Of a stretch of 64,000 nt of DNA, positions 1-64,000 are shown piece by piece. The first letter of the stretch is position 1. Every line of letters begins with the position of its first letter. The notes beneath the pieces were generated by a model, which was given only the letters and a program-made list of their open reading frames with translations, ran no database searches and had not been told where the DNA came from. The position numbers and the translations under genes are program-made. This stretch comes from Streptomyces cathayae (GTDB lineage Bacteria > Actinomycetota > Actinomycetes > Streptomycetales > Streptomycetaceae), in assembly GCF_029760955.1 (NCBI RefSeq), contig NZ_CP121682.1:3844001-3908000 (forward strand), in the 5' to 3' direction.

Positions 1-226
1 CCCGGCGGCTTCTTCCCCACGAGCCGCCCTACCCCGTTCCCGAAGGGCTCCTGGAACACCTGCGGCCATGCGTGCGGTCGTCGGCCGAGACGTCCGTCAT
101 GGTCCGGAGCCGGGTGGTGTCGTAGGAGCCCCGCTCGTTACGTCCGGTGTCGTGGGGTACTCGTGGGGCACCGCTGCCGGTGGATGTGCGTGCAGCGGGC
201 CACCCGCCCCCGATGCCGGAGCGATC
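1..226. other. Intergenic/leader stretch before first gene
   Basis: No convincing coding region was seen. Open frames here lack codon bias and a ribosome-binding site. The sequence ends in the GGAG at 218-221 that precedes the first gene, so it probably carries that gene's promoter or the 3' end of an upstream transcript outside the window. Confidence 0.4.
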
Positions 227-829
227 GTGAAAGCACTCGTCGTCAACCGCACTCTCAAGCGGTCCCCCGAGCCTTCCCACACCGAGGCACCGGCCTCCGT
301 GGTCGCGGAGCGGCTCTCCGAACAGAACGTGCAGGTCACGTCCGTACGGGCCGTCGACCTGGCCATCGCCCCCGGTGTGGCCACCGATGCCGGCGACGGC
401 GACGAGTGGCCCCGGGTCCACTCGAAGCTCCTGGATTCCGAGATCCTGGTCATCGCCTCGCCCACCTGGCCGGGCCGGCCGTCCTCGGTGGCGCAGCGCG
501 TCCTCGAACGCATGAACGCGATGATGTCCGAGACGGACGACGCGGACCGCCCCGTCGCCTACCACCGCGTGGCCGGTGTGGTGGTCACCGGGAACGAGGA
601 CGGCGCGCACCACGTCATCAGCGAGATCTCCGGGGGCCTCGCCGACATCGGTGACACGATCCCCGGCCAGGCCTGGACGTACTGGCACCTCGGCCCCGGT
701 CCGGGGCCCGACTACCTGGACGAACAGCGGGGCCGCGACTGGGCGCACAGCACCGGTCACGCCATGGCCGACAACCTCCTCGGTGTCGCGCGGGCCCTGT
801 CGGCGCTGCCCCTGCGGGCAGGTGGCTGA
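227..829 (+). CDS. Flavodoxin-fold NAD(P)H-dependent FMN reductase-like protein
   Basis: A 200-residue cytoplasmic protein of the flavodoxin/NADPH-dependent FMN reductase fold. The N-terminus (KALVVNRTLK) is the first beta strand plus FMN-phosphate loop. A second FMN-contact loop, ASPTWPGRPSS, lies near residues 76-86. It is expected to bind FMN and move electrons from NAD(P)H to a quinone or a partner protein; the substrate cannot be read. The open frame extends upstream, but GTG at 227 is chosen because GGAG sits five bases before it and homology to the fold begins there. It ends 11 bases before a methyltransferase gene, so it probably heads the redox operon. Confidence 0.8.
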   Translation: MKALVVNRTLKRSPEPSHTEAPASVVAERLSEQNVQVTSVRAVDLAIAPGVATDAGDGDEWPRVHSKLLDSEILVIASPTWPGRPSSVAQRVLERMNAMMSETDDADRPVAYHRVAGVVVTGNEDGAHHVISEISGGLADIGDTIPGQAWTYWHLGPGPGPDYLDEQRGRDWAHSTGHAMADNLLGVARALSALPLRAGG

Positions 830-840
830 GGGAGGCACCC

Positions 841-1542
841 ATGACAGTCCCCGTGCCGGCCTCCGTGTCGGCCGAATCCCGCACCGCCGCCCCCCGTCTG
901 CGCCACTGGGTCCCCAGAGGCGTGTACGCCCCGCAGACCGACACCGGGCTCCTGAGGCGGGCGTTGCGTCGCGAGCGGATCACGGGAGAGACGGACGTGC
1001 TGGACCTCGGCACCGGAAGCGGCCTGCTCGCGGTGGAGGCGGCCCGGCTCGGCGGCCGGGTCACCGCGGTCGACATCTCGTGGAGGGCGCTCGCCACCAC
1101 CTGGTGGAACGCCCGGCTGAACGGCCAGTCCCTGCGGGTGCGCCACGGCGACCTGGCGACGGCCGTGCCCGGCCGCCGCTTCGACCTGGTGATCACCAAC
1201 CCGCCCTACGTGCCCACCCCGGGCACCGCGCCGCCGCGGGGCCCCGCCCGGGCCTGGGACGCCGGTTCGGACGGCCGGCTGCTGATCGACCGCATCTGCG
1301 ACAGCGCGCCGACGGTCCTGCGGCCGGCCGGGACGCTCCTGCTCGTGCACTCGCACCTGTGCGGTGTCGACGACACCCTGACCCGGCTGGAGGGGGCCGG
1401 TCTGCGCCCGGAGGTGGTCGACCGGACCCGGCTGCCCTTCGGCCGGGTGCTGCGCTCACGGCTCGCCTGGCTGCGCGAGCAGGGTCTGGCGGCCGACGGA
1501 ACGACGGAGGAGCTGGTGGTCATCCGTGCCGAACACGCCTGA
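841..1542 (+). CDS. HemK2/Mtq2-like class I SAM-dependent methyltransferase
   Basis: A 233-residue Rossmann methyltransferase. The SAM-binding motif (VLDLGTGSGLLAVE) is near residues 50-65 and an NPPY catalytic motif (VITNPPYVPTP) is near residue 118. NPPY marks enzymes that methylate a planar nitrogen, such as glutamine of release factors or DNA adenine. The protein lacks the N-terminal domain of PrmC, so it resembles the short HemK2/Mtq2 type. The start ATG follows GGGAGG at 829-834. Its 3' end overlaps the next gene (CDGSH) by 17 bases, suggesting coupled translation. Its real substrate in this redox cluster is unknown. Confidence 0.82.
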   Translation: MTVPVPASVSAESRTAAPRLRHWVPRGVYAPQTDTGLLRRALRRERITGETDVLDLGTGSGLLAVEAARLGGRVTAVDISWRALATTWWNARLNGQSLRVRHGDLATAVPGRRFDLVITNPPYVPTPGTAPPRGPARAWDAGSDGRLLIDRICDSAPTVLRPAGTLLLVHSHLCGVDDTLTRLEGAGLRPEVVDRTRLPFGRVLRSRLAWLREQGLAADGTTEELVVIRAEHA

Positions 1543-1771
1543 ACGCCCCCGCCGCGTCCGCGTCCAGCGCGACGGGCCGCTGCTCATCGAGGGGCCGGTC
1601 GAAGTGGTGGGCGAGGACGGCGAGGTGATGGTCTCCCAGCGCTTCACCGTGGCCGTCTGCACCTGTCGCCGGAGCCGCATCTTTCCCTGGTGCGACACCA
1701 GTCATCGGCGCCGCTGCAAGCCCTCCGGCCCGGGCTCCCGTACCGAGCGGAAGGAGGGCGAGGCCCCGTGA
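1526..1771 (+). CDS. CDGSH iron-sulfur domain protein
   Basis: An 81-residue protein with a CDGSH-type [2Fe-2S] motif, CTCRRSRIFPWCDTSH, near residues 45-60. It has the C-x-C-x2-S-x3-P-x-C-D-x-S-H spacing of mitoNEET-like proteins (three Cys plus one His ligand). Such proteins are small cytosolic electron or cluster carriers. It overlaps the upstream methyltransferase and its stop overlaps the GTG of the next gene (GTGA at 1768-1771). The three genes are therefore translationally coupled, which suggests it serves the neighbouring iron enzyme. Confidence 0.88.
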   Translation: MPNTPERPRRVRVQRDGPLLIEGPVEVVGEDGEVMVSQRFTVAVCTCRRSRIFPWCDTSHRRRCKPSGPGSRTERKEGEAP

Positions 1772-2844
1772 CCGGCTCCGCGTCCCGGCGCCGGCTCCGG
1801 CTGCTGTCTCCGCCGCTGCCCGAGCCGCGCGGCCCGCTCTCCGCCGCGGTGACGGCCCTGCTGCGGGGCGCGGACTCCGGGAGTCCGGCCCCTGGGAGTA
1901 CGGCCCCCGGGAGTGTGCCGTCTCCCGAGCGGTGTTCCGCCTACGGCGACGACCTGCAACTCGCCCTCTACATCCTCTACGAACTGCACTACCAGGGCTT
2001 CCAGGGCGTCCCCGACAGCCTGGAGTGGGACGGTGGCCTGCTGGCCTGGCGGGGTGCGCTCGAGCGTCGCTTCCTGGGCGCGCTGCGCGCGGACGTGCCG
2101 GTGGACGCCACGGACACGGCCCGGCAGGCGCTGGACGAGCTCCAGCTCGAACCGGTCGGCGACGACGGCGGTGTCTCCCACTTCCTCCGCGACGAGGGCG
2201 GCCTCGGCCACCTGCGTGAGTACGCCGCGCTGCGCTCGCTGTACCACCTCAAGGAGGCGGACCCGCACGCCTGGGTCCTCCCGCGGCTCCACGGGCGGGC
2301 CAAGGCCGCCATGGTCGCCGTCGAGTTCGACGAGTTCGGTGCGGGCCGCGCCGACGAGATCCACGCGGAACTGTTCGCCGACCTCATGGAGGACCTGCGG
2401 CTGGACACGGCGTACGGCCACTACGTCGACGCCGCGCCGGCCGAGGCGCTCGCCACCGTCAACCTGATGTCCCTGTTCGGTCTGCACCGCGCCCTGCGCG
2501 CGGCGCTCGTCGGGCACTTCGCCGCCGTCGAGACGACCTCGTCCCCGGGCTCGCGCCGTCTCGCCGAGGCGCTGCGCCGCGTGGGCGCGGGCCCGGCGGC
2601 CGTCCGGTTCTACGCCGAGCACGTGGAGGCGGACGCGGTGCACGAGCAGGTCGTACGGCACGACGTGGTCGGCGGGCTCCTGGAGGGCGAACCGCACCTG
2701 GATCCCGAGGTGGTGTTCGGGATCCGCGCGACCTCCCACCTGGAGGACCGCCTGGCGGCCAGGCTGCTCGGCGCCTGGCGCGAGGGCGCCACGGCACTGC
2801 GCGGGAACAGACCGCTGGAAGCCGGCATCCGCTCTTCGGTTTAG
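1768..2844 (+). CDS. Iron-containing redox enzyme family protein (heme-oxygenase fold)
   Basis: A 358-residue protein resembling the iron-containing redox enzymes (TenA/heme-oxygenase-like diiron fold). It is helical and rich in acidic and His residues, with motifs such as the AMVAVEFDEFGAG region near residue 185, a later EIHAELF, and HVEADAVHEQVV near residues 290-300, which are plausible diiron ligands. The GTG start at 1768 overlaps the CDGSH stop and is preceded by AAGGAGGG at 1751-1758. Actinobacteria often pair this family with CDGSH proteins, consistent with an oxidative diiron enzyme and its electron carrier. The substrate is unknown. Confidence 0.75.
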   Translation: MTGSASRRRLRLLSPPLPEPRGPLSAAVTALLRGADSGSPAPGSTAPGSVPSPERCSAYGDDLQLALYILYELHYQGFQGVPDSLEWDGGLLAWRGALERRFLGALRADVPVDATDTARQALDELQLEPVGDDGGVSHFLRDEGGLGHLREYAALRSLYHLKEADPHAWVLPRLHGRAKAAMVAVEFDEFGAGRADEIHAELFADLMEDLRLDTAYGHYVDAAPAEALATVNLMSLFGLHRALRAALVGHFAAVETTSSPGSRRLAEALRRVGAGPAAVRFYAEHVEADAVHEQVVRHDVVGGLLEGEPHLDPEVVFGIRATSHLEDRLAARLLGAWREGATALRGNRPLEAGIRSSV

Positions 2845-2917
2845 CGGCCCAGGCCCAGTCCCAGTCCCAGGCCCAGACTCGAGTTCAGGCTCAGGCTCAG
2901 GAAAGGCGGTTCCTCCG

Positions 2918-5900
2918 ATGCCTCGCACTCCTTTCGACGCTTTTGGCCCCGAGGGCTCCGGTTCCGTGTTCTCCGGCGCCGACGCGGCCCGGCTGGTGAC
3001 GGCGCTCGGCGAGGAGGTGGACGCCGAGGTCAGGTTCGACGCGGGCAGCAGAGGCGCGTACTCCACCGACGGCTCGAACTACCGCCAGGTCCCGATCGGT
3101 GTCGTGGTGCCCCGCACGGTGGAGGCCGGGGCGCGGGCCGTGCGGGTGTGCGCCCGTTTCGGCGCCCCGGTGCTGTCGCGGGGTGGCGGCACCAGCCTCG
3201 CGGGCCAGTCGACGAACACGGCCGTCGTGATCGACTGGAGCAAGCACTGCCACGGGCTGGTCTCCGTCGATCCCGACGCGCGGACCTGCGTGGTCGAACC
3301 GGGGATCGTCCTGGACGCGCTCAACCGGCGGCTGTCGGACCACCGGCTCCAGTTCGGGCCGAAGCCCTCCACGCACAGCCACTGCGCCCTGGGCGGCATG
3401 ATCGGCAACAACTCGTGCGGCGCGTCCGCGCAGGCGTACGGCAAGACCGTGGACAACGTGCGCCGCCTGGAGGTGCTCACCTACGACGGCGTCCGGATGT
3501 GGGTGGGGCCGACGTCCGCGGCCGAGCGGGCGCGGATCGCCGCGGAGGGCGGCCGCCGCGCCGAGCTGTACGCCGGTCTGGACCGCATCGTCGCCGAGAA
3601 CCTCGCCGACATCCGGCACGGCTACCCGAAGATCCCGCGCCGGGTCTCCGGCTACAACCTCGACTCCCTGCTGCCGGAGAACGGCTTCGACGTGGCCGGA
3701 GCGCTGGTCGGCAGCGAGGGCACCCTGGTGACCGTGCTGCACGCCGAGCTCGATCTGGTGCCGGTGCCGGCGTACCGGTCGCTGCTGGTCCTCGGCTACG
3801 ACGACATCCGCGCCGCCGCCGACGACGTCCCCCGCCTGCTGGAGCACTGCGCCCCGAACCAACTGGAGGCCCTGGACGGGCGGATGGCCCAGCTGATGCG
3901 CGAGGAGCACGCCTACCTGGAGTCGCTGGACACCCTGCCGGAGGGCGACAGCTGGCTGCTGGTGCAGTTCGGCGGCGACAGCCAGGACGACGTCGACGAG
4001 CAGGCGCACGCCCTGCTGCGCGCCCTCGGCCGGTCCGAGAAGGGCGGCGACGTCGCCTTCTCCGACGACCCGGAACGCGAGCAGCGCATGCTCAGGGCGC
4101 GCGAGGCCGGACTCGGCGTCACCGCGCGCCCGCCCGACGACCGGGAGACCTGGGAGGGCTGGGAGGACTCGGCGGTCCCGCCCGACCGGCTCGGCGACTA
4201 TCTGCGGGACCTGGAGGAGCTGTTCGAGGAGTTCGACTACGACCACCCGTCCCTGTACGGGCACTTCGGGCAGGGCTGCGTCCACACCCGCATCCCGTTC
4301 GGGCTCAGGACCGCCGGGGGCGTGGCCGACTTCCGCCGCTTCCTGGAGCGGGCCGCCGACCTCGTCGTCTCCTACGGCGGCTCCCTGTCGGGCGAGCACG
4401 GCGACGGCCAGTCCCGCGGTGAGCTGCTCACCCGTATGTTCGGCGAGCGGCTGGTGACCGCGTTCGGCGAGCTGAAGGCGCTGTTCGACCCCGGCAACCG
4501 GATGAACCCGGGCAAGATCGTCCACCCCCACCCCGTCGACGGGCAGTTGCGGCTGGGCTCCTCCTGGCGTCCGGCCACCCCCGCGACGCACTTCGACTTC
4601 CCCGAGGACGACCACTCCTTCAACCGCGCGGTGCTGCGCTGCGTCGGCATCGGCAACTGCCGCAGCCACTCCGGCGGCGTCATGTGCCCCTCCTACCGGG
4701 CCACCCGGGAGGAGGAGCACTCCACCCGCGGTCGGGCCCGGCTGCTGTTCGAGATGCTCGACGGCCACGCCGACTCGGCCGTCACCGACGGCTGGCGCTC
4801 CACGGAGGTACGCGACGCGCTGGACCTGTGCCTGGCCTGCAAGGGCTGCAAGTCGGACTGTCCGACCGGTGTCGACATGGCCACCCTCAAGGCGGAGTTC
4901 CTCTCCCACCACTACGAGGGCCGGACGCGTCCCGCGACCCACTACTCGATGGGCTGGCTGCCCGTGTGGGCGCGCCTGTCCCGCGTCGCCCCCTCACTGG
5001 TCAACTCGGCGCTCCACGCGCCCGGTCTCGCCCGCGCGGGCAAGCGGCTGGCCGGCGTCGACGCGGCCCGCCCGGCGCCCGTGCTCGCCGAGCGGTCCTT
5101 CCTCCAGTGGTGGCGGGACCGCGCCGGCGAGGAACCCGACCCGGCCGACCCGCGCACCGTCGTGCTGTGGCCCGACACGTTCAGCACCTACTTCCACCCC
5201 GCCGTCGCCGTCTCGGCCGTACGCGTCCTGGAGGACGCCGGCTTCCGCGTCACCGTGCCCACCGAGCCGGTGTGCTGCGGCCTGACCTGGATCTCCACCG
5301 GCCAGCTCACCGTCGCGCGCAAGGTGCTGCGCCGCACCCTCCGCGTCCTGCGGCCCCACCTCGAGGCGGGCACCCCGGTCATCGGTCTCGAACCGTCCTG
5401 CACCGCCGTCCTGCGCTCCGACGCCACCGAGCTGATGTCCGCCGACCAGGACGTACGGCGGCTGGCCGGACAGGTCCGCACCTTCGCCGAACACCTCGTC
5501 CACCACGCGCCCGACGACTGGCGGCCGCCCGGGCTCGCGCGGCACGCGACCGTGCAGACCCACTGCCACCAGCACGCGATCATGAAGTTCGACGCCGACC
5601 GGGAGCTGATGCGCCGCGCCCACCTGGACGCCGACGTCCTGGACGAGGGCTGCTGCGGGCTGGCCGGCGACTTCGGCTTCACCCGCGGCCACCACGAGGT
5701 CTCGATGGCGATCGCGGAGCAGGGCGTCCTGCCCGCCGTCCGCGCGGCGGCACCCGACCGCCTGCTGCTCGCCGACGGCTTCAGCTGCCGCACCCAGATC
5801 GAACAGGGCGGCACCGGGCGGCGGGCCCTGCACCTGGCGGAGGCCCTGGCCCTCGGCCTGGAGGGGACCCTCCCGAGCGAGCACCCCGAACGCCTGGCCG

Positions 5901-6022
5901 TGCGCCCCGGCCCGCCCTCCCGCGCGGCCCGGTGGGCGGCCACCGCGGGCGCCGCCGCCCTCACCTCGGCCGCCGCGACGACGGCCGGCCGGGCCGCCCT
6001 GCGCTCGCTGCACCGCACCTGA
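2918..6022 (+). CDS. FAD-linked oxidase / 4Fe-4S (GlpC-like) fusion dehydrogenase
   Basis: A 1034-residue fusion related to D-lactate/glycolate-type dehydrogenases. The N-terminal half is a PCMH FAD-binding domain (SRGGGTSLAGQS near 88-99; GGMIGNNSCGASAQAYG near 155-170) and an FAD-oxidase C domain ending in SGEHGDGQSRGELL near 490. The C-terminal half has two cluster-binding regions (CVGIGNC..CP near 577, CLACKGCKSDCP near 640) and two CCG motifs (VCCGLTW near 786, CCGLAGDFGF near 911). It should oxidise a 2-hydroxy acid and pass electrons through Fe-S clusters to quinone or a partner. The ThDP enzyme downstream suggests a pyruvate/lactate-type pathway, which is inference. Confidence 0.9.
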   Translation: MPRTPFDAFGPEGSGSVFSGADAARLVTALGEEVDAEVRFDAGSRGAYSTDGSNYRQVPIGVVVPRTVEAGARAVRVCARFGAPVLSRGGGTSLAGQSTNTAVVIDWSKHCHGLVSVDPDARTCVVEPGIVLDALNRRLSDHRLQFGPKPSTHSHCALGGMIGNNSCGASAQAYGKTVDNVRRLEVLTYDGVRMWVGPTSAAERARIAAEGGRRAELYAGLDRIVAENLADIRHGYPKIPRRVSGYNLDSLLPENGFDVAGALVGSEGTLVTVLHAELDLVPVPAYRSLLVLGYDDIRAAADDVPRLLEHCAPNQLEALDGRMAQLMREEHAYLESLDTLPEGDSWLLVQFGGDSQDDVDEQAHALLRALGRSEKGGDVAFSDDPEREQRMLRAREAGLGVTARPPDDRETWEGWEDSAVPPDRLGDYLRDLEELFEEFDYDHPSLYGHFGQGCVHTRIPFGLRTAGGVADFRRFLERAADLVVSYGGSLSGEHGDGQSRGELLTRMFGERLVTAFGELKALFDPGNRMNPGKIVHPHPVDGQLRLGSSWRPATPATHFDFPEDDHSFNRAVLRCVGIGNCRSHSGGVMCPSYRATREEEHSTRGRARLLFEMLDGHADSAVTDGWRSTEVRDALDLCLACKGCKSDCPTGVDMATLKAEFLSHHYEGRTRPATHYSMGWLPVWARLSRVAPSLVNSALHAPGLARAGKRLAGVDAARPAPVLAERSFLQWWRDRAGEEPDPADPRTVVLWPDTFSTYFHPAVAVSAVRVLEDAGFRVTVPTEPVCCGLTWISTGQLTVARKVLRRTLRVLRPHLEAGTPVIGLEPSCTAVLRSDATELMSADQDVRRLAGQVRTFAEHLVHHAPDDWRPPGLARHATVQTHCHQHAIMKFDADRELMRRAHLDADVLDEGCCGLAGDFGFTRGHHEVSMAIAEQGVLPAVRAAAPDRLLLADGFSCRTQIEQGGTGRRALHLAEALALGLEGTLPSEHPERLAVRPGPPSRAARWAATAGAAALTSAAATTAGRAALRSLHRT

Positions 6023-6082
6023 CCCTGCTCCCGGTGCCGCCCCCGGTACCGCTCACCACGCACTACGGAAAGGTCCTCGAAC

Positions 6083-7906
6083 ATGTCGCAGAAGGTCTCC
6101 GACCACCTCCTCGAGCGCCTGCGCGAGTGGGGAGTGGAGCATGTCTTCGCCTACGCCGGCGACGGCATCAACGGTCTGCTCGCGGCCTGGGGCCGCGCCG
6201 ACGACGATCCCCGGTTCATCCAGGCCCGTCACGAGGAGATGGCCGCCTTCGAAGCCGTCGGCTACGCCAAGTTCTCCGGCCGGGTCGGCGTGTGCGCCGC
6301 CACCTCCGGGCCGGGCGCCGTCCACCTCCTCAACGGCCTGTACGACGCGAAGCTGGACCACGTGCCCGTCGTCGCGATCGTCGGCCAGACCAACCGCAGC
6401 GCGATGGGCGGCTCCTACCAGCAGGAGATCGACCTCGTCAGCCTCTACAAGGACGTCGCCTCCGACTTCTGCGAGATGGTCACCGTCCCCGAGCAACTGC
6501 CCAACGTGCTGGACCGGGCGATGCGCACCGCCGTCGCCCGGCGCTCGGTGACCGCCGTGATCGTCCCGGCCGACGTGCAGGAGCTGGAGTACTCGCCGCC
6601 CGGGCACGCCTTCAAGATGGTCCCCTCCAGCCTCGGCATGCCGCACTACGCGCCGGTGCCGAGCGACGAGGACCTGCGGCGGGCCGCCGACGTCCTCGAC
6701 GCGGGCGAGAAGGTGGCGGTCCTCGTCGGGCAGGGGGCCCGCGGGGCCCGTCAGGAGGTCATGGCGCTCGCCGACCGGCTCCACGCCGGGGTGGCCAAGG
6801 CGCTGCTGGGCAAGGACGTCCTCGACGACGACCTGCCGTATGTCACCGGCTCCATCGGCCTGCTCGGCACCCGGCCGTCGTACGAGCTGATGACCGGCTG
6901 CGACACCCTCCTCGTCATCGGCTCGTCCTTCCCCTACACCCAGTTCCTGCCGGAGTTCGGGCAGGCCCGGGCCGTGCAGATCGACATCGACCCGCACATG
7001 GTCGGCCTGCGCTACCCCTTCGAGGTCAACCTGGTCGGCGACGCCCGCGAGACCCTGACCCGGCTGCTGCCGCTGCTCTCCGCGTCGAAGCACCGGGGCT
7101 GGCGCAAGAAGATCGAGAAGGACACCGCCCGCTGGTGGCAGGTGATGGAACGGCGCGCCGCGGTCGACGCCGACCCGGTCAATCCCGAGTACGTCGTCCA
7201 CGCGCTGAACGACCTGCTGCCGGAGAACGTGATCCTGTCCTCCGACTCCGGCTCCGCCGCCAACTGGTACGCCCGGCACCTGAAGCTGCGCGGCGCCATG
7301 CGCGGCTCGCTCTCCGGCACCCTCGCCACCATGGGCCCCGGAGTGCCGTACGCCATCGGCGCGAAGTTCGCGCACGGCGACCGCCCGGCCATCGCGCTCG
7401 TCGGCGACGGGGCGATGCAGATGAACGGCATGGCCGAGCTGATCACCGCCGCCAAGTACTACCGGGAGTGGGCCGACCCCCGGCTCGTCGTGGCGGTGCT
7501 GAACAACCAGGACCTCAACCAGGTCACCTGGGAGATGCGCGCCATGTCGGGCGCCCCGCAGTTCCTGCCCTCCCAGTCGATCCCCGACGTCCCCTACGCC
7601 GACGTCGCCCGCCTGATGGGCCTGAAGGGCCTGCGGGTCGAGAAGCCGGGCGAGGTCGTGGGCGCCTGGGAGGCCGCGCTGGCCGCCGACCGGCCCTGCG
7701 TACTGGACTTCGTCACCGACCCCGCCGTACCGCCCGTCCCGCCGCACGCCACCCTCGACCAGATAGAGGCCGCCGCGGCCTCCGTCCTCAAGGGCGACAG
7801 CGACCGCGCGGGCATGGTCCGCCAGGGCTTCAAGGCCAAGGTGCAGGAATTCCTGCCCGGCCACCGGGACCGCGAGGACCGGCCCGGTGCGAAGGACACC
7901 ACGTGA
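6083..7906 (+). CDS. Thiamine-diphosphate-requiring enzyme, pyruvate oxidase/dehydrogenase (PoxB-like)
   Basis: A 607-residue ThDP enzyme with the order N-terminal PYR domain (catalytic Glu in RHEEMAAFEAVGYA near residue 50), central domain, then C-terminal PP domain. The ThDP motif GDGAMQMNGMAEL starts near 442 and closes with NNQDLNQ near 472. Members decarboxylate pyruvate or other 2-oxo acids with quinone, oxygen or another acceptor. The ATG at 6083 follows GGAAAGG. It lies 60 bases after the FAD/Fe-S dehydrogenase and overlaps the next gene by four bases (GTGA), so the three form one operon. The acceptor and exact substrate cannot be read from sequence. Confidence 0.87.
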   Translation: MSQKVSDHLLERLREWGVEHVFAYAGDGINGLLAAWGRADDDPRFIQARHEEMAAFEAVGYAKFSGRVGVCAATSGPGAVHLLNGLYDAKLDHVPVVAIVGQTNRSAMGGSYQQEIDLVSLYKDVASDFCEMVTVPEQLPNVLDRAMRTAVARRSVTAVIVPADVQELEYSPPGHAFKMVPSSLGMPHYAPVPSDEDLRRAADVLDAGEKVAVLVGQGARGARQEVMALADRLHAGVAKALLGKDVLDDDLPYVTGSIGLLGTRPSYELMTGCDTLLVIGSSFPYTQFLPEFGQARAVQIDIDPHMVGLRYPFEVNLVGDARETLTRLLPLLSASKHRGWRKKIEKDTARWWQVMERRAAVDADPVNPEYVVHALNDLLPENVILSSDSGSAANWYARHLKLRGAMRGSLSGTLATMGPGVPYAIGAKFAHGDRPAIALVGDGAMQMNGMAELITAAKYYREWADPRLVVAVLNNQDLNQVTWEMRAMSGAPQFLPSQSIPDVPYADVARLMGLKGLRVEKPGEVVGAWEAALAADRPCVLDFVTDPAVPPVPPHATLDQIEAAAASVLKGDSDRAGMVRQGFKAKVQEFLPGHRDREDRPGAKDTT

Positions 7907-9012
7907 CCGACACCCCGGTCGTGGAACGGGTGGACACCGCCGTCTACACGGTGCCCACCGACGCCCCCGAGGCGGACGGCACCCTCGGCTGGGACAGCAC
8001 CACCCTGGTCCTGGCCACCGTCCGCTGCGGGAACGTCACCGGCCTCGGCTACACCTACGCGCCCGCCGCCGCGGCACACGTCATCGAGGACCTGCTCACC
8101 GACGTGGTCACCGGCTCCCCGGCGCTCGACGTGCCGCGCGTCAACGAGGCCATGCGGCGCGCGGTGCGCAACGCCGGGCTGCCGGGCGTCGCCGCACAGG
8201 CGATCGCGGCCGTGGACATCGCGCTGTGGGACGGCAAGGCCCGCCTGCTCGGCCTGCCCCTCGTGCACCTGCTGGGCGCGGCCCGCGACGAGGTGCCCGT
8301 CTACGGCAGCGGCGGCTTCACCACCTACGACGACGACCGGCAGGAGCGTCAACTGCGCGGCTGGGTCGAGGAGGAGGACGTTCCCCGCGTCAAGATCAAG
8401 ATCGCGGAGTCGTGGGGCAGCCGCGAGGAACGGGACCGGCGGCGCGTCGCCAGGGCCCGTGCCGTCATCGGCGACGCCGCCGAACTGTACGTCGACGCCA
8501 ACGGCGGCTACCGCGCCGAACAGGCCGTACGCGTGAGCCGGGCACTCGCCGACGAGGGGGTGACCTGGTTCGAGGAACCCGTCTCCGCCGACCACCCGGC
8601 CACCCTCGCCGCGATCCGCGCCCGCGTCACCCCGGAGGTGGCGGCCGGCGAGTACGGCTACACCCTGCCGTACTTCGAGCACCTGCTCGCCGCCGGCGCC
8701 GTGGGCTGCCTGCAGGCCGACGTCACCCGCTGCGGGGGCATCACCGTCTGGCTGCGCGCCGCCGCCCTCGCGCAGGCCCGCGGTGTCGACATCTCCGGGC
8801 ACTGCGCCCCGCACGCCCACGCGCACGCCGCCGCCACGGTGCCCAACCTGCGCCACCTGGAGTGGTTCCACGACCACGTCCGCGTCGAACGCCTCCTCTT
8901 CGACGGCGTCCTCGCCCCCACCGGCGGCACCCTCACCCCCGGCGCCGGCGGCGCGCCCGGCCTCGGCCTCACCCTCGCCACGGAGCGGGCGCGGCCCTAC
9001 CGGGTGGACTGA
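7903..9012 (+). CDS. Enolase-superfamily (mandelate racemase/muconate lactonizing-like) enzyme
   Basis: A 369-residue member of the enolase superfamily. It has a capping N-terminal domain followed by a TIM barrel with the expected residues: KIKIA (KxK base) near 163-167, Asp in YVDANGGY near 196, Glu in WFEEPV near 222, Glu in AAGEYGY near 247, and a His-rich SGHCAPHAHAHA near 299. The three acidic residues bind Mg2+ for abstraction of a proton alpha to a carboxylate. The GTG at 7903 overlaps the previous TGA. It probably dehydrates or epimerises a sugar acid feeding the upstream 2-oxo/2-hydroxy acid enzymes (inference). Confidence 0.85.
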   Translation: MTDTPVVERVDTAVYTVPTDAPEADGTLGWDSTTLVLATVRCGNVTGLGYTYAPAAAAHVIEDLLTDVVTGSPALDVPRVNEAMRRAVRNAGLPGVAAQAIAAVDIALWDGKARLLGLPLVHLLGAARDEVPVYGSGGFTTYDDDRQERQLRGWVEEEDVPRVKIKIAESWGSREERDRRRVARARAVIGDAAELYVDANGGYRAEQAVRVSRALADEGVTWFEEPVSADHPATLAAIRARVTPEVAAGEYGYTLPYFEHLLAAGAVGCLQADVTRCGGITVWLRAAALAQARGVDISGHCAPHAHAHAAATVPNLRHLEWFHDHVRVERLLFDGVLAPTGGTLTPGAGGAPGLGLTLATERARPYRVD

Positions 9013-9020
9013 CAGAAGGA

Positions 9021-9060
9021 CAGGACATGACGGAACAGGCCAGGACATGACGGAACAGGA
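9021..9060 (+). repeat. Two-copy 20-bp tandem repeat before GH15 gene
   Basis: CAGGACATGACGGAACAGGC occurs at 9021-9040 and again at 9041-9060 with the last base changed. Each copy holds an ATG after a GGA. The first ATG opens a seven-codon ORF (MTEQART, 9027-9050). It lies between the enolase-family and GH15 genes. Confidence 0.85.
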
Positions 9061-9080
9061 CGGGAACAGGAGCAGCACCC

Positions 9081-10850
9081 ATGACCACCACGGCGTTCCC
9101 GCCGCACCCCCTGCACGACTACGCGCTCCTGGCCGACGGCGAGCGCGGCGCCCTCGTCGGACCCGACGGCGCCATCACCTGGCTGTGCGCTCCCACCTGG
9201 CACGACGAGGCGGTCTTCGCCGCCCTCATCGGTGGCCGCGGTGCCTACGCCGTCACCCCCCGCGCCCGCTGTGTCCCCGGCGGCTACTACGAGGAGGGCA
9301 CGCTGATCCGGCGCAGCCGCTGGGTCACCGCCGAAGGCGTCCTCGAGTGCCGCGAGGCACTCGCCTTCCCCGGCGAGCCGGACCGGCTGGTCCTGCTGCG
9401 GCGGCTGATCGCCGTCGACGGACCGGCCCACGTCCGCGTCGTCCTCGACCCGCGCGCCGACTACGGCCGCGCACCGGCCGCCTCCCCGCACCGCGGCGAG
9501 GACGGCGTGTGGCACCTCACCTCCGGCCGCCACCGGCTGCGCTGGCAGGGCGCCGCCGAAGCCGCGGCCGGCGCGGAGGGCCTGAGCACCGACCTGCTCC
9601 TCGGGCCCGGCGAGACGCACGACCTGGTCCTGGAATGCTCCACCTCCCCGCTCCCCCGTCACCTCCCGCGGGCCGGGCCGGCCTGGGCCGCGACCGAGCG
9701 GGCCTGGCGGGAGGCGGTGCCCCCGCTGCGGAACACCGTCGCCACCCTCGACAGCCGGCTCTCCTACGCGGTGCTGCGCGGCCTGACCGGTCACGGCGGC
9801 GGCATGGTCGCCGCGGTCACCACCAGCCTCCCCGAACGCGCGGAAGCAGGCCGCAACTACGACTACCGGTACGTGTGGATCCGCGACCAGAGCTACGCGG
9901 GGCAGGCGGCGGCCGCAGCCGGCTGTCCCGAACTGCTCGACGCGGCCGTCCGGTTCGTCGGCGAGCGGCTCCTCGCCGACGGCCCGCGGCTGGCCCCCGC
10001 CTACACCGTGCACGGCCACGCGGTGCCGGGACAACGGGAGTTGGACCTGCCCGGCTATCCCGGCGGCTTCAGCCAGGTGGGCAACCACGTGTCGGACCAG
10101 TTCCAGCTGGACTGCTTCGGGGAGGCACTGCTGTTGTTCGCCGCCGCCCACCGCGCGGACCGCCTGGACGCCGACGCCTGGAAGGCCGCCGGCCTCGCGG
10201 TGCGGGCCATCGCCGAACGCCGAAGTGAACCGGACGCCGGTATCTGGGAGTTGGAGGCCAGGCCGTGGACCCACAGCCGGCTCATCTGCGTCGCCGGACT
10301 CCGCGCCCTGGCCGGCGCGGCTCCCCGCCACCCCCTCGCCGACCCCTGCACCCGGCTCGCCGACACCCTGCTCGCCGCCGTGTCCGCCGACTGCGTGCAC
10401 CCCGACGGCCACTGGCAGCGCGCCCCCGACGACCCGGCGGTCGACGCGGCTCTGCTGCTGCCCGCCGTCCGCGGCGCCCCGGCCGCCGACGATCCGCGCA
10501 CCCGCGCCACCCTCGCCGCCTGCCGTGACCGACTGGCCCAGGACCACTTCGTCTACCGCTTCCGCCACGACGACCGGCCGCTGGCGGAAGCGGAGGGAGC
10601 GTTCCTGCTGTGCGGGTTCGCCATGGCACTGGCCGAACACCAGCAGGGCCACCCGGTCGACGCGTACCGCTGGTTCGAACGGAACCGTGGCGCCTGCGGC
10701 GCGTCCGGCCTGTACGCCGAGGAGTTCGACATCGCCCAGCGGCAGCTGCGCGGCAACCTCCCGCAGGCCTTCGTGCACGCCCTGCTGCTGGAATCCGCCG
10801 CCCGCCTCTCCCACGATCCCGGCGCCGCACGGCGCCGAGAACGGAGCTGA
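9081..10850 (+). CDS. Glycoside hydrolase family 15 (glucoamylase-like) protein
   Basis: A 589-residue cytoplasmic GH15-type protein. The N-terminal beta domain starts HDYALLADGERGALVGPDGAITWLC (split here as HDYALLADGE and later residues). The (alpha/alpha)6 catalytic domain includes NYDYRYVWIRDQSYAG near 260-275, WELEARPWTHSR near 388 and a candidate catalytic acid pair in YAEEFD near 547. These enzymes release glucose from alpha-glucans or trehalose; no signal peptide is present, so an intracellular glucan or trehalose is the likely substrate. ATG 9081 is chosen over in-frame alternatives because family homology starts there. It is followed by an SDR gene after two bases. Confidence 0.83.
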   Translation: MTTTAFPPHPLHDYALLADGERGALVGPDGAITWLCAPTWHDEAVFAALIGGRGAYAVTPRARCVPGGYYEEGTLIRRSRWVTAEGVLECREALAFPGEPDRLVLLRRLIAVDGPAHVRVVLDPRADYGRAPAASPHRGEDGVWHLTSGRHRLRWQGAAEAAAGAEGLSTDLLLGPGETHDLVLECSTSPLPRHLPRAGPAWAATERAWREAVPPLRNTVATLDSRLSYAVLRGLTGHGGGMVAAVTTSLPERAEAGRNYDYRYVWIRDQSYAGQAAAAAGCPELLDAAVRFVGERLLADGPRLAPAYTVHGHAVPGQRELDLPGYPGGFSQVGNHVSDQFQLDCFGEALLLFAAAHRADRLDADAWKAAGLAVRAIAERRSEPDAGIWELEARPWTHSRLICVAGLRALAGAAPRHPLADPCTRLADTLLAAVSADCVHPDGHWQRAPDDPAVDAALLLPAVRGAPAADDPRTRATLAACRDRLAQDHFVYRFRHDDRPLAEAEGAFLLCGFAMALAEHQQGHPVDAYRWFERNRGACGASGLYAEEFDIAQRQLRGNLPQAFVHALLLESAARLSHDPGAARRRERS

Positions 10851-10852
10851 CC

Positions 10853-11878
10853 ATGCCCGAGACCGTCGTCATCACCGGATCCAGCGCCGGCGTCGGCCGC
10901 GCCACCGCCCGCCTCTACGCCGAGCGCGGCGCCAACGTGGTGCTGGTCGCCCGCGGCCGGGCCGGTCTGGAGGCCGCCGCACAGGAGGTCGAGTCCCTCG
11001 GCGGCCACCCGCTCGTCCACCTCGCCGACACCGCCGACGCGCACCAGGTCGAGACGGCCGCCGAGGCCGCCGAGCGGTCCTTCGGCCCCATCGACGTCTG
11101 GATCAACTGCGCGTTCACCGGTGTCTTCGCCCCCTTCGACGAGATCACCGCCGACGAGTACGAGCGTGCCACCCAGGTGACCTACCTCGGCTTCGTCAAC
11201 GGCACCCGGGCCGCGCTGAAGCGGATGCTGCCCCGCGACCGCGGCACCGTCGTACAGGTCGGCTCCGCACTGGGCGAACGGGCCATCCCGCTGCAGTCGG
11301 CGTACTGCGGCGCGAAACACGCCATCAACGGCTTCACGTCCTCGCTGCGCACCGAACTGCTGCACCGCGGCAGCAACGTACACGTCACGGTCGCCCAGCT
11401 GCCCGGCGTCAACACCCCGCAGTTCTCCTGGGTGCACTCACGCCTGCCCCGGCATCCACAGCCCGTTCCGCCCGTCTACCAGCCGGAGGTGGCCGCGCGA
11501 GGCGTGGTGTACGCCGCCGACCACCCGCGCCGCAAGCAGTACTACGTCGGAGCCACCACGGTGGCGACCGTCTGGGCCAACCGCCTGGCCCCCGCCCTGC
11601 TCGACCGCTACCTCGCCCGCACCGGCTTCGACTCCCAGCAGACCGACCGGCGGCCGCCGAGCGACGAGAGCAACCTCTTCGCACCGGTCGACGAGACGAA
11701 GGGCTCCGACCACGGTGCCCACGGCGTGTTCGACGACATGGCGCACGGCCGTTCGTTCCAGGCCGCTCTGTCCCGTCACCCCGCCGCGGCCGCCTCGGCC
11801 CTCACGGCGGGCATCGCCACCGCGGCAGCGGCCGTACTGACCAGGCGCGCCCGCACCGCGACGGCACATCGCGCGTGA
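10853..11878 (+). CDS. SDR-family oxidoreductase with C-terminal extension
   Basis: A 341-residue short-chain dehydrogenase. The NAD(P)-binding TGSSAGVG motif is at residues 8-15, the catalytic Ser lies in VGSALG and the catalytic Tyr/Lys in YCGAK near 150-155. The length exceeds the usual 250 residues because of a C-terminal tail that ends in a hydrophobic Ala-rich segment and a basic patch, a possible membrane anchor. The ATG follows ACGGAG and lies two bases after the GH15 stop, so the two are cotranscribed. The substrate is unknown. Confidence 0.85.
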   Translation: MPETVVITGSSAGVGRATARLYAERGANVVLVARGRAGLEAAAQEVESLGGHPLVHLADTADAHQVETAAEAAERSFGPIDVWINCAFTGVFAPFDEITADEYERATQVTYLGFVNGTRAALKRMLPRDRGTVVQVGSALGERAIPLQSAYCGAKHAINGFTSSLRTELLHRGSNVHVTVAQLPGVNTPQFSWVHSRLPRHPQPVPPVYQPEVAARGVVYAADHPRRKQYYVGATTVATVWANRLAPALLDRYLARTGFDSQQTDRRPPSDESNLFAPVDETKGSDHGAHGVFDDMAHGRSFQAALSRHPAAAASALTAGIATAAAAVLTRRARTATAHRA

Positions 11879-11943
11879 AGCGCGGCGCGGTCGACCGCGA
11901 GGACGGGGGACGGGACGAGAGCCGGGCGGGACCGGGACCGGGG

Positions 11944-12288
11944 TCACAGGCTTGTCAGGATCTGCGGGGCGAGGGTCTTGATCAGGGTGTTGGTCCAGCG
12001 CATCTGGCGCAGGGTCTGCGGGTGGCACGCGGAGACCACGGCGAGCAGCTCCTCGTCCCTGGTGGCCTGCGCGAGCTGGGCGAGCATCTCCCAGTGCAGG
12101 GAGTTCTCCGCGGCGCTCAGGTGCAGCTCCCGGAGGTCCCGCAGGAGCAGCAGCCCGGGCTCGGGGCGCCGCGGCGCGCCCGGGTGTCTTGTCGTCCGGG
12201 CCGTGTCCGGCCTCGGTGTCCCAGTAGCCGTATTGACATCCTCCTCCTCAAAGGAGGGGGATTCCGACCCGGGTGGGTCGAGGTTCAC
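11944..12288 (-). pseudogene. Hypothetical protein fragment fused to TnpB-element end
   Basis: The frame encodes 114 residues. The last 65 (from LLLLRDLRELHLSAAENSLHW) form a convincing amphipathic, His/Glu-containing helical segment, perhaps ferritin-like. The first 30 residues are read from the right end of the TnpB element and are not expected to belong to the gene. Just downstream of the element another frame reads YGYWDTEAGHGPDD, which hints at a shift as well. I read this as the C-terminal part of a gene whose 5' portion was lost when the element inserted. The function is not recognised. Confidence 0.5.
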
Positions 12289-12400
12289 GGGTGCTCGAGT
12301 GGCCGGTGGCCGCTGTCACCCCTCCGGCACCGGCTGTGCGCCGGGGGCGGGGGATCCCGCCCTGTCCTGCCGCGACGTTGACTGCTGCGTTCTCATCCGC
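12233..12400 (-). ncRNA. Predicted omega-RNA (reRNA) scaffold of TnpB
   Basis: In characterised TnpB systems the guide RNA consists of the 3' end of tnpB plus the right end, with the guide read from the flanking DNA. Here the minus-strand transcript would end in the 12240-12260 hairpin and GTCAA, with a guide taken from bases 12232 downward. The 5' limit is a guess; the assignment rests on family knowledge and position only. Confidence 0.4.
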
Positions 12401-13543
12401 GTTACAGGTGAACCCGCAGGAGATGCAGACGAACTCGGCTTGGCTCTTGCGCGAGTCCTTCTCGATCCAGCCGCAGGCACTGCACCGCAGAGAGGTGTAG
12501 GGGGCGGGCACGTCCTCGACCCGGCCCGGGGCCTTCTCCCCGGTCCGGCGGCGCAGCAGGCCCCAGCCCTGGGCGAGGATCGCCCGGTTCAGCCCGGCCT
12601 TCTGCCGCACCCGCCTGCCGGGCTGTGCGACGGTTCCCTTCGCCGAGCGGGTCATGGTGGTGATGTTCAGCTTCTCGAACCGGATCAGGCGGCAGGTGCG
12701 GGCGAGCATGGTGGAGGTCTTCTCGCACCAGTCCTTGCGCCTGTCCGCCTCCCGCGCCTTGATCCGGGCCACCTTCGCATACTCGGCGGCCTTGGCCTCG
12801 CTGCCCCTGGGGGCGCGGGCCGCCCGGCGCTGGTGCTTGCGGACCCGGGCCCGCTCCCGGGGGGTGAGCTGCGGGCAGTTCAGCCTCCGCCCGTCGGACA
12901 GGGCAGCGGTGATCTTCACGCCCCGGTCGATGCCGATGACCTCCCCCGTACCCGGTGCGCCGGTCGGCTCGGGGATCACGGTGAAGGCGATGTGCCACTG
13001 CTGGTTGCGGAAGGTGACCCGGAAGGTCTTCGCCTGCGGCAGCCCGGCGCGGGTGAGCCGGAAGCGCACCCAGCCGCAGCCGGGCACCTTCACCCGCGCC
13101 CAGCGCCGGTTGAGTTTCTGCACCACCACCGAGCGGCCCATCACCTGCCGGCCCGTGGCGTTCAGCTTCGGGGTGCCGTCCGGATGGGACTCCGGGACCC
13201 GGTCGGTGCCGATCACCCGGAAGCCCTCATGCTGGTGCTTCCTGCGCCAGGTCGGCTCACCGAACCCGGAGGCGAACCGGGCCGTCTTGGCCCTGGCGAA
13301 GTCCTTCAGGGCCTGCTGCTGCACGTCCGCGTTCCCGGCCCGCAGCCAGGCGCTCTCCCGCCGGGCCTCGGTGAGCTGACGGCACTGCTCCGCGAAACCC
13401 GGCGCGGACCTGCTGCCCGGCCGCCAGTGCGCGTGCTGCTCGACGGCCAGGTTCCACACGTACCGGGCGTGCGCGCAGTGCCCGAGCATGACGCCCGCCT
13501 GCGCGGTGGTCGGGTACATCCGGAACCGTGACATGCCGTCCAA
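12248..13543 (-). CDS. tnpB: RNA-guided endonuclease TnpB family protein
   Basis: A 431-residue TnpB/OrfB. It has an N-terminal helix-turn-helix/WED-like part (FRMYPTTAQ near 7-15) and a RuvC-like nuclease with all three acidic residues: Asp in IGIDRGVKI near 205, Glu in FEKLNI near 288 and Asp in CNADENAAVNV near 382. The zinc finger CSACGW...CISCGF lies between about 354 and 376. The protein is an RNA-guided DNA nuclease that promotes retention of its element. All catalytic residues are intact, so it may be active. Position 13543 is the first start; a second Met three codons later is equally possible. Confidence 0.9.
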   Translation of the reverse strand: MDGMSRFRMYPTTAQAGVMLGHCAHARYVWNLAVEQHAHWRPGSRSAPGFAEQCRQLTEARRESAWLRAGNADVQQQALKDFARAKTARFASGFGEPTWRRKHQHEGFRVIGTDRVPESHPDGTPKLNATGRQVMGRSVVVQKLNRRWARVKVPGCGWVRFRLTRAGLPQAKTFRVTFRNQQWHIAFTVIPEPTGAPGTGEVIGIDRGVKITAALSDGRRLNCPQLTPRERARVRKHQRRAARAPRGSEAKAAEYAKVARIKAREADRRKDWCEKTSTMLARTCRLIRFEKLNITTMTRSAKGTVAQPGRRVRQKAGLNRAILAQGWGLLRRRTGEKAPGRVEDVPAPYTSLRCSACGWIEKDSRKSQAEFVCISCGFTCNADENAAVNVAAGQGGIPRPRRTAGAGGVTAATGHSSTREPRPTRVGIPLL

Positions 13544-13740
13544 CGTAGCTCCGCCACTCGCCCCTCTCTTCGCATCCGGCCGGGCTCACCCGAACGAGCG
13601 ACCGACCCCCACCGTCACCGCTCCCGCTCCCAGCAACGCACCATCACGCCCTTCCCATGACCAAGCCCGCCACCGTCCTCTTCCGGGACGCTGCATCGCC
13701 CCGAAGGCATGCGGCTCCTCCTGTCCCGCTCCGCGGGAAC
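13544..13740. other. Left-end noncoding part of TnpB element
   Basis: About 200 bases upstream of tnpB up to the left-end hairpin. No gene was seen; open frames lack codon bias. It presumably contains the tnpB promoter. Confidence 0.5.
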
Positions 13741-13786
13741 GGGCATGCACCCCGGCCCTGAAGGGCCGGGGTGCATGCCCGGCAAG
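13741..13786. repeat. TnpB element left-end hairpin
   Basis: An 18-bp perfect inverted repeat (13741-13758 with 13763-13780) closes on the loop TGAA and is followed by GGCAAG. The arrangement CCC-TGAA-GGG then GGCAAG is repeated at 34782-34812. Confidence 0.75.
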
Positions 13787-13787
13787 A

Positions 13788-13960
13788 GAGGTGGAGCAGC
13801 GCGTTGAGCAGGGCCACGTTGGTGCCGATCCGCGGGGCCAGGTGTACGGCCGCCCCAGGGGTGGGCGATCCGGTCCACCGAAGCCTCCGCGGTCTCCGAA
13901 GCCTCCATGCAAGCCTCCCAGCACACACCGGCGGCGTCCGCCGCCGCGTTCCCGGTACCC
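13788..13960 (-). pseudogene. Remnant of molybdopterin oxidoreductase (FdhF/NasA-like) gene
   Basis: Immediately beyond the TnpB left end, the minus strand (about 13852 to 13794) reads AAVHLAPRIGTNVALLNALL followed by HL. This matches the conserved DLHLxxRPGTDxALLNxxLH segment of formate dehydrogenase/nitrate reductase-type molybdopterin oxidoreductases. Further upstream another frame reads AEASVDRIAHPWGG, suggesting frameshifted decay. No start or intact domain remains. Identification is from this one motif, so the subfamily is uncertain. Confidence 0.5.
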
Positions 13961-14153
13961 CTCGCCCCACTCCTGTAACGCCGGCAGGGACGTCCCGGGC
14001 GCCTGCCGGCTTCCCGGATCCGCGGCTCCCCGGTGACCGGATCCGCCGACGACCGGATCCGCCGGCGACGGTGTGGGGAGCGGACTCCGCCGGGTACCCG
14101 GCAGGCCGAGCGGCGGTGAGCGCACCGTCCCCACCACACGGAAGGGTGGTTCC

Positions 14154-14663
14154 ATGACTCAGCGTGTCCGCGAGGTCATGACGAGTGTCCCGGCGACCGT
14201 CGGACCTCAGGCCTCGGTGACGTCCGTGGCCCGGATGATGCGGGACGAGGACGTCGGTGCCGTCCTGGTCACCGAGGGCGAGCGGTTGCGCGGGCTGGTC
14301 AGCGACCGTGACCTGGTGGTGCGCGCCCTGGCCGACGGCGACCCCCACCGGACCACGGTGGCCGAGACGTGCAGCGAGGACCTGGTCACCGTGGGCCCCG
14401 ACGACGACCTGCCCCTCGTGGTGCGGGTGATGCGCGAGCACGCGGTCCGCCGGGTCCCGGTCGTCGACGACGGCCAGCACGCGGTGGGCATCGTCTCCCT
14501 CGGAGACCTGGCCGTCGAACGCGACCCCGAGTCGGCTCTCGGCGACATCAGCGCCGCGGAGCCCGACAGGCAGGCCGCCTCGTTCGGGGGAGGGCTCCCG
14601 GCGGCATGGGGCCGGGCGGCGGGAACCCGGCTCCCCGCACGCCGCGCCCGCGCGCACTGTTAG
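14154..14663 (+). CDS. CBS-pair domain protein
   Basis: A 169-residue soluble protein with two CBS motifs: VREVMTSVPATVGPQASVTS opens the first, and TCSEDLVTVGPDDDLPLVV opens the second. Each ends in an adenosyl-pocket signature (GLVSDRDLVV and GIVSLGDLAV). CBS pairs bind AMP, ATP or SAM and act as energy sensors. The C-terminal 40 residues are low complexity and basic. ATG 14154 follows GAAGGGTGG. It probably forms a unit with the F420-dependent and isochorismatase-fold genes that follow. Confidence 0.85.
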   Translation: MTQRVREVMTSVPATVGPQASVTSVARMMRDEDVGAVLVTEGERLRGLVSDRDLVVRALADGDPHRTTVAETCSEDLVTVGPDDDLPLVVRVMREHAVRRVPVVDDGQHAVGIVSLGDLAVERDPESALGDISAAEPDRQAASFGGGLPAAWGRAAGTRLPARRARAHC

Positions 14664-14735
14664 GCCCCGTACCACCGGGTACTCGGCGGTGCGTTCCCCA
14701 TCACCACGCGCTCCATCTGGGAGACGGGAGAGACG

Positions 14736-15692
14736 ATGGCCGACTTCGGATACTTCCTGTCGTGCGAGGAGCACAGCCCGGCTGAACTCGTCGAACAGGC
14801 CAGAATGGCCGAACAGGCCGGCTTCGACTCCCTCTGGATCTCGGACCACTACCACCCGTGGAACGACCGGCAGGGCCAGAGCCCGTTCGTGTGGACGGTG
14901 ATCGGCGCCCTGTCCCAGGCCGTCTCGCTGCCCGTCGAAACGGCGGTGACCTGCCCCCTCGTACGGACCCATCCCGCGGTGATCGCCCAGGCGGCCGCCA
15001 CCTCCGCCGCCCAGCTGGGTGGCCGTTTCCGACTGGGGGTGGGGACCGGCGAGGCGCTCAACGAGCACATCCTGGGCACCCCCTGGCCCGAGGCGCCGGT
15101 GCGCCTGGAGATGCTGGAGGAGGCGCTCCAGATCATCCGGCAGCTGTTCACCGGCGAGCAGACGAGCCACCGCGGCAAGCACTACACCGTGGAGAACGCC
15201 CGGCTGTACACCCTGCCCGACGAGCCGGTGCCCATCGACGTCTCCGCCTTCGGCCCGCAGGCCGCCGAGGTCGCGGCACGCATCGGCGACGGTCTGATCA
15301 CGATGGCGCCCGACGCCGCCATGGTCGAGCGCTTCCGCCGCGGTGGCGGCGGCACCAAGCCGGTGTACGGCGGACTGAAGGTGTGCTGGGGCGCGGACCG
15401 GGAGGAGGCGCTGCGCACCGCACACCACCTGTGGGCCAACGAGCAGCTGCCCGGGGAGCTTCCGCAGATCCTGCCGACCCCCCGCCATTTCGAGCAGGCG
15501 TCCGAGTTGGTCACCGAGGAGCGGGTGGCGTCCGCCGTACCGTGCGGCGACCACCCGAAGACGCACCTCGAGGCCCTGTCGGCGTTCGTCGACGCGGGAT
15601 TCGACACCGTGTACGTCAACCAGATCGGCAAGGACCAGCAGGGCTTCTTCGACTTCTACCGCACGAAGGTCCTGCCGCAGCTGCGCGGCTGA
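14736..15692 (+). CDS. F420-dependent LLM-class oxidoreductase (TIGR03557-type)
   Basis: A 318-residue luciferase-like TIM-barrel protein. The N-terminus GYFLSCEEHSP, FDSLWISDHYHPW near 28-40 and TAVTCPLVRTHPAVIAQAAA are typical of F420-dependent glucose-6-phosphate dehydrogenase relatives in the TIGR03557 group. GVGTGEALNEHI near 105-116 is the F420-phosphate loop. It should transfer hydride between F420 and an alcohol or aldehyde; the substrate is unknown. The start ATG follows GGGAGAGACG. It ends 25 bases before the isochorismatase-fold gene. Confidence 0.87.
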   Translation: MADFGYFLSCEEHSPAELVEQARMAEQAGFDSLWISDHYHPWNDRQGQSPFVWTVIGALSQAVSLPVETAVTCPLVRTHPAVIAQAAATSAAQLGGRFRLGVGTGEALNEHILGTPWPEAPVRLEMLEEALQIIRQLFTGEQTSHRGKHYTVENARLYTLPDEPVPIDVSAFGPQAAEVAARIGDGLITMAPDAAMVERFRRGGGGTKPVYGGLKVCWGADREEALRTAHHLWANEQLPGELPQILPTPRHFEQASELVTEERVASAVPCGDHPKTHLEALSAFVDAGFDTVYVNQIGKDQQGFFDFYRTKVLPQLRG

Positions 15693-15717
15693 CCCGCACG
15701 AGGACGGCGGTGGAGCC

Positions 15718-16275
15718 ATGGAGCGACCCGCGGACACGACGCATCCCGCTCTCGTCGTGATCGACATGATCAACACCTATGAACACGAGGACGCCGAGCT
15801 GCTCGTACCGTCCGCCCGACGGGTCGTGCCCGTCCTGGCGGAGCTGATCCGGCGGGCCCGCGGAGCGGACGTACCGGTGGTCTACGCGAACGACAACTTC
15901 GGCCTGTGGCGCTCCCACCAGGGAGAACTCGTGGACACCGCGCTGGCCGGTCCCCATGCCGACCTGATCGAACCGATCACGCCCGACGACGAGTCGCTCT
16001 TCGTGGTGAAGGCCCGCCACTCCGTCTTCTACGAGACCCCCCTGTCCTACCTCCTGTGGCGGCTGGGCGTCGGACACGTGGTGCTGAGCGGTCAGGTCAC
16101 CGAGCAGTGCGTCCTGTACTCCGCCCTGGACGCGCACATCCGCCACCTGGAGGTCACCGTGCCCAGGGACGCCGTCGCCTCCATCCATCCCCATCTGGAG
16201 TCCGCCGCCCTGGAGATGATGGAGCGCAACATGGGCGCCCGGGTCGCCACGGCGAAGGAGATCGACTTCTCGTGA
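15718..16275 (+). CDS. Isochorismatase-family cysteine hydrolase
   Basis: A 185-residue hydrolase. The catalytic triad is visible as Asp in VVIDMINTY near 14, Lys in VVKARHSVF near 97 and Cys in SGQVTEQCVLY near 130. A cis-peptide bond precedes the Cys in this family. Members cleave isochorismate, nicotinamide or other amides and imides; the motif set does not separate these. The ATG follows GGCGGTGGAGCC and lies 25 bases after the F420-enzyme stop, so cotranscription is likely. It marks the end of the plus-strand cluster. Confidence 0.87.
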   Translation: MERPADTTHPALVVIDMINTYEHEDAELLVPSARRVVPVLAELIRRARGADVPVVYANDNFGLWRSHQGELVDTALAGPHADLIEPITPDDESLFVVKARHSVFYETPLSYLLWRLGVGHVVLSGQVTEQCVLYSALDAHIRHLEVTVPRDAVASIHPHLESAALEMMERNMGARVATAKEIDFS

Positions 16276-16341
16276 CGGGGCCGTGTTCCCCGCCGTACCC
16301 CCGCGCTCCGGAACCGTCCGTCCCGCGGCCGCGGGGGCCGG

Positions 16342-18291
16342 TCAGCCGAGGGGGCGGCAGTACAGCGCGTCCGGGGTCCGGGAGGAGCCGAGGCGGCCGG
16401 TGTAGGCGATGCCGGCCGCGTACTCGCCGTCCGCGCACTGGCCCTTGTAGTGGCCGTGCCCGAAGTCGCCGCCGGCGGGGGCCGGCCCCCTGTTGTCGCC
16501 CCGGTCGAACCAGACCGTACGGCCGGCCGTGGCGGTGATCGCGCCGGGCCGGGCGGCCGTGCACAGGGCGGCCGAGACGGCGGAGCCGCGGACGCTGTAG
16601 CCGCTGAGGAAGTGCCCGCCGGGGCACTGGAGTTTGGTGTAGCCGGACGCCCAGTCGCCGCCCGGGGCGACGTACCGCTCGTCGGTGACCACCCGGTGTC
16701 CGCCGGCCGGGTCCCCCAGGGGCCCGGCGGTCACGTCGGAGCACAGGCCCCGGTTGCCCGTGTGGCTGAGGCCGAGGAGGCGCTGGCCGTCGGGGCAGAC
16801 GGCCTTGCGGGCGCCGGAGTCCCAGTCGGGGAGCGCGCGCATGCGCCGCGAGGCGACGAAGTCGGCGTGGTCGGGGCTGAGCATCGACCAGTCGGCCACG
16901 GGGCCGATGCGGCCGGTGCGGCCGGGGGCCCCGACGAGCCGGGTCCAGGCGGCGGCGCGCCAGTCGTCCCCGTCGTGGAGGCCCATGCGGTGGCCCGCGG
17001 CGTCCCAGTGCAGCAGCGCCCAGCCGTTGCCCGCGCGATGGTCGTGCCAGCCGACGAGCGGCCAGTACGCGAAGTCGGCGTCGGTGCGGATCAGGTGGTC
17101 GACGAAGTTCTCGAACCAGGCGCGCTGCCCGGCGCCCGTCTCGCCGCGGCCTCCGACACCGAACTCACTGATCCAGACGGGGGCGGTGAAGTGCCGGTCC
17201 TGTTCGGCCGAGACGTAGAAGGCCTGGCGGTTCAGCACGTCGATCAGTTCGGCGGGGGTGAGGTCCTGGTAGCGGGGGTCGCTGGTCTCGCCGATGCCGG
17301 TGGCACCGCTGTGGTTCGGGCCGGTGTAGCCGTAGAAGTGGGCGGAGTACACGAGCTTGCCGGAGTCGACGAGGGTGTGCGAGAGCCGGCGTACGGGTTC
17401 CAGCGTGGGGCGTCCGTGCGCGAAGCCGTCCACGGGGATGCCGGTCCAGTTGATGCCCTCGACGATGATGAGGAGGTCGGCGTTCGCCTCCGTCAGGATG
17501 CGGTCGCCCAGGCGCTGGGAGGCGGTGAACCAGTCGTGGTGGTCGCCCAGGCCCCAGTTGGGGTCGTCCCAGACGGTGCGGCGGACCTCGTTGTACAGGT
17601 CGGCGCCCACCACTCGCCGGTTGTCCCGGTAGCGGCGGGCCATGAACAGCCAGTCGTTCTCCCACTCCTCGGTGGACCGGCTCGCGTTCCAGCGTTCGTT
17701 GCCGTCGACCCCGCAGCACCAACGGGTGGTGTTGGTGTGGTTGTTGAGGATCACCGCGAGTCCGGAGGCGGTGAGTTCGCGGACCACGACGTCGTAGACC
17801 TGGAGCGGGGTCCTCCCGCGCAGGGCGGGGTTCGCGGCGACCGCGTCGTCCGTGACGGGGCGGCCGTCGTGGATCATCTCGTTGGAGAAGGGCAGCCGGA
17901 TGCTGTTGAGCCCGAGCTCCCGGAAGCCGGCGATGATCTCGGCCATGGGAGCGCGGTCCAGGCCGAGGGGCATCCGGCCGGAGTTCTCCCCGGCGTGGTG
18001 GTTCGCGTCCTCGTCCCTGCTTCCCGAGCCGTTCCAGGTGCCGCTGGCTCCGTGCCAGTTGCCGGACCGCAGCTTGAAACGGTCGCCGTCCGCGTCGACG
18101 ATCCAGCGGCCCCGGGTGCTGAGGGGCGCCGTCCAGTCCTCGGCGGAGGCGGAGGCCGAGACGGAGGCCGGCTCGGTGGCGGGTTCCTGCGGTGCCGCGG
18201 CAGCGGCGGCGGGTGTCAGGGGCACCAGGGGCGCCAGGAGGAGTACGGCGGCCAGAGCCGCCCTGCCGAAGAGTCCGCGCACGGTCACCAC
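16342..18291 (-). CDS. Secreted glycoside hydrolase family 5 (cellulase-type) protein
   Basis: A 649-residue secreted enzyme. Residues 1-35 form a signal peptide (basic start, ALAAVLLLAPLVPL, AAAA). A GH5 TIM barrel follows: RLPFSNEM near 118, NNHTNTTRWCC near 187, the acid/base Glu in ADLYNEVRR near 232, YSAHFYGY near 312 and the nucleophile Glu in VWISEFGVGG near 375. The C-terminal 170 residues carry two cysteine-containing repeats (CPDGQRLLGLSHTGN, CPGGHFLSGYSVRGS), probably a carbohydrate-binding or adhesion module. Two consecutive GTG codons begin the frame; 18291 is the first. Confidence 0.87.
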   Translation of the reverse strand: MVTVRGLFGRAALAAVLLLAPLVPLTPAAAAAAPQEPATEPASVSASASAEDWTAPLSTRGRWIVDADGDRFKLRSGNWHGASGTWNGSGSRDEDANHHAGENSGRMPLGLDRAPMAEIIAGFRELGLNSIRLPFSNEMIHDGRPVTDDAVAANPALRGRTPLQVYDVVVRELTASGLAVILNNHTNTTRWCCGVDGNERWNASRSTEEWENDWLFMARRYRDNRRVVGADLYNEVRRTVWDDPNWGLGDHHDWFTASQRLGDRILTEANADLLIIVEGINWTGIPVDGFAHGRPTLEPVRRLSHTLVDSGKLVYSAHFYGYTGPNHSGATGIGETSDPRYQDLTPAELIDVLNRQAFYVSAEQDRHFTAPVWISEFGVGGRGETGAGQRAWFENFVDHLIRTDADFAYWPLVGWHDHRAGNGWALLHWDAAGHRMGLHDGDDWRAAAWTRLVGAPGRTGRIGPVADWSMLSPDHADFVASRRMRALPDWDSGARKAVCPDGQRLLGLSHTGNRGLCSDVTAGPLGDPAGGHRVVTDERYVAPGGDWASGYTKLQCPGGHFLSGYSVRGSAVSAALCTAARPGAITATAGRTVWFDRGDNRGPAPAGGDFGHGHYKGQCADGEYAAGIAYTGRLGSSRTPDALYCRPLG

Positions 18292-18670
18292 CCGGAGAAG
18301 AGAATTGTCATGCCCATTCTCGCTTCGCGACCATCATGGGGGCCGGTACGGCATTGGTCCAGTCCTGCACGCGGCCGAGTCGGCGCACACCGGGGGCCGT
18401 GCTACCGTGAAGAGTTGCAGTTTCGGTTACCAGAGGCCCAGAGACTTCGAGACGTCGAGCGAGACCGAGCAAGATCCGACAAGATCCAGCGAGACCGAGC
18501 AAGACGTCGAGTGAAGCTTCGAGTGCTCTTCCGACCTTCCGTCGACGAGCACTCTTTTTTGTTGCTGGAAAGCTTCGCGGCTCACCAGGAATACAGCCGG
18601 GTGGACCGTTGCTGCAACGACGGGCCCACAAGGTGTGGGCCCCGAGCACTGCCCTCAAGGGAGATCGAAT
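18292..18670 (+). promoter_or_regulatory. Divergent promoter region and long 5' leader of cold-shock gene
   Basis: These 379 bases contain no gene. They include a 17-bp direct repeat (AGCGAGACCGAGCAAGA at 18458-18474 and 18488-18504) and a hairpin with nine-base arms GGGCCCACA/TGTGGGCCC at about 18625-18645 just ahead of the start. Long structured leaders are typical of cold-shock mRNAs, so a temperature-responsive leader is plausible; promoters could not be placed. Confidence 0.5.
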
Positions 18671-18874
18671 ATGGCATCTGGCACCGTGAAGTGGTTCAAC
18701 GCGGAAAAGGGCTTCGGCTTCATCGAGCAGGACGGCGGCGGCCCCGACGTCTTCGCCCACTACTCGAACATCGCCACCTCGGGCTTCCGCGAGCTTCAGG
18801 AAGGCCAGAAGGTGACCTTCGACGTCACGCAGGGCCAGAAGGGCCCGCAGGCCGAGAACATCGTTCCCGCCTGA
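18671..18874 (+). CDS. Cold-shock protein, CspA-like
   Basis: A 67-residue single cold-shock domain. RNP1 is KGFGFIEQ (residues 14-21) and RNP2 is VFAHYSNI (27-34). It binds single-stranded nucleic acid and acts as an RNA chaperone. It differs at only three positions (residues 3, 11 and 25) from the second copy at 26808-27011. ATG 18671 follows AAGGGAGATCGAAT. A strong terminator follows at 18905-18941 and a DEAD-box helicase gene lies downstream, a natural functional pair. Confidence 0.95.
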
Positions 18875-18904
18875 CCCCGACGTCGACGCCGACGCGCGCC
18901 GCGT

Positions 18905-18941
18905 GGCCGGGACCCGCACTTCTGTGATGCGGGCCCCGGCC
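18905..18941 (+). terminator. Hairpin terminator after cold-shock gene
   Basis: Arms 18905-18918 and 18928-18941 pair over 14 bases with one mismatch, with a nine-base loop. No T-run follows, as is common in Streptomyces. Confidence 0.75.
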
Positions 18942-19186
18942 CACTGCGTTCCCCCTCTTCACCCTCTTTCCCCTCTTTCCCCGGCCCTCGGTCCGGCAAC
19001 GAAGCCGGCTCCGTTCCCGCACCCCCGGCGCGCCCCGCTCTCGCTCTCGCGATCCGACGCTTCCGGCCGCCGGCCGGTCCTCCGTCTCACTGTCATTTCG
19101 GCTCATTCTTGCGAATCCTCGTGCGGCCGTGCAGGTCCCCGCCGAGAGGAATTCCTCGATACGTGCCGCATCGAGGAAGGTTCCGC
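18942..19186 (+). other. Leader region of DEAD-box helicase gene
   Basis: No gene was seen. It contains a long pyrimidine-rich tract (CTCTTTCCCC-like, about 18953-18985) and ends with GAGGAAGG at 19172-19179, the ribosome-binding site of the helicase gene. Confidence 0.4.
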
Positions 19187-20698
19187 ATGAACCGCAACCA
19201 CACAGCCCGTTCGAACAACAGCTCCTCCCGCTCCCGTACGGAGAAAGCCTCCACGGGCTCCGGCCGGGGCGGCCGCGTCCGCTCTCAGGGGTCGGGCCGC
19301 CAGGGCGCCGCCCCCCGTTCGGGCAAGGCCGGGCGCGGTGGCGGCCGCGGAGGCCGTCCCGCCGTGTCCGGTGGGGAGTTCGCCCCGCCGGTCACCCTCA
19401 CCCCGGCACTGGAGCCGGTCGAGTCCTTCTCCGAACTCGACATGCCCGAGCGGCTGTTGACCGCCCTCGGGACCGAGGGCGTGACCACCCCGTTCCCGAT
19501 CCAGGCCGCGACGCTGCCGAACTCGCTGGCCGGCCGGGACGTGCTGGGCCGCGGGCGCACCGGCTCGGGCAAGACGCTCGCCTTCGGCCTCGCCCTGCTG
19601 GCCCGCACCGACGGGCAGCGGGCCGAGCCCCGGCAGCCGCTGGCCCTCGTCCTCGTGCCCACCCGGGAACTCGCCCAGCAGGTCACCGACGCCCTCACCC
19701 CCTACGCACGCGCGCTGCGCCTGCGCATCGCCACCGTGGTCGGCGGGGTGTCGATCGGCCGGCAGGTGAGCGCCCTGCGCGCCGGGGCCGAGGTCGTCGT
19801 CGCGACGCCCGGCCGGCTCAAGGACCTCATCGACCGGGACGACTGCCGCCTGGACCAGGTCGCCGTCACCGTCCTGGACGAGGCGGACCAGATGGCCGAC
19901 ATGGGCTTCATGCCGCAGGTGACCGCCCTGCTCGACCAGGTGCGCCCCGGGGGCCAGCGCATGCTGTTCTCCGCGACGCTGGACCGCAACGTCGACCGTC
20001 TGGTGCGCACCTACCTCCACGATCCCGTGGTCCACTCGGTCGACCCGTCCGCGGGCGCGGTCACCACGATGGAGCACCACCTGCTGCACGTGGACGACGA
20101 CGACAAGCACGCCACCACCACGGAGATCGCCGCCCGCGACGGGCGCGTGATCATGTTCCTGGACACCAAGCACGCCGCCGACCGGCTGGCCAAGAAGCTC
20201 CTCGCCGTCGGGGTGCGCGCCTCGGCCCTGCACGGCGGGAAGTCCCAGTCCCAGCGCACCCGGACCCTGACCCAGTTCAAGGACGGCCACGTCACGGTCC
20301 TGGTGGCCACCAACGTCGCGGCCCGCGGCATCCACGTCGACAACCTGGACCTCGTCGTCAACGTCGATCCGCCCAGCGACCACAAGGACTACCTGCACCG
20401 CGGCGGGCGCACCGCCCGGGCCGGCGAGTCCGGCACCGTCGTCACCCTGGTCCTGCCGCACCAGCGCCGCGACATGACCCGTCTGATGGGGGACGCCGGC
20501 ATCACCCCGCAGACCACCCGGGTACGTCCCGGCGGGACCGAGCTGAACCGCATCACCGGAGCCCAGGCGCCCTCGGGTGTGCCCGTCGTCATCGCTCCGC
20601 CGCCCGCCCAGAACAAGCCCGCGCGTTCCGGCTCCTCCTCCCGCGGCCGACGCGGCCGACCCGGCCAGGGCCGCCGCCGCCCGGCCGCCAAGGGGTAG
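19187..20698 (+). CDS. DEAD-box ATP-dependent RNA helicase
   Basis: A 503-residue RNA helicase. A basic Gly/Arg/Ser-rich tail of about 65 residues precedes the core. Motifs in order are Q (PFPIQ near 105), I (GRTGSGKT near 125), Ia (PTRELA), Ib (TPGRL), II (DEAD in VLDEADQM near 228), III (SAT), IV-V (VATNVAARGI) and VI (HRGGRTARAG near 408). The C-terminal 50 residues are again basic and Pro/Gly-rich. It unwinds structured RNA and its position after a cold-shock gene suggests a role at low temperature. ATG 19187 is chosen for its GAGGAAGG ribosome site. The ends are typical RNA-binding tails. Confidence 0.93.
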   Translation: MNRNHTARSNNSSSRSRTEKASTGSGRGGRVRSQGSGRQGAAPRSGKAGRGGGRGGRPAVSGGEFAPPVTLTPALEPVESFSELDMPERLLTALGTEGVTTPFPIQAATLPNSLAGRDVLGRGRTGSGKTLAFGLALLARTDGQRAEPRQPLALVLVPTRELAQQVTDALTPYARALRLRIATVVGGVSIGRQVSALRAGAEVVVATPGRLKDLIDRDDCRLDQVAVTVLDEADQMADMGFMPQVTALLDQVRPGGQRMLFSATLDRNVDRLVRTYLHDPVVHSVDPSAGAVTTMEHHLLHVDDDDKHATTTEIAARDGRVIMFLDTKHAADRLAKKLLAVGVRASALHGGKSQSQRTRTLTQFKDGHVTVLVATNVAARGIHVDNLDLVVNVDPPSDHKDYLHRGGRTARAGESGTVVTLVLPHQRRDMTRLMGDAGITPQTTRVRPGGTELNRITGAQAPSGVPVVIAPPPAQNKPARSGSSSRGRRGRPGQGRRRPAAKG

Positions 20699-20743
20699 GC
20701 AGGCTCCGGCCGCCCGCCGAGGGGTGGGCAGGCTCCGGCCGCC
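20698..20743 (+). repeat. 17-bp direct repeat after helicase gene
   Basis: GGCAGGCTCCGGCCGCC occurs at 20698-20714 and again at 20727-20743 between the helicase stop and the terminator. The offset is 29 bases. It looks like a local slippage duplication. Confidence 0.8.
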
Positions 20744-20751
20744 TGTCGGCC

Positions 20752-20780
20752 GCCGCCCGCCGAGGGACCGGGCGGGCGGC
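20752..20780. terminator. Bidirectional terminator between helicase and response regulator
   Basis: A ten-base perfect stem (20752-20761 with 20771-20780, GCCGCCCGCC/GGCGGGCGGC) with a nine-base loop lies between two convergent genes. Confidence 0.75.
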
Positions 20781-20798
20781 TGCCCCGGGCAGGGCGGG

Positions 20799-21500
20799 TC
20801 AGTCGCAGGGGGCGACCAGGCCCACCCGGTGGGCGAGTACGACCGCCTGGACCCGGTCGCGCAGGCCGAGCTTGGTCAGGATGCGTGACACGTACGTCTT
20901 GACGGTCTCGCGGCTGATGACCATCCGGTCGGCGATCTCGGCGTTCGACAGGCCCTCGGCGATGAGTCTCAGCACCTCGGTCTCGCGGGGCGCCAGGGCG
21001 GACAGCGCCTCGGTGGCGGGGGCCCGGGGCCGGCGGATGCGGTCGGCGAACCTGCCGACGAGCCTGCGGGTGACGGCGGGCGCCAGCAGCGACTCGCCGG
21101 CGGCGACCGTGCGGATGCCGTCCACCAGGTCGCGCGGCGGTGCGTCCTTGAGCAGGAATCCGCTCGCGCCGGCCCGCAGCGCCTCGTACACGTACTCGTC
21201 GAGGTTGAAGGTGGTGACCACCAGGACCCTCACCGGCTCGGCGACACCCGGGCCGGCCAGCAGACGGGTCGCCTCGATTCCGTCCAGGAGCGGCATCCGG
21301 ATGTCCATCACCACCACGTCCGGGCGCAGCCGCCGCGCCGCCTCCACCGTGGCGCGGCCGTCGCCCGCCTCGCCGACGACCTCGAGGTCCGGCTGCGCGC
21401 CGAAGATGGTGACGTAGCCGGTGCGTACGAGTTCCTGGTCGTCGCCGACCAGGACACGGATCGGGGCGCCGGAATCGGGGGCGGGGGCGAGCGCGGTCAT
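20799..21500 (-). CDS. Orphan NarL/LuxR-family response regulator
   Basis: A 233-residue two-domain regulator. The receiver domain carries the phospho-accepting Asp in VVVMDIRMP near 64, acidic pocket DDQE near 20 and Lys in FLLKDA near 116. The LuxR-type HTH (LAPRETEVLRLIAEGLSNAEIA, in two parts, and TVKTYVSRILTKLGLRDR) occupies about 165-225. It is expected to be phosphorylated by a NarX-like histidine kinase and to bind DNA as a dimer. No kinase gene is adjacent, which is unusual for this family in Streptomyces. It converges on the helicase gene. Confidence 0.9.
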   Translation of the reverse strand: MTALAPAPDSGAPIRVLVGDDQELVRTGYVTIFGAQPDLEVVGEAGDGRATVEAARRLRPDVVVMDIRMPLLDGIEATRLLAGPGVAEPVRVLVVTTFNLDEYVYEALRAGASGFLLKDAPPRDLVDGIRTVAAGESLLAPAVTRRLVGRFADRIRRPRAPATEALSALAPRETEVLRLIAEGLSNAEIADRMVISRETVKTYVSRILTKLGLRDRVQAVVLAHRVGLVAPCD

Positions 21501-21746
21501 CCGTGGCCTCCGGAGGGGATGCGGGCGGGCGCGCCGTACGGACGCGTCGTCAGGTCACCGGGCTCCGGGCGGTGTTGACACCACGACGTCGGCCACGTGC
21601 CGGGCCCAGGGCCCGGGAGCACATTACCGAACCGTGACCCCCCGACTGCTACCACGAGTAACTTACTTCTGGGTAATTTCGGTCCGGACCACCCCCCGAG
21701 CGGCGCGGAGGCCGCTTCCCACCTGTTGCTCCACAGGAGGTTCGCC

Positions 21747-23075
21747 ATGCCCCCACGCTCGCGCACCGGACTTCTGGCCGCGGTGGTCACCGCCGCCTGC
21801 CTCGGCGCCCACGTGGTCGCCGCCGCCCCCGCCGCGGCGACGGACGAGACCGTGTCCCGGGGTGTCACCATCCCCGCGTTCTACCACCCGCCCGCCCACC
21901 TGCCCGCCGCCGACGGCGCCCTCGTCCGGAGCGAGCCCCTCCCGCTGGCCCTGCGCCTGCCCGGCCTCACGGGTCCGCTGCCGGGAAGCGCGACCCGGCT
22001 GATGTACAAGTCCACCGACTCCACCGGGCAACCGGTCGCCGTCACCGGCGCCTACCTCGAACCGGCCGCCCGCTGGAAGGCCGGCGGTCCCCGGCCCCTG
22101 GTCGCGGTGGCACCCGGCACCATGGGGCAGGGCGACCAGTGCGCCGCCTCCCTGGGGCTCGAGCACCCGCTGAGGCTCAACGGCCAGACGGTGTCCGTCG
22201 GTTACGAGAACCTGGCGGTCCACCGCCTCCTCGCGAAGGGCATCGCCGTGGTCGTCACCGACTACGCGGGCCTGGGCACGACCGACCGGCTGCACACCTA
22301 CGTGAACCGGGTCGACGAGGCCCACGCGGTCCTGGACGCCGTCCGCGCCGCCCGCTCGGTGCGCGGCACCTCGGTCACCGCCGACTCCCCGGTCGGGCTC
22401 TTCGGATACAGCCAGGGCGGCGGGGCGAGTGCGGCGGCCGCCGAACTCCAGCCCTCCTACGCCCCCGACGTCCCCCTCGCCGGAACGTACGCCGGAGCAC
22501 CGCCCGCCGACCTGGCCTCGGTCACCGAGGCCATCGACGGCAGTGAACTGGCGGGTGCGCTGGGCTGGTCGCTGAACGGCTTCCTCCAGTCCGACCCGTC
22601 CCTGAGACCCATCGCCGAGGCGCACCTGAACGCCGCCGGCAGGGCGGCCCTCACCGACCTGTCGACGATGTGCGTCGGCGACGCCCTCTTCGGCCACGGC
22701 TTCACCGAGAGCACCGGGTGGACCCGCGACGGGCGCTCCCTCAGCGACATCATCGCCACCACGCCGGCCCTCCGGGCGTTCCTGGAGAGCCAGCGCATCG
22801 GCACGCTGAAACCGTCCGGCCCCGTCCGCGTGGCGACGGGCGTCAGCGACGACCTCGTACCGCACGGACAGGCCCGCGGCCTCGCCGTCGACTGGTGCCG
22901 CAAGGGCGCCGACGTCACCTACAAGGCCGTCCTCCTGCCCGACGTCGGCAGCTCACTGCTCAACCACTTCGCACCGCTGCTGACCGACCAGGGCAGCGCC
23001 GTCGACTGGCTGACCGACCGGTTGTCCGGCAAACGGGCCGCCTCCGACTGCCGGAGCATGCCCGTACAGCCCTGA
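21747..23075 (+). CDS. Secreted lipase (LIP/alpha-beta hydrolase family)
   Basis: A 442-residue secreted hydrolase with a signal peptide at residues 1-32 (RSRTGLLAAVVTAACLGAHV, cleavage near AAAPAAA). The alpha/beta hydrolase core has the nucleophile elbow GYSQGG near 220, Asp in GVSDDLVP near 368 and His in LLNHFAP near 408. It resembles secretory triacylglycerol lipases of the LIP family. ATG 21747 follows CAGGAGGTTCGCC, an ideal ribosome site; the upstream open frame is noncoding. A stem-loop follows the stop. Confidence 0.87.
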   Translation: MPPRSRTGLLAAVVTAACLGAHVVAAAPAAATDETVSRGVTIPAFYHPPAHLPAADGALVRSEPLPLALRLPGLTGPLPGSATRLMYKSTDSTGQPVAVTGAYLEPAARWKAGGPRPLVAVAPGTMGQGDQCAASLGLEHPLRLNGQTVSVGYENLAVHRLLAKGIAVVVTDYAGLGTTDRLHTYVNRVDEAHAVLDAVRAARSVRGTSVTADSPVGLFGYSQGGGASAAAAELQPSYAPDVPLAGTYAGAPPADLASVTEAIDGSELAGALGWSLNGFLQSDPSLRPIAEAHLNAAGRAALTDLSTMCVGDALFGHGFTESTGWTRDGRSLSDIIATTPALRAFLESQRIGTLKPSGPVRVATGVSDDLVPHGQARGLAVDWCRKGADVTYKAVLLPDVGSSLLNHFAPLLTDQGSAVDWLTDRLSGKRAASDCRSMPVQP

Positions 23076-23092
23076 CGGAGACGACCGGTCCT

Positions 23093-23120
23093 GGTGCCCG
23101 GCTCCCGAAAGCCGGGCACC
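23093..23120 (+). terminator. Terminator after lipase gene
   Basis: GGTGCCCGGCT (23093-23103) pairs perfectly with AGCCGGGCACC (23110-23120) around a six-base loop, 17 bases after the lipase stop. Confidence 0.8.
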
Positions 23121-23202
23121 ACCACCGCGAAGCGCCGCCACGTCGAAGTGATCCGGGCCGCCGACGCCCGGCCGGGCCGGGGCTCGGCTACGCTCTTCGA
23201 CC

Positions 23203-23574
23203 ATGTCGCACCCTGACGATCTGCTCGTCGCCGTCGCCGCGATGGTCGAGGCCGATCGGGACAGCCAGATGTCACTCACCGTGGTGGTTCCCGGTGCCGT
23301 CATCACCGGACGGCTGGCCCCCGAGGCCCTGTGGAGGGAGCGGGTGGCCGAGGTGCTGCGCGACTCCGCGCGGCTGACCCACTTCGCCGTCCCGTTCACA
23401 GAGGCCGGCGGAGGCGGGGACCCGGCACGCCCCACCCACCTCCACTTCCACGTCGCCCGCATCCTCCAGGGGAGCTACGGCATCCCCGACACCGGGGGGA
23501 TGTACCGCGTCGACCTCGCCGAGGTGAGCGCCTGGACGGTGGGGGACATCCGCTACGCGGACCAGTCGACGTAG
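23203..23574 (+). CDS. Hypothetical protein, single-domain, conserved-looking
   Basis: A 123-residue soluble protein with no signal peptide. The N-terminal part MSLTVVVPGAVITGRL resembles the beta strand opening of the GvpU accessory gas-vesicle family, and HLHFHVARIL near 90 is a conserved-looking His-rich strand. I do not recognise it firmly. Its codon use is typical of the genome. It stands between the lipase terminator and the convergent sugar-binding lipoprotein gene and is probably monocistronic. Confidence 0.65.
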   Translation: MSHPDDLLVAVAAMVEADRDSQMSLTVVVPGAVITGRLAPEALWRERVAEVLRDSARLTHFAVPFTEAGGGGDPARPTHLHFHVARILQGSYGIPDTGGMYRVDLAEVSAWTVGDIRYADQST

Positions 23575-23635
23575 TACGCGGACGAGGCCGGTCGACCGGG
23601 CGGCCGGTGGTCCACGGGGTTACGGGTTCACGGGG

Positions 23636-24772
23636 TTACGGGGTGAGGCCGATCGAGGCGCAGGCCGCCCGGTACTCGGCGGTGCAGATGTCCTTGACCT
23701 CGTAGACGTCGTCCCGGATCACCGTGTCCTGGATGTTGTCCCGCGTCAGGGCGACCACCGGGATCAGCATCGTCGGGATGTCCTTCCGCGTCGCACTGTC
23801 GACGCGGTCGACGGTCAGCGAGTCGAACTGGATGTCCCGCCCCTGGACCCGGGCCACCGCGATCTCCGCGGCGCCGCCCGCCGCGAGCCGGAACGACTTG
23901 TACACCGTCATGTGCTGCGTGCCCGCGACGATCCGCTGCACGGCCGCCAGGTCGGCGTCCTGCCCGGTCACCGGCGGGAGGTCGGAGACGCCCGCCTCCT
24001 CCAGCGCCTCGATGACGGCTCCGGCCATGCTGTCGTTCGCCGAGTAGACGGCGTCGACGTTGCCGGCTCCGATGGCGTCGATCGCCTTCTCCATGTTCGC
24101 CTTGGCGACCTCGGGCCTCCACTTGTCGGTGTCGTACGCCTTGGCTATCTCCACGTTCCCGTTCAACTCGTTGAGCGCGCCCCTCTTGAACAGGGCCGCG
24201 TTCGGGTCGGCGGGCGCGCCGTTCATCACGACGACCTTGCCCTTCTCCCCCCTGCCGCTGAGCTCGTCGACGATCGCGCGGCCCTGCACCTCGCCGACGA
24301 GCTCGTTGTCGTGCGACACGTACGCGTCGATCGGGCCCTCGGCGAGCCGGTCGTAGGCGATGACGGGAATGCCCGCCGCCTTGGCCTTCTTCACGTCCGG
24401 CCCGACGGCCCTGGAGTCCACCGCGGTCACCAGGATCACGTCGACCTCGTCGGCGATCATCCGGTCGAACTGCCGGCTCTGCTCGGCCGTGCTCCCCCCG
24501 GCGTTCGCGTAGACGACCTTGCCCTCCTTGCCGGTGAGAACGCCGACCCGCTCCGCGATGAGGGGACGGTCGAACTTCTCGTAGCGCGTCGCGTCGTCGT
24601 CGGGCAGGAGGAGACCCACCGTGATGTCGTTGCGCTTGCTCGGCGAGGCGGAGTCACCGCTCCCGTCACTGTCGCCGAACGCGCCGCACGCGGAGAGCGA
24701 GAGGAGCGAGAGGGCCGTGAGACCGGCCGTCACGAGGGTGGTGCGGGTGGTGCGAGGAGTACAGGGGTTCAC
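23636..24772 (-). CDS. Sugar ABC transporter substrate-binding lipoprotein (orphan)
   Basis: A 378-residue periplasmic-binding-fold protein of the ribose/xylose type (Peripla_BP_4). The signal peptide ends in the lipobox LSAC near residues 26-29, so it is membrane-anchored. Core motifs are VGLLLPDDDATRYEKFDRP near 50, VVYANAGG, ILVTAVDSRAVGP, IPVIAYDRL, DAVYSANDSMAG and PVTGQDADL. GTG 24772 is chosen because GGAAGG lies nine bases upstream and the signal peptide begins there. No permease or ATPase gene lies beside it; it must work with components encoded elsewhere or act as a sensor. Confidence 0.87.
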   Translation of the reverse strand: MNPCTPRTTRTTLVTAGLTALSLLSLSACGAFGDSDGSGDSASPSKRNDITVGLLLPDDDATRYEKFDRPLIAERVGVLTGKEGKVVYANAGGSTAEQSRQFDRMIADEVDVILVTAVDSRAVGPDVKKAKAAGIPVIAYDRLAEGPIDAYVSHDNELVGEVQGRAIVDELSGRGEKGKVVVMNGAPADPNAALFKRGALNELNGNVEIAKAYDTDKWRPEVAKANMEKAIDAIGAGNVDAVYSANDSMAGAVIEALEEAGVSDLPPVTGQDADLAAVQRIVAGTQHMTVYKSFRLAAGGAAEIAVARVQGRDIQFDSLTVDRVDSATRKDIPTMLIPVVALTRDNIQDTVIRDDVYEVKDICTAEYRAACASIGLTP

Positions 24773-25212
24773 ATCAGGTGCCTTCCGGGCGAGGGTGCAG
24801 CGTGGCGACCGGTGGAAGCAGCCAACGCCGCGCGGCCCGTCGACGTCAAACCGTGCCCGCCCTGCGGTCCCACCCGCCGGTTCCACGCCCTGAACGGCCG
24901 TCACCGGTCCGATTTGTGACTGCGACGACCCGAATGGGCTGTGTGCTCCGCTCCGGAACCGCCGCCGCGCCAGGGGATTCTCACTGAACATCATTCAGCC
25001 CGGGGCGTTCCGGGCACCGCGTGCCGCGCATGCTCACGGCATTCACGCGAGGCGGGCAGAGAACGTGCGCAGGAGTGGCACACGGACTGCACACAGCGGC
25101 TCGCGGAGGTCGTTAGCGTGGCTGTTCCTGCTCCACCCGCTCTCGCGTGCGAACGCGAACGGGCCGTCTCCGGCTCGGCGGGTGCGTGCATGTCGACTCA
25201 GGAAGACAACGG
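24773..25212. promoter_or_regulatory. Divergent intergenic region (lipoprotein / zinc-ribbon genes)
   Basis: These 440 bases separate two divergent genes. No coding frame with genome-like codon bias was seen. It should contain promoters in both directions, but I could not place them with confidence. Confidence 0.4.
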
Positions 25213-26181
25213 ATGGACTACTGCTCCACGTGTCGCCGGCATCTGAACGGCGCCCTGGTGTGCCCCGGATGCGGCGCCTACGCTCCCGACATCGCGCCGA
25301 GCGTCATGGGCGGGCGCACGGTTCCCGGCCCGTCGACGACGACCGCGCCCCCGGGCACGGAGGCCACCGGAGGCACCCGGGGCACGGAACGTGTCGACAC
25401 GGGTGCCGGTACGCTCCCCGACGCCGACCTCGCCTCCACCGACGCCGAAGCCGACGCCGAAGTCGACCCCGCGGCGGAGCCCGCATCCGCGTCCGCGTCC
25501 GCGATGTCCGCGCCCACGGGGCGGGCGGCACGGCGACGGCAGCTGGCGCGGTGGAAGAAGACCCAGCGCCGCGCCCTGGTCGCCACGGCGGTGGCGCTCG
25601 TCGGCGGTGGTCTCACCGTCGCCTCGATGGACCGGGGTTCCGGCGACCGCACCCAGGCCGCGACGGCACCCGAGGTCACCGGTATGGGCGGCGTAAAGGA
25701 GCCCGCGGGGCCCGCGGAGCAGTACGGCGACCCCGCGCCCGCGGCGACCCCGCCCGGCACGCACCGGCCCTCCCCGGACCGGCCCGCGCAGCCGGCCTCG
25801 GACGACGCCCCGGACCCGCGGTCGACCGGCACCGCGTCGGCACCCGGCACCACCTCGGACACCCGGCCGGACGGCGCCACCGGAGCGCCCACGACGGCAC
25901 CGCCCCCACCGCGGACCGCCTCGGGCGCGGAAGCCGGATCCGGATCCGGTTCCGTATCCGGTGCTGGTTCCGCCGAGGGCCCCGGTGCGGCGACCCGCCC
26001 GGCGAACCCGCCCGCGGAAGCCTCCGGCAGCGGCGGCGGGAACAGCGGGGACGGCAGAAACAAGGAGCCGATGGACCGGGGCGGCTCGCAGCCCGCCGCG
26101 CCGGACCCCTCGACGCCCCCGCCCGACTCACCGAGCACGCCCCGCTCCGAGCTGTGCCTGCTGGTGATCTGCCTCGGCTGA
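25213..26181 (+). CDS. Zinc-ribbon, single-pass membrane, Pro/Gly/Ser-rich protein (SCO2400-like)
   Basis: A 322-residue protein. The N-terminus holds a zinc ribbon (CSTCRRHLNGALVCPGCG, residues 4-21). An acidic linker follows, then a basic stretch (RRRQLARWKKTQRR near 105-118) and one transmembrane helix (ALVATAVALVGGGLTVAS near 119-136). The rest is a low-complexity Pro/Thr/Gly/Ser outer segment ending in the hydrophobic CLLVICLG. The build resembles Streptomyces SCO2400-family proteins, recalled rather than searched. The topology suggests a cytosolic zinc ribbon with an extracellular tail. Function unknown. Confidence 0.7.
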   Translation: MDYCSTCRRHLNGALVCPGCGAYAPDIAPSVMGGRTVPGPSTTTAPPGTEATGGTRGTERVDTGAGTLPDADLASTDAEADAEVDPAAEPASASASAMSAPTGRAARRRQLARWKKTQRRALVATAVALVGGGLTVASMDRGSGDRTQAATAPEVTGMGGVKEPAGPAEQYGDPAPAATPPGTHRPSPDRPAQPASDDAPDPRSTGTASAPGTTSDTRPDGATGAPTTAPPPPRTASGAEAGSGSGSVSGAGSAEGPGAATRPANPPAEASGSGGGNSGDGRNKEPMDRGGSQPAAPDPSTPPPDSPSTPRSELCLLVICLG

Positions 26182-26226
26182 CCGCCCCCGCACGTGTTCC
26201 GCGCCGTGCTGCGGAACAATCGGAAC

Positions 26227-26553
26227 ATGAGCATCGTCAAGATCAACGTACTCACGGTCCCGGAAGAGCAGCGGGAGACACTGGAGCAGCGGTTCGCCGC
26301 GCGGGCGGGCGCGGTGGAGGGCTCGGACGGCTTCGAGTGGTTCGAGCTGCTGCGCCCGGTGGAGGGCACCGACACCTATCTCGTCTACACCCGCTGGCGG
26401 TCCGAGGAGGACTTCCAGCGCTGGATGGAGGGCCGCGCCCAGACCGCGCACGGCGGTGAGGGCGCACAGGGCGACCGTCCGAAGCCCGCGGCCACGGGGG
26501 CGACCCTGTGGTCCTTCGAGGTGGTCCAGCAGACCGGCCCCCAGCAGGCCTGA
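26227..26553 (+). CDS. Antibiotic-biosynthesis monooxygenase (ABM) domain protein
   Basis: A 108-residue dimeric alpha-beta barrel protein. The ABM signature is IVKINVLTVPEEQRETLEQR at 3-22, GFEWFELLRP near 36-45 and YLVYTRWRSEEDFQRWM near 54-70. Members include cofactor-free monooxygenases and heme-degrading enzymes of the MhuD/IsdG type. Asn at position 7 is where heme-degrading relatives carry a key Asn, so heme turnover is possible but unproven. ATG 26227 follows GGAACAATCGGAAC. Confidence 0.8.
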   Translation: MSIVKINVLTVPEEQRETLEQRFAARAGAVEGSDGFEWFELLRPVEGTDTYLVYTRWRSEEDFQRWMEGRAQTAHGGEGAQGDRPKPAATGATLWSFEVVQQTGPQQA

Positions 26554-26658
26554 CCCACCCCCTACGGCGTCCCCGCGTTCACCCGAACCGCGCAGACGGC
26601 AGCCACCCGTCCGGCGGAGAAGCACACGAGCCGACGAGCGGGCGATCGGGCGATCCAC

Positions 26659-26692
26659 GGAAAGGGCCGGGCCGGATCAGCCGGCCCTTTCC
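26659..26692 (+). terminator. Terminator after ABM gene
   Basis: GGAAAGGGCCGG (26659-26670) pairs perfectly with CCGGCCCTTTCC (26681-26692) around a ten-base loop. Confidence 0.75.
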
Positions 26693-26742
26693 CTCCCGGG
26701 GAGCGGAAACACGTACGGGAGCCCGGAGCCCGGAAAAACGGA

Positions 26743-26776
26743 GCAGGGGCCCCGCACCGATGTGCGGGGCCCCTGC
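26743..26776 (-). terminator. Strong terminator of second cold-shock gene
   Basis: A perfect 15-base stem (GCAGGGGCCCCGCAC, 26743-26757, with 26762-26776) closes on the loop CGAT, just downstream of the minus-strand cold-shock gene. Confidence 0.88.
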
Positions 26777-26807
26777 TGAAATCCCTGTGTACTCGCGTAC
26801 GTACGGG

Positions 26808-27011
26808 TCAGGCGGGAACGATGTTCTCGGCCTGCGGGCCCTTCTGGCCCTGCGTGACGTCGAAGGTCACCTTCTGGCCTTCCTGGAGCTCACGGAAGCC
26901 CGAGGTGGCGATGTTCGAGTAGTGGGCGAAGACGTCGGCGCCGCCGCCGTCCTGCTCGATGAAGCCGAAGCCCTTTTCCGAGTTGAACCACTTCACCGTA
27001 CCGGTGGCCAT
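26808..27011 (-). CDS. Cold-shock protein, CspA-like (second copy)
   Basis: A 67-residue cold-shock domain with RNP1 KGFGFIEQ and RNP2 VFAHYSNI. It is 64/67 identical to the plus-strand copy at 18671-18874 (Thr3, Ser11, Ala25 here). It is expected to be an RNA chaperone. The start ATG follows AGGAGATTTGATAT on the minus strand. A 240-base leader separates it from the MerR-type gene; the strong downstream hairpin suggests a monocistronic, abundant transcript. Confidence 0.95.
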
Positions 27012-27252
27012 ATCAAATCTCCTGAGACAGTGCTGGGAAAACGCACTTTACGAATTCCCTCATCGTCGCGATGATCACCTGCCCGGAGAACCGGTAGCAA
27101 ACTGGCAACCACAACTGCAACTGACGTCAGCCTAGCATGGACCATATCGACGGCAAGCGAGGAAAATCACCGAGAAATAATGCCGGCAACACGTTTAGGG
27201 AAATAGATTTCCGTGACGGACACTGGATTTCTGGTCCGGCGGGAACAGATTT
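27012..27252. promoter_or_regulatory. Leader/promoter region of second cold-shock gene
   Basis: No gene was seen. It is unusually AT-rich for this genome (for example the segment around 27160-27250), as expected of a strong promoter and cold-shock leader. Specific -35/-10 boxes were not assigned. Confidence 0.4.
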
Positions 27253-27633
27253 TCAGTGGTGCTGGTGCACGGCGGTGTCCGCGTCCCGTCGGCGCAGCTC
27301 CTCGTTGAGCCGCTCGACCTGCTCCAGCCGCTCCTCCAGGCCGATGATGCGGCACGCGGCGTCGACCGGAGTCCCCTGGTCGACGAGCTCGCGGGCCCTG
27401 GCGGCGAGCTTCAGCTGGTGGCGCGAGTAGCGGCGGTGGCCGCCCTCCGAGCGCGTCGGGGTGATCAGTTCCGCCTCGCCCAGGGCGCGGAGGAAGGCGG
27501 GTGTCGCTCCGACCAGTTCGGCGGCCCTGCCCATGGTGTAGGCCGGGAAGTGGTCGTCGTCGAGCCGGTCGGCGACGGGCGGCCGGGCGTCGTCCGGCCG
27601 CCCGTCGGCATACGGCTGCCTCTCCGGGGGCAT
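27253..27633 (-). CDS. MerR-family transcriptional regulator
   Basis: About 126 residues with an N-terminal winged HTH of the MerR type (YTMGRAAELVGATPAFLRAL, then LGEAELITPTRSEGGHRRYS) and a C-terminal coiled coil (LEERLEQVERLNEELRRRD) for dimerisation. No cysteine-rich metal site is present, so an organic or protein signal is likely. ATG 27633 is preferred because AGAAAGG lies just upstream; an in-frame GTG at 27663 would add ten residues. It ends in a His-Gln-His-His tail. Genes of this build are often heat-shock HspR-like or developmental; the target is unknown. Confidence 0.82.
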   Translation of the reverse strand: MPPERQPYADGRPDDARPPVADRLDDDHFPAYTMGRAAELVGATPAFLRALGEAELITPTRSEGGHRRYSRHQLKLAARARELVDQGTPVDAACRIIGLEERLEQVERLNEELRRRDADTAVHQHH

Positions 27634-27811
27634 GCGCACCTTTCTGCGGACCGCAGGGGACACGGACCGCTACGGGGACGGGTTCCCCACACCGGAACTC
27701 TAATCGCCTCGGCGGAAAAACTGCCACGGCGCACACAGATATCCGCGCCTGCCCCTGCTTCCGCTCGCGGAGGGGGAACGGACACGGATCCCCCTCTCGC
27801 GAGGGGGTCGC

Positions 27812-28183
27812 TCAGACGTGCCCGGGACCTCCACTGCCGAAGCCGCCGCTGGAACCGGGCAGCCAGCGCCGCCGCTGCTGGTCCTTCCCCGTTCTGGTCG
27901 CGGCGTGACGGAGCTGGTAGGGCATGAGCCGTTCGCCGTCCCTGGACACCTTCGCGATCTCGTCCGGCTCCCGCATCTCCCGCATCTCGTGGACCGCACC
28001 GGTCTCCGGCAGCTTCGGCTGGTCCTCGGGGGCGGGGCGGGGCTCCTCCTGATCCATGACCTTCATGCCGACACGTACGGCCCAGACCAGCGCGCCGGCT
28101 ATCACCAGCCCGCCGACGAAGGCCGCGAGCAGACTCAGCACTTGCTGGCTCGCGGCCAGCAGTTCATACGATGCCGTGTTCAT
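27812..28183 (-). CDS. DUF6479-type membrane-anchored protein
   Basis: A 123-residue protein with a single N-terminal transmembrane helix (VLSLLAAFVGGLVIAGALVWAV, about 15-36). A charged cytosolic domain follows with the repeat HEMREMREPDEI and a LMPYQLRH motif. The layout matches the Streptomyces DUF6479 family, recalled rather than searched. ATG 28183 is chosen since the helix follows directly. Function unknown; it converges with nothing and is flanked by noncoding sequence. Confidence 0.72.
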   Translation of the reverse strand: MNTASYELLAASQQVLSLLAAFVGGLVIAGALVWAVRVGMKVMDQEEPRPAPEDQPKLPETGAVHEMREMREPDEIAKVSRDGERLMPYQLRHAATRTGKDQQRRRWLPGSSGGFGSGGPGHV

Positions 28184-28484
28184 GGTCCGATTATGGACGA
28201 GAAAGTGAGATAAAGCACTCGAATGCCCCACTTGTCCGTTCAGGGGCCCCGGCGGGCGTCCACGCTCATTCGGCCGCTCCGGCAGGCGGCGGCCTCCGCG
28301 CCATGACAAGTTACCGACGGAGGGAAGGCCGGAACGGGCCGTCGCGTCCCCACGTGTGCAGCTCGGGGCCCACCCCCGGCCTTCCCCCCTCACCCCGCCC
28401 CGTCCCGCAGACACATCGACGGGACCGGCGGCGCCGGCGCCTTCCCAGAGCAACGGCTTCCGGAGAGCCGGCCCGGCTCTCCGG
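28184..28484. other. Intergenic region between DUF6479-type gene and P450
   Basis: About 300 bases without a gene. It must contain the promoter of the minus-strand DUF6479-type gene and the 3' end of the P450 transcript. No clear hairpin or operator was seen. Confidence 0.35.
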
Positions 28485-29708
28485 TCAGCCCAGGCGCAGC
28501 GGTAGTTCCCTCAGGCCGCGCAGCAGGGTGCTCGTTCGCCAGGTGAGGGTCGTCGGGTCGGTGGCGAAGGCGAGGGAGGGGTAGCGGTCGAGGAGGAGGC
28601 GGAGGGCGATCACTGCCTCCGCGCGGGCCAGAGGGGCGCCGAGGCAGTGATGGAGGCCGTGGCCGAAGCCCAGGTGGCCCCGGGGGCGGCGGGTGATGTC
28701 GAAACGGTCGGGGTCCGGGAAGGCCAGCGGGTCACGGGAGGCCGCCGCCAGCGACACCAGCACCGCGTCTCCCGCGTCGACGCGGGTGCCGGCCAGGTCC
28801 AGCCCTTCGGCCGCGAAGCGGAACGCGCCCGCGTGGACGGGAGAGTTGTAGCGCAGCGACTCCTCGATCGTCCCGTCGACGAGTGACGGGTCGGCGCGGA
28901 GCCGGGCGAGCTGGTCCGGGTGGGCCAGCAGGCTGTGCAGGGTCGCCGAGATCAGGTTGACCGTCGTCTCATGACCGGCGACGAGGAGGAGGAAGGCCGT
29001 TCCGAGCAGTTCCTCCGGAGTGAGGCCGCCGGCTGTGGATCCGGGTTCGGGGGCGGGGCCCGCACTCGCGTCGTCGGTCGCCGTGGCCAGGGCCGCGAGC
29101 AGGGAGCCGTCCGGGGTCCGGGCCTTCTCGGCGGTCAGGTCGGTGAGGTAGCCGGCCAGGGCGCCCGCCGAAGCGGCGGCGTCCTCCTCACCGGTGGGCA
29201 TGACCAGCTCGTTCGACCAGGTGTGGAAGGCCGTGCGATCCGCCGCGGGCACGCCCAGCACCTCACAGATCACCGTGACGGGCAGCGGCAGTGCGTAACC
29301 GCCCACCAGGTCGGCGGTGCCCTGCCCGGGCAGTTCCGCGAGCAGTTCCCGCGCGATGTCCTCGATGCGCGGACGCAGCCCGGCGATCCGTCCCGGTGCG
29401 AAGTGGCCCGCCACCAGTCGCCGCAGGCGCGTGTGCTGCGGTGGGTCGCTCTGGAGCATGTTGCGGCCGATGGCGTGACCGCCGTCGGTCCCCCAGGTCG
29501 CGGAGTGCCGGATGTCGTTGCGCAGCCGGGGGTCGGTCAGCGCACGGCGGACCGCCTCGTGCGTGACCACCAGCCAGCTGTCCCCGCTGCCGGGGACGTG
29601 GACGCGGTGCACAGGGCCCTTGGCGCGCAGCGCCGCGTGGACGGCGTACGGGTCGGCCGCCGGGTCGAGGTCCTCGGGGACCGGTTCCTTCGGGGTGGGC
29701 GCTCGCAT
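28485..29708 (-). CDS. Cytochrome P450
   Basis: A 407-residue soluble bacterial class I P450. The oxygen-binding I-helix AGHETTVN is near 244, the K-helix ExxR is in EESLRYN near 285 and the heme-binding loop FGHGLHHCLGAPLAR is near 352 with the Cys ligand. The substrate-pocket region is not diagnostic. It needs a ferredoxin and reductase, none of which is adjacent. ATG 29708 follows AAAGGACGGTGGC on the minus strand; 36 more upstream codons are open but lack codon bias. The patatin gene lies 64 bases upstream in the same direction. Confidence 0.92.
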   Translation of the reverse strand: MRAPTPKEPVPEDLDPAADPYAVHAALRAKGPVHRVHVPGSGDSWLVVTHEAVRRALTDPRLRNDIRHSATWGTDGGHAIGRNMLQSDPPQHTRLRRLVAGHFAPGRIAGLRPRIEDIARELLAELPGQGTADLVGGYALPLPVTVICEVLGVPAADRTAFHTWSNELVMPTGEEDAAASAGALAGYLTDLTAEKARTPDGSLLAALATATDDASAGPAPEPGSTAGGLTPEELLGTAFLLLVAGHETTVNLISATLHSLLAHPDQLARLRADPSLVDGTIEESLRYNSPVHAGAFRFAAEGLDLAGTRVDAGDAVLVSLAAASRDPLAFPDPDRFDITRRPRGHLGFGHGLHHCLGAPLARAEAVIALRLLLDRYPSLAFATDPTTLTWRTSTLLRGLRELPLRLG

Positions 29709-29772
29709 GCCACCGTCCTTTCCCTGTCTGCTCCGTGTCTGCGGTGTCGTACCTCGGTCCACCGGGCTCACC

Positions 29773-30618
29773 TCACCGACCGGGCCATACGTCGGCCGTC
29801 GCGTCCGCCACGGCAACCCCCTGGGCGCGTCCCGCGCGGGCGGCGGCCGGGCGACGGACGTCGGCCGTCATGTCACGGCCCATGGCGCGGCGGGCCGCGG
29901 CGTTCGGCGTGACGAGGGTGACCTCGGTGCCCTCGGCCCTGAGAGCGGCCGCCTGCCGCCGGGCGTCGGGATGCGGGCCGACGGCCGAGGGAATCGGCGT
30001 GAGGGCCAGCACCCGCTCGTCACCGCGGGCCAGTTGGAGGTTGCCGGTGGAACGGGTGCCGCCGTCGATCCAGCGCCGTCCGGCAGCCGTGATCGGCGGC
30101 CACACCACCGGCACCGCACAGCCGGCGGCGACCGCCTCAAGGAGCGTGAGCCCGGAGTCGGCGTCGAAAGCGTGCACCTCTCCGGTCACGGCATCGACCG
30201 CGGTGATCCGCAGCCTCCCTCCGGCCGGCCAGTCGACGGCGCCCCGCAGCAGGGGGCGCAGGGCGTCGAACACCTCGGACTCGGGGCCGGTGCGCGCGGC
30301 GAGGGCGGTCCGTCCCAGACGCCGTACCGAACGGTCGGGGTCGCGGGAGCCGAGCGCGGCCCAGAGAAAGCGGAGCGTCGTGGGCAGGCCGGAGCCGATG
30401 TCGATCCGGTCGGCGCCGGTGAGCTGACGCTCGTACATCTCGGCCGGCGGCTCTCCCCCGAGCAGCCGGGAGCCGAAGATCGCGCCGGCCGAGGTGCCGA
30501 TGACGACGTCCGCCCGGTCCAGGTCGATTCCGGCTTCCGCGAGACCGGCGAGCACCCCGGTCAGCCAGGCTCCGCCGACCGGGCCCCCGCCCCCGAGCAC
30601 CAGCGCGGTTCCGCCCAT
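29773..30618 (-). CDS. Patatin-like phospholipase (RssA-like)
   Basis: A 281-residue lipolytic acyl hydrolase. The oxyanion-hole loop GGGGPVGGAW is at 9-18, the nucleophile Ser in VIGTSAGAIFG near 41-51, and the catalytic Asp in WIDGGTRS near 187. It is expected to hydrolyse phospholipids or fatty-acyl esters in the cytosol. It is divergent from the TetR-family gene at 30738 and two operator-like palindromes fill the space between them. The regulator probably controls both. Confidence 0.88.
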   Translation of the reverse strand: MGGTALVLGGGGPVGGAWLTGVLAGLAEAGIDLDRADVVIGTSAGAIFGSRLLGGEPPAEMYERQLTGADRIDIGSGLPTTLRFLWAALGSRDPDRSVRRLGRTALAARTGPESEVFDALRPLLRGAVDWPAGGRLRITAVDAVTGEVHAFDADSGLTLLEAVAAGCAVPVVWPPITAAGRRWIDGGTRSTGNLQLARGDERVLALTPIPSAVGPHPDARRQAAALRAEGTEVTLVTPNAAARRAMGRDMTADVRRPAAARAGRAQGVAVADATADVWPGR

Positions 30619-30650
30619 CAGGTGTCCCTTCCGACGCTTCGAAGCAGCCT

Positions 30651-30672
30651 AAACGGGGAGTACTCCCCGTTT
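30651..30672. promoter_or_regulatory. Operator 1: perfect 22-bp palindrome (TetR-type)
   Basis: AAACGGGGAGTACTCCCCGT plus TT reads identically on both strands. It lies between the divergent patatin and TetR genes, 33 bases upstream of the patatin start. The core GGGGAGnnCTCCCC recurs in operator 2. Confidence 0.8.
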
Positions 30673-30695
30673 ACTGTCCCGACGATAACATCCTC

Positions 30696-30715
30696 ACCGG
30701 GGAGCACTCCCCGGT
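30696..30715. promoter_or_regulatory. Operator 2: 20-bp near-perfect palindrome (TetR-type)
   Basis: ACCGGGGAGCACTCCCCGGT shares the GGGGAGnnCTCCCC core with operator 1, with centres 44 bases apart. It lies 22 bases before the TetR start, so autoregulation is likely. Confidence 0.78.
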
Positions 30716-30737
30716 TCACGCGGAGACGGAGGGACGG

Positions 30738-31457
30738 ATGGACGGAGGGACGGACAGAAGCGTCGGCCAGGACTCCACGGCCCCGGAGTCGCAGCCCGCG
30801 CCCCGGCAGCGGCGCGACGCCCGGCGCAACCGGGACCGGTTGGTGGCGGCGGCCCGCGAGGTGTTCGCCGAGCAGGGGCTCGACGCGCCGCTCGACGTGA
30901 TCGCCCGCCGGGCAGGCGTCGGCAACGCGACGCTCTACCGGCACTTCCCCGCCCGCGCGGCACTCGTCGACGCCGTCTTCCGCGACCAGTTGACGGACAC
31001 GATGGCGGCAGGCGAGCGGGCCCGGACCGCCCCCGACGCCTGGACGGGTCTGCACGACTACCTCGACGTCGTCTTCGGCACCCTGGCCGCCGACCGCGGC
31101 ACCAACGACCTCATGACCACCCACCTGCCGGACGTCGAGTCCCTGCGGTCCGTGCACGCCCACAACCGCCGGACGGTGGAACTGCTGCTCGACCGGGGCC
31201 GGGAGGAGGGCACCGTGCGTCCCGACGTCACCACGGAGGACGTCCTGTTCGCCCTCGCCGCCCTGGGACGCGCCGTGCCGCCCCTCACCACGGCCGCCGG
31301 CCCCGACGCCTGGCGCCGCCCCCTCGCCCTGTTCCTCGACGGCCTGCGCACCGCCCCGGCGTCACCGCTGCCGGGTCGCGCCCTCACCGGTGCCGAACTC
31401 GGTGACGTGCTTCAGGAGATGGGTCCGCACCGGCCACGGGCCGGGGGAGCCGGGTGA
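30738..31457 (+). CDS. TetR/AcrR-family transcriptional regulator
   Basis: A 239-residue regulator. The N-terminal HTH (AREVFAEQGLDAPLDVIARR then VGNATLYRHFPARAALVDAV) spans about 35-85. The C-terminal ligand-binding domain contains a DYLDVVFGTLAADRG segment; it resembles the SbtR/TetR_C_25 type. The divergent patatin gene and the two palindromes suggest repression relieved by a lipid or drug ligand (inference). The ATG at 30738 follows ACGGAGGGACGG. It converges with the GH13 gene, stop to stop, with 27 bases between. Confidence 0.9.
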   Translation: MDGGTDRSVGQDSTAPESQPAPRQRRDARRNRDRLVAAAREVFAEQGLDAPLDVIARRAGVGNATLYRHFPARAALVDAVFRDQLTDTMAAGERARTAPDAWTGLHDYLDVVFGTLAADRGTNDLMTTHLPDVESLRSVHAHNRRTVELLLDRGREEGTVRPDVTTEDVLFALAALGRAVPPLTTAAGPDAWRRPLALFLDGLRTAPASPLPGRALTGAELGDVLQEMGPHRPRAGGAG

Positions 31458-31484
31458 GCACCCCCGGCCGGGGCGGGGGCGGGG

Positions 31485-33278
31485 TCAGGCGGCGGGGTGA
31501 GGGCTCGGGGTGGGGGGTGTTTCGGGGAGCAGCCATGCCGTGGTGTCCGGGTGCAGGCTGCCGTCGGTCAGGGGTGCGCTGGACAGCAGGACCTCGCCCG
31601 CGGGGAGGGGGACCGGGTCGGGGGACAGGTTGGCCACGCAGCGCCAGCCGTCGTTGCGGTCGAACCGCAGCACCCCGGCGGGGGTGTCCTCCGCCCAGGT
31701 CAGCGTCTCGCCCTCCTGGAGCTTGCGGCGCAGGCGCAGGGCCGCGCGGTACAGCTCCAGGGTCGAGCCCGGCACCCCCTCCCGCGCCTGCACCCCGTCC
31801 TGCGCCTCGACGGCGTACGCGCCGAAGTCCGGCGGCTGCGGCAACCAGGCGCCACCCGGGCCGAACCCGTACGACGGTCCGGTCCTCGTCCAGGGCAGCG
31901 GTACCCGGCAGCCGTCGCGGCCCTTGCGGACGTGGCCGGTCTGCTCCCAGACCGGGTCCTGGAGGACCTCGGTGGGCAGGTCGGCCACCTCGGGCAGGCC
32001 GAGTTCCTCGCCCTGGTAGACATAGGCCGAGCCGGGCAGCGCCAGCATCAGCAGGGTCGCCGCGTGGGCCCGGCGCAGCCCGGCGGCGGTGTCGACGGCC
32101 GGGGCGTGTCCGCCGGACAGCAGCCAGGCGTCGTCGTCCGTGCCCGGCGGCAGCATCAGGCGCGAGGCGTGGCGTACGACGTCGTGGTTGGAGAGCACCC
32201 AGGTCGCCGGGGCGCCGGCCGCACGGGCGGTCGCCAGCGAGTCGGTGATGACCCGGCGGAGCGCCTCCGCGTCCCAGGGGGCCTGCAGGTACTCGAAGTT
32301 GAAGGCCTGGCCCAGTTCGTCCGGCCGGGCGTACAGGGCGCGCCGGGCGCCGGGGACCCAGGCCTCCGCGACGGCCGTGCGGGGCGGGGAGTAGGCGTCG
32401 AGGATCTTGCGCCAGTCGCGGTAGATCTCGTGCACCTCGTCCCGGTCGTAGAACGGGTGGGTGCCGGGCGGGAACTCGGCGAGGGCGGCCTCGCCGGCCG
32501 GTCCAAAGGCTCCGAGGTCGCGCAGCGGCTCGCTCAGGTCCTTGGCGAGGGCGTGCGCGACGTCGACGCGGAAGCCGTCCACGCCCCGGTCGGCCCAGAA
32601 CCGCAGGGTGGTGCGGAAGTCGGCGCGGACGTCCTCGTTCGCCCAGTTCAGGTCGGGCTGTTCGGCGGCGAAGAGGTGCAGGTACCACTGCCCGTCGGAC
32701 ACCCGCCGCCAGGCGCTGCCACCGAAGACGGACTGCCAGTCGGTGGGCGGGAGTTCACCCCGCGGGCCACGCCCGTCGCGGAAGACGTAGCGCTCGCGGG
32801 CCGGGGAGCCGGGACCGGCGCGCAGCGCCTCCTGGAACCAGACGTGCCGGTGGGAGGTGTGGTTGGGGACGATGTCGACGATCACCTTGAGGCCCAGGCG
32901 GTGTGCCTCGGCGACCAGCGCGCCGAAGTCGTCGAGGGTGCCGAGGCGCGGGTCGACGTCCCGCGGGTCGGCGACGTCGTAGCCGCCGTCGGCGAGTTCG
33001 GAGGGGTAGAACGGGCTCAGCCAGAGGGCGTCCACGCCCAGGGCGGCGAGGTGGGTGAGGCGCCGGGTGACGCCGCGCAGGTCGCCCAGGCCGTCGCCGT
33101 CGGCGTCGGCGAAGCTGCGGGGATAGACCTGGTAGACGACGGACTGCCGCCACCAGTCGGGGTTGCGCGAGGAGAGGTCGGGCGCGGAGAGGTCGGGCGC
33201 GGAGAGGTCGGGCGCGGCGCCGGACGGAACGCCCGGGGCGGGGGCCGGCGGGGCGGGCGGATCGGTGTGGTCGGTCAC
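31485..33278 (-). CDS. GH13 alpha-glucosidase / alpha-amylase family protein
   Basis: A 597-residue cytoplasmic GH13 enzyme of the oligo-1,6-glucosidase/alpha-glucosidase type. Conserved regions are DIVPNHTS near 130, the nucleophile Asp in GFRVDVAHAL near 236, the acid/base Glu in AVAEAWVP near 302 and the third Asp in SNHDVVRH near 361; the AglA-like YQVYPRSFADADGDGLGDL (near 49) also fits. It liberates glucose from malto-oligosaccharides or sucrose-type sugars. The GTG start follows GGAGGAGACCGC. Residues 23-37 carry three APDLS repeats from a 15-bp tandem repeat. Confidence 0.9.
   Translation of the reverse strand: MTDHTDPPAPPAPAPGVPSGAAPDLSAPDLSAPDLSSRNPDWWRQSVVYQVYPRSFADADGDGLGDLRGVTRRLTHLAALGVDALWLSPFYPSELADGGYDVADPRDVDPRLGTLDDFGALVAEAHRLGLKVIVDIVPNHTSHRHVWFQEALRAGPGSPARERYVFRDGRGPRGELPPTDWQSVFGGSAWRRVSDGQWYLHLFAAEQPDLNWANEDVRADFRTTLRFWADRGVDGFRVDVAHALAKDLSEPLRDLGAFGPAGEAALAEFPPGTHPFYDRDEVHEIYRDWRKILDAYSPPRTAVAEAWVPGARRALYARPDELGQAFNFEYLQAPWDAEALRRVITDSLATARAAGAPATWVLSNHDVVRHASRLMLPPGTDDDAWLLSGGHAPAVDTAAGLRRAHAATLLMLALPGSAYVYQGEELGLPEVADLPTEVLQDPVWEQTGHVRKGRDGCRVPLPWTRTGPSYGFGPGGAWLPQPPDFGAYAVEAQDGVQAREGVPGSTLELYRAALRLRRKLQEGETLTWAEDTPAGVLRFDRNDGWRCVANLSPDPVPLPAGEVLLSSAPLTDGSLHPDTTAWLLPETPPTPSPHPAA
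33173..33217 (-). repeat. Three-copy 15-bp tandem repeat in GH13 gene
   Basis: The unit GGTCGGGCGCGGAGA (plus strand) repeats three times in frame and encodes APDLS repeats ahead of the catalytic barrel. The repeat is exact, so it is recent. Confidence 0.75.
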
Positions 33279-33583
33279 GCGGTCTCCTCCGGGTGGACGC
33301 GGATGACTGCATGAATCTGTCTAGAACGCCGCAAACATGAACACAGGGGCGGAGCGGAGGCATTCCCTCCTTGTGTGACGGGGACGTGAAGAATGCACAA
33401 CTTCCCTTGCTTCGCCGCAGGTTGACAGGGTGATGCGACACGGCCACCATGAAGGCGCACTGAGGCACATGTGACCAATGAGCCTCGTGTTCCTTCGACC
33501 ACTCATGCCCGGGACGGCCGGCCGCCGCGTGCTGCCCTGCCGCCCTGCCCCGGTCTCCGGCCCACGCCAAGAATGGGATCCGC
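33279..33583. promoter_or_regulatory. Divergent region between GH13 and LAETG genes
   Basis: About 305 bases without a gene. It is less GC-rich than the genes and should hold both promoters. Near 33391-33420 there is a TGCACAACTTCCCTTGCTTCG-type segment of the kind seen near sugar-regulated promoters, but no clean operator could be shown. Confidence 0.4.
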
Positions 33584-34549
33584 ATGTCCATAGCGAGACG
33601 TGTCCTCACCCGCCGCCTGCTGGGGACGGGCGCCGCGACCCTCGCCCTCTGCGCGGCCACCGCCGTCGCCGCGGCCTCCGCCTCCGCCCACAGCGCTCCC
33701 GGCGGGGACGGCTGGAAGTCGGGCGGCGACTACCGGCCGGGCACCGGTGCCGGCACGGTCACCGAGACCGACCGCTGCCAGTTCTCCCTCGACGGCAAGA
33801 ACTTCTTCGACTCCGTCAAGGTCGACGACCAGAGCCTGCGGCCCAGTGAGGACGGCAAGGTCCGCATCGAGGTCCGCGCCGCCGGTGACGCGACCACCTG
33901 CACCGCCTCGCTCGCCTCCTACCTGGCGCACGGTGCCACCTTCGCCTCCTCCGGCGAGCAGGTCTTCGTCGACTTCGACACGGTGACGGTCAAGCCCGGC
34001 GCGACCGACTCCCTCGACATCTCCGTCCCGGACAAGGGCTGCTTCGCGCAGATCGACCTCTACCGGGGCGCCGTGAAGTTCGACGGCAAGCTGGACGCCG
34101 ACGACGGCTTCGAGCACGGTGAGCTGCCGAAGGGGCCGGACCGTCCGGTCATCAAGGACAAGCTGATCGCGGCCTGGAACGGCGGCACCAGGGACTGCAC
34201 CGCCGACACCCCGGCCGAGGAGCCGACTCCCGAGCCGTCCACCTCCGCGCCGGAGCCGGCAAAGCCGTCGGAGCCCGCCGAGGACACCGCTCCGCCGGCC
34301 TCAGAGACGCCGGGCGAGCCGTCCACGACGCCCGGCACCGACGCGCCCGACGAGTCCCCCTCCGAGCCGGCCACCGAGCCGGGCGCCTCGCCGAACGGCG
34401 GCAGCGACAACCTCGCGGAGACCGGCGCCGACGGCAACACCGGTCCGTTCGCGATCGGCGCGGCGGTTCTGCTGGCGGGCGGCGCGGCGCTCGTCGTGGT
34501 CACCCGCCGCAAGCGCGCCGGCGCGGGCGCGGGCACCGAGAGCCATTGA
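33584..34549 (+). CDS. LAETG sortase-anchored surface protein
   Basis: A 321-residue exported protein. The signal peptide (basic RRVLTRRLL, hydrophobic ALCAATAVAAASASA) covers about 1-36. A 160-residue globular domain follows, then a Pro/Glu/Ser/Thr-rich wall-spanning linker from about 208. The LAETG motif is near residue 285 with a C-terminal helix (IGAAVLLAGGAALVVV) and RRKR tail, the layout of class-E sortase substrates. It should be displayed on the cell wall. The stop codon TGA lies inside the TTGAC end of the adjacent TnpB-element relic, so the true original C-terminus may have been longer. Confidence 0.88.
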   Translation: MSIARRVLTRRLLGTGAATLALCAATAVAAASASAHSAPGGDGWKSGGDYRPGTGAGTVTETDRCQFSLDGKNFFDSVKVDDQSLRPSEDGKVRIEVRAAGDATTCTASLASYLAHGATFASSGEQVFVDFDTVTVKPGATDSLDISVPDKGCFAQIDLYRGAVKFDGKLDADDGFEHGELPKGPDRPVIKDKLIAAWNGGTRDCTADTPAEEPTPEPSTSAPEPAKPSEPAEDTAPPASETPGEPSTTPGTDAPDESPSEPATEPGASPNGGSDNLAETGADGNTGPFAIGAAVLLAGGAALVVVTRRKRAGAGAGTESH

Positions 34550-34812
34550 CGTCCTCTCCTGCCCGAGGGCAGGAGATTCCGGTCGGTACCGCTTCGCGGT
34601 ACCACCTCGGGTTCCTGTTTCACAGGCCACTGCCGACCGGTGAGGGTCGGTCTTACACGGCCTCCGCAGGCCTGACTTCCCGCCCGTCCGGCGGTAGGTC
34701 CGACAACTCCGTCGTCGGACAAGGCGATCTCAGCCATGCCGCCGCGCCCCTTCGGGCCACTACGGGCAGGATGCCCTACACCTCCACCCTGAAGGGTGGA
34801 GCACTGGGCAAG
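34546..34812 (-). mobile_element. TnpB-element relic with both ends, no tnpB
   Basis: This stretch of roughly 267 bases keeps both ends of the element at 12233-13786. The right end reads GGAATC-hairpin-GAGGACGTCAA on the minus strand (34546-34580, stem 34555-34564/34567-34576). The left-end hairpin is 34782-34801 with loop TGAA, followed by GGCAAG. The interior has several short hairpins (GGTACCGCTTCGCGGTACC near 34588) and no tnpB. It resembles a non-autonomous element or a free-standing guide-RNA relic. Confidence 0.68.
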
Positions 34813-34892
34813 CGTTCGGTAGCACCCCCGTACACGCCCGGCCCGTTCCCCCGCGGGCCGGGCGTTCGCGGCTCCGGGGGCGGACAGCCGGC
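34813..34892. other. Intergenic tail with hairpin before nucleoside hydrolase
   Basis: Between the relic and the convergent nucleoside hydrolase gene lies a CGCCCGGCCC...GGGCCGGGCG stem-loop (about 34837-34866), a plausible terminator for one or both flanking genes. Confidence 0.6.
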
Positions 34893-35918
34893 CTACCGCT
34901 GTGCTCCGGACCCTCCGTCCGCCGCGGTGGGCCGGCTGTGCGCCACGGTCGCCACGGTCTCCAGGTAGAGCCGCACATAGCGCTGTACGTCCACGTCCAG
35001 CCCGACGTCCACCAGGCACTGCTCGCGCGTGCCCTCGTGCAGTTCGGACTCGCCGGTCCGGGGGCGGCGGTCGACCACGGTCTGGCCGCGGGCCGGTCCG
35101 GGACCCAGGGAGACCTCGACGGGGAGCCGGTGGGTGGTCAGGCCCTCCGGATCGACGACCGCGCACAGCGCACCCGCGTCGCCGAGCCCGCCCGCGTCCT
35201 CGGTGGGGTCGTCGGGGGCGCTGCCGGGTGTCGCGGGCCGGTGGGCCAGCAGGTCACCGGCGAGCCGGGCGCCCGGTTCGGTGCTCGCGCGCAGCCCGCG
35301 CACCTCGGCCGCCGGGACGACGACCCGGCGGAACACGTCCAGGCCGTACATCGTGATCGGCACCCCCGCGGTGAGCAGGATCGCGGCGGCCTCCGGATCG
35401 TGCCAGACGTTGAACTCGGCCACCGGGGTGGCGTTGCCGGCGCCCACGGCGCCGCCCATGAACACGATCCGCTCGATGTTCCGGGTGACCTCGGGATGCG
35501 TCCGCAGCAGCAGCGCGATGTTGGTCAGCGGGGCGGTGGGCACCAGGGTGACCGGGCGCGGGGAGGCGAGGATCTCGCGGCGCAGCAGGGCCACCGCGTC
35601 CAGGTCCGCCGGGAGGCGCCGCGGGGCGGGCAGGCCGAGGTCGCCCATCCCGTCGTGGCCGTGGACGTGACGTGCGGAACGCGGCGCCTCGATCAGCGGG
35701 CGCTCGGCGCCTCTGGCGACCGGAATGCCGGGCGCGCCCGCCTGTTCCAGCACGGTGAGCGTGTTGTGGACGACGCCGTCCACGTCCGTGTTGCCGGCCA
35801 CACAGGTCACCGCGCGCAGGTCGATTCCCGGGTGGCGGACGGCGAACAGCAGGGCCAGGGCGTCGTCGACACCCGTGTCGCAGTCGATGATCACCGGGAT
35901 GGGCAGACCGTTCGGCAC
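34893..35918 (-). CDS. Inosine/uridine-preferring nucleoside hydrolase
   Basis: A 341-residue nucleoside hydrolase. The Ca2+-binding motif DCDTGVDDA is at 9-17, followed by VAGNTDVDGVVHNTL near 40 and the metal ligand-rich FNVWHDPEAA near 170. It hydrolyses ribonucleosides to ribose and base. GTG 35918 is chosen because GAAGGAG lies just upstream; a longer open frame upstream lacks support. A C-terminal tail is low complexity. It converges on the LAETG gene. The substrate base preference cannot be told. Confidence 0.88.
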   Translation of the reverse strand: MPNGLPIPVIIDCDTGVDDALALLFAVRHPGIDLRAVTCVAGNTDVDGVVHNTLTVLEQAGAPGIPVARGAERPLIEAPRSARHVHGHDGMGDLGLPAPRRLPADLDAVALLRREILASPRPVTLVPTAPLTNIALLLRTHPEVTRNIERIVFMGGAVGAGNATPVAEFNVWHDPEAAAILLTAGVPITMYGLDVFRRVVVPAAEVRGLRASTEPGARLAGDLLAHRPATPGSAPDDPTEDAGGLGDAGALCAVVDPEGLTTHRLPVEVSLGPGPARGQTVVDRRPRTGESELHEGTREQCLVDVGLDVDVQRYVRLYLETVATVAHSRPTAADGGSGAQR

Positions 35919-36175
35919 GGCGCGGACTCCTTCGGGACGGGGACCGGGGGCAGGGGCCAAGGGCGGGAACCACGGGCGGAAATCACGGACGGGCGGGGAA
36001 CACAAAGATGACACGGAGGAGCCGCGAAGGGGGCGGGGACGGTTCCTCCCGAGCGCTCACCCGGACGGACCGCCGCGCTGGTGGGGCGGGCGGCTCGGTG
36101 GTGCCGTAAGAGCACGTCCCGACCCTGGGCGAGCAGAACACAGCCGCAGCCCGGCTCCACCAGGAGGCACCCCCG

Positions 36176-36994
36176 ATGACGCACGCCCAGGCCGTCGCCC
36201 GCGCCCTTCTCGCCTCCGCGCTGTCGGTGTCCGCGCTGCTGACCACGGCCGCCTGTTCCGTCGGCGGGCGGGACGTGACCGGGACGGTGCTGCCGTCGCC
36301 CGTCTCCACCCGGGCCCCGGCCTCCTCGCCGTCCTCCGCCGCGCCGGCCGTCGAGCAGCCCTCCGCGTCACCGCCCGACGCCGGGCTGAGCGAGGACCAG
36401 GTCCGGGCCGCGCTGATCACGGAGACGGACCTGGGACAGCCCTGGGTGCCGACGCGGGGCGCGGCCACCTGGCGGGACGGGCTGCTCAAGGCGAGCACGA
36501 AGAACGCCGACTGCCGGCGTCTGCTCGACGTCCTCTACACCGAGGAGCTGTTCGGCACGCCGACCGGACCGCGGGCCGTGGTCGCCCTGGACGACGCCTA
36601 CAACGGCGCCCAACTGCGCTACCAGGTCGCCGCGTACCGGCCCGCCGACGTGGACCGCACACTGAAGTGGCTCGGCGGACTGCCTCAGAAGTGCGGGGAA
36701 TTCAAGGCGACGACCAAACGGGACGGCGTGCAGGCGGCCGAGGTCGACGCGTTGCGGCTGCCGGAGATCGGGGACGCGCGGCAGGCGTTGCGGGTCAGCA
36801 TGACCGGCAAGGCGGCCGACGGGGAGTCGACGCATCTCACCCTGGACGTCGCGGTGGTCCGCATCGGTGAGGACACCCTCACCCTCACCAACGGCGGATT
36901 CGGCGAGGTCCTGTCCGAACTCACCCAGGTGATCGCGGAGTTCGGGGCGGACCGGCTGACGGAGATCAGGAAGCAGGGGCGCGCGGAGATCTGA
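36176..36994 (+). CDS. Putative lipoprotein, sensor-domain-like
   Basis: A 272-residue lipoprotein. The signal peptide ends in TTAAC (lipobox, Cys near residue 27). A Pro/Ser/Ala-rich linker (31-70) follows, then a globular domain of about 200 residues containing two cysteines (NADCRRLL and QKCGEF) that could form a disulphide. The shape resembles the extracellular sensor domain of mycobacterial PknH and related Streptomyces lipoproteins, which is only fold-level resemblance. ATG follows CAGGAGGCACCCCCG. Function unknown. Confidence 0.78.
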   Translation: MTHAQAVARALLASALSVSALLTTAACSVGGRDVTGTVLPSPVSTRAPASSPSSAAPAVEQPSASPPDAGLSEDQVRAALITETDLGQPWVPTRGAATWRDGLLKASTKNADCRRLLDVLYTEELFGTPTGPRAVVALDDAYNGAQLRYQVAAYRPADVDRTLKWLGGLPQKCGEFKATTKRDGVQAAEVDALRLPEIGDARQALRVSMTGKAADGESTHLTLDVAVVRIGEDTLTLTNGGFGEVLSELTQVIAEFGADRLTEIRKQGRAEI

Positions 36995-37033
36995 CCGCGG
37001 GGCCGCTCGCCGGTGCCGCCCACCCGGTACCAC

Positions 37034-37300
37034 TCAGCCCAGGCGGTCCACGGCCTCCTTGGCCTCGGCCAGGCCCGCTCCGGTGACCTCGCGGTAGGTC
37101 TTGACCGCCTGGATCCTCTTGCCCTCCCGCACGAGCGCGACGATCTCGTCCCGGCGCGGAACCTCCTCGTGCAGGTCCAGGTGCTCGAGCACCAGGTCGA
37201 GCTTGCGCTCGAGACGGGCGGCACGGCGGTCGGCCCGGGAGATCTCGAACTTGATGGTCATGATGCCGAGGAACACGATGAGGAAGGCGACTGCGTCCAT
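37034..37300 (-). CDS. Ribosomal L7/L12 C-terminal-domain-like membrane protein
   Basis: An 88-residue protein. An N-terminal hydrophobic segment (VAFLIVFLGIMTIKF, about 4-18) could insert in the membrane. A charged stretch follows, then a C-terminal L7/L12-like fold (GKRIQAVKTYREVTGAGLAEAKEAV, near 59-83, given in overlapping parts). Such small proteins are common in actinobacteria beside other genes; they are not the ribosomal stalk protein. Function unknown. It is in the same direction as the TPR regulator gene. Confidence 0.8.
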   Translation of the reverse strand: MDAVAFLIVFLGIMTIKFEISRADRRAARLERKLDLVLEHLDLHEEVPRRDEIVALVREGKRIQAVKTYREVTGAGLAEAKEAVDRLG

Positions 37301-37362
37301 TCCGGCATCCTAGGCAACCGGAGCGGCACTCACCCGGAGGGTTTCGCCCTCGGCGCCCCTGC

Positions 37363-38706
37363 TCAGACCGGGGGCTGGGCCGGGGCCGGCCCCAGGGTCG
37401 TGGTGCCCGGGGCCGTGCGGTGGCCGAGACCGGTGCGGTAGGCGTCCAGGGCGGCCTCGACGCGGCCGGTGCGGCGGAGCAGGTCGCCGAGGAGGCGGCA
37501 CAGGTCGGCCAGGTCACCGGCCGCACCCGCCCGCTCCAGCAGGCTCATCGCGCGGACGTAGTGCTCCTCGGCCTGCTCGGTGTCGCGCACGTCCTCGGCG
37601 ATGATGCCGAGCAGCCGGTGCGCCGCCGCCGCGTGCACCGCGCCCCGTTCGGGGGAGAGGCCGCCGAGCACGTCCCGCAGCAGGCCGGCCGCCTCCCGCG
37701 AACTCCCGCGCCGGTGCAGTACGTCGGCCAGCTCCACGGTGACCTGACTGCTGTAGAGGACGGCACGGGTGGCCGACAGCATCTCCAAAGCCCGACGCAA
37801 CTCGCCTTCCGCCAGATCGAGTTCGCCGTTCTGCGCGTACACGTACCCGCGCATCCAGTGGCAGTTGGCGAGCTCCGTACGCAGGTGCAGCCCGCGGTAC
37901 AGCTCGGCCGCCTTGGCCAGCGAGGCGTCGGCCTCGGTGATCCGGCCCTCGGCGAGCAGGGTGCGGGCGACCGACCGGTGCATGCGCGCCACCAGTGCCG
38001 GGTCGCCGGCCTGCGGGGCGAGCGCCAGTGCGAGCTCCGCCGCCTGGGCGGCACGCGCGTGTGCGCCCATGTCCATGTACGGGCCGATCGCGCTGGCGTA
38101 GAGCAGCAGCAGCGCGTCCGGGTCGTGCAGCCCGGACCGGTTCAGCTCGTCGATGGTGGACTCCAGCAGGTAGACCGCGTACCGGAGTTCGCCCGCGAGG
38201 TAGTGCGCGACGGCCCGGCCGCGCAGCGCCGGCACCCGGGCCTGCAGCGGGGCGTCGGCGAGACGTTTCTCCGCCCGTTCGAAGTACTCGCGTCCGGGCT
38301 CCAGTTCACCGGTGTCCAGTGCGCACTCGCCGAGCCCGAGCAGCGCGGCGGCCTGCTCCTCGGCGAGGTCCTGCTCCTCGGCCTCGGCGAGCAGCCCGGA
38401 GTACTGCCGCACCGCCGTCGCGGCCTCGCCGAGGGCGAGGGAGCGCTGGGCCTCGGTCAGCCGGAGCCGTAACTCGGTGACGAGTCGCGCCGAACGCCCG
38501 GTCGCCAGCTCGTCGAACGTGACTCCGAGCCGGTCGGCGAGATGCCGCAGGGCGTCGTCGGAGGGCCGCACCCGCCCGGCCTCCAGCGTGGAGACGTAAG
38601 CAGGGGTGTACACCGGCTCGGCCAGCTGTTTCTGGGTCAGCCCGCACTGCACGCGCAGCCGCTGCACCCGGCGCCCGATGGTGTCCGGATCGTCACGCTC
38701 CCCCAC
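37363..38706 (-). CDS. XRE-family HTH regulator with TPR domain (RRNPP-like architecture)
   Basis: A 447-residue regulator. Residues 8-63 are an XRE helix-turn-helix (RVQRLRVQCGLTQKQLAEPV, then YVSTLEAGRVRPSD). The remaining 380 residues are tetratricopeptide-like helical repeats (for example LGECALDTGELEPGREYFERA and ANCHWMRGYVYAQNGELDLA). HTH plus long TPR is the layout of peptide-responsive RRNPP regulators (PlcR/NprR type). GTG 38706 is chosen over TTG 38712 because AGGGGGAG lies six bases before it. A 55-residue exported-peptide gene is divergent 98 bases away, suggesting a cognate signal. Confidence 0.85.
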   Translation of the reverse strand: MGERDDPDTIGRRVQRLRVQCGLTQKQLAEPVYTPAYVSTLEAGRVRPSDDALRHLADRLGVTFDELATGRSARLVTELRLRLTEAQRSLALGEAATAVRQYSGLLAEAEEQDLAEEQAAALLGLGECALDTGELEPGREYFERAEKRLADAPLQARVPALRGRAVAHYLAGELRYAVYLLESTIDELNRSGLHDPDALLLLYASAIGPYMDMGAHARAAQAAELALALAPQAGDPALVARMHRSVARTLLAEGRITEADASLAKAAELYRGLHLRTELANCHWMRGYVYAQNGELDLAEGELRRALEMLSATRAVLYSSQVTVELADVLHRRGSSREAAGLLRDVLGGLSPERGAVHAAAAHRLLGIIAEDVRDTEQAEEHYVRAMSLLERAGAAGDLADLCRLLGDLLRRTGRVEAALDAYRTGLGHRTAPGTTTLGPAPAQPPV

Positions 38707-38753
38707 TGCCAACTCCCCCTGTGCCTATTGCTGTTCGAGACTGACACCCTCTA

Positions 38754-38783
38754 GGTTAAACGCCGGATTAAACCCGCTTAACC
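38754..38783. promoter_or_regulatory. Candidate operator in regulator/peptide intergenic region
   Basis: GGTTAA at 38754-38759 and TTAACC at 38778-38783 form inverted half-sites, with a further GATTAAAC between them. The TTAA-rich run is striking in a GC-rich intergenic region between the divergent genes. Confidence 0.4.
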
Positions 38784-38804
38784 CGTTGCTGTTGCGAGGT
38801 CGTC

Positions 38805-38972
38805 GTGCTGGAACGCATTCGCACCACCAGGCGTTACGCCAGAGGCTTCGTCGCGGCCGTCGCCGCGGTCGCCGCACTGGTCCTGGCAGCCAACGCGGGC
38901 CCGGCCAAGGACACCCACGCCGAGGACTCGGAGCAGCACACCACGGCCCCGGTGGAGGCCTCGGTCCGCTAG
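38805..38972 (+). CDS. Small exported peptide, candidate pheromone precursor
   Basis: A 55-residue protein encoded divergently from the XRE-TPR regulator. The basic N-terminus (LERIRTTRRYARG) precedes a hydrophobic helix (FVAAVAAVAALVLAA) ending in ANAGPA, so it looks like a signal-peptide precursor with a short acidic mature tail (DTHAEDSEQHTTAPVEASVR). GTG 38805 follows GCGAGG. Being too short, such genes are usually missed. It could be a pheromone precursor sensed by the neighbouring regulator, or just a small secreted protein; the first reading is inference from layout only. Confidence 0.65.
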   Translation: MLERIRTTRRYARGFVAAVAAVAALVLAANAGPAKDTHAEDSEQHTTAPVEASVR

Positions 38973-39005
38973 GGCCTGTCCGGCGGCTCGAGCCCCGGAG
39001 GCTCC

Positions 39006-40154
39006 TCAGCTCTGTGTCTGCAACTGGCTGAGCTGCCGCCGTACGTGGTCCAGGGCCCCCTGCTGCCGTCCGGGCACGCGGGCACGCAACTCCGCCAGCA
39101 GCGGGCCGAGTTCACGGGCCCGTGCCGGGTCTGCGATCCGGCCCCACTGGTGGTGCGCCCGGTCCACGGCCGTCTCGACGACGGAGGCGTCCACCGCCTG
39201 GCCGGTGTTCAGCCGTGCGGCGGCCACCGTCAGCCAGGTACGGCAGCTGAGCACCGCGTCCCCGGCCAGCATCGCCAGATCGGCACGGACCTCGGCCCAG
39301 TGCAGCGCCTCCTCGGAGGCGGGCCCGTACGCGAGGACGGCACTGTGCTCGTGCCGCGCGGCGAGCGCGTCGGCGTCCGCGTGACGGCCGGACCGCACGG
39401 CCGCCGTGATGGCCGCGTGCGGGTCCCCCGGGGCGGGCCCGGAGCCGCGCCGGGCCAGTACGAGACCGGGGTGCTCGCTCTCCGCGGCGACCCGGGTCAG
39501 CGCCTGCCGGTGCAGTTCCTCGTTCGACGGGCGCCGTCCGCTGCGCAGCAGCGTCGCGACCGCCTTCATGTACGCCGGCACCGCGACCGTACGGCGGGAG
39601 GACGGCGGCGCGACACGGCCGTACAAGGCGGTGTCGCGGCCGGAGTCCAGCACGAGCGGCGCCGGGACCGGCGCCGGGGTCTGCGGGACGGGCTGCTGGC
39701 GGGGCAGCAGCCGGGGCGTCCGCGGGGAGCACAGTGCCTGCCAGCTCTCCGGGTCCGCGTACAGGTCGAGGATCAACGTCGTGGCGCCCGGCGGCCGCAG
39801 CCGCAGCTCCTCCCGGAACCAGTGCCACGGGAACGCCGTGTAGCGCGCGGTCGACGCGGTGGTGCGGGCCAGCGCAAGATGGGGCAGGCGCTGGCGGCGG
39901 TCGAGCAGCAACTGCCCGGTGACGTACACGGTGAGCGGTCCGGGAGCGGTCGCGGCGGCACGCAGCCGGGTCAGGACGGCCTGCGGCTCGAGCGGGTCGG
40001 CGAGTTCGACGACGTTCGCGGTGTCCGTGCCGGACAGCACGGCGGGCGGTACGGCCGCGAGGACGGGGAGCACCGACGCCGCGTCCACCAGCCGCCCCCG
40101 CCCCAGCGGCGAGGCCGCCAGCAGCAGCACGGTCCCGGGCGTGGTTCCTGACAC
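39006..40154 (-). CDS. Unknown protein of 382 residues, possible TPR/caspase-like regulator
   Basis: A 382-residue soluble protein. The first 150 residues look like an alpha/beta domain (VLLLAASPLGRGRLVDAASV; TVYVTGQLL; TTLILDLYADPES), and the C-terminal half is helical and Ala/Arg-rich (ALHWAEVRADLAMLAGDAVL region). The beginning may be a caspase-like fold, but no catalytic His-Cys pair is clear. GTG 40154 follows GAGGGAGGGAACC. A five-unit 12-bp repeat lies just upstream. It is encoded beside the XRE-TPR/peptide pair. No family firmly recognised. Confidence 0.65.
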   Translation of the reverse strand: MSGTTPGTVLLLAASPLGRGRLVDAASVLPVLAAVPPAVLSGTDTANVVELADPLEPQAVLTRLRAAATAPGPLTVYVTGQLLLDRRQRLPHLALARTTASTARYTAFPWHWFREELRLRPPGATTLILDLYADPESWQALCSPRTPRLLPRQQPVPQTPAPVPAPLVLDSGRDTALYGRVAPPSSRRTVAVPAYMKAVATLLRSGRRPSNEELHRQALTRVAAESEHPGLVLARRGSGPAPGDPHAAITAAVRSGRHADADALAARHEHSAVLAYGPASEEALHWAEVRADLAMLAGDAVLSCRTWLTVAAARLNTGQAVDASVVETAVDRAHHQWGRIADPARARELGPLLAELRARVPGRQQGALDHVRRQLSQLQTQS

Positions 40155-40180
40155 GGTTCCCTCCCTCTGTCGAGCACCCG

Positions 40181-40240
40181 GTCGATCGGCCCGTCGACCG
40201 ACCTGTCGACCGGCCTGTCGACCGGCCCGTCGATCACCCA
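40181..40240. repeat. Five-unit 12-bp tandem repeat upstream of 382-aa gene
   Basis: Units of the form GTCGACCGGCCT (first, second and fifth variant) run from 40181 to 40240 without gaps. Each contains GTCGAC or GTCGAT. They lie 27-86 bases before the GTG start of the minus-strand gene. Confidence 0.9.
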
Positions 40241-40278
40241 GACCAGCACCGTAACCGCTGTGGTTCCCGTCGGGGGGC

Positions 40279-41481
40279 TCAGATCCGTGAACGTCCCCCT
40301 TCGGGGCGTTCGCCCTCGGGCGCGCGGATCCGGCGGACGGCGAAGACGGTCGTGTCGTCGGACAGCCGGCCGCCACTGTGCCGGAGCGTCCCTTCTCGCA
40401 CGAAGGCAGCCAGCCGGTCCGGTTCGGCGAGGCCCGGATCCCGCGTGACCGCCCGCGCCACCTCCTCGGCGAGCCGGTAGAACGCCCCGTGGGCGTCCCG
40501 CGCCTCGGTCACCCCGTCGGTGACCACCAGCAGCGTCTCGTCGGCGGCCAGCGACAGCCGGTGCACGCGCACCGGGGCGGGGTCCAGCTCGCGCAGACCC
40601 AGCGGAAGACCACCGGTCACGGACAGCGAGCGGACGCTGCCGGGCCTCACGGCCAGCGGCGGTTCGTGGCCGAAGACGACGACCTCCACCGTGTCGGAGG
40701 GAGCCACGGGAAAGCCCAGCAGCACGGCGGTGGCGAAGCGGTCGGCATCGGTCCGGCCGAGGGCCCTGACGTAGTCCCGGTGCCGCAGCATCCGCTGCTC
40801 CAGGCGCTCGGCGACGGCCGCCAGCTCCGGCTCGTGGGGGGCCGCCTCACGGAACGTGCCGAGCAGTACCAACGCCGTCTCGACCGCGCCCAGCCCCTTG
40901 CCCTGGACGTCCCCGAAGAGGACCCGGGTGCCGTACGGACCCGGCTGGATGTCGTAGAAGTCACCGCCGACCCGGGCGCGGGCCTCCGCGCTGAGGTAGA
41001 CGCCCGCGTGCTCCAGGCCGCCCCAGAACGGCGGCAGGGGGCGCAGCACCGTGCGGCGGACCGTGTCGGCCACGTCCCGCATGTACAGCGCGCGCCGCTC
41101 ACCGCGCACCCGGACCGCGCACGCCAGTGTCGCCAGGACACCGCCGACGGTGACGAGGATGAAATCGGGCAGCCCCGTCTGGAACTCGTGCAGCCAGACG
41201 CTGTCGACGACCCAGAAGGTGCCGATCGCGAGCACCGCGAACACGGCCGTGCCCCACACCCCGCAGATCGCGGCGGCGATGCCCGGCACCAGCACGATCC
41301 AGGAGATGATCCGGAACACTCCGCCGGTGTGGTAATCGACCGCCGCGATGACGACCAGCAGCAGGAGCGGCGGCACCCAGGCGACACTGCGTCCTCGTAC
41401 CCGCAGCAGTTCGTACCGGTGCAGGGCGTCCCCGCGACCGGCCCGGGAGTACCGGTCGTCTCCCTTGCTGCCCTGACGCAC
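40279..41481 (-). CDS. Membrane-bound SpoIIE-type PP2C protein phosphatase
   Basis: A 400-residue protein. Residues about 30-130 contain several hydrophobic helices (WVPPLLLLVVIAAVDY, SWIVLVPGIAAAICGVWG, AVFAVLAIGTFWVV, FILVTVGGVLATLAC), so the N-terminus sits in the membrane. A PP2C/SpoIIE phosphatase domain follows: RARVGGDFYDIQPG near 178, FGDVQGKGLGAVETA near 198, VVTDGVTEARD near 328 and GRLSDDTTVFAV near 380. It should dephosphorylate an anti-sigma-factor antagonist or similar target. GTG 41481 is the best start but its ribosome site is weak. Confidence 0.85.
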   Translation of the reverse strand: MRQGSKGDDRYSRAGRGDALHRYELLRVRGRSVAWVPPLLLLVVIAAVDYHTGGVFRIISWIVLVPGIAAAICGVWGTAVFAVLAIGTFWVVDSVWLHEFQTGLPDFILVTVGGVLATLACAVRVRGERRALYMRDVADTVRRTVLRPLPPFWGGLEHAGVYLSAEARARVGGDFYDIQPGPYGTRVLFGDVQGKGLGAVETALVLLGTFREAAPHEPELAAVAERLEQRMLRHRDYVRALGRTDADRFATAVLLGFPVAPSDTVEVVVFGHEPPLAVRPGSVRSLSVTGGLPLGLRELDPAPVRVHRLSLAADETLLVVTDGVTEARDAHGAFYRLAEEVARAVTRDPGLAEPDRLAAFVREGTLRHSGGRLSDDTTVFAVRRIRAPEGERPEGGRSRI

Positions 41482-41619
41482 CGCCCCAGCGAAGCACGCG
41501 GCCGCACGGCACGCATCCGGTCGGTACGCCGACTTGCCGACGGCCCCGTACCGGTGTGCTCTGGAGGAGCAAGCGAGGAGAAACCCGTTCAGGGGAAGCC
41601 GAGAGGGAGGAGCGCTCTC

Positions 41620-42060
41620 ATGGCTCATGCGGCACCCAGACCCAGGACCGTGAGCAGGCGGCCCGGCACGATCCGCGTCTTCAGCGACCGGACCCACAGC
41701 GTCGCCAAGCTGGCGGTGCCCGTCGTCCTCGGGCTCGTCTACGGCTACTGGGCGGCGGCCAACGCCCGCTACGGCGGGCCCATCACCGGCTGGAACCTCC
41801 TGTTCGGGTTCCTCACCGCGCTGGTGTTCGCCGTCCTGTGCGCGGCCCTGCTGAACATCGCGCCGAAGCTGCGCCGCGAAGTGCACGCGGTGCTGTGGGC
41901 CGCCTTCTCCGGCATCGCGATCGGCTTCCTCGTCAACCAGTCCCACACCAGCGTGCTGCGGTCGACGGTGTTGGGGCTGGCGACCGCGGCGGCCGTCTTC
42001 GCGTTCCTGTTCTACCGCTACTACACGCACGAGGACGCGAAGGGCCACCGCATCGAGTGA
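41620..42060 (+). CDS. Four-helix membrane protein of unknown function
   Basis: A 146-residue integral membrane protein with four predicted helices (AKLAVPVVLGLVYGYWAA, WNLLFGFLTALVFAVLCAAL, HAVLWAAFSGIAIGFLV, TVLGLATAAAVFAFLF). No motif is recognised. ATG 41620 follows GAGGGAGG nine bases upstream. It is divergent from the SpoIIE phosphatase gene. The basic N-terminal 25 residues are expected to face the cytosol. Confidence 0.78.
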   Translation: MAHAAPRPRTVSRRPGTIRVFSDRTHSVAKLAVPVVLGLVYGYWAAANARYGGPITGWNLLFGFLTALVFAVLCAALLNIAPKLRREVHAVLWAAFSGIAIGFLVNQSHTSVLRSTVLGLATAAAVFAFLFYRYYTHEDAKGHRIE

Positions 42061-42497
42061 CACGGCCTCCTCGTCCGCCCCCGCGGCCTCCTTCGCGGCG
42101 GCCGCCGGCTCCTCCGCTGCGGATGCCGGCTTCTTCACGGCGGCCGCCGGTCCGGCGTCGTGGGCGCCGGGCAGGTGAACGCGGGGCGGGCGATCCGGGT
42201 GATCCGGGTGATCCGGGAGCCTCAGGCATCCCGGCACTCCGGATACCCGCCCCACGTTCACCTGTCCGGCCCCGGCACCTCGGCCGGGGAGATGCCTCCC
42301 GCCGCCGAACCGCCCCGCCACGAGCCGACCCCCGCACGCCTGCGCGACGCCCCGCCGGTGGCGCCCGTCGCCCCGGCGTGCCTGCTCGCACCCCGCGGCA
42401 CGCTCGCGTCCTGGCCGTCGCCCGCGCCGGGCGCGGGCCCGAGCGCGGATCACCGCAACCTCCCGCCGTGCGCCCTCGTCCTTGAGGGAGGATCTCC
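42061..42497. other. 437-bp gap with no convincing gene
   Basis: No coding frame with genome-like codon use and a ribosome site was seen. It contains a 19-bp inverted repeat (below) and a three-unit GATCCGGGT repeat at about 42192-42218. Functions are unknown. Confidence 0.5.
42172..42264. repeat. 19-bp inverted repeat with 55-bp loop
   Basis: Arm 42172-42190 (CAGGTGAACGCGGGGCGGG) pairs with 42246-42264 at 18 of 19 bases. The loop contains a 9-bp triple repeat. It may be a terminator, an element end pair or a structured RNA. Confidence 0.65.
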
Positions 42498-43556
42498 GTG
42501 TATCCCGGTGCATCCCACCCGCGAGCGGAAGGCCGGACGTTGGACACTGCGACTGCCGAGTGGGCGGCCACCCAGGACGACGCCGGACGCCACGACGCCG
42601 GACACCGCGGCGGCGGGCGACGGTTCGGCGCGTGGTGTGCGGCGCTGCTCTTCGCCGGGGTGAGCGCCGTCGTCGGCTGCCGGACCCTCGGCACCGACGG
42701 CGTCACCCCGGTGCCCCAGCTGCTCGCGTTCCTGCCCTGGCTGCTGGTGCCCACCGCCGCCGGGCTGCTGTGCACGGTGCTCGCCCGGTGGTGGACCGGC
42801 GCGGTGTGGGGCGTCGCCCTGCTCGGGCTGCTGGCCTGGTTCGTCGAGCCGTACGGGAAGACCGGCGCGCCCGCCGGGCCCCCCGTCGCCGAGCTGCGGG
42901 TCATGACCTCCAACGTCGAGTTCGGCCGGGCCGCCGAAGGGCTGGTCGACGCCGTGCTCCGGGAGAAACCCGACCTGGTGTTCGTCCAGGAGTGCGAGTA
43001 CACCTGCGACGCGGTGCTGAAGCGGGAGCTGGCGGCCGCCTATCCGCACCGGCGGGCCGTGGCGGGCGGCGGCTCCGAGGGCTCCGTCATCCTCAGCCGC
43101 TTCCCGCTCCGGGGCACCGACGGCGTCCCCGGCACCATGGGCATGCCCGGCGCCGTCGCCGACGTCGACGGACACGCGGTACGGCTCCAGCTCGCCCACC
43201 CCATGCCGCCGCTCCCCGGCCAGGTGGACCTCTGGCAGCGCGAGCTCGGCAGGCTGCGCGACGCGGCCGCCGCGGACCGGACGACCCCGACGGTGCTCGC
43301 CGGGGACTTCAACGCCTCCCAGGACCACGCCGCCTTCCGGCGCATCCTCGACACCGGCCTCAGCGACGCCGCCCGGCTGGACGGCTCGTACCGGATCCCG
43401 ACCTGGCCGGCCAGGACCACTCCGAGGTTCGGCGCCCAGATCGACCACGTGCTGGTGTCCGAGCGGTTCGCCGCGGACCGGGCCCGCTTCCTCGACCTCG
43501 CCGACACCGACCACCGCGCGCTGGTCGTCGACCTGACCCTGCACCGCGGCGGCTGA
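42498..43556 (+). CDS. Endonuclease/exonuclease/phosphatase (EEP) family membrane protein
   Basis: A 352-residue protein. Hydrophobic helices lie at about 45-65 and 70-115 (FGAWCAALLFAGVSAVVG; LLAFLPWLLVPTAAGLL; GVALLGLLAWFV). The EEP domain follows with RVMTSNVEFG near 134, Glu in FVQECEYT near 157, AGDFNASQD near 270, and the terminal IDHVLVS and DTDHRALV catalytic region near 315-345. The fold cleaves phosphodiesters of nucleic acids or lipids on the outer face. GTG 42498 follows GGAGGATCTCC. It converges with PhoX across a strong terminator. Confidence 0.85.
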   Translation: MYPGASHPRAEGRTLDTATAEWAATQDDAGRHDAGHRGGGRRFGAWCAALLFAGVSAVVGCRTLGTDGVTPVPQLLAFLPWLLVPTAAGLLCTVLARWWTGAVWGVALLGLLAWFVEPYGKTGAPAGPPVAELRVMTSNVEFGRAAEGLVDAVLREKPDLVFVQECEYTCDAVLKRELAAAYPHRRAVAGGGSEGSVILSRFPLRGTDGVPGTMGMPGAVADVDGHAVRLQLAHPMPPLPGQVDLWQRELGRLRDAAAADRTTPTVLAGDFNASQDHAAFRRILDTGLSDAARLDGSYRIPTWPARTTPRFGAQIDHVLVSERFAADRARFLDLADTDHRALVVDLTLHRGG

Positions 43557-43595
43557 CCCGGGCCCGGCCCGCGCCGCACCGCACCGCACCCGGAG

Positions 43596-43639
43596 ACGGA
43601 CGGGGTGCGGGCCCCCTCGGGAGCCCGCACCCCGTCCGT
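43596..43639. terminator. Bidirectional terminator between EEP gene and PhoX
   Basis: A perfect 17-base stem (43596-43612 with 43623-43639) around a ten-base loop sits between two convergent genes. Confidence 0.85.
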
Positions 43640-43701
43640 GTGCGTATCGGCAGCCGCCGACTCGGTCTCCGCCGATGCCGGCGTCGACTCAGGCGCAGGC
43701 G

Positions 43702-45783
43702 TCAGACGCCGATGTCCTGCCCGTCGGCACGCCACACGGCGACCACGGACGGCCGGACGTACGTGCCGGGTCCGTCGGGCCAGGTGCTGCCCGGATTGTC
43801 GACCGACGCCCCGTCCACCTCGCCCGGGTGCTGCACGGCGACCAGCACCCGCCGGTCCTGGATGATCGGGCCGCAGGTCTCCGCGCCCCTCGGCACGGTC
43901 AGGAACTGCTTCAGCTCACCGCGCCGCTCTCCGCGCGTGGCGACACCGAAGAGCCCGTCGTGCGAGCCAAGGGCGGCACCGTCGGTGGAGATCCACAGGT
44001 TGCCGTGGTCGTCGAAGGCGACGTTGTCCGGGCAGGAGATGGGGCTGACGGAGTCCTTGGGGAAACCGGCGAAGTACGTCGCCGGGTCCTGCGGGTCGCC
44101 CGCCACCAGGAACAGCGACCAGGCGAACTTCGTGCTCTCCGGCCGGTTCCAGCGCTCGGTCAGCTCCAGGATGTGGCCGTGCTTGTTCGCGTTGCGGGGG
44201 TTGGCCTCGTCCGCCTTGGGGTTCGAGCCGACACCGCGGTGGGAGTTGTTGGTCAGGGCGACGTAGACCTTGCCGGTGACCGGGTTGGGCTCGACGTCCT
44301 CGGGCCGGTCCATCTTGGTGGCGCCCACCTTGTCGCCGGCGAGGCGCGTGAAGACGAAGACCTCCTCGGCGGTCATGCCCTCGACGTGCGAGACGGCACC
44401 GCGGGCGGTGGCGGTGGCCAGCGGGATCCACTGACCGCTGCCGTCGAACTCGCCGTCCTTCGGGAGCTTGCCGGTGCCGTCGATCTCGAGGGCCGGCGAG
44501 TCACCGGTCAGCTTGGCGACGTACAGGGTGCCCTCGTCGAGCAGCGTGAGGTTGTGCTCGCGCGCGGCCCGGCTGTTGCCGTGCCTCATCCGCTTGCTGC
44601 CGACGAACTTGTAGATGTAGTCGAACCGCTCGTCGTCACCGGAGTAGATGACCGGACGCCCGTCGTGCGTCAGCCGCACGGTCGCGGCCTCGTGCTTGAA
44701 CCGGCCGAGCGCGGTGCGCTTGCGCGGGGTGGAGTCCGGGTCGTACGGGTCGAGTTCGACGACGTACCCGAAGCGGTGCACCTCGTTGGGCTCCCGCGCG
44801 AGGTCGAAGCGCTGATCGAAGCGCTCCCACTTGCGGCCGGAGGCACCGGTGCCGACCCCGTAGCGCTTGTCGGTGGCGCTGCTGCCGTTGGCGAAGTACT
44901 GGTTGAAGTTCTCCTCGGCGTGCAGCGTGGTGCCCCACGGGGTCGTGCCGCCGGCGCAGTTGTTGAGGGTGCCGAGCACCTTGCGGCCGGTCGGGTCGGC
45001 GGAGGTCTTCACCAGGTCGGACCCGGCAACGGGGCCGGTCAGGCGGAACTCGGAGGTGACCGTGAGACGCCGGTTGAGGTGGTGCCGGGTGACGGGCGTC
45101 AGCTTGCCGCTCTTCTTGTCCTCCTCGACGACGACCGCCGCGAGCCCGTGCGCGGCCCAGGCGATCTCCACCTGCTCACGGGTGGGGTTCTCGGAGTCGT
45201 AGTCGCGGAACATGAGGATCTCGTCGGTGTACTCGTGGTTGGCCACGAGCACCTGCCGGCCACGCTCGCCCTTGAGGGGGAGCAGCGCGAGGAAGTCGAC
45301 GTTGTACCCGAACTGCCCGGCCTGCGCGGCGGCGGTCTGGTTCTCGGGGTCGAAGGCGGGCGCTCCGCGCAGGATGGGCTCGCCCCAGCGGACGACGACG
45401 TTCTGGCGGTAGCCCTCCGGCACGGTGACGGCGTCGGCGGTGTTGGGCGCGACCGGCGTGAACCGCAGACCGCGGGCACCCTGCGCCTTGTTGTTGCCGT
45501 GGCCGTGGCCCTTCCCCGCCGCGGGCACCGCCTGGGCCTCGGGGGCACCGGCGAGGTTGACGGCGCCGGCACCGGCCGCGACGACCGTGACGGCGGCGGC
45601 GGCCCGCATCATCGAACGGCGGCTGAGGGCGTCGGAGATCACGTCACCGACGTACTCGTTGGAGCTGGTGTTGGGCACCTCGTGGAAGCAGGCGTCACCA
45701 CACCGGAAACGACAGGTCATGGCGGACCGGCCGCCGGGGTGCGAACCGGACGGCGTTCCGATCAACGGCAGCAGCTTGCGCAC
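43702..45783 (-). CDS. phoX: PhoX-family alkaline phosphatase, Tat-exported
   Basis: A 693-residue PhoX (DUF839) phosphatase. A Tat signal is visible as SRRSMMRAAAAVTVVAAGAG near 53-72, after an unusually long N-terminus. The catalytic beta-propeller has PxGT-type loops (e.g., LNNCAGGTTPWGTTLHAEEN near 275-294), NDERFDYIYKF, PEDVEPNPVTG near 485 and SCPDNVAFDDHGNLWISTDG near 580. It hydrolyses phosphomonoesters with Ca2+ (and Fe) outside the cell during phosphate shortage. GTG 45783 follows AAGGAGAGAAAAC. A PHO box lies 68-90 bases upstream. Confidence 0.9.
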   Translation of the reverse strand: MRKLLPLIGTPSGSHPGGRSAMTCRFRCGDACFHEVPNTSSNEYVGDVISDALSRRSMMRAAAAVTVVAAGAGAVNLAGAPEAQAVPAAGKGHGHGNNKAQGARGLRFTPVAPNTADAVTVPEGYRQNVVVRWGEPILRGAPAFDPENQTAAAQAGQFGYNVDFLALLPLKGERGRQVLVANHEYTDEILMFRDYDSENPTREQVEIAWAAHGLAAVVVEEDKKSGKLTPVTRHHLNRRLTVTSEFRLTGPVAGSDLVKTSADPTGRKVLGTLNNCAGGTTPWGTTLHAEENFNQYFANGSSATDKRYGVGTGASGRKWERFDQRFDLAREPNEVHRFGYVVELDPYDPDSTPRKRTALGRFKHEAATVRLTHDGRPVIYSGDDERFDYIYKFVGSKRMRHGNSRAAREHNLTLLDEGTLYVAKLTGDSPALEIDGTGKLPKDGEFDGSGQWIPLATATARGAVSHVEGMTAEEVFVFTRLAGDKVGATKMDRPEDVEPNPVTGKVYVALTNNSHRGVGSNPKADEANPRNANKHGHILELTERWNRPESTKFAWSLFLVAGDPQDPATYFAGFPKDSVSPISCPDNVAFDDHGNLWISTDGAALGSHDGLFGVATRGERRGELKQFLTVPRGAETCGPIIQDRRVLVAVQHPGEVDGASVDNPGSTWPDGPGTYVRPSVVAVWRADGQDIGV

Positions 45784-45851
45784 GTTTTCTCTCCTTGGAA
45801 ACCCGGGGTGTCAGCGTGACCGTAGGAGCACATACGTGCGGCAGCCGGGCG

Positions 45852-45873
45852 CCGGGGTGAACGGAGAGTGAAC
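45852..45873 (-). promoter_or_regulatory. PHO box (PhoP-binding site) upstream of phoX
   Basis: On the minus strand two direct 11-base units, GTTCACTCTCC and GTTCACCCCGG, match the Streptomyces PhoP consensus (GTTCACC-type repeats). They lie 68-90 bases before the phoX start, the expected place for phosphate-starvation induction. Confidence 0.8.
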
Positions 45874-45940
45874 CTGCGGAAGCATGAAGGGAGTTGCCGA
45901 AAGCACGGCGCGTCGGCGCGCGCGGGCCGGATAACGGCCT

Positions 45941-45970
45941 TGACAAGTGCGGCGCCCGATACCCGACCCT
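45941..45970 (+). promoter_or_regulatory. Candidate sigma70-type promoter for VWA gene
   Basis: TTGACA at 45941-45946 is followed 18 bases later by GACCCT (45965-45970), a poor -10. It lies 90 bases before the ATG at 46060. Only the -35 is convincing. Confidence 0.35.
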
Positions 45971-46059
45971 ACCCAAGATCGCCCACAAGGGCCGCTAACC
46001 TTACGTGTCCGTCCTGGCCAGGGATTGACGGGCTACAACTCACGCGAAGGGTTGCGCAC

Positions 46060-47883
46060 ATGGGCATTCTCACTCTCCTGCGGAACGCGTTCGGTCGGTC
46101 ACGCAGGGCGAACACCGCAGAGGCGGAGGGTGCGACGCCGGTCGCCGAAACGGACGGTGCGGAACAATCCGCCCGTGCGGACGAGGCGACCGCGGCCACC
46201 CCGACGCCGCCCGACCGGACCGACGAGCCCGCCGCGGCCGCACCGGCGGCCCCGAGGCTTCCGTCCCCCTCCCCCGAACCGACACCCACGCCGACGCCGA
46301 CGCCGACGGCCGAGGTCTCCGTCCCGGAACCCCGTTCCGACGAACACGACCTCGTCTCGGCGGCCTTCGACAACGCAACGCCCCCGACCCCCACCACCCC
46401 GGAGCCCAAGGCAGCCGAGCCCGAGGTCGCACCCGAGCCCGAGGCGAAGGCCGAGACCGAGGTCAAGGCCGAACCTGAGACCACCCCCGAAGCCGAGGTC
46501 CCCTCCGAAGCTGAGGCCACCCCCGAAGCCAAGGCGGATCCCGAGCCCGAAGCCGAGGCCGAGCCTGAGGCGAAGCCCGAGGCCAAGCCTGAGCCCGAGG
46601 CCACCCCCGAAGCCGAGGTCCCCTCCGAAACTGAGGTCCCCTCCGAAACTGAGGCCACCCCCGAAGCCAAGGCGGATCCCGAGCCCGAAGCCGAGGCCGA
46701 GCCTGAGGCGAAGCCCGAGGCCAAGTCTGAGCCCGCACCCGAAGCTGAGGTCACCCCCGAGGCGGAGGCGGAGGCGGATGCCGAGCCCGAGGTGGAGGCC
46801 GAGGTGGAGGCGAAGGCCGAGGTCGAATCCGTACTCGAGCCCGAGGCCAAGCCCGTACTCGAGCCCCGGACCGAGGTCGCACCCGAGCCGGAAGCGAAGC
46901 CTGAGGTCGCGGCCGAGGCAGAAAACTCGCCCGAGACCCCCGAGCCCTCGGCGGCCCCCGAGCCCGAGCCGAAGCCCGAGGCCGCAGCAGAGCCCAAGGC
47001 CGTAGCCGAGCCGGAGGCGGAGGCGGAGGCGGAGCCCGAGCCGAAGCCGATGACGGCTGCCGCCCCGGAAGCACAGCCGGAACCGGAGCCTGAGACCGCA
47101 CCCGCACCCGCACCCGCCGGTGGCGAGGACACCCCGCAGGGGCCACCCGCACCCGACAACGAAAGCCGCACGGGTGGTGCGGGTGGGAACCCCACCGAGG
47201 CCGAAGGCGAAGCCGAGGCCGAGCCGACCACCACCCCCTCGCTGCCGCAGGCACTCACCACCGCCCACACCACCGCCGCCGCCACCCTCGCGGAGCACAA
47301 CCTCACCGGCACCCGCGCCGCCGTCTACCTCGTACTCGACCGCTCCGCGTCCATGCGCCCGTACTACAAGGACGGCTCCGCACAGGCCCTCGCCGAGCAG
47401 ACCCTCGCCCTCGCCGCCCACCTCACCGCCGACCCCGAGGCCACCACGGTCAAGGTCGTCTTCTTCTCGACCGAGGTCGACGGCACCGGCGAGCTCACCC
47501 TCACCGACCACGAGAACAAGATCGACACCCTGCACGCCTCCCTCGGCCGCATGGGCCGGACCAGCTACCACGCGGCCGTGGCCGAGGTCCTCGCCCTGCA
47601 CGACAAGGCCGCCCCCGCGGGCACCCCCGCCCTGGTGGTCTTCCAGACGGACGGCGCCCCCGACGCGAAGACCCCCGCCACCCAGGCCCTCACCGAGGCG
47701 GCGAAGACCCACCCCGCGGTCTTCTTCTCCTTCGTCGCCTTCGGTGACCCGGAGAACAAGGCCTTCGACTACCTCCGCAAGCTCAAGACACCGAACACCG
47801 CCCACTTCCTCGCCGGCCCGTCCCCCCTGGAACTCACCGACAAGGAGCTCTACGAGGCCGTCCTGGAGTCCTGGCGCCCGTAG
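46060..47883 (+). CDS. VWA-domain protein with long acidic Glu/Pro/Ala repeat linker
   Basis: A 607-residue protein. A short basic N-terminus ([11 protein letters not shown]) is followed by some 370 residues of Glu/Pro/Ala/Lys repeats ([20 protein letters not shown] type). The C-terminal 190 residues are a von Willebrand A domain with an apparently intact [13 protein letters not shown] (DxSxS) near 425-432, Thr/Ser in GRTSYHAA near 507 and QTDGAPD near 532. It resembles TerF-type tellurite/VWA proteins. It should bind Mg2+ and a protein partner. ATG 46060 follows GCGAAGGG. A perfect 77-base internal repeat is present. A strong terminator follows. Confidence 0.82.
46511..46725 (+). repeat. 77-bp in-frame direct repeat inside VWA gene
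   Basis: Bases 46511-46587 reappear at 46649-46725 (138 bases later, 46 codons) in the Glu/Pro/Ala linker. The copies appear identical and encode a [24 protein letters not shown] segment. Likely slippage or recombination has varied linker length. Confidence 0.8.
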
Positions 47884-47912
47884 CCCCACGGGGGGCACCC
47901 CCAGCACGTCCC

Positions 47913-47956
47913 GCGCCGCCCGCTTCTCAGCACGTAGAACGAGAAGCGGGCGGCGC
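47913..47956 (+). terminator. Terminator after VWA gene
   Basis: GCGCCGCCCGCTTCTC (47913-47928) pairs perfectly with GAGAAGCGGGCGGCGC (47941-47956) around a twelve-base loop. Confidence 0.88.
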
Positions 47957-48013
47957 ACCCGTGTCGGCTACGATTTGGAGATTCCGTACGTTTCAACCTG
48001 GGAGCAGCCTCCG

Positions 48014-49741
48014 ATGGCTCGACACCTCATCACCAGCGCCCTTCCGTACATCAACGGGATCAAGCACCTGGGCAACATGGTGGGGTCCATGCTCCCGGCG
48101 GACGTCTACTCCCGTTACCTGCGCCAGCGCGGCCACGAGGTCCTGTACATCTGCGCGACCGACGAGCACGGCACCCCCGCCGAACTGGCGGCGAAGGAGC
48201 AGGGCCTCCCGGTCGACACGTTCTGCGCGCAGGCGCACGACGCGCAGAAGGCGGTCTACGACGGCTTCGACCTCGCCTTCGACCACTTCGGCCGCAGTTC
48301 GTCACCGCAGAACGTCGAGATCACCCAGCACTTCGCCCGCCGCCTGAACGAGAACGGTTTCATCGAGGAACGCTCGATCCGGCAGGTCTACAGCCCGGCC
48401 GACGGCCGCTTCCTCCCGGACCGCTACGTGGAGGGCACCTGCCCCCACTGCGGCTACGACAAGGCCCGCGGCGACCAGTGCGAGAACTGCACGCGCGTAC
48501 TCGACCCGACCGACCTGCTCGACCCGCGTTCGGCGATCTCCGGTTCCACGGACCTGGAGGTCCGCGAGACCAAGCACCTCTTCCTCCTCCAGTCGAAGCT
48601 CCAGCACGAGGTCGAGGAGTGGGTCGCCCGGCACGAGGAGGAGTGGCCCCACCTGGCGGCCTCCATCGCCCGCAAGTGGCTGACCGAGGGCCTGCACGAC
48701 CGTTCGATCACCCGTGACCTGGACTGGGGCGTCCCGGTGCCGGCCGACACCTGGCCGGAGCTGGCGGCCGAGGGCAAGGTCTTCTACGTCTGGTTCGACG
48801 CCCCGATCGAGTACATCGCCGCGACGAAGGAGTGGGCGGACTCCGCTCCCGAGGGCGAGACCCGGGACTGGAAGTCCTGGTGGTACGAGGTGGACGACAC
48901 CGTCCGTTACACGGAGTTCATGGCGAAGGACAACGTCCCCTTCCACACGGTGATGTTCCCGGCCACCCAGCTGGGAGTCCGCGAGCCGTGGAAGAAGGTC
49001 GACTACGTCAAGGCCTTCAACTGGCTGACGTACTACGGCGGCAAGTTCTCCACCTCCCAGAAGCGGGGCGTCTTCACCGACCAGGCGCTGGACATCCTCC
49101 CGGCGGACTACTGGCGGTACTTCCTCATCGCCAACGCGCCCGAGTCGGACGACTCGTCCTTCACCTGGGAGCACTTCACCGCCACGGTGAACAAGGACCT
49201 GGCCGACACCCTCGGCAACTTCGTCAACCGCGTCCTGTCCTTCTCGAAGAAGCGCTTCGGCGAGGCGGTCCCGGCGGGCGGCGAGCCCGGCGAGGCGGAG
49301 ACCCGGCTCGGCGAGGAGATCGCCGGGCTCCTCGCGGAGTACGAGTCCCAGATGGAGGCCAAGCAGTTCCGCAAGTCGGCGGCCGCGCTGCGCGCCCTGT
49401 GGTCCGCGGGCAACTCCTACCTGGAGGAGAAGGCCCCCTGGCTGGAGATCAAGACCGACCAGGACGCCGCCGCCCTCACCCTGCGCACGGCGATGAACCT
49501 GATCCGCCTGTACGCGGTGGTGTCGGAACCGTTCATCCCGACGGCCGCGGCCGCGATGCGCCGGACGTTCTCCCTCACCGACGACACGGCGACCTGGGTC
49601 ACCGCCGAGGAGGCCCGTACGCTCACGTCGCTCCCCGCCGGCACCCCCTTCACCGTCCCGCCGGTCCTCTTCGCCAAGCTGACGGACGAGGACCTGGAGG
49701 CGTACAAGGAGCGCTTCGGCGGCGAGCCGGAGTCCGCGTAA
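48014..49741 (+). CDS. metG: Methionyl-tRNA synthetase
   Basis: A 575-residue class I synthetase that charges tRNA-Met. The HIGH motif is HLGN in [11 protein letters not shown] (11-21), the zinc knuckle [17 protein letters not shown] is near 142-158 and the KMSKS-equivalent is FSTS in KFSTSQKRG near 342. The anticodon-binding helical domain covers about 410-540. The C-terminal tRNA-binding EMAP domain of E. coli MetG is missing, as usual in actinobacteria. ATG 48014 follows GGGAGCAGCCTCCG. It is followed by a hairpin terminator and a PH-domain gene. Confidence 0.97.
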
Positions 49742-49758
49742 CGACCGCGCACCACCGA

Positions 49759-49796
49759 CGTCAGGGCCCGGGAACAAAGGTTCCCGGGCCCTGACG
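49759..49796 (+). terminator. Terminator after metG
   Basis: CGTCAGGGCCCGGGAAC (49759-49775) pairs perfectly with 49780-49796 around the loop AAAG, 18 bases after the metG stop. Confidence 0.9.
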
Positions 49797-49843
49797 CGTC
49801 CGTTAGCGTCGCGGTACGACCACGCCACTCAGGGGGAGCACTC

Positions 49844-50209
49844 ATGGCACTGTTCGGCAACGCACACAGCATCGACCCGGCATCGGCGCAGCAGGACTAC
49901 GCCCGTCTCCTGGGCCACGGCGAACAGGTGCACGCCGCCTACCTGCTGATCCGCGACACCATCCTCTTCACCGACCGCCGGCTGATCCTGATCGACAAGC
50001 AGGGCATCACCGGCAAGAAGACCGAGTACCACTCGATCCCGTACCGCAGCATCAGCCACTTCGCCGTCGAGACCGCCGGCCACTTCGACCTCGACGCCGA
50101 ACTGAAGATCTGGCTCTCGGGCTCCCCGACCCCCGTCCAGAAGACCTTCACCAAGGGCGTCGACATCTACGAGGTCCAGGCCATCCTCACCCAGTTCGTG
50201 ACCCGCTGA
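49844..50209 (+). CDS. PH-domain (bPH) protein
   Basis: A 121-residue single-domain bacterial pleckstrin-homology protein. The N-terminal helix (SIDPASAQQDYARLL) precedes strands such as ILFTDRRLILIDKQGITGKK and SIPYRSISHFAVETA; ELKIWLSG and the C-terminal helix YEVQAILTQFV complete it. Function unknown; bPH proteins often act as oligomeric scaffolds. ATG 49844 follows GGGGGAGCACTC. A partial second copy of bases 49988-50213 lies at 55230-55404. Confidence 0.85.
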   Translation: MALFGNAHSIDPASAQQDYARLLGHGEQVHAAYLLIRDTILFTDRRLILIDKQGITGKKTEYHSIPYRSISHFAVETAGHFDLDAELKIWLSGSPTPVQKTFTKGVDIYEVQAILTQFVTR

Positions 50210-50323
50210 CCCGGACGAAGCCCACCGCCCCCACCACGACCACAACCGGGTCTCGGAAACCGACGTCACGCACAGCCCCGGATCGACCAACAACATCCCA
50301 CGGGGCGATGCGCAGTCGAAGGG

Positions 50324-50533
50324 TCAGCTTCCCGACGCGTGTGCCACGAAGTCGGCCCACGCGCCGGGCGTGAGCACCAGGCGGGGGCCGTCGACGCTCT
50401 TGGAGTCGCGGACGTGCACGGTGCCGGGGGTGAGAGCAAACTCGACGCAGGAGTTGCCGTCGTTGCCGCTGCTGTAACTGCTCTTGAACCACGCCAGCTC
50501 GGAGGCGTCCCCGGCAGCGGTCTTGCGGATCAT
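50324..50533 (-). CDS. DUF397-domain protein
   Basis: A 69-residue protein of the DUF397 family: WFKSSYSSGNDGNSCVEFAL near 15-34 is the family signature, with VRDSKSVDGPRL and the C-terminal W-A-D-FV core. DUF397 proteins in actinobacteria are co-encoded with Scr1-type HTH regulators and HATPase anti-sigma-like proteins. Its ATG overlaps the Scr1 stop by four bases (50530-50533), so expression is coupled. Function is unresolved; proposals include a toxin-like or developmental regulator role. Confidence 0.92.
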   Translation of the reverse strand: MIRKTAAGDASELAWFKSSYSSGNDGNSCVEFALTPGTVHVRDSKSVDGPRLVLTPGAWADFVAHASGS

Positions 50534-51405
50534 GTCTCCCCCAGCAGTTGTCCGACGAAGGCCAGCGACTCCCGTGGCGAGAGAGCCTGAGCCCGGATGG
50601 TGCCATACCGCAGCTCAAGAACGCGCAGGTGTTTGGGTTCCGAAGTCGGCCGACCGTTGAACGCGCCGTCCGAGCGGCCCACTGCCGATCCGTCTGCGAA
50701 CTTCAGCAGCTCGATCTTGCCGTCCATGCCGGAGTGCGTCTCGCAGTTCAGCGGCATCACCTGAAGAACAACGTTGTGCAGCCGACCCACCTCCAACAGA
50801 CGTTCGAGCTGCTGGCGCAACACCATTGTGCCCCCGATCGGACGGCGCAGGGCCGCCTCTTCCAGGACGAAGCTGAGCGCGGGCGCGGGTGACCGCTCGT
50901 AGATCGACGAACGAGCCGCGCGTGCGGCCACCATCCGCTCCACCTCATCCGGGGAGTAGGGAGGCTGCATGGCTTCGAACAGGGCGCGTGCGTGGCCGGG
51001 GACCTGCAGAAGTCCGTTGATGCCGTTGCTCTCGTAGATGCCGATCTCTACCGCCTGGGCCTCCAGCTTGGCCAGCTCCCGAACTGTTTTCGGATACCGG
51101 ACCTTCTTCACGTCCTCCCAGGCCGCCGCGATGAGTCCGCCCGCGTCCAGCACCTCGTCGGCCCTGTCCAGGTACTCCTGTCGGGGGATCCGCTTGCCGC
51201 CCTCAACCTTGTGGACGAGGTCGTCCCCGTACCCGACCGCCGCCGCGAAGTCGGCGACCCGCATCCCCACGGCCTCCCGCCGCAGCCTCAACTGCCGACC
51301 CACCGTGGCGAGAACGGCCACGCCCCACTCGTCGTCCGGGTCCACCTCCCACCCCGGTTCGTCCGCCTCGGTCCGGAGCCGTACCGCCTCGCCGTCCACC
51401 GACAT
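50530..51405 (-). CDS. Scr1-family HTH transcriptional regulator
   Basis: A 291-residue regulator. An XRE-type HTH is near residues 35-90 (LATVGRQLRLRREAVGMRVA, then DFAAAVGYGDDLVHKVEGGKR in parts). The rest is the DUF5753 module (YESNGINGLLQVPGHARALF near 130; VLEEAALRRPIGGTMVLRQQ near 185). It partners DUF397 in WhiJ/AbaA-like loci. ATG 51405 follows AGGGGTGCGGT. It is coupled to the DUF397 gene. It is divergent from the HATPase gene, with 150 bases between for promoters and operators. Confidence 0.9.
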   Translation of the reverse strand: MSVDGEAVRLRTEADEPGWEVDPDDEWGVAVLATVGRQLRLRREAVGMRVADFAAAVGYGDDLVHKVEGGKRIPRQEYLDRADEVLDAGGLIAAAWEDVKKVRYPKTVRELAKLEAQAVEIGIYESNGINGLLQVPGHARALFEAMQPPYSPDEVERMVAARAARSSIYERSPAPALSFVLEEAALRRPIGGTMVLRQQLERLLEVGRLHNVVLQVMPLNCETHSGMDGKIELLKFADGSAVGRSDGAFNGRPTSEPKHLRVLELRYGTIRAQALSPRESLAFVGQLLGET

Positions 51406-51558
51406 ACCGCACCCCTCTGCCGTACCGCCGTGCCGTAACGCCCTTGCCGGCAGGCCGGTTTCCGACGGTCCGGACAGCGGCCGACAAGCCCCGACAGTCA
51501 CCCTACGTGTCGATACTGTCACTGTTCACAGTAAGCACGTCCGGCCACTCTCGGTGAG

Positions 51559-51990
51559 GTGAACAGCGAAAAGTCCACCCAACTCGTGTCGGCCACCGAC
51601 CACTTCAGCGTGCTCCTGTCACCCACACCCCGAGGCGCCCGCCTCGCCCGGCTGCTCGCCACGGACTGGATGCGCGACCGGGACCTGCCCCACCCCACCG
51701 CCGAGGCCGCCGAACACCTCGTCGCCGAACTCGCCGCGAACGCGGCCACCCACGGCCGGCTCGCCGGACGCGACTTCCGCCTCGCACTCCTGGACCGCGA
51801 CGCGACCCTCCGCATCGAGGTCACGGACACCCGCGGTGACGACCTCCCGAGCCGCCGCGTGCCCGCCCCCGACGCCGAGTCCGGACGCGGCCTGCTCCTC
51901 GCCGAGGCGCTCGCCGACCGCTGGGGCGTGCGGCTCGGACCGGTCCCCCGCAAGACCGTATGGGCAGAACTCGATCTACCGCACCCCTGA
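51559..51990 (+). CDS. HATPase-type anti-sigma-factor-like protein
   Basis: A 143-residue single-domain GHKL ATPase of the RsbW/SpoIIAB type. The N box is LVAELAANAATHG near 55-67, the G1 region IEVTDTRGDDLP near 94-105 and the G2 ESGRGLLLAEALADRWG near 116-132. It may bind a sigma factor or phosphorylate an antagonist. The GTG start has a weak ribosome site. It is divergent from the Scr1/DUF397 pair, the WhiJ-like arrangement. Confidence 0.87.
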   Translation: MNSEKSTQLVSATDHFSVLLSPTPRGARLARLLATDWMRDRDLPHPTAEAAEHLVAELAANAATHGRLAGRDFRLALLDRDATLRIEVTDTRGDDLPSRRVPAPDAESGRGLLLAEALADRWGVRLGPVPRKTVWAELDLPHP

Positions 51991-52007
51991 CCAGCGGAAA
52001 CGGCTCA

Positions 52008-52041
52008 GGCACCGGAACCCGAGCGCGTGTGTTCCGGTGCC
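52008..52041 (+). terminator. Terminator after HATPase gene
   Basis: GGCACCGGAAC (52008-52018) pairs perfectly with GTTCCGGTGCC (52031-52041) around a twelve-base loop, 18 bases after the stop. Confidence 0.75.
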
Positions 52042-52280
52042 GTCGGCCGTCTTTTCCAAGGACCACGAGAGGGAAAGAACCCCCACCAAGCCCCACCCCT
52101 CCCGCCCACGGCGCACGCTCACTCTCGCGAGTGAACATCACCGACTGAGCTGGATATGCGACGGGTTGTCTGCCCTACGCTCAGCGCAGCACGGCACAAC
52201 AACCCCAGACACACGACGGCCCCCGCTCGGCTTGCACCCGATGCGAGGGCCTGACCACCAAGGAAGAAGAGAGCTTCCCG

Positions 52281-53228
52281 ATGGACACCCAAAACACTAG
52301 CGTGCCCCCGCACGCCCAGTCCCGTAACGACGGGAAAAACCACCCCTCTCGCCGCGCCCGCGCGAAGGGGCACCCCGGCGGCGTCACCCACGACAACTCC
52401 CGCCACGCCACCCGCTTCACGGTGATCGGCAACCACCTCGCCCAGCACCCGGACCTCTCCCTGCTGGCGATCGGACTGGGCTGCCACATCCAGTCCCTCC
52501 CCACCGGCGCCCCCGTCGGCATCAAGTCCCTGGCCGCCCGCTTCCCGGAGGGCACGACCCGGATCGCCGACGCCCTGCGCAAGCTGGAGACGCATGGCTA
52601 CCTGCGCCGTATCCGCGAACGCACCCCGACCGGCCGGATCGTCACTCGCACCGTCTCCTGCAACCAGCCCGGCCGACGCGACGCCCCGTCCGAAACGGGC
52701 GAGGCGCCCGAACCCCCGGCCCGCCGCGCGGCCACCGCCCCGCAGCAGGAACCCGCACGCCGCCGCGCCCTCCCCGCCGTACCGAAGCCCGGGTACACCT
52801 CCCCGGACCTCCTCCAGGCAGCCACCGACGTCCTCACCGGCCTGCGCCGCGAGGACCCCCGCCTGCTGCTCTCCGCCACCGACGCCGAGCACCTCGCCCC
52901 CGGCGTCGCCGCCTGGCTGGAACGGGACCTGACCCCCGCCGCCGTACGCAGGGCCCTGGCCGGCGACCTGCCCCTGGAGCCCCTGGTCCGGCCCGCCGCC
53001 TTCCTGGCCCACCGCCTGACGGCCAAACTGCCGCCCCTCCCGCCGTTCCGCGCCCCCGAACCGCCCGCGCCCGTCCGGTACCCCCTGCGCAACTGCGACA
53101 CCTGCGACCACGCGTACCGCGGCCCCGACCCCCACCACTGCCAGGGCTGCGCCTCAGCGGGTGTCGGTTCCGGTGTCCCCGACACCGGAACCGACGAGCC
53201 GTCCCTCGTTGAACAGAGCCGACCGTGA
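52281..53228 (+). CDS. Winged-helix (HTH) domain protein with C-terminal zinc motif
   Basis: A 315-residue protein common in Streptomyces accessory regions. An N-terminal basic segment leads to a winged helix (LSLLAIGLGCHIQSLP; VGIKSLAARFPEGTTRIADAL; LETHGYLRRIRER, about 60-118). A Pro/Ala linker follows, then a helical region and a Cys/His motif CDTCDHAYRGPDPHHCQGC near 275-293 that probably binds zinc. It may be a DNA-binding regulator of the helix-turn-helix DnaD/phage type. The stretch 53163-53195 encoding its end contains a perfect hairpin. Exact role unknown. Confidence 0.75.
   Translation: MDTQNTSVPPHAQSRNDGKNHPSRRARAKGHPGGVTHDNSRHATRFTVIGNHLAQHPDLSLLAIGLGCHIQSLPTGAPVGIKSLAARFPEGTTRIADALRKLETHGYLRRIRERTPTGRIVTRTVSCNQPGRRDAPSETGEAPEPPARRAATAPQQEPARRRALPAVPKPGYTSPDLLQAATDVLTGLRREDPRLLLSATDAEHLAPGVAAWLERDLTPAAVRRALAGDLPLEPLVRPAAFLAHRLTAKLPPLPPFRAPEPPAPVRYPLRNCDTCDHAYRGPDPHHCQGCASAGVGSGVPDTGTDEPSLVEQSRP
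53163..53195 (+). repeat. Perfect hairpin inside 3' end of winged-helix gene
   Basis: GTCGGTTCCGGTGTC (53163-53177) pairs perfectly with 53181-53195 around CCC, within the last 22 codons. It could be a terminator embedded in the gene. Confidence 0.7.
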
Positions 53229-53317
53229 CAGGCCGCTCGCGGCCTGCCCGGTTCCCGGTCCGGCTCCTCCACGGCCCCGTCCGGATACTCTGGCCAGGGC
53301 ACCCTGTGGAGGACACC

Positions 53318-53665
53318 ATGAGTACTCAGGCCGATCACGGGCACGAGCTGATCCCGCGTCCCGAACAGACCCCTGACGCCCTGCGCACGGCTCTCGCCGT
53401 GGTCGACCCGGGGCGCCTGGACGAGATGCAGGCCACAAAGGACGACGCCTTCACCAAAGCCGTGGAGTGGCAGTCCCTGAGCCCCGTGCGGAGCTGGGTC
53501 CTCACCTGGGCCCGAGACATCGAGATCGCCCGGCGCCCTGCTCTGTCCTCCCGCTTCACACAGGCACAGAGCAGGCTGGAGCACGAAAATCCCGCCATCG
53601 CCGAGGAGGCTCTGCGGGAGCTGAGCGCCGTCCTGGACGAAGCCATGAAAGCAGTGCGCGGTTGA
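53318..53665 (+). CDS. DUF6247-type antitoxin-like protein
   Basis: A 115-residue protein with a helical profile resembling DUF6247 proteins (TPDALRTALAVVDPGRLDEM near 20-39; LSPVRSWVLTWARDIEIARR near 56-75). These occur next to RelE/ParE-like toxins in actinobacteria and are read as antitoxins. ATG 53318 follows TGGAGGACACC. Its last codons overlap the start of the next gene (TTGA at 53662-53665), the classical coupling of a toxin-antitoxin operon. Family assignment is from memory, not search. Confidence 0.7.
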   Translation: MSTQADHGHELIPRPEQTPDALRTALAVVDPGRLDEMQATKDDAFTKAVEWQSLSPVRSWVLTWARDIEIARRPALSSRFTQAQSRLEHENPAIAEEALRELSAVLDEAMKAVRG

Positions 53666-53919
53666 GCTGGAAGTGGGAGTACGCCTTCGGTGCGGAGGAA
53701 ACCGCCCGCACCGCACCCGCCGACTTCCTCGCCGGTGTGAAGAGGAAGGCGGACGAGCTGGTCAGAGCCGCCGAAGCCGTCCACATTCACGGCCGGGCCC
53801 ACGAGGGCATCGACCCGAAAGGGGGCGACGTCATCGTCCCCGGCGGCATGTTCAGATACCAGGTCGTCGTACGCAGCGAGCGTGTCTACATCGTCCAGAT
53901 CACCTACCTGGGGCACTGA
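53662..53919 (+). CDS. RelE/ParE-like toxin (candidate)
   Basis: An 85-residue basic-centred protein whose C-terminal strands (MFRYQVVVRSERVYIVQITY) resemble the RelE/ParE fold, with a helix pair upstream. RelE-type toxins cleave mRNA on the ribosome, ParE-type poison gyrase; which one is not visible. It starts with a rare TTG that overlaps the antitoxin stop (TTGA), so it depends on coupled translation. It would be missed by strict start rules. It ends 22 bases before the next gene. Confidence 0.62.
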   Translation: MSWKWEYAFGAEETARTAPADFLAGVKRKADELVRAAEAVHIHGRAHEGIDPKGGDVIVPGGMFRYQVVVRSERVYIVQITYLGH

Positions 53920-53941
53920 AATCAACGACGACCGTTCTGCT

Positions 53942-54871
53942 GTGACCGGCGACAGCTGGCGCGAGCGCAGGCGCGCGCTCCTTCGGGACGACCCGGCCGA
54001 GGCCGAGCGCGCCGCACGTCTCCTTGATCAGTTGGGCACCGAGGACCGGGACGACGAGGAGATCGAGGCGGACCACCGCGCGAGCCGGCCGGCGGCGGCA
54101 CGGGAGTACGCTCCGGGCGCCCGGCTCGACGAAGAGCTGCGGCTCCGACTGACCGGACCGGACACCGACGGTGGGGCTCTCCGCTTCCAGTGGGGCGACG
54201 CGCTGCTGCAACCCGTCGAGCACATGGTCTCGGTGGCCGCGGGCACTCCGGTCCAGCTGGAACTCACCGGGATCTCGGCGGGCAGCATCGTGGTGCACGC
54301 CCGCCCGGTCACCGCCCCCGGTGACGCCGACTCCGAGGCTCTGGACGCCCCCGCCACATCCGCCGCCTCCACGGGCCTCGGAACCCTCACCACGCTGCTC
54401 GACGCCCTGGAGTCGGAGCACGACGTCCGCGAATGGGCGCGGCTCTTCGATGCGGTCGAATCCGTGTCCCGGGCGCTGAACCGGTACGCACTGGATCTGG
54501 GTGTGACCTGGTACGACGCCGAGGGCCACGTGCGTCGCGCACGATTGACCGAGCGGGGCCGGAACTATGTGAGACGGCTCCGGGAGACCAAGGACCGCGA
54601 TCAGGAGATCATCATCTCCGGTCGCATCACGGAGCTGCGGGAGAGCGGCCTCGTGAAGGTGAAGACGGGCACGGCCAAGAACGCTCCCGCCTACGACGTC
54701 CGTTTCGAGGAGCCCGAGGAACTGCTGCGCATGCGTCCCGGTCTCGGGGACAACGTCCACTTCCGGGTCTGCTTCCGCCAGCAACTGGACTCCATGGGCA
54801 TCGCGCGGTCCACGGAGTACACGTACCTCGGACCGGCAGCCGAACAGACATCGCTGCCGCTCGAACCCTAG
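53942..54871 (+). CDS. 309-residue protein of unknown function
   Basis: The N-terminal 60 residues are charged (RERRRALLRDDPAEAERAAR). A central beta-rich domain follows (LRFQWGDALLQPVEHMVSVA; GISAGSIVVHARP), then an all-helical part (TLLDALESEHDVREWARLFD) and a C-terminal beta domain with KVKTGTAKNAPAYDVRFEEP and FRVCFRQ that could be an OB or TUDOR-like fold. No family recognised. GTG 53942 is chosen; an earlier GTG would overlap the toxin gene. It lies between the TA pair and a phospholipase-D-like remnant, so it may be part of a decayed defence locus. Confidence 0.6.
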   Translation: MTGDSWRERRRALLRDDPAEAERAARLLDQLGTEDRDDEEIEADHRASRPAAAREYAPGARLDEELRLRLTGPDTDGGALRFQWGDALLQPVEHMVSVAAGTPVQLELTGISAGSIVVHARPVTAPGDADSEALDAPATSAASTGLGTLTTLLDALESEHDVREWARLFDAVESVSRALNRYALDLGVTWYDAEGHVRRARLTERGRNYVRRLRETKDRDQEIIISGRITELRESGLVKVKTGTAKNAPAYDVRFEEPEELLRMRPGLGDNVHFRVCFRQQLDSMGIARSTEYTYLGPAAEQTSLPLEP

Positions 54872-54947
54872 GCTCACTCACACTGCCGGGCTGCCGCCCG
54901 CAGCGGCCCGGCAAGGTACGTGTCCGGCATCGTGCGGGCGGTACGGG

Positions 54948-55140
54948 GGTCCTGCATGCCAAACTGATCGCCGCCGACCGGCACACGGCCTTCCTGGGCA
55001 GCGCCAACCTCACCGACCGGGCTCTGTCCCACAACATCGAGCTCGGAGTGCTGCCACGCGACCCGAGCACCGTGGAACCGCTGGTCGACCACTTCTGCCG
55101 GCTTCTGGCTCCGGAGAACAACGCCATGCGCTTCGCATGA
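54948..55140 (+). pseudogene. C-terminal remnant of phospholipase-D-like gene (possibly DrmC-type)
   Basis: The frame ending at 55140 reads GVLHAKLIAADRHTAFLGSA NLTDRALSHNIELGVL. This contains an HKD-type motif (HAK, D eight residues on, then GSAN) and the adjacent helix typical of phospholipase-D superfamily C-termini, including the DrmC protein of DISARM loci. No start or N-terminal domain is present upstream in this frame. I treat it as a truncated gene. The DrmC reading is from motif resemblance only. Confidence 0.55.
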
Positions 55141-55229
55141 ACCGACATGTCAGGCGGGCTGTTCCTGCTTGCCCTGGCAGGAGTTCGGTCACCCGGTCCG
55201 TATGAGACGGCGGCCGGCCGACACCTCAT

Positions 55230-55404
55230 CTGATCGGCAAGCAGGGCATCATCGGCAAGAAGACCGAGTACCACTCGATCCCGTACCGCAGCATCAGCCA
55301 CTTCGCCGTCGAGACCGCCGGCCACTTCGACCTCGACGCCGAGCTGAAGATCTGGATCTACGAGGTCCAGGCCATCCTCGCCCAGTTCGTGGCCCGCTGA
55401 CCCG
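55230..55404 (+). pseudogene. Partial, internally deleted copy of PH-domain gene
   Basis: Bases 55230-55404 match 49988-50213 of the PH-domain gene at about 97%, with an in-frame 51-base deletion (the SGSPTPVQKTFTKGVD segment). Both copies run in the same direction and end with the same stop and CCCG. There is no start in frame. The copy bounds a 5.2-kb accessory segment. Confidence 0.85.
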
Positions 55405-55465
55405 ATCGGGTGAATGCTGCACATATGCCGGATGCATGAACCATGAGTGCGCCAGGCTCACACTC

Positions 55466-56392
55466 ATGGTCACAGCGACACACGAGGCCTCCCACCGGCT
55501 CTTCCAGGACCACCCGGAAGCCCTCGCACCCGTCTTCGAAGCACTGGGCCTGCCGCTGCCAGAGAAGACGGACTTCCACGAGCTCTCCACCGACGTCACC
55601 GAGATCCGTCCGATGGAGCGCCGCGCGGACACGGTCCTCATGTTCGAGCCCGACATGGGTGAGCACTTCGTCCTGGCTGTGGAGGCCCAGACGAAGAAGG
55701 ACCCGGACAAGGCGAAGAGCTGGGCATACTACGTCGCCTACCTGCGTGCCAAGTACGACCTTCCCGTCCTGCTGGTCGCCGTCTGCCGCGACCGCTCGAC
55801 GGCGGCCTGGGCGATGGGCCCCTTCGAGTGCACCGTGGGCCCCTGGACCACCCAGGTCACCCGCCCGTTCGCCCTGGGCCCGCAGACCGTCCCGGAGGTC
55901 ACCGACGAGTCAGTGGTGGTCCAGCAGCCGGCCATGGCGGCACTGTCGGCCATCGTTCACAGCCAAGGCCGGAGGGCGGCCTCCATACTGGAAACGGTCG
56001 CCCGCGGACTCGTGTCCTTCGAGCCGGACATCACGAAGTACTGGTTCGAGGTGGTGGAGGTCGGTCTGGAGTCCACTCCGGCCAAGGAGAACTGGAGGAA
56101 GCTGATGCAGAACGTCGTCACCCACTTCCCGGGGCACGGAACGCTCTTCGAGGAGAAATACCTGGAGGGAAGGGCCGAGGGAAAGGCCGAGGGAAAGGCC
56201 GAGGACATCCTGCGCGCACTGCAGGTACGCGGGCTCACGATCTCCGACGGCGTCCACGAGCGCATCACCACCTGCACCGACCTCGACACGCTCACCGCCT
56301 GGTTCGATCGCTCCTTGACGGCCACCACGGCCGAGGACGTTCTCGAGGAGGGCTCGGACGTGCCGATGGACGACGCCTCCGAACAGCCATGA
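55466..56392 (+). CDS. PD-(D/E)XK nuclease-family-like protein (Rpn/YhgA-like)
   Basis: A 308-residue protein of a family frequent in Streptomyces. A PD-(D/E)XK-like core is visible: Asp in RRADTVLMFE near 47-56, Glu-x-Lys-like AVEAQTKKDPDKAKSWAYYV near 66-85. A helical domain follows, then a GRAEGKAEGKAED tract from a 12-base repeat at 56165-56203. It may be a nuclease linked to recombination-promoting or restriction functions. ATG 55466 fits family alignment better than ATG 55436. Its context is between the island and aspS, where defence genes often accumulate. Confidence 0.7.
   Translation: MVTATHEASHRLFQDHPEALAPVFEALGLPLPEKTDFHELSTDVTEIRPMERRADTVLMFEPDMGEHFVLAVEAQTKKDPDKAKSWAYYVAYLRAKYDLPVLLVAVCRDRSTAAWAMGPFECTVGPWTTQVTRPFALGPQTVPEVTDESVVVQQPAMAALSAIVHSQGRRAASILETVARGLVSFEPDITKYWFEVVEVGLESTPAKENWRKLMQNVVTHFPGHGTLFEEKYLEGRAEGKAEGKAEDILRALQVRGLTISDGVHERITTCTDLDTLTAWFDRSLTATTAEDVLEEGSDVPMDDASEQP
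56165..56203 (+). repeat. 12-bp triple repeat in PD-(D/E)XK-like gene
   Basis: GCCGAGGGAAAG-type units repeat three times in frame, encoding (AEGK) repeats. It is a slippage-prone site. Confidence 0.7.
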
Positions 56393-56432
56393 AGAGGTAA
56401 CGTCAGACGCCGCTCACATCCGTCGTGAACGA

Positions 56433-56481
56433 CGACGAGGGCCCGGGGCCGATGTCGGACATCGGTCCCGGGCCCTCGTCG
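56433..56481. terminator. Bidirectional terminator between PD-(D/E)XK-like gene and aspS
   Basis: A near-perfect stem of about 22 bases (56433-56455 with 56459-56481, one mismatch) with CGACGAGGGCCCGGG arms lies 41 bases after one stop and nine bases before the other. Very strong. Confidence 0.88.
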
Positions 56482-56489
56482 CTGTGTGA

Positions 56490-58253
56490 CTACTTCGGCT
56501 GCGGCTTGCGGACCGTCAGGTGGAGTTCCTTCAGGCGGGCCTCGTCCAGCTCCGTCGGCGCGCCCATCATCAGGTCCTGGGCGTTGCCGTTGAGCGGGAA
56601 GGCGATGGTCTCGCGGATGTTGGGCTCGTCGGCGAGGAGCATCACGATGCGGTCGACGCCGGGCGCGATGCCACCGTGCGGCGGGGCGCCGAAGCGGAAC
56701 GCGCGCAGCATGCCGGCGAACTGCTCCTCGACGGTGTCGCGGTCGTAGCCCGCGATCTCGAAGGCCTTGAGCATGATCTCCGGCTCGTGGTTCCGGATCG
56801 CGCCGGAGGACAGTTCGACGCCGTTGCAGACGATGTCGTACTGCCAGCCCAGGATGTCCAGCGGGTCCTGGGTCTCCAGGGCCTCCAGACCGCCCTGCGG
56901 CATGGAGAAGGGGTTGTGGGAGAAGTCGATCTTCCCCGTCTCCTCGTCCTTCTCGTACATCGGGAAGTCGACGATCCAGCAGAAGCGGAAGACGCCCTCC
57001 TCGAAGTGGCCGGCCCGCTTCGCGGCCTCCACCCGGACGGCGCCCATGATCTTGGAGACCTCGTCGAACTCACCCGCGCCGAAGAACACCGCGTGCCCGG
57101 CGGCGAGCCCCAGCCGCTTGGTCAGCTCCGTGACGTTCGCCTCGGTCAGGAACTTCGCGATGGGGCCGGTGAGCGAACCGTCCTCAGCCACCCGCACCCA
57201 GGCCAGGCCCTTCGCGCCCTGCGCGACGGCGTAGTCACCGAGCTGGTCGAAGAACTTGCGCGGCTGACCGGAGACGTCCGGCACCGGCAGCGCGCGGACG
57301 TGCTTGCCGGCGAACGCCTTGAACTCCGAGCCCTCGAAGACGTCGGTGATGTCGACGAGCTCCAGCTGGGCACGCAGGTCCGGCTTGTCGGAGCCGTACT
57401 TCAGCATCGCCTCGCGGAACGGGATCCGCGGGAACGGCGAGGTCACGTGCCGTCCGTTGCCGAACTCCTCGAAGAGCTCGGTCATGAGCTTCTCGATGGG
57501 CTGGAAGACGTCCTCCTGCTCGACGAACGACATCTCCACGTCGAGCTGGTAGAACTCGCCCGGCGAGCGGTCGGCGCGAGCGTCCTCGTCGCGGAAGCAG
57601 GGCGCGATCTGGAAGTAGCGGTCGAAGCCGGAGATCATCAGCAGCTGCTTGAACTGCTGCGGGGCCTGCGGCAGCGCGTAGAACCTGCCCGGGTTGAGAC
57701 GCGACGGGACCACGAAGTCGCGGGCACCCTCGGGGGAGGTGGCGCTGAGGATCGGCGTCGCCATCTCGTTGAAGCCCAGTGCCGTCATCTTGTGGCGGAT
57801 GGCCGAGATCACCGACGTGCGCAGCAGGATGTTGCGGTGCATGCGCTCGCGGCGCAGGTCCAGGAAGCGGTACTCCAGGCGTCGCTCCTCGTTGACCCCG
57901 TCCTCGGTGTTGATCGTGAAGGGGAGGGGGGCCGCCGCGCCCAGCACCTCGACCTCGCCGACCTCGACCTCGATCTCGCCGGTCGGCAGCTCGGCGTTGA
58001 CGTTCTCCGTGCCGCGGGAGACGACCTTGCCGTCGATCCGGACGACGGTTTCCTTGGAGAGCCGGTCGAGGGTCTCGTAGGAGGGCGTCCCCGGGCGGGC
58101 CACGAGCTGCGTGATGCCGTAGTGATCGCGCAGATCGATGAAGAGAATGCCGCCCAGGTCGCGCCGATTGTGCAGCCAGCCGCTCAACCGGACGTCGGTG
58201 CCGACGTCAGAGGCGCGGAGCTCGCCGCAGGTGTGGGACCTGTACCGATGCAT
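56490..58253 (-). CDS. aspS: Aspartyl-tRNA synthetase
   Basis: A 587-residue class IIb synthetase. The N-terminal OB anticodon-binding domain (about 1-110) has [20 protein letters not shown]. Class II motif 2 is near 215 ([20 protein letters not shown]), the bacterial GAD insertion lies at about 300-410, and motif 3 is [13 protein letters not shown] near 540-552. It charges tRNA-Asp; many bacteria with GatCAB, including actinobacteria, have a non-discriminating form that also charges tRNA-Asn. Start ATG 58253. A perfect parS site lies just upstream. Confidence 0.97.
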
Positions 58254-58302
58254 CGTCGTTCATCCAGCCTTCGCGGATCGGGATCTTGGTGTCGGGGCCT
58301 TT

Positions 58303-58316
58303 GTTTCACGTGAAAC
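58303..58316. promoter_or_regulatory. parS centromere site (ParB binding)
   Basis: GTTTCACGTGAAAC is a perfect 14-bp palindrome identical to the core of the Streptomyces parS consensus. It lies in the aspS/PP2C intergenic gap. Many such sites cluster around oriC, so this supports an origin-proximal location. Confidence 0.9.
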
Positions 58317-58423
58317 TCCCCCAAGCCTACCGGCCACCCCAAGATCACTTACCCCGGACGATCCGTCGGTCGTGCGAACAGCACCGGTGGCTTTTTTCCG
58401 TCGAATCTTCATAAAGTGGGGCA

Positions 58424-60607
58424 ATGCGAACTGGTGAACCCCTGCCGTCCATGGGGGATGTCCTCTCCCTCCTCGACACCGGCAGGTGGCACTGGGACAC
58501 GGCCACCGGACTGGTCGTGGTCGACGAGGTGGCGGCACGACTGCTGGGGCTGCCCGCCGAGGAGACCACCCTCACGGAGCCCCAGGTGCGCTCCCGGCTG
58601 CACCCGGCCGACTGGAACGAGATCGTCGGGGTGGTCCAGCTCGCCGTCGCCGAGGGCACGCTCGCCGAGGTGCGCATCCGGATCATGGACGACCAGGGGC
58701 AGGTCGTGCGGGTGGTGCGCAGCCGCTCCAAGCCGACCTTCGACCCCCTGCGCAAGGCCTACCTCCTGACCGGCACCCTTCAGGAGGTCACCGAGCCGAC
58801 GCCGGGCACCCCCGCGGCGCGCAGGGCGGTCATCGGCGACTGGCGCCGGTCACGGGAGGCGTTCCTGCTGGACGCCGGCCGGGCGCTGGCCGAGGCGCGC
58901 TCGACGCGGGAGGTCCTGCGGGTCGCGGCCAACCTGGCGATGCCGGGCTTCTCACCGGACGGATTCGCGCTGTTCGGCGTCGCGGGCGACCAGCTCACCA
59001 TCATCGGCCACCACGGGCACGAGCCCGGCGCCGAGAGCCCGTTCCACATGCCGCTGAACACCCCCTACCCAGCCGCCGAAGTGATACGAACGGGCCGCGC
59101 TGTCTATCTGTCCAGCCCGGAACAGTACAAAGCCCGCTACCCCCTCACCTGGCCGCTCGCCGAGCAGTTCGGCCGCCAGTCCTGGGCGTTCCTGCCGCTG
59201 GTCGTGTCCGGCCGCACGATGGGCGCCTGGATGGCGGCCTTCGCCCACCCGGTCGCCTTCACCCCCGACGAGCGGTCGGTGCTGACCACCGTGGCGCGCA
59301 TGCTGGCCCAGGCCCTGTCCCGCGCGGGGACCGCCGAGAACGAGCGGGCCCTGACCGACGGTCTGCAGCGCTCGATGCTGCCGAAGCTCGGCCCGCAGCG
59401 CATCCCGGGAATGAGCGTCGCCGCCCGGTACGTCCCCACCGGTGGCGGCCTCCAGGTCGGCGGCGACTGGTACGACGTCATCCCCCTGCCGAGCGGACGG
59501 TTCGCCCTGGTCATCGGGGATGTGCAGGGCCATGACGTCCAGGCGGCCGGGATCATGGGCCAGCTGCGCATAGCCCTGCGGGCGTACGCCTCCGAGGGGC
59601 ACCGGCCCGACGCCGTGCTCTCCCGCGCCTCCCGCTTCCTGTACGGCATCGGCGAGTCCGACCCCTACGAGCTGCGCTTCGCGACCTGCCTGTACATCGC
59701 GGTCGATCCCGGCAACGGGGTACTGGAGGTCGCCCGCGCGGGGCACCCCGACCCGGCGGTCCGCACGCCCGACGCGACCGTGCTGACCCGGCCGACGGCC
59801 GGCGGGCTCCCGCTGGGCATCGACCCGGACGCCGACTACCCCACCACCCGGATCGTCCTGGAGCCCGGCGAGACCCTGCTGGTCTGCACGGACGGTCTGA
59901 TCGAGACCGGCGGCCATGACCTGGACACCGGCTGGCAGCGCCTGCGCGGCATCCTCGAACACCACCGGGGCGGCCTGGAGGAACTGGCCGACGCCCTGGT
60001 GCAGGCCGTCCACGGCCCCTCCTCGCACCACACCACCGGGCCCCTGATCGACCGCCGCGAGGACGACATCGCCCTGCTGCTGCTCTCCCGGCAGGGCTAC
60101 GACCGCGACTCCGAACAGGAGCCGGCGGGGCCGTCGGTGCGCCGCACCATGCTGACGGTGGAGCAGGCCGAGCCGGAACGGATCTCGGAGGCCCGGCGGC
60201 ACCTGCGCGAACTGCTGCACGACTGGTGCTCACCGGACCAGGTCGACTCGGCGGTGCTGCTGCTGTCGGAGATGCTCACCAACGTCCTCGTGCACACCGA
60301 CACCGACGCGCTGCTCGTCGCCGAGGTCATCGCCGGGCGGGAGGGACGCCGGATGCGGATCGAGGTCACCGACGCGGGCGACGACCTCCCGCACCGGCGC
60401 TCCCCCGGTGAGCTGGCGTCGTCCGGCCGCGGCCTCCTCCTGATCGAGCTCCTGGCCCACACCTGGGGCGTCGATCCCCGGGGCAAGGGGAAGAGCATCT
60501 GGTTCGAGCTGCACGAACCACACGAACCACACGACCCACGCACCCCGCACCAGCCCGCCGCCGTGCCGGACACCGCCGCTCGGGCGAGGGGCGGGCCCTC
60601 ACGGTGA
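58424..60607 (+). CDS. PAS-GAF-SpoIIE PP2C-HATPase multidomain signalling protein
   Basis: A 727-residue soluble signalling protein. The order is PAS-like (about 10-115), GAF (150-300; SFAHP-type segments), SpoIIE/PP2C phosphatase (VGGDWYDVIPLPSGRFALVI near 345; GDVQGHDVQAAG near 365; LLVCTDGLIETGG near 485) and HATPase (LLLSEMLTNVLVHTDTDALL near 608; SGRGLLLIELLAHTWGVD near 665). It could dephosphorylate an antagonist and also bind or phosphorylate one. ATG 58424 follows GTGGGGC. Its 3' end overlaps that of the convergent AI-2E gene by nine bases. Confidence 0.92.
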   Translation: MRTGEPLPSMGDVLSLLDTGRWHWDTATGLVVVDEVAARLLGLPAEETTLTEPQVRSRLHPADWNEIVGVVQLAVAEGTLAEVRIRIMDDQGQVVRVVRSRSKPTFDPLRKAYLLTGTLQEVTEPTPGTPAARRAVIGDWRRSREAFLLDAGRALAEARSTREVLRVAANLAMPGFSPDGFALFGVAGDQLTIIGHHGHEPGAESPFHMPLNTPYPAAEVIRTGRAVYLSSPEQYKARYPLTWPLAEQFGRQSWAFLPLVVSGRTMGAWMAAFAHPVAFTPDERSVLTTVARMLAQALSRAGTAENERALTDGLQRSMLPKLGPQRIPGMSVAARYVPTGGGLQVGGDWYDVIPLPSGRFALVIGDVQGHDVQAAGIMGQLRIALRAYASEGHRPDAVLSRASRFLYGIGESDPYELRFATCLYIAVDPGNGVLEVARAGHPDPAVRTPDATVLTRPTAGGLPLGIDPDADYPTTRIVLEPGETLLVCTDGLIETGGHDLDTGWQRLRGILEHHRGGLEELADALVQAVHGPSSHHTTGPLIDRREDDIALLLLSRQGYDRDSEQEPAGPSVRRTMLTVEQAEPERISEARRHLRELLHDWCSPDQVDSAVLLLSEMLTNVLVHTDTDALLVAEVIAGREGRRMRIEVTDAGDDLPHRRSPGELASSGRGLLLIELLAHTWGVDPRGKGKSIWFELHEPHEPHDPRTPHQPAAVPDTAARARGGPSR

Positions 60608-61675
60608 CGCCGGCGGAGCCTGCTCCTCCGGTGCGGTGTGGCGTCGGCGCAGTTCGCTCAGGACGCCGACGGCCGCCGCCGTCAGCGGTACCGCCAGCAG
60701 CATGCCGACGATCCCGGCGACCGAGGCACCCGCGGTGATGGCGATCATCACGACCGCCGGATGCATCTGCACGGTGCGGCTCTGGATCATCGGCTGGAGC
60801 ACATGCCCCTCCAGCAACTGCACCGCGAGCACCACGCCGAGCACCCACAGCGCGATGAGGAACCCCCGGTCGGCCAGCGCCACCAGCACGGCCACCGCCC
60901 CGGAGATGAACGCCCCGAGGTAGGGGATGTACGCCCCGACGAAGACCAGCGCGCCCAGTCCGACGGCGCCCGGCACCTTGAGGACGAGCAGCCCGACGGT
61001 GATGCAGAGGGCGTCGATGAGCGCGATGAAGGTGGTCCCGCGCATGAACCCCTCGACCGCCTGGAAGGCCCGGCGGGCCATGGCCGTCGCCGTGTCCCCG
61101 GAGCCGCGCGGCGCCAGCGCGCGCAGGGTCTCGGCGGCGCGGTCGGAATCACGCAGGAAGAAGAAGACCAGCAGCAGCGCGAGCACCGCCATGGCGAGCG
61201 CCTGGCCCACCACACTGACTCCGCTGAGGACACCCGACGCGGCCGTACCGCCGAACTTGGACAGCAGTTCGCGCGCGTTCCCCGCGATGTCGTCCAGCGA
61301 GGTACCGGCCGCCCCGAAGTGCCGGCTGAGATCCCGCGCCGCGATCCTGAGCGAGGCGATGATCTGGTCCCCGGAGTCGATCAGCGCGGACACGACGATG
61401 TACACCGCGCCGCCGACCACGGCGACGACCGCGACACAGGTGAGCCCCGCCGACAGGGAGCGCTGCACCCCGGCCCGCACCAGCCGCCGGTGCAGGGGCA
61501 GCAACAGCGCCGTACCGAGGAGGGCCAGCAGGACGGGGATCACGGCCGCCCGGAACTGCACGCACAACAGGATCCCGACGTAGCCGACCCCGGAGACGAG
61601 CAGGGCGACGGCGCACCAGGCGGCGAGACGCCGGACGGGTTCGGGCAGCAGCGGAGACGGAGAGGAGTCCTGCAC
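60599..61675 (-). CDS. AI-2E family transporter
   Basis: A 358-residue membrane protein with about eight helices (for example ALLVSGVGYVGILLCVQFRA; VIPVLLALLGTALLLPL; LTCVAVVAVVGGAVYIV; QALAMAVLALLLVFFFL; TFIALIDALCITVGLLVL). This layout is the UPF0118/AI-2E exporter family, which includes autoinducer-2 exporters and Na+/H+ antiporters. Its substrate here is not known. The GTG start at 61675 is followed by an immediate cytosolic N-terminus. Its stop overlaps the PP2C gene stop by nine bases. Confidence 0.9.
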   Translation of the reverse strand: MQDSSPSPLLPEPVRRLAAWCAVALLVSGVGYVGILLCVQFRAAVIPVLLALLGTALLLPLHRRLVRAGVQRSLSAGLTCVAVVAVVGGAVYIVVSALIDSGDQIIASLRIAARDLSRHFGAAGTSLDDIAGNARELLSKFGGTAASGVLSGVSVVGQALAMAVLALLLVFFFLRDSDRAAETLRALAPRGSGDTATAMARRAFQAVEGFMRGTTFIALIDALCITVGLLVLKVPGAVGLGALVFVGAYIPYLGAFISGAVAVLVALADRGFLIALWVLGVVLAVQLLEGHVLQPMIQSRTVQMHPAVVMIAITAGASVAGIVGMLLAVPLTAAAVGVLSELRRRHTAPEEQAPPASP

Positions 61676-61748
61676 ACCCCCACACGATCACGCCCGGCAC
61701 CCCCTGTCCAACTCCGCCGCCCCGCCCATGTCCCGCCCGGGGAACGGC

Positions 61749-61782
61749 GAGTGGCCCCGTCCGGAACCGGACGGGGCCACTC
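61749..61782. terminator. Terminator downstream of pirin gene
   Basis: GAGTGGCCCCGTCCGG (61749-61764) pairs perfectly with 61767-61782, loop AA, just after the minus-strand pirin stop (61798). Confidence 0.85.
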
Positions 61783-61797
61783 CACGCGCTCGGCCGG

Positions 61798-62778
61798 TCA
61801 GGACTCGCGCGGTCCCGAGGCCTCCATCCCGTGCACCGCCGGGATCGTGCCCAGGCGGCCCTTCTGGAAGTCCTCGAACGCCTGCTGGAGCTCCTCGCGG
61901 GTGTTCATCACGAACGGGCCGTAGTGCGCCATCGGCTCACGGATCGGACGGCCGCCGAGGAGGACGACCTCCAGGTCCGGCGTGTTCGAGTCCTGCTTCT
62001 CGTCCGCGCGGACGGTCAGCGTGCCACCGGCGCCGAAGACGGCCGTCTGCCCCACGTGCACCGGACGGCGCTCGGTGCCGACCGCACCGCGCCCGGCCAT
62101 GACGTACGCCAGCCCGTTGAAGTCCTCGCGCCACGGCAGGGTCAGCTCCGCGCCCGGCGCGAGTGTCGCGTGGATCATCGTGATCGGCGTGTGCGTGATG
62201 CCGGGACCCTCGTGGCCGTCCAGCTCACCGGCGATGACCCGCAGCAGCGCGCCGCCGTCGGGGGAGGTGAGCAGCTGGACGCTGCCGCCGCGGATGTCCT
62301 GGTAGCGCGGCGCCATCATCTTGTCCTTAGCCGGCAGGTTCACCCACAGCTGCAGACCGTGGAACAGCCCGCCCGACATGACCAGCTGCTCCGGCGGCGC
62401 CTCGATGTGCAGCAGACCCGCGCCGGCCGTCATCCACTGGGTGTCGCCGTTGGTGATGGAACCGCCGCCACCGTTGGAGTCCTGGTGGTCGAAGGTGCCG
62501 TCGATGATGTAGGTGACGGTCTCGAACCCGCGGTGCGGGTGCCAGGGGGTGCCCTTGGGCTCGCCCGGCGCGTAGTCCACCTCACCCATCTGGTCCATCA
62601 TGATGAACGGGTCGAGATGGCGGTAGTTGATCCCGGCGAACGCCCGGCGCACCGGGAAGCCCTCACCCTCGAAACCGCTCGGCGCGGTCGTGACGGTGAG
62701 CACGGGTCGGGCCACGGCGTCGGCGGGCGCGGCCACACGGGGCAGCGTCAGCGGGTTCTCGACGGTCACTGCAGGCAT
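61798..62778 (-). CDS. Pirin family protein
   Basis: A 326-residue bicupin. The metal site is visible as HPHRGFETVTY (residues 81-91; His ligands) with HIEAPPEQ near 133 (His, Glu). Pirins bind Fe or Cu; some are quercetinases, others regulate metabolic enzymes such as pyruvate dehydrogenase or acyl-CoA dehydrogenase. An acyl-CoA dehydrogenase gene starts 0.9 kb away, and S. ambofaciens PirA is reported to modulate an acyl-CoA dehydrogenase, a suggestive link. ATG 62778 follows GGAGGTACCGAC. Tandem TTGAACG half-sites lie upstream. Confidence 0.93.
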   Translation of the reverse strand: MPAVTVENPLTLPRVAAPADAVARPVLTVTTAPSGFEGEGFPVRRAFAGINYRHLDPFIMMDQMGEVDYAPGEPKGTPWHPHRGFETVTYIIDGTFDHQDSNGGGGSITNGDTQWMTAGAGLLHIEAPPEQLVMSGGLFHGLQLWVNLPAKDKMMAPRYQDIRGGSVQLLTSPDGGALLRVIAGELDGHEGPGITHTPITMIHATLAPGAELTLPWREDFNGLAYVMAGRGAVGTERRPVHVGQTAVFGAGGTLTVRADEKQDSNTPDLEVVLLGGRPIREPMAHYGPFVMNTREELQQAFEDFQKGRLGTIPAVHGMEASGPRES

Positions 62779-62808
62779 GTCGGTACCTCCTCTTGTACGG
62801 CCATCTTA

Positions 62809-62823
62809 GTTGAACGTTGAACT
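62809..62823. promoter_or_regulatory. Candidate operator: tandem GTTGAAC repeat upstream of pirin
   Basis: Two GTTGAAC-type units abut at 62809-62823, about 31-45 bases before the pirin start. They might bind a MarR-type or similar regulator; no consensus is known to me for this site. Confidence 0.4.
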
Positions 62824-62845
62824 TCCTGCCACCCCAACGAGGAAA

Positions 62846-62869
62846 GCCCGGAGGGAATTCCCTCCGGGC
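62846..62869. terminator. 24-bp perfect palindrome near SseB end
   Basis: GCCCGGAGGGAATTCCCTCC plus GGGC is a perfect 24-base palindrome between the pirin promoter and the SseB-like gene end. It may terminate the SseB transcript. Confidence 0.6.
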
Positions 62870-62882
62870 TGCAGAGACTCCG

Positions 62883-62904
62883 GGGCGGGCGAAAACACCC
62901 GCCC
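62883..62904 (-). terminator. Second hairpin after SseB-like gene
   Basis: GGGCGGG (62883-62889) pairs with CCCGCCC (62898-62904) around CGAAAACA. A weak terminator candidate downstream of the minus-strand gene. Confidence 0.5.
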
Positions 62905-63003
62905 GGCACGTGGCGACCGCGACCGTGGCCGCGGTGGCGGTCGCGGTCGCGGCGATCACGACGGCGGTGACGGCTACGGCGGCGACGGCTACGACCGAGG
63001 CGC

Positions 63004-63489
63004 TCAGCCGTACATGCGGCGCATCGCGAACTCGACCATCTGCTCGACCGCCTTCGCGTCGAACACCATCCGGTGCTCGCCCTCCATGTCGAGCACGAAG
63101 CCGTAGCCGGTCGGCAGCAGGTCGATCACCTCGGCGCCGGTGATCACGAAGTACTTGGACTCCTTGCCCGCGTACCGCCGCAGCTCCTTCAGCGAGGTGA
63201 ACATCGGGATCACCGGCTGCTGGGTGTTGTGCAGGGCGAGGAACCCGGGGTTGTCGCCGCGCGGGCAGTACACCTTGGACGTCGCGAAGACCTGTTGGAA
63301 GTCCTCGGCGGTCACCTGGCCCGTGGTGAACGCGCGCACCGCGTCCGCGAGCGAGGGCGGGGACGGCTCCGGGTACAGCGGCGGCTGCTGCTGCCCGTAG
63401 CCGCCCGGCATCTGCTGTTGCTGTTGCTGCTGTTGCTGCGGCGGGACGTACCCCTGCTGTGCCCCTACGTTCTGGTCGTAGCCGTACAT
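63004..63489 (-). CDS. SseB-like protein with N-terminal poly-Gln tract
   Basis: A 161-residue protein. The N-terminal 35 residues are Gln/Pro/Gly-rich with a run of nine Gln. An SseB-type domain follows (ALHNTQQPVIPMFTSLKELR near 85-104; YFVITGAEVIDLLPTGYGF near 113-131). SseB domains occur in type III enhanced proteins and ESX-linked loci of actinobacteria. ATG 63489. It is divergent from the acyl-CoA dehydrogenase gene and lies upstream of pirin in the same direction, separated by two hairpins. Confidence 0.88.
   Translation of the reverse strand: MYGYDQNVGAQQGYVPPQQQQQQQQQMPGGYGQQQPPLYPEPSPPSLADAVRAFTTGQVTAEDFQQVFATSKVYCPRGDNPGFLALHNTQQPVIPMFTSLKELRRYAGKESKYFVITGAEVIDLLPTGYGFVLDMEGEHRMVFDAKAVEQMVEFAMRRMYG
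63412..63440 (-). repeat. CAG/CAA microsatellite encoding poly-Gln
   Basis: On the minus strand CAG and CAA codons repeat nine times. The mixed codons show it is not pure slippage, but the length could vary between strains. Confidence 0.75.
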
Positions 63490-63608
63490 GCGCGCAAGAG
63501 TACCGAGCGCGCCGGAGCCCCGGGCCGGTACGGGCGGTTACGCGCTCCGCCGGCCGCCGCCGGAGCGCGTAACGCGTCACAGATGACCGGATCAGGCTTG
63601 CGTCTTAT

Positions 63609-63620
63609 TACCGACGGGTA
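63609..63620. promoter_or_regulatory. Candidate operator TACC-N4-GGTA before acyl-CoA dehydrogenase
   Basis: TACCGACGGGTA is an imperfect palindrome about 90 bases before the ATG. TetR-type fatty-acid regulators in actinobacteria bind similar sequences, but the match here is not exact. Confidence 0.35.
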
Positions 63621-63707
63621 GCATAGTCGTAGCTACTTGCTGGTATGCAAACCCGTGCGAGGAACGAAGTGCCTCGCCGATCTCTCTACGGAGCCGGGAG
63701 CCGTCAC

Positions 63708-64000
63708 ATGGGGCACTACAAGTCCAATCTCCGCGACATCGAGTTCAACCTCTTCGAAGTACTCGGACGCGACAAGCTGTACGGCACCGGGCCGTTCGAG
63801 GAGATGGACGTCGAGACCGCCAAGAGCGTCCTCGAGGAACTGACCCGCCTCGCGGAGAACGAGCTGGCCGAGTCCTTCACCGACGCCGACCGCAACCCGC
63901 CGGTCTTCGACCCGGAGACCAACACCGCGCCGGTCCCGGCGTCCTTCAAGAAGAGCTACCAGGCCTTCATGGACTCCGAGTACTGGCGCCTGGGCGTGTC
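63708..64000 (+). CDS. Acyl-CoA dehydrogenase, N-terminal part (runs off window)
   Basis: The first 97 residues are visible: MGHYKSNLRDIEFNLFEVLG, then ETAKSVLEELTRLAENELAE and SYQAFMDSEYWRL. This is the N-terminal helical domain of a long-chain type acyl-CoA dehydrogenase (FAD-dependent first step of beta-oxidation). The catalytic domain lies beyond the window. ATG 63708 follows GGAGCCGTCAC. It is divergent from the SseB-like gene and near pirin, a known regulator of such enzymes in a relative. Confidence 0.88.
   Translation, partial: MGHYKSNLRDIEFNLFEVLGRDKLYGTGPFEEMDVETAKSVLEELTRLAENELAESFTDADRNPPVFDPETNTAPVPASFKKSYQAFMDSEYWRLGV

Follow-up and report, generated by a model that had tools for sequence, protein, structure and literature searches.

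In Streptomyces cathayae, a gene for an HTH and TPR regulator lies head to head with a frame of 55 codons. The question raised by this locus is whether the small frame is a gene at all and, if so, whether its product is a signal for the adjacent regulator or the target of a local repressor. A preliminary description had read the pair as a candidate peptide signal and sensor of the RRNPP kind, with the signal at the C-terminus of the peptide and neighbouring genes as outputs. The window analysed here is the whole stretch of 64,000 nucleotides around the pair (contig NZ_CP121682.1, positions 3,844,001 to 3,908,000), and relatives of both genes were compared across other genomes.

The divergent pair and its inheritance

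The divergent layout, with its coordinates, the 98-base gap (38707-38804), the AT-richer DNA and the TTAA half-sites within it, was confirmed as first described (Table 1). GC content in the gap is 0.551 against 0.722 in the window, and only 37 of the 9129 98-base stretches of the window have a lower value. Upstream of the GTG start of the regulator at 38706, GGGGGAG (minus strand) is found at a distance of 6 bases; an alternative, longer TTG start at 38712 immediately abuts it. The small frame, with GAGG 5 bases upstream of its start, encodes a micropeptide of 55 aa that runs from a basic start through a hydrophobic stretch to a polar tail and has no Pfam match.

Table 1. Coordinates of the features of the locus (window positions)
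Feature	Position	Strand	Details and basis
HTH+TPR regulator gene	37363..38706	-	447 aa; GTG start 38706, stop 37363
Promoter-like TTGCTG-N18-TAGGTT for the micropeptide	38728..38757	+	site in 104/120 loci
Third TTAA half-site, overlapping the -10-like box	38756..38759	.	three TTAA words in 103/120 distinct loci
Operator-like palindrome TTAAACCCGCTTAA (TTAA-N6-TTAA)	38768..38781	.	conservation, position
Ribosome-binding-like GAGG of the micropeptide	38796..38799	+	gaggt-like sequence also before relatives
Micropeptide gene	38805..38972	+	55 codons; GTG start
Hydrophobic core, codons 14-33, ending LxxAANAGP	38844..38903	+	hydropathy and conservation, 122 relatives
Variable tail, codons 34-55, apparently dispensable	38904..38969	+	dN/dS, tailless loci

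In an even draw of 199 Streptomyces genomes, relatives of the regulator were found in 122, at one place each (E<=1e-60), and 17 of 296 genomes of the class had one at E<=1e-40, 16 of these belonging to the same genus. The 73 best of the 122 matches, with 75-100% identity (down to G078), were taken as close regulators; the one in G078 contains an in-frame TGA, and some others are truncated at contig ends. The other 49 matches are 60-75% identical or fragments. Two of these (G140 and G192) have the micropeptide, and in the remaining 47 genomes, which carry what we call sister regulators, the profile search gave no micropeptide match.

The regulator combines Pfam HTH_31 with several TPR models. 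Its AlphaFold (AF2) model, based on a 32-row alignment, shows nine helix pairs after the HTH (mean pLDDT 87), and the end segment, residues 431-446, has pLDDT under 50. The end of the protein, TAPGTTTLGPAPAQPP (window 37366-37416), is predicted to be disordered yet is nearly invariant, largely so in the sister regulators too, and is perhaps an internal mimic of a ligand. Matches in a fold search included NprR, Rap and PlcR; LGN and APC subunits scored as high, and because many eukaryotic TPR proteins scored as high or higher, the fold comparison has no discriminating power for RRNPP membership. By sequence search of the PDB, the regulator matches PlcR by the HTH only. The NCBIfam profile NF053720 (NsdA-family) gave 22 bits (E 1e-4) against a cut-off of 75, and the likeness to that family is that of a TPR regulator with a weak profile match only.

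The micropeptide was detected by profile search in 77 of the 199 genomes, namely in all 73 genomes with a close regulator and in G022, G140, G192 and G013. A relative of it lies upstream of the regulator in 73/73 close-regulator genomes (upstream regions of 30, 6, 20 and 17 loci from four locus sets). The micropeptide HMM was built from first-pass matches in the same loci, and the search of the 199 genomes likewise uses rows from such loci, so that the profile is not independent for most loci. Among the best 80 of 402 confirmed stretches of a named collection, the pair is present in 80/80, with the micropeptide displaced to 1.5-1.8 kb in 4 loci. When three overlapping sources including these best 80 of 402 were pooled, giving 118 regulator-holding loci and not 118 species, the micropeptide was upstream in 118/118 (111 adjacent, 7 split by inserted genes). 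Its relatives are mostly 48-65 aa long (range 32-109); the start-codon script assigned no start in 3 of 114 loci (L008, L009 and L102, the last from S. viridochromogenes DSM 40736). Where named, the 82 database relatives are labelled hypothetical, uncharacterized or, once, secreted, and all those with a stated organism come from Streptomyces. In G108, a further weak match (E 5.9e-5) lies elsewhere, inside a 588-aa frame, and was taken for chance. No description of the pair was found in titles and abstract openings of the open PMC full-text literature.

The adjacency in 73/73 genomes, together with synonymous sites that vary where the core residues do not, makes the pair more than a chance arrangement. 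Judged by codon-level selection and by its presence beside the regulator, the small frame is a real, translated gene. The preliminary description had made its proposal depend on a conserved small frame, and this part holds: the frame is conserved and co-inherited with the regulator as a divergent pair in Streptomyces, and by these comparisons the two form a real, conserved unit of the genus.

The genes for a 382-aa protein and a SpoIIE/PP2C protein had been suggested as outputs of the pair, which is not borne out, as these genes are convergent or lie beyond the convergent gene and the next gene varies between species. Among the 69 loci called by a crude ORF picker, the gene after the micropeptide is convergent in 54 and on the same strand in 15, and it is of many kinds. 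The 382-aa protein (window 39006-40154, minus strand) matches the EACC1-associated caspase profile weakly (E 9e-7, 28.6 bits against a cut-off of 140). An 88-aa protein (window 37034-37300, minus strand) contains a segment resembling the C-terminal part of ribosomal L7/L12 (26.9 bits, Pfam cut-off 25.9). A gene for a 272-aa lipoprotein-like protein, one of the neighbours in the window, was found in the available flanking DNA at 72 of 78 longer loci.

The control region and loci with altered or exchanged partners

The word TTAA occurs three times in the 64-kb window (38756, 38768 and 38778), and all three occurrences are intergenic. The exact TTAA-N6-TTAA was found in 96 of 120 distinct loci (shuffle mean 0.045); its lack in the other 24 was counted against the repressor reading. 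The TTG...TA...T promoter-like site, present in 104 of 120 loci, had a shuffle mean of 2.6 and a maximum of 9, and the distance from the start of the -10-like box to the start of the palindrome is 16 bases in all 84 loci that have both. The inverted TTAA words first noticed are thus conserved as an operator-like element set at a constant distance from the -10-like box. A placement over that box and the beginning of the micropeptide gene speaks for repression.

Fourteen whole genomes, of which 11 have the micropeptide and 3 a sister regulator, were scanned for a stricter pattern, TTAAR-N4-YTTAA. It was found in 8 of the 14, in 7 of these at the micropeptide locus and in 6 nowhere else, and was missing in 4 of the 11 micropeptide genomes. 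The whole genome of S. cathayae has the pattern at two places, one of them here, and at two more with one mismatch; inspection of the other sites (one exact, two with one mismatch) gave no clear target gene. A reversed control pattern occurred at least as often across these genomes. The count of hits therefore does not exceed chance, and the evidence lies in their location.

Inserted genes, DUF397-like by our own reading rather than by profile search, separate the pair in eight loci (L036, L098, L105, L108, L110, L111, L118 and L141; L111 and L141 seem to be one genome). In these loci the palindrome adjoins the micropeptide and not the regulator, near which a single TTAA remains. Furthermore, several genomes have a damaged regulator. 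Only its last 22 codons are recognisable in G022, and residues 125-312 are missing or replaced in G140; the micropeptide and the promoter-like region are intact in both, and this retention without a working regulator neither supports nor excludes repression. In G192 (L261) the regulator is without its HTH and a TPR-only frame is open beside the micropeptide. The palindrome is gone there, while the promoter-like site and the micropeptide remain, which was counted for the local-repressor reading. The TPR part of G192 keeps 179 of 195 otherwise invariant residues, and because 16 are changed compared with 1-11 in three intact relatives, it may be relaxing. G192, G022 and G140 are single genomes, and their losses may be recent. 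No regulator was found in G013, although its flanking genes are where they would be expected; the micropeptide frame is still present there but lacks the region that usually precedes it.

The upstream regions of 20 of the 47 sister loci (L121-L140, L161-L174) were examined. An exported M64-peptidase-like gene faces the regulator in 11, an alpha/beta hydrolase (prolyl-aminopeptidase-like by our own reading) in 7 and another gene in 2; Pfam confirms M64 in 5 and Abhydrolase_1/S33 in 4, and the other 9 of these 18 labels rest on start sequences. The promoter-like site and the exact palindrome, with the same 16-base spacing, were found in 5 of the 20 loci, all before the M64-like gene; the exact TTAA-N6-TTAA is missing from the other 15, which was counted against the repressor reading. 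As read from gene order and these sites, the loci show that the partner gene (micropeptide or peptidase) has been exchanged behind a similar layout in some sister loci. In 14 wider stretches around sister regulators, the neighbour genes of the window are not shared, save for one 34% match. A more distant regulator (40% identical) at L203 (G361), outside the genus and in another family, faces a divergent gene whose product, by our own reading, resembles a secreted LPMO.

Eight micropeptide genomes were searched for relatives of these peptidases. A prolyl-aminopeptidase-like gene was found elsewhere in 8/8 and an M64 relative in 1/8. No TTAA lies within 300 bases upstream of the prolyl-aminopeptidase-like match in any of the 8, and this gene was rejected as a further member of the regulon.

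The micropeptide core and the TPR groove

In all 122 distinct micropeptides, mean hydropathy reaches 1.8 or more over 17 consecutive residues; the start is net positive in 121, and 106 carry the form A.A[x]P. The Asn of AANA is present in 93% of the 120 micropeptides that can be aligned on the P, and signal peptidase alone should not require this residue. A simple pooled pairwise count of dN/dS over 107 of 120 distinct sequences (13 were excluded for length) gave 0.28 in the hydrophobic part; the tail had 0.96, and the residues ahead of the core 0.93. When five clades were taken separately, the values were 0.04-0.29 for the hydrophobic part, 0.24-0.98 for the whole tail and 0.13-1.88 for the first residues, and the residues before the core are without constraint in three of the five. 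In addition, five loci (L158, L159, L216, L222 and L262) are tailless, with a stop one residue past the conserved GP or VP and micropeptides of 32-37 aa. The tail sequence is unrelated in another clade and in G022; in G022, and likewise in L004, it is antisense to a convergent ORF by our own reading, and L096, L142, L147 and L153 carry the same tail motif. Selection on the core, loss of the tail and the conserved Asn suggest that the core with its AANAGP end is most likely the functional part.

The regulators were compared in 81 close and 13 sister sequences (L169 excluded). The inner-helix residues R156, R161, R163, H167, Y202, H242, R243 and R247 are common to the 81 micropeptide-linked and the 13 sister regulators, as are H282, W283, R285, Q320, E324, H362, R363, R403 and others. 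Twelve positions, of which four lie in inner helices, are characteristic of the micropeptide branch; clade-specific changes within this branch lie mostly before residue 155, and the TPR core is nearly invariant. Given the shared inner-helix residues and the place of the clade changes, the ligand is probably one that all regulators have in common and not a tail that differs by clade. The preliminary description had implied a groove tuned to this peptide, which is not supported, as the 13 sister regulators share the inner-helix residues although the profile search gave no micropeptide match in their genomes. In RRNPP receptors, Asn residues of the inner helices hold the peptide backbone; here N280 is the only inner-helix Asn, and most sister rows have His at that position.

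Known systems and competing explanations

PMC10075063 sets out five computational criteria for RRNPP systems, with a tool that its authors applied to Firmicutes and viruses. Four of them agree with the locus: a propeptide of 10-100 aa (55 aa here), a receptor of about 250-500 aa (447 aa), TPRs in the receptor (Pfam TPR models and nine helix pairs in the AF2 model) and direct adjacency of the genes (98 bases; adjacent in 111/118 loci). For the fifth, Sec export by SignalP, hydropathy (122/122), positive start (121/122) and A.A[x]P (106/122) are consistent with export. The RRNPP layout that had been proposed stands on four of these five points; its C-terminal signal, its outputs and its peptide-tuned groove are not supported. 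As described in PMC4873490, RRNPP systems have a mature peptide under 10 residues that is re-imported and bound by TPRs. By a further, unpublished criterion of our own, that the receptor family be tied to a peptide gene in relatives, the regulator departs from them: 47 of 122 regulator genomes have no micropeptide match, and 18 of the 20 examined among these face peptidase-like genes.

The pair resembles PlcR-PapR and NprR-NprX in having an HTH+TPR protein of 250-500 aa that adjoins a small ORF with a signal-like N-terminus, and it differs in its seemingly dispensable tail, in sister regulators that face peptidases and in inner helices that carry R/H/Y/Q/E residues and one Asn. In Rgg3-SHP of streptococci, the gene of a short hydrophobic peptide lies beside a regulator and is repressed. 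The present pair is alike in that a short hydrophobic peptide gene lies beside a regulator thought to repress it; however, streptococcal SHPs are shorter, and a signal-peptidase-like site, an optional tail and a mostly convergent next gene are peculiar to the locus in this comparison. XRE-DUF397 pairs such as Scr1-Scr2 (PMC6262351) place an XRE-type regulator beside a DUF397 gene in Streptomyces, whereas DUF397-like genes (own reading) occur here only as insertions between the pair. Signals in Actinomycetota are typically enzyme-made small molecules according to PMC10075063.

The explanation that we regard as best, and to which we give about an even chance, is that the HTH-TPR protein represses locally and has as its main target a micropeptide of the Sec type, which would act through its conserved core LxxAANAGP. 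The regulator would be a local one-component repressor with the micropeptide gene as its main direct target. It would occupy three TTAA half-sites spaced by about one helical turn. One of these covers the -10 box, and the other two (TTAA-N6-TTAA) lie immediately beyond the point where transcription of the micropeptide gene is expected to begin; binding there would keep the gene off until a small ligand, held by the conserved inner-helix residues of the TPRs, released the regulator. The micropeptide would enter the membrane by its signal-like core, N-in and C-out, may be cut by signal peptidase between AANA and GP, and would act by its core rather than its tail. We infer repression, ligand, membrane insertion, cleavage and the role of the peptide alike.

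A circuit closer to RRNPP, of the short-hydrophobic-peptide kind, is a tentative possibility. A fragment from around LxxAANA or AANAGP in the core, set free by signal peptidase together with a membrane protease, would re-enter the cell, bind the TPR groove and switch the regulator; a conserved core together with a conserved groove would fit this by analogy with short hydrophobic peptides and signal-peptide-derived pheromones. Receptor relatives without a peptide gene and the apparently dispensable tail argue against RRNPP membership, and the pairing of micropeptide and regulator as ligand and receptor is unproven and partly contradicted. The C-terminal signal (EASVR) of the preliminary description is made unlikely by five tailless loci, unrelated tails and a tail near neutral over 107 sequences, although two of the five clades do show constraint on the last five residues (dN/dS 0.14 in clade V, that of the window, and 0.35 in D, against 1.79 in Q, 1.02 in H and 1.00 in C). 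This constraint, with the clade-typical endings PVEAAVR and VADSR, would suit a tail such as PVEASVR that serves as a clade-specific pheromone. We consider such a pheromone highly unlikely in view of the ratios of 1.0-1.8 in clades Q, H and C, the tailless loci, the antisense position of the L004 tail with its motif shared by L096, L142, L147 and L153, and the contrast between differing tails and a nearly invariant TPR core, most clade-specific changes lying outside this core.

Two further explanations deny the micropeptide a signalling role. It could be a functionless leftover signal peptide of a lost exported M64-type peptidase, as M64-like genes face the regulator in 11 of 20 sister loci (Pfam-confirmed in 5) and one of the eight micropeptide genomes searched has an M64 relative; but purifying selection on the core over 107 sequences, the specific conserved motif and a likeness to M64 starts that is weak at best (HMM E no better than 0.08) make this very unlikely. 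The least probable reading, a toxin-like small membrane peptide silenced by the divergent repressor, would agree with the size, the single hydrophobic stretch and the local control region, but G022 and G140, with a deleted or interrupted regulator, both have the micropeptide and promoter-like region intact.

It is also conceivable, though improbable, that this HTH-TPR family of Streptomyces senses proline-containing peptides, with sister regulators switching peptidases (a prolyl-aminopeptidase-like hydrolase and an M64 peptidase) and, here, a micropeptide in their place whose conserved AANAGP core would be the ligand or its source, possibly in competition with the disordered, nearly invariant C-terminal segment of the regulator (TTTLGPAPAQPP) as an internal mimic. 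If this were true, the locus would represent an actinobacterial peptide circuit whose signal comes from a signal-peptide core and not from a tail, and an intracellular peptide receptor in Actinomycetota would be new. Even without signalling, the locus is a clean case in which one regulator faces one divergent micropeptide and deletions, splits, tailless forms and exchanges of the partner have occurred naturally. It therefore makes testable what a gene that encodes hardly more than a signal peptide does.
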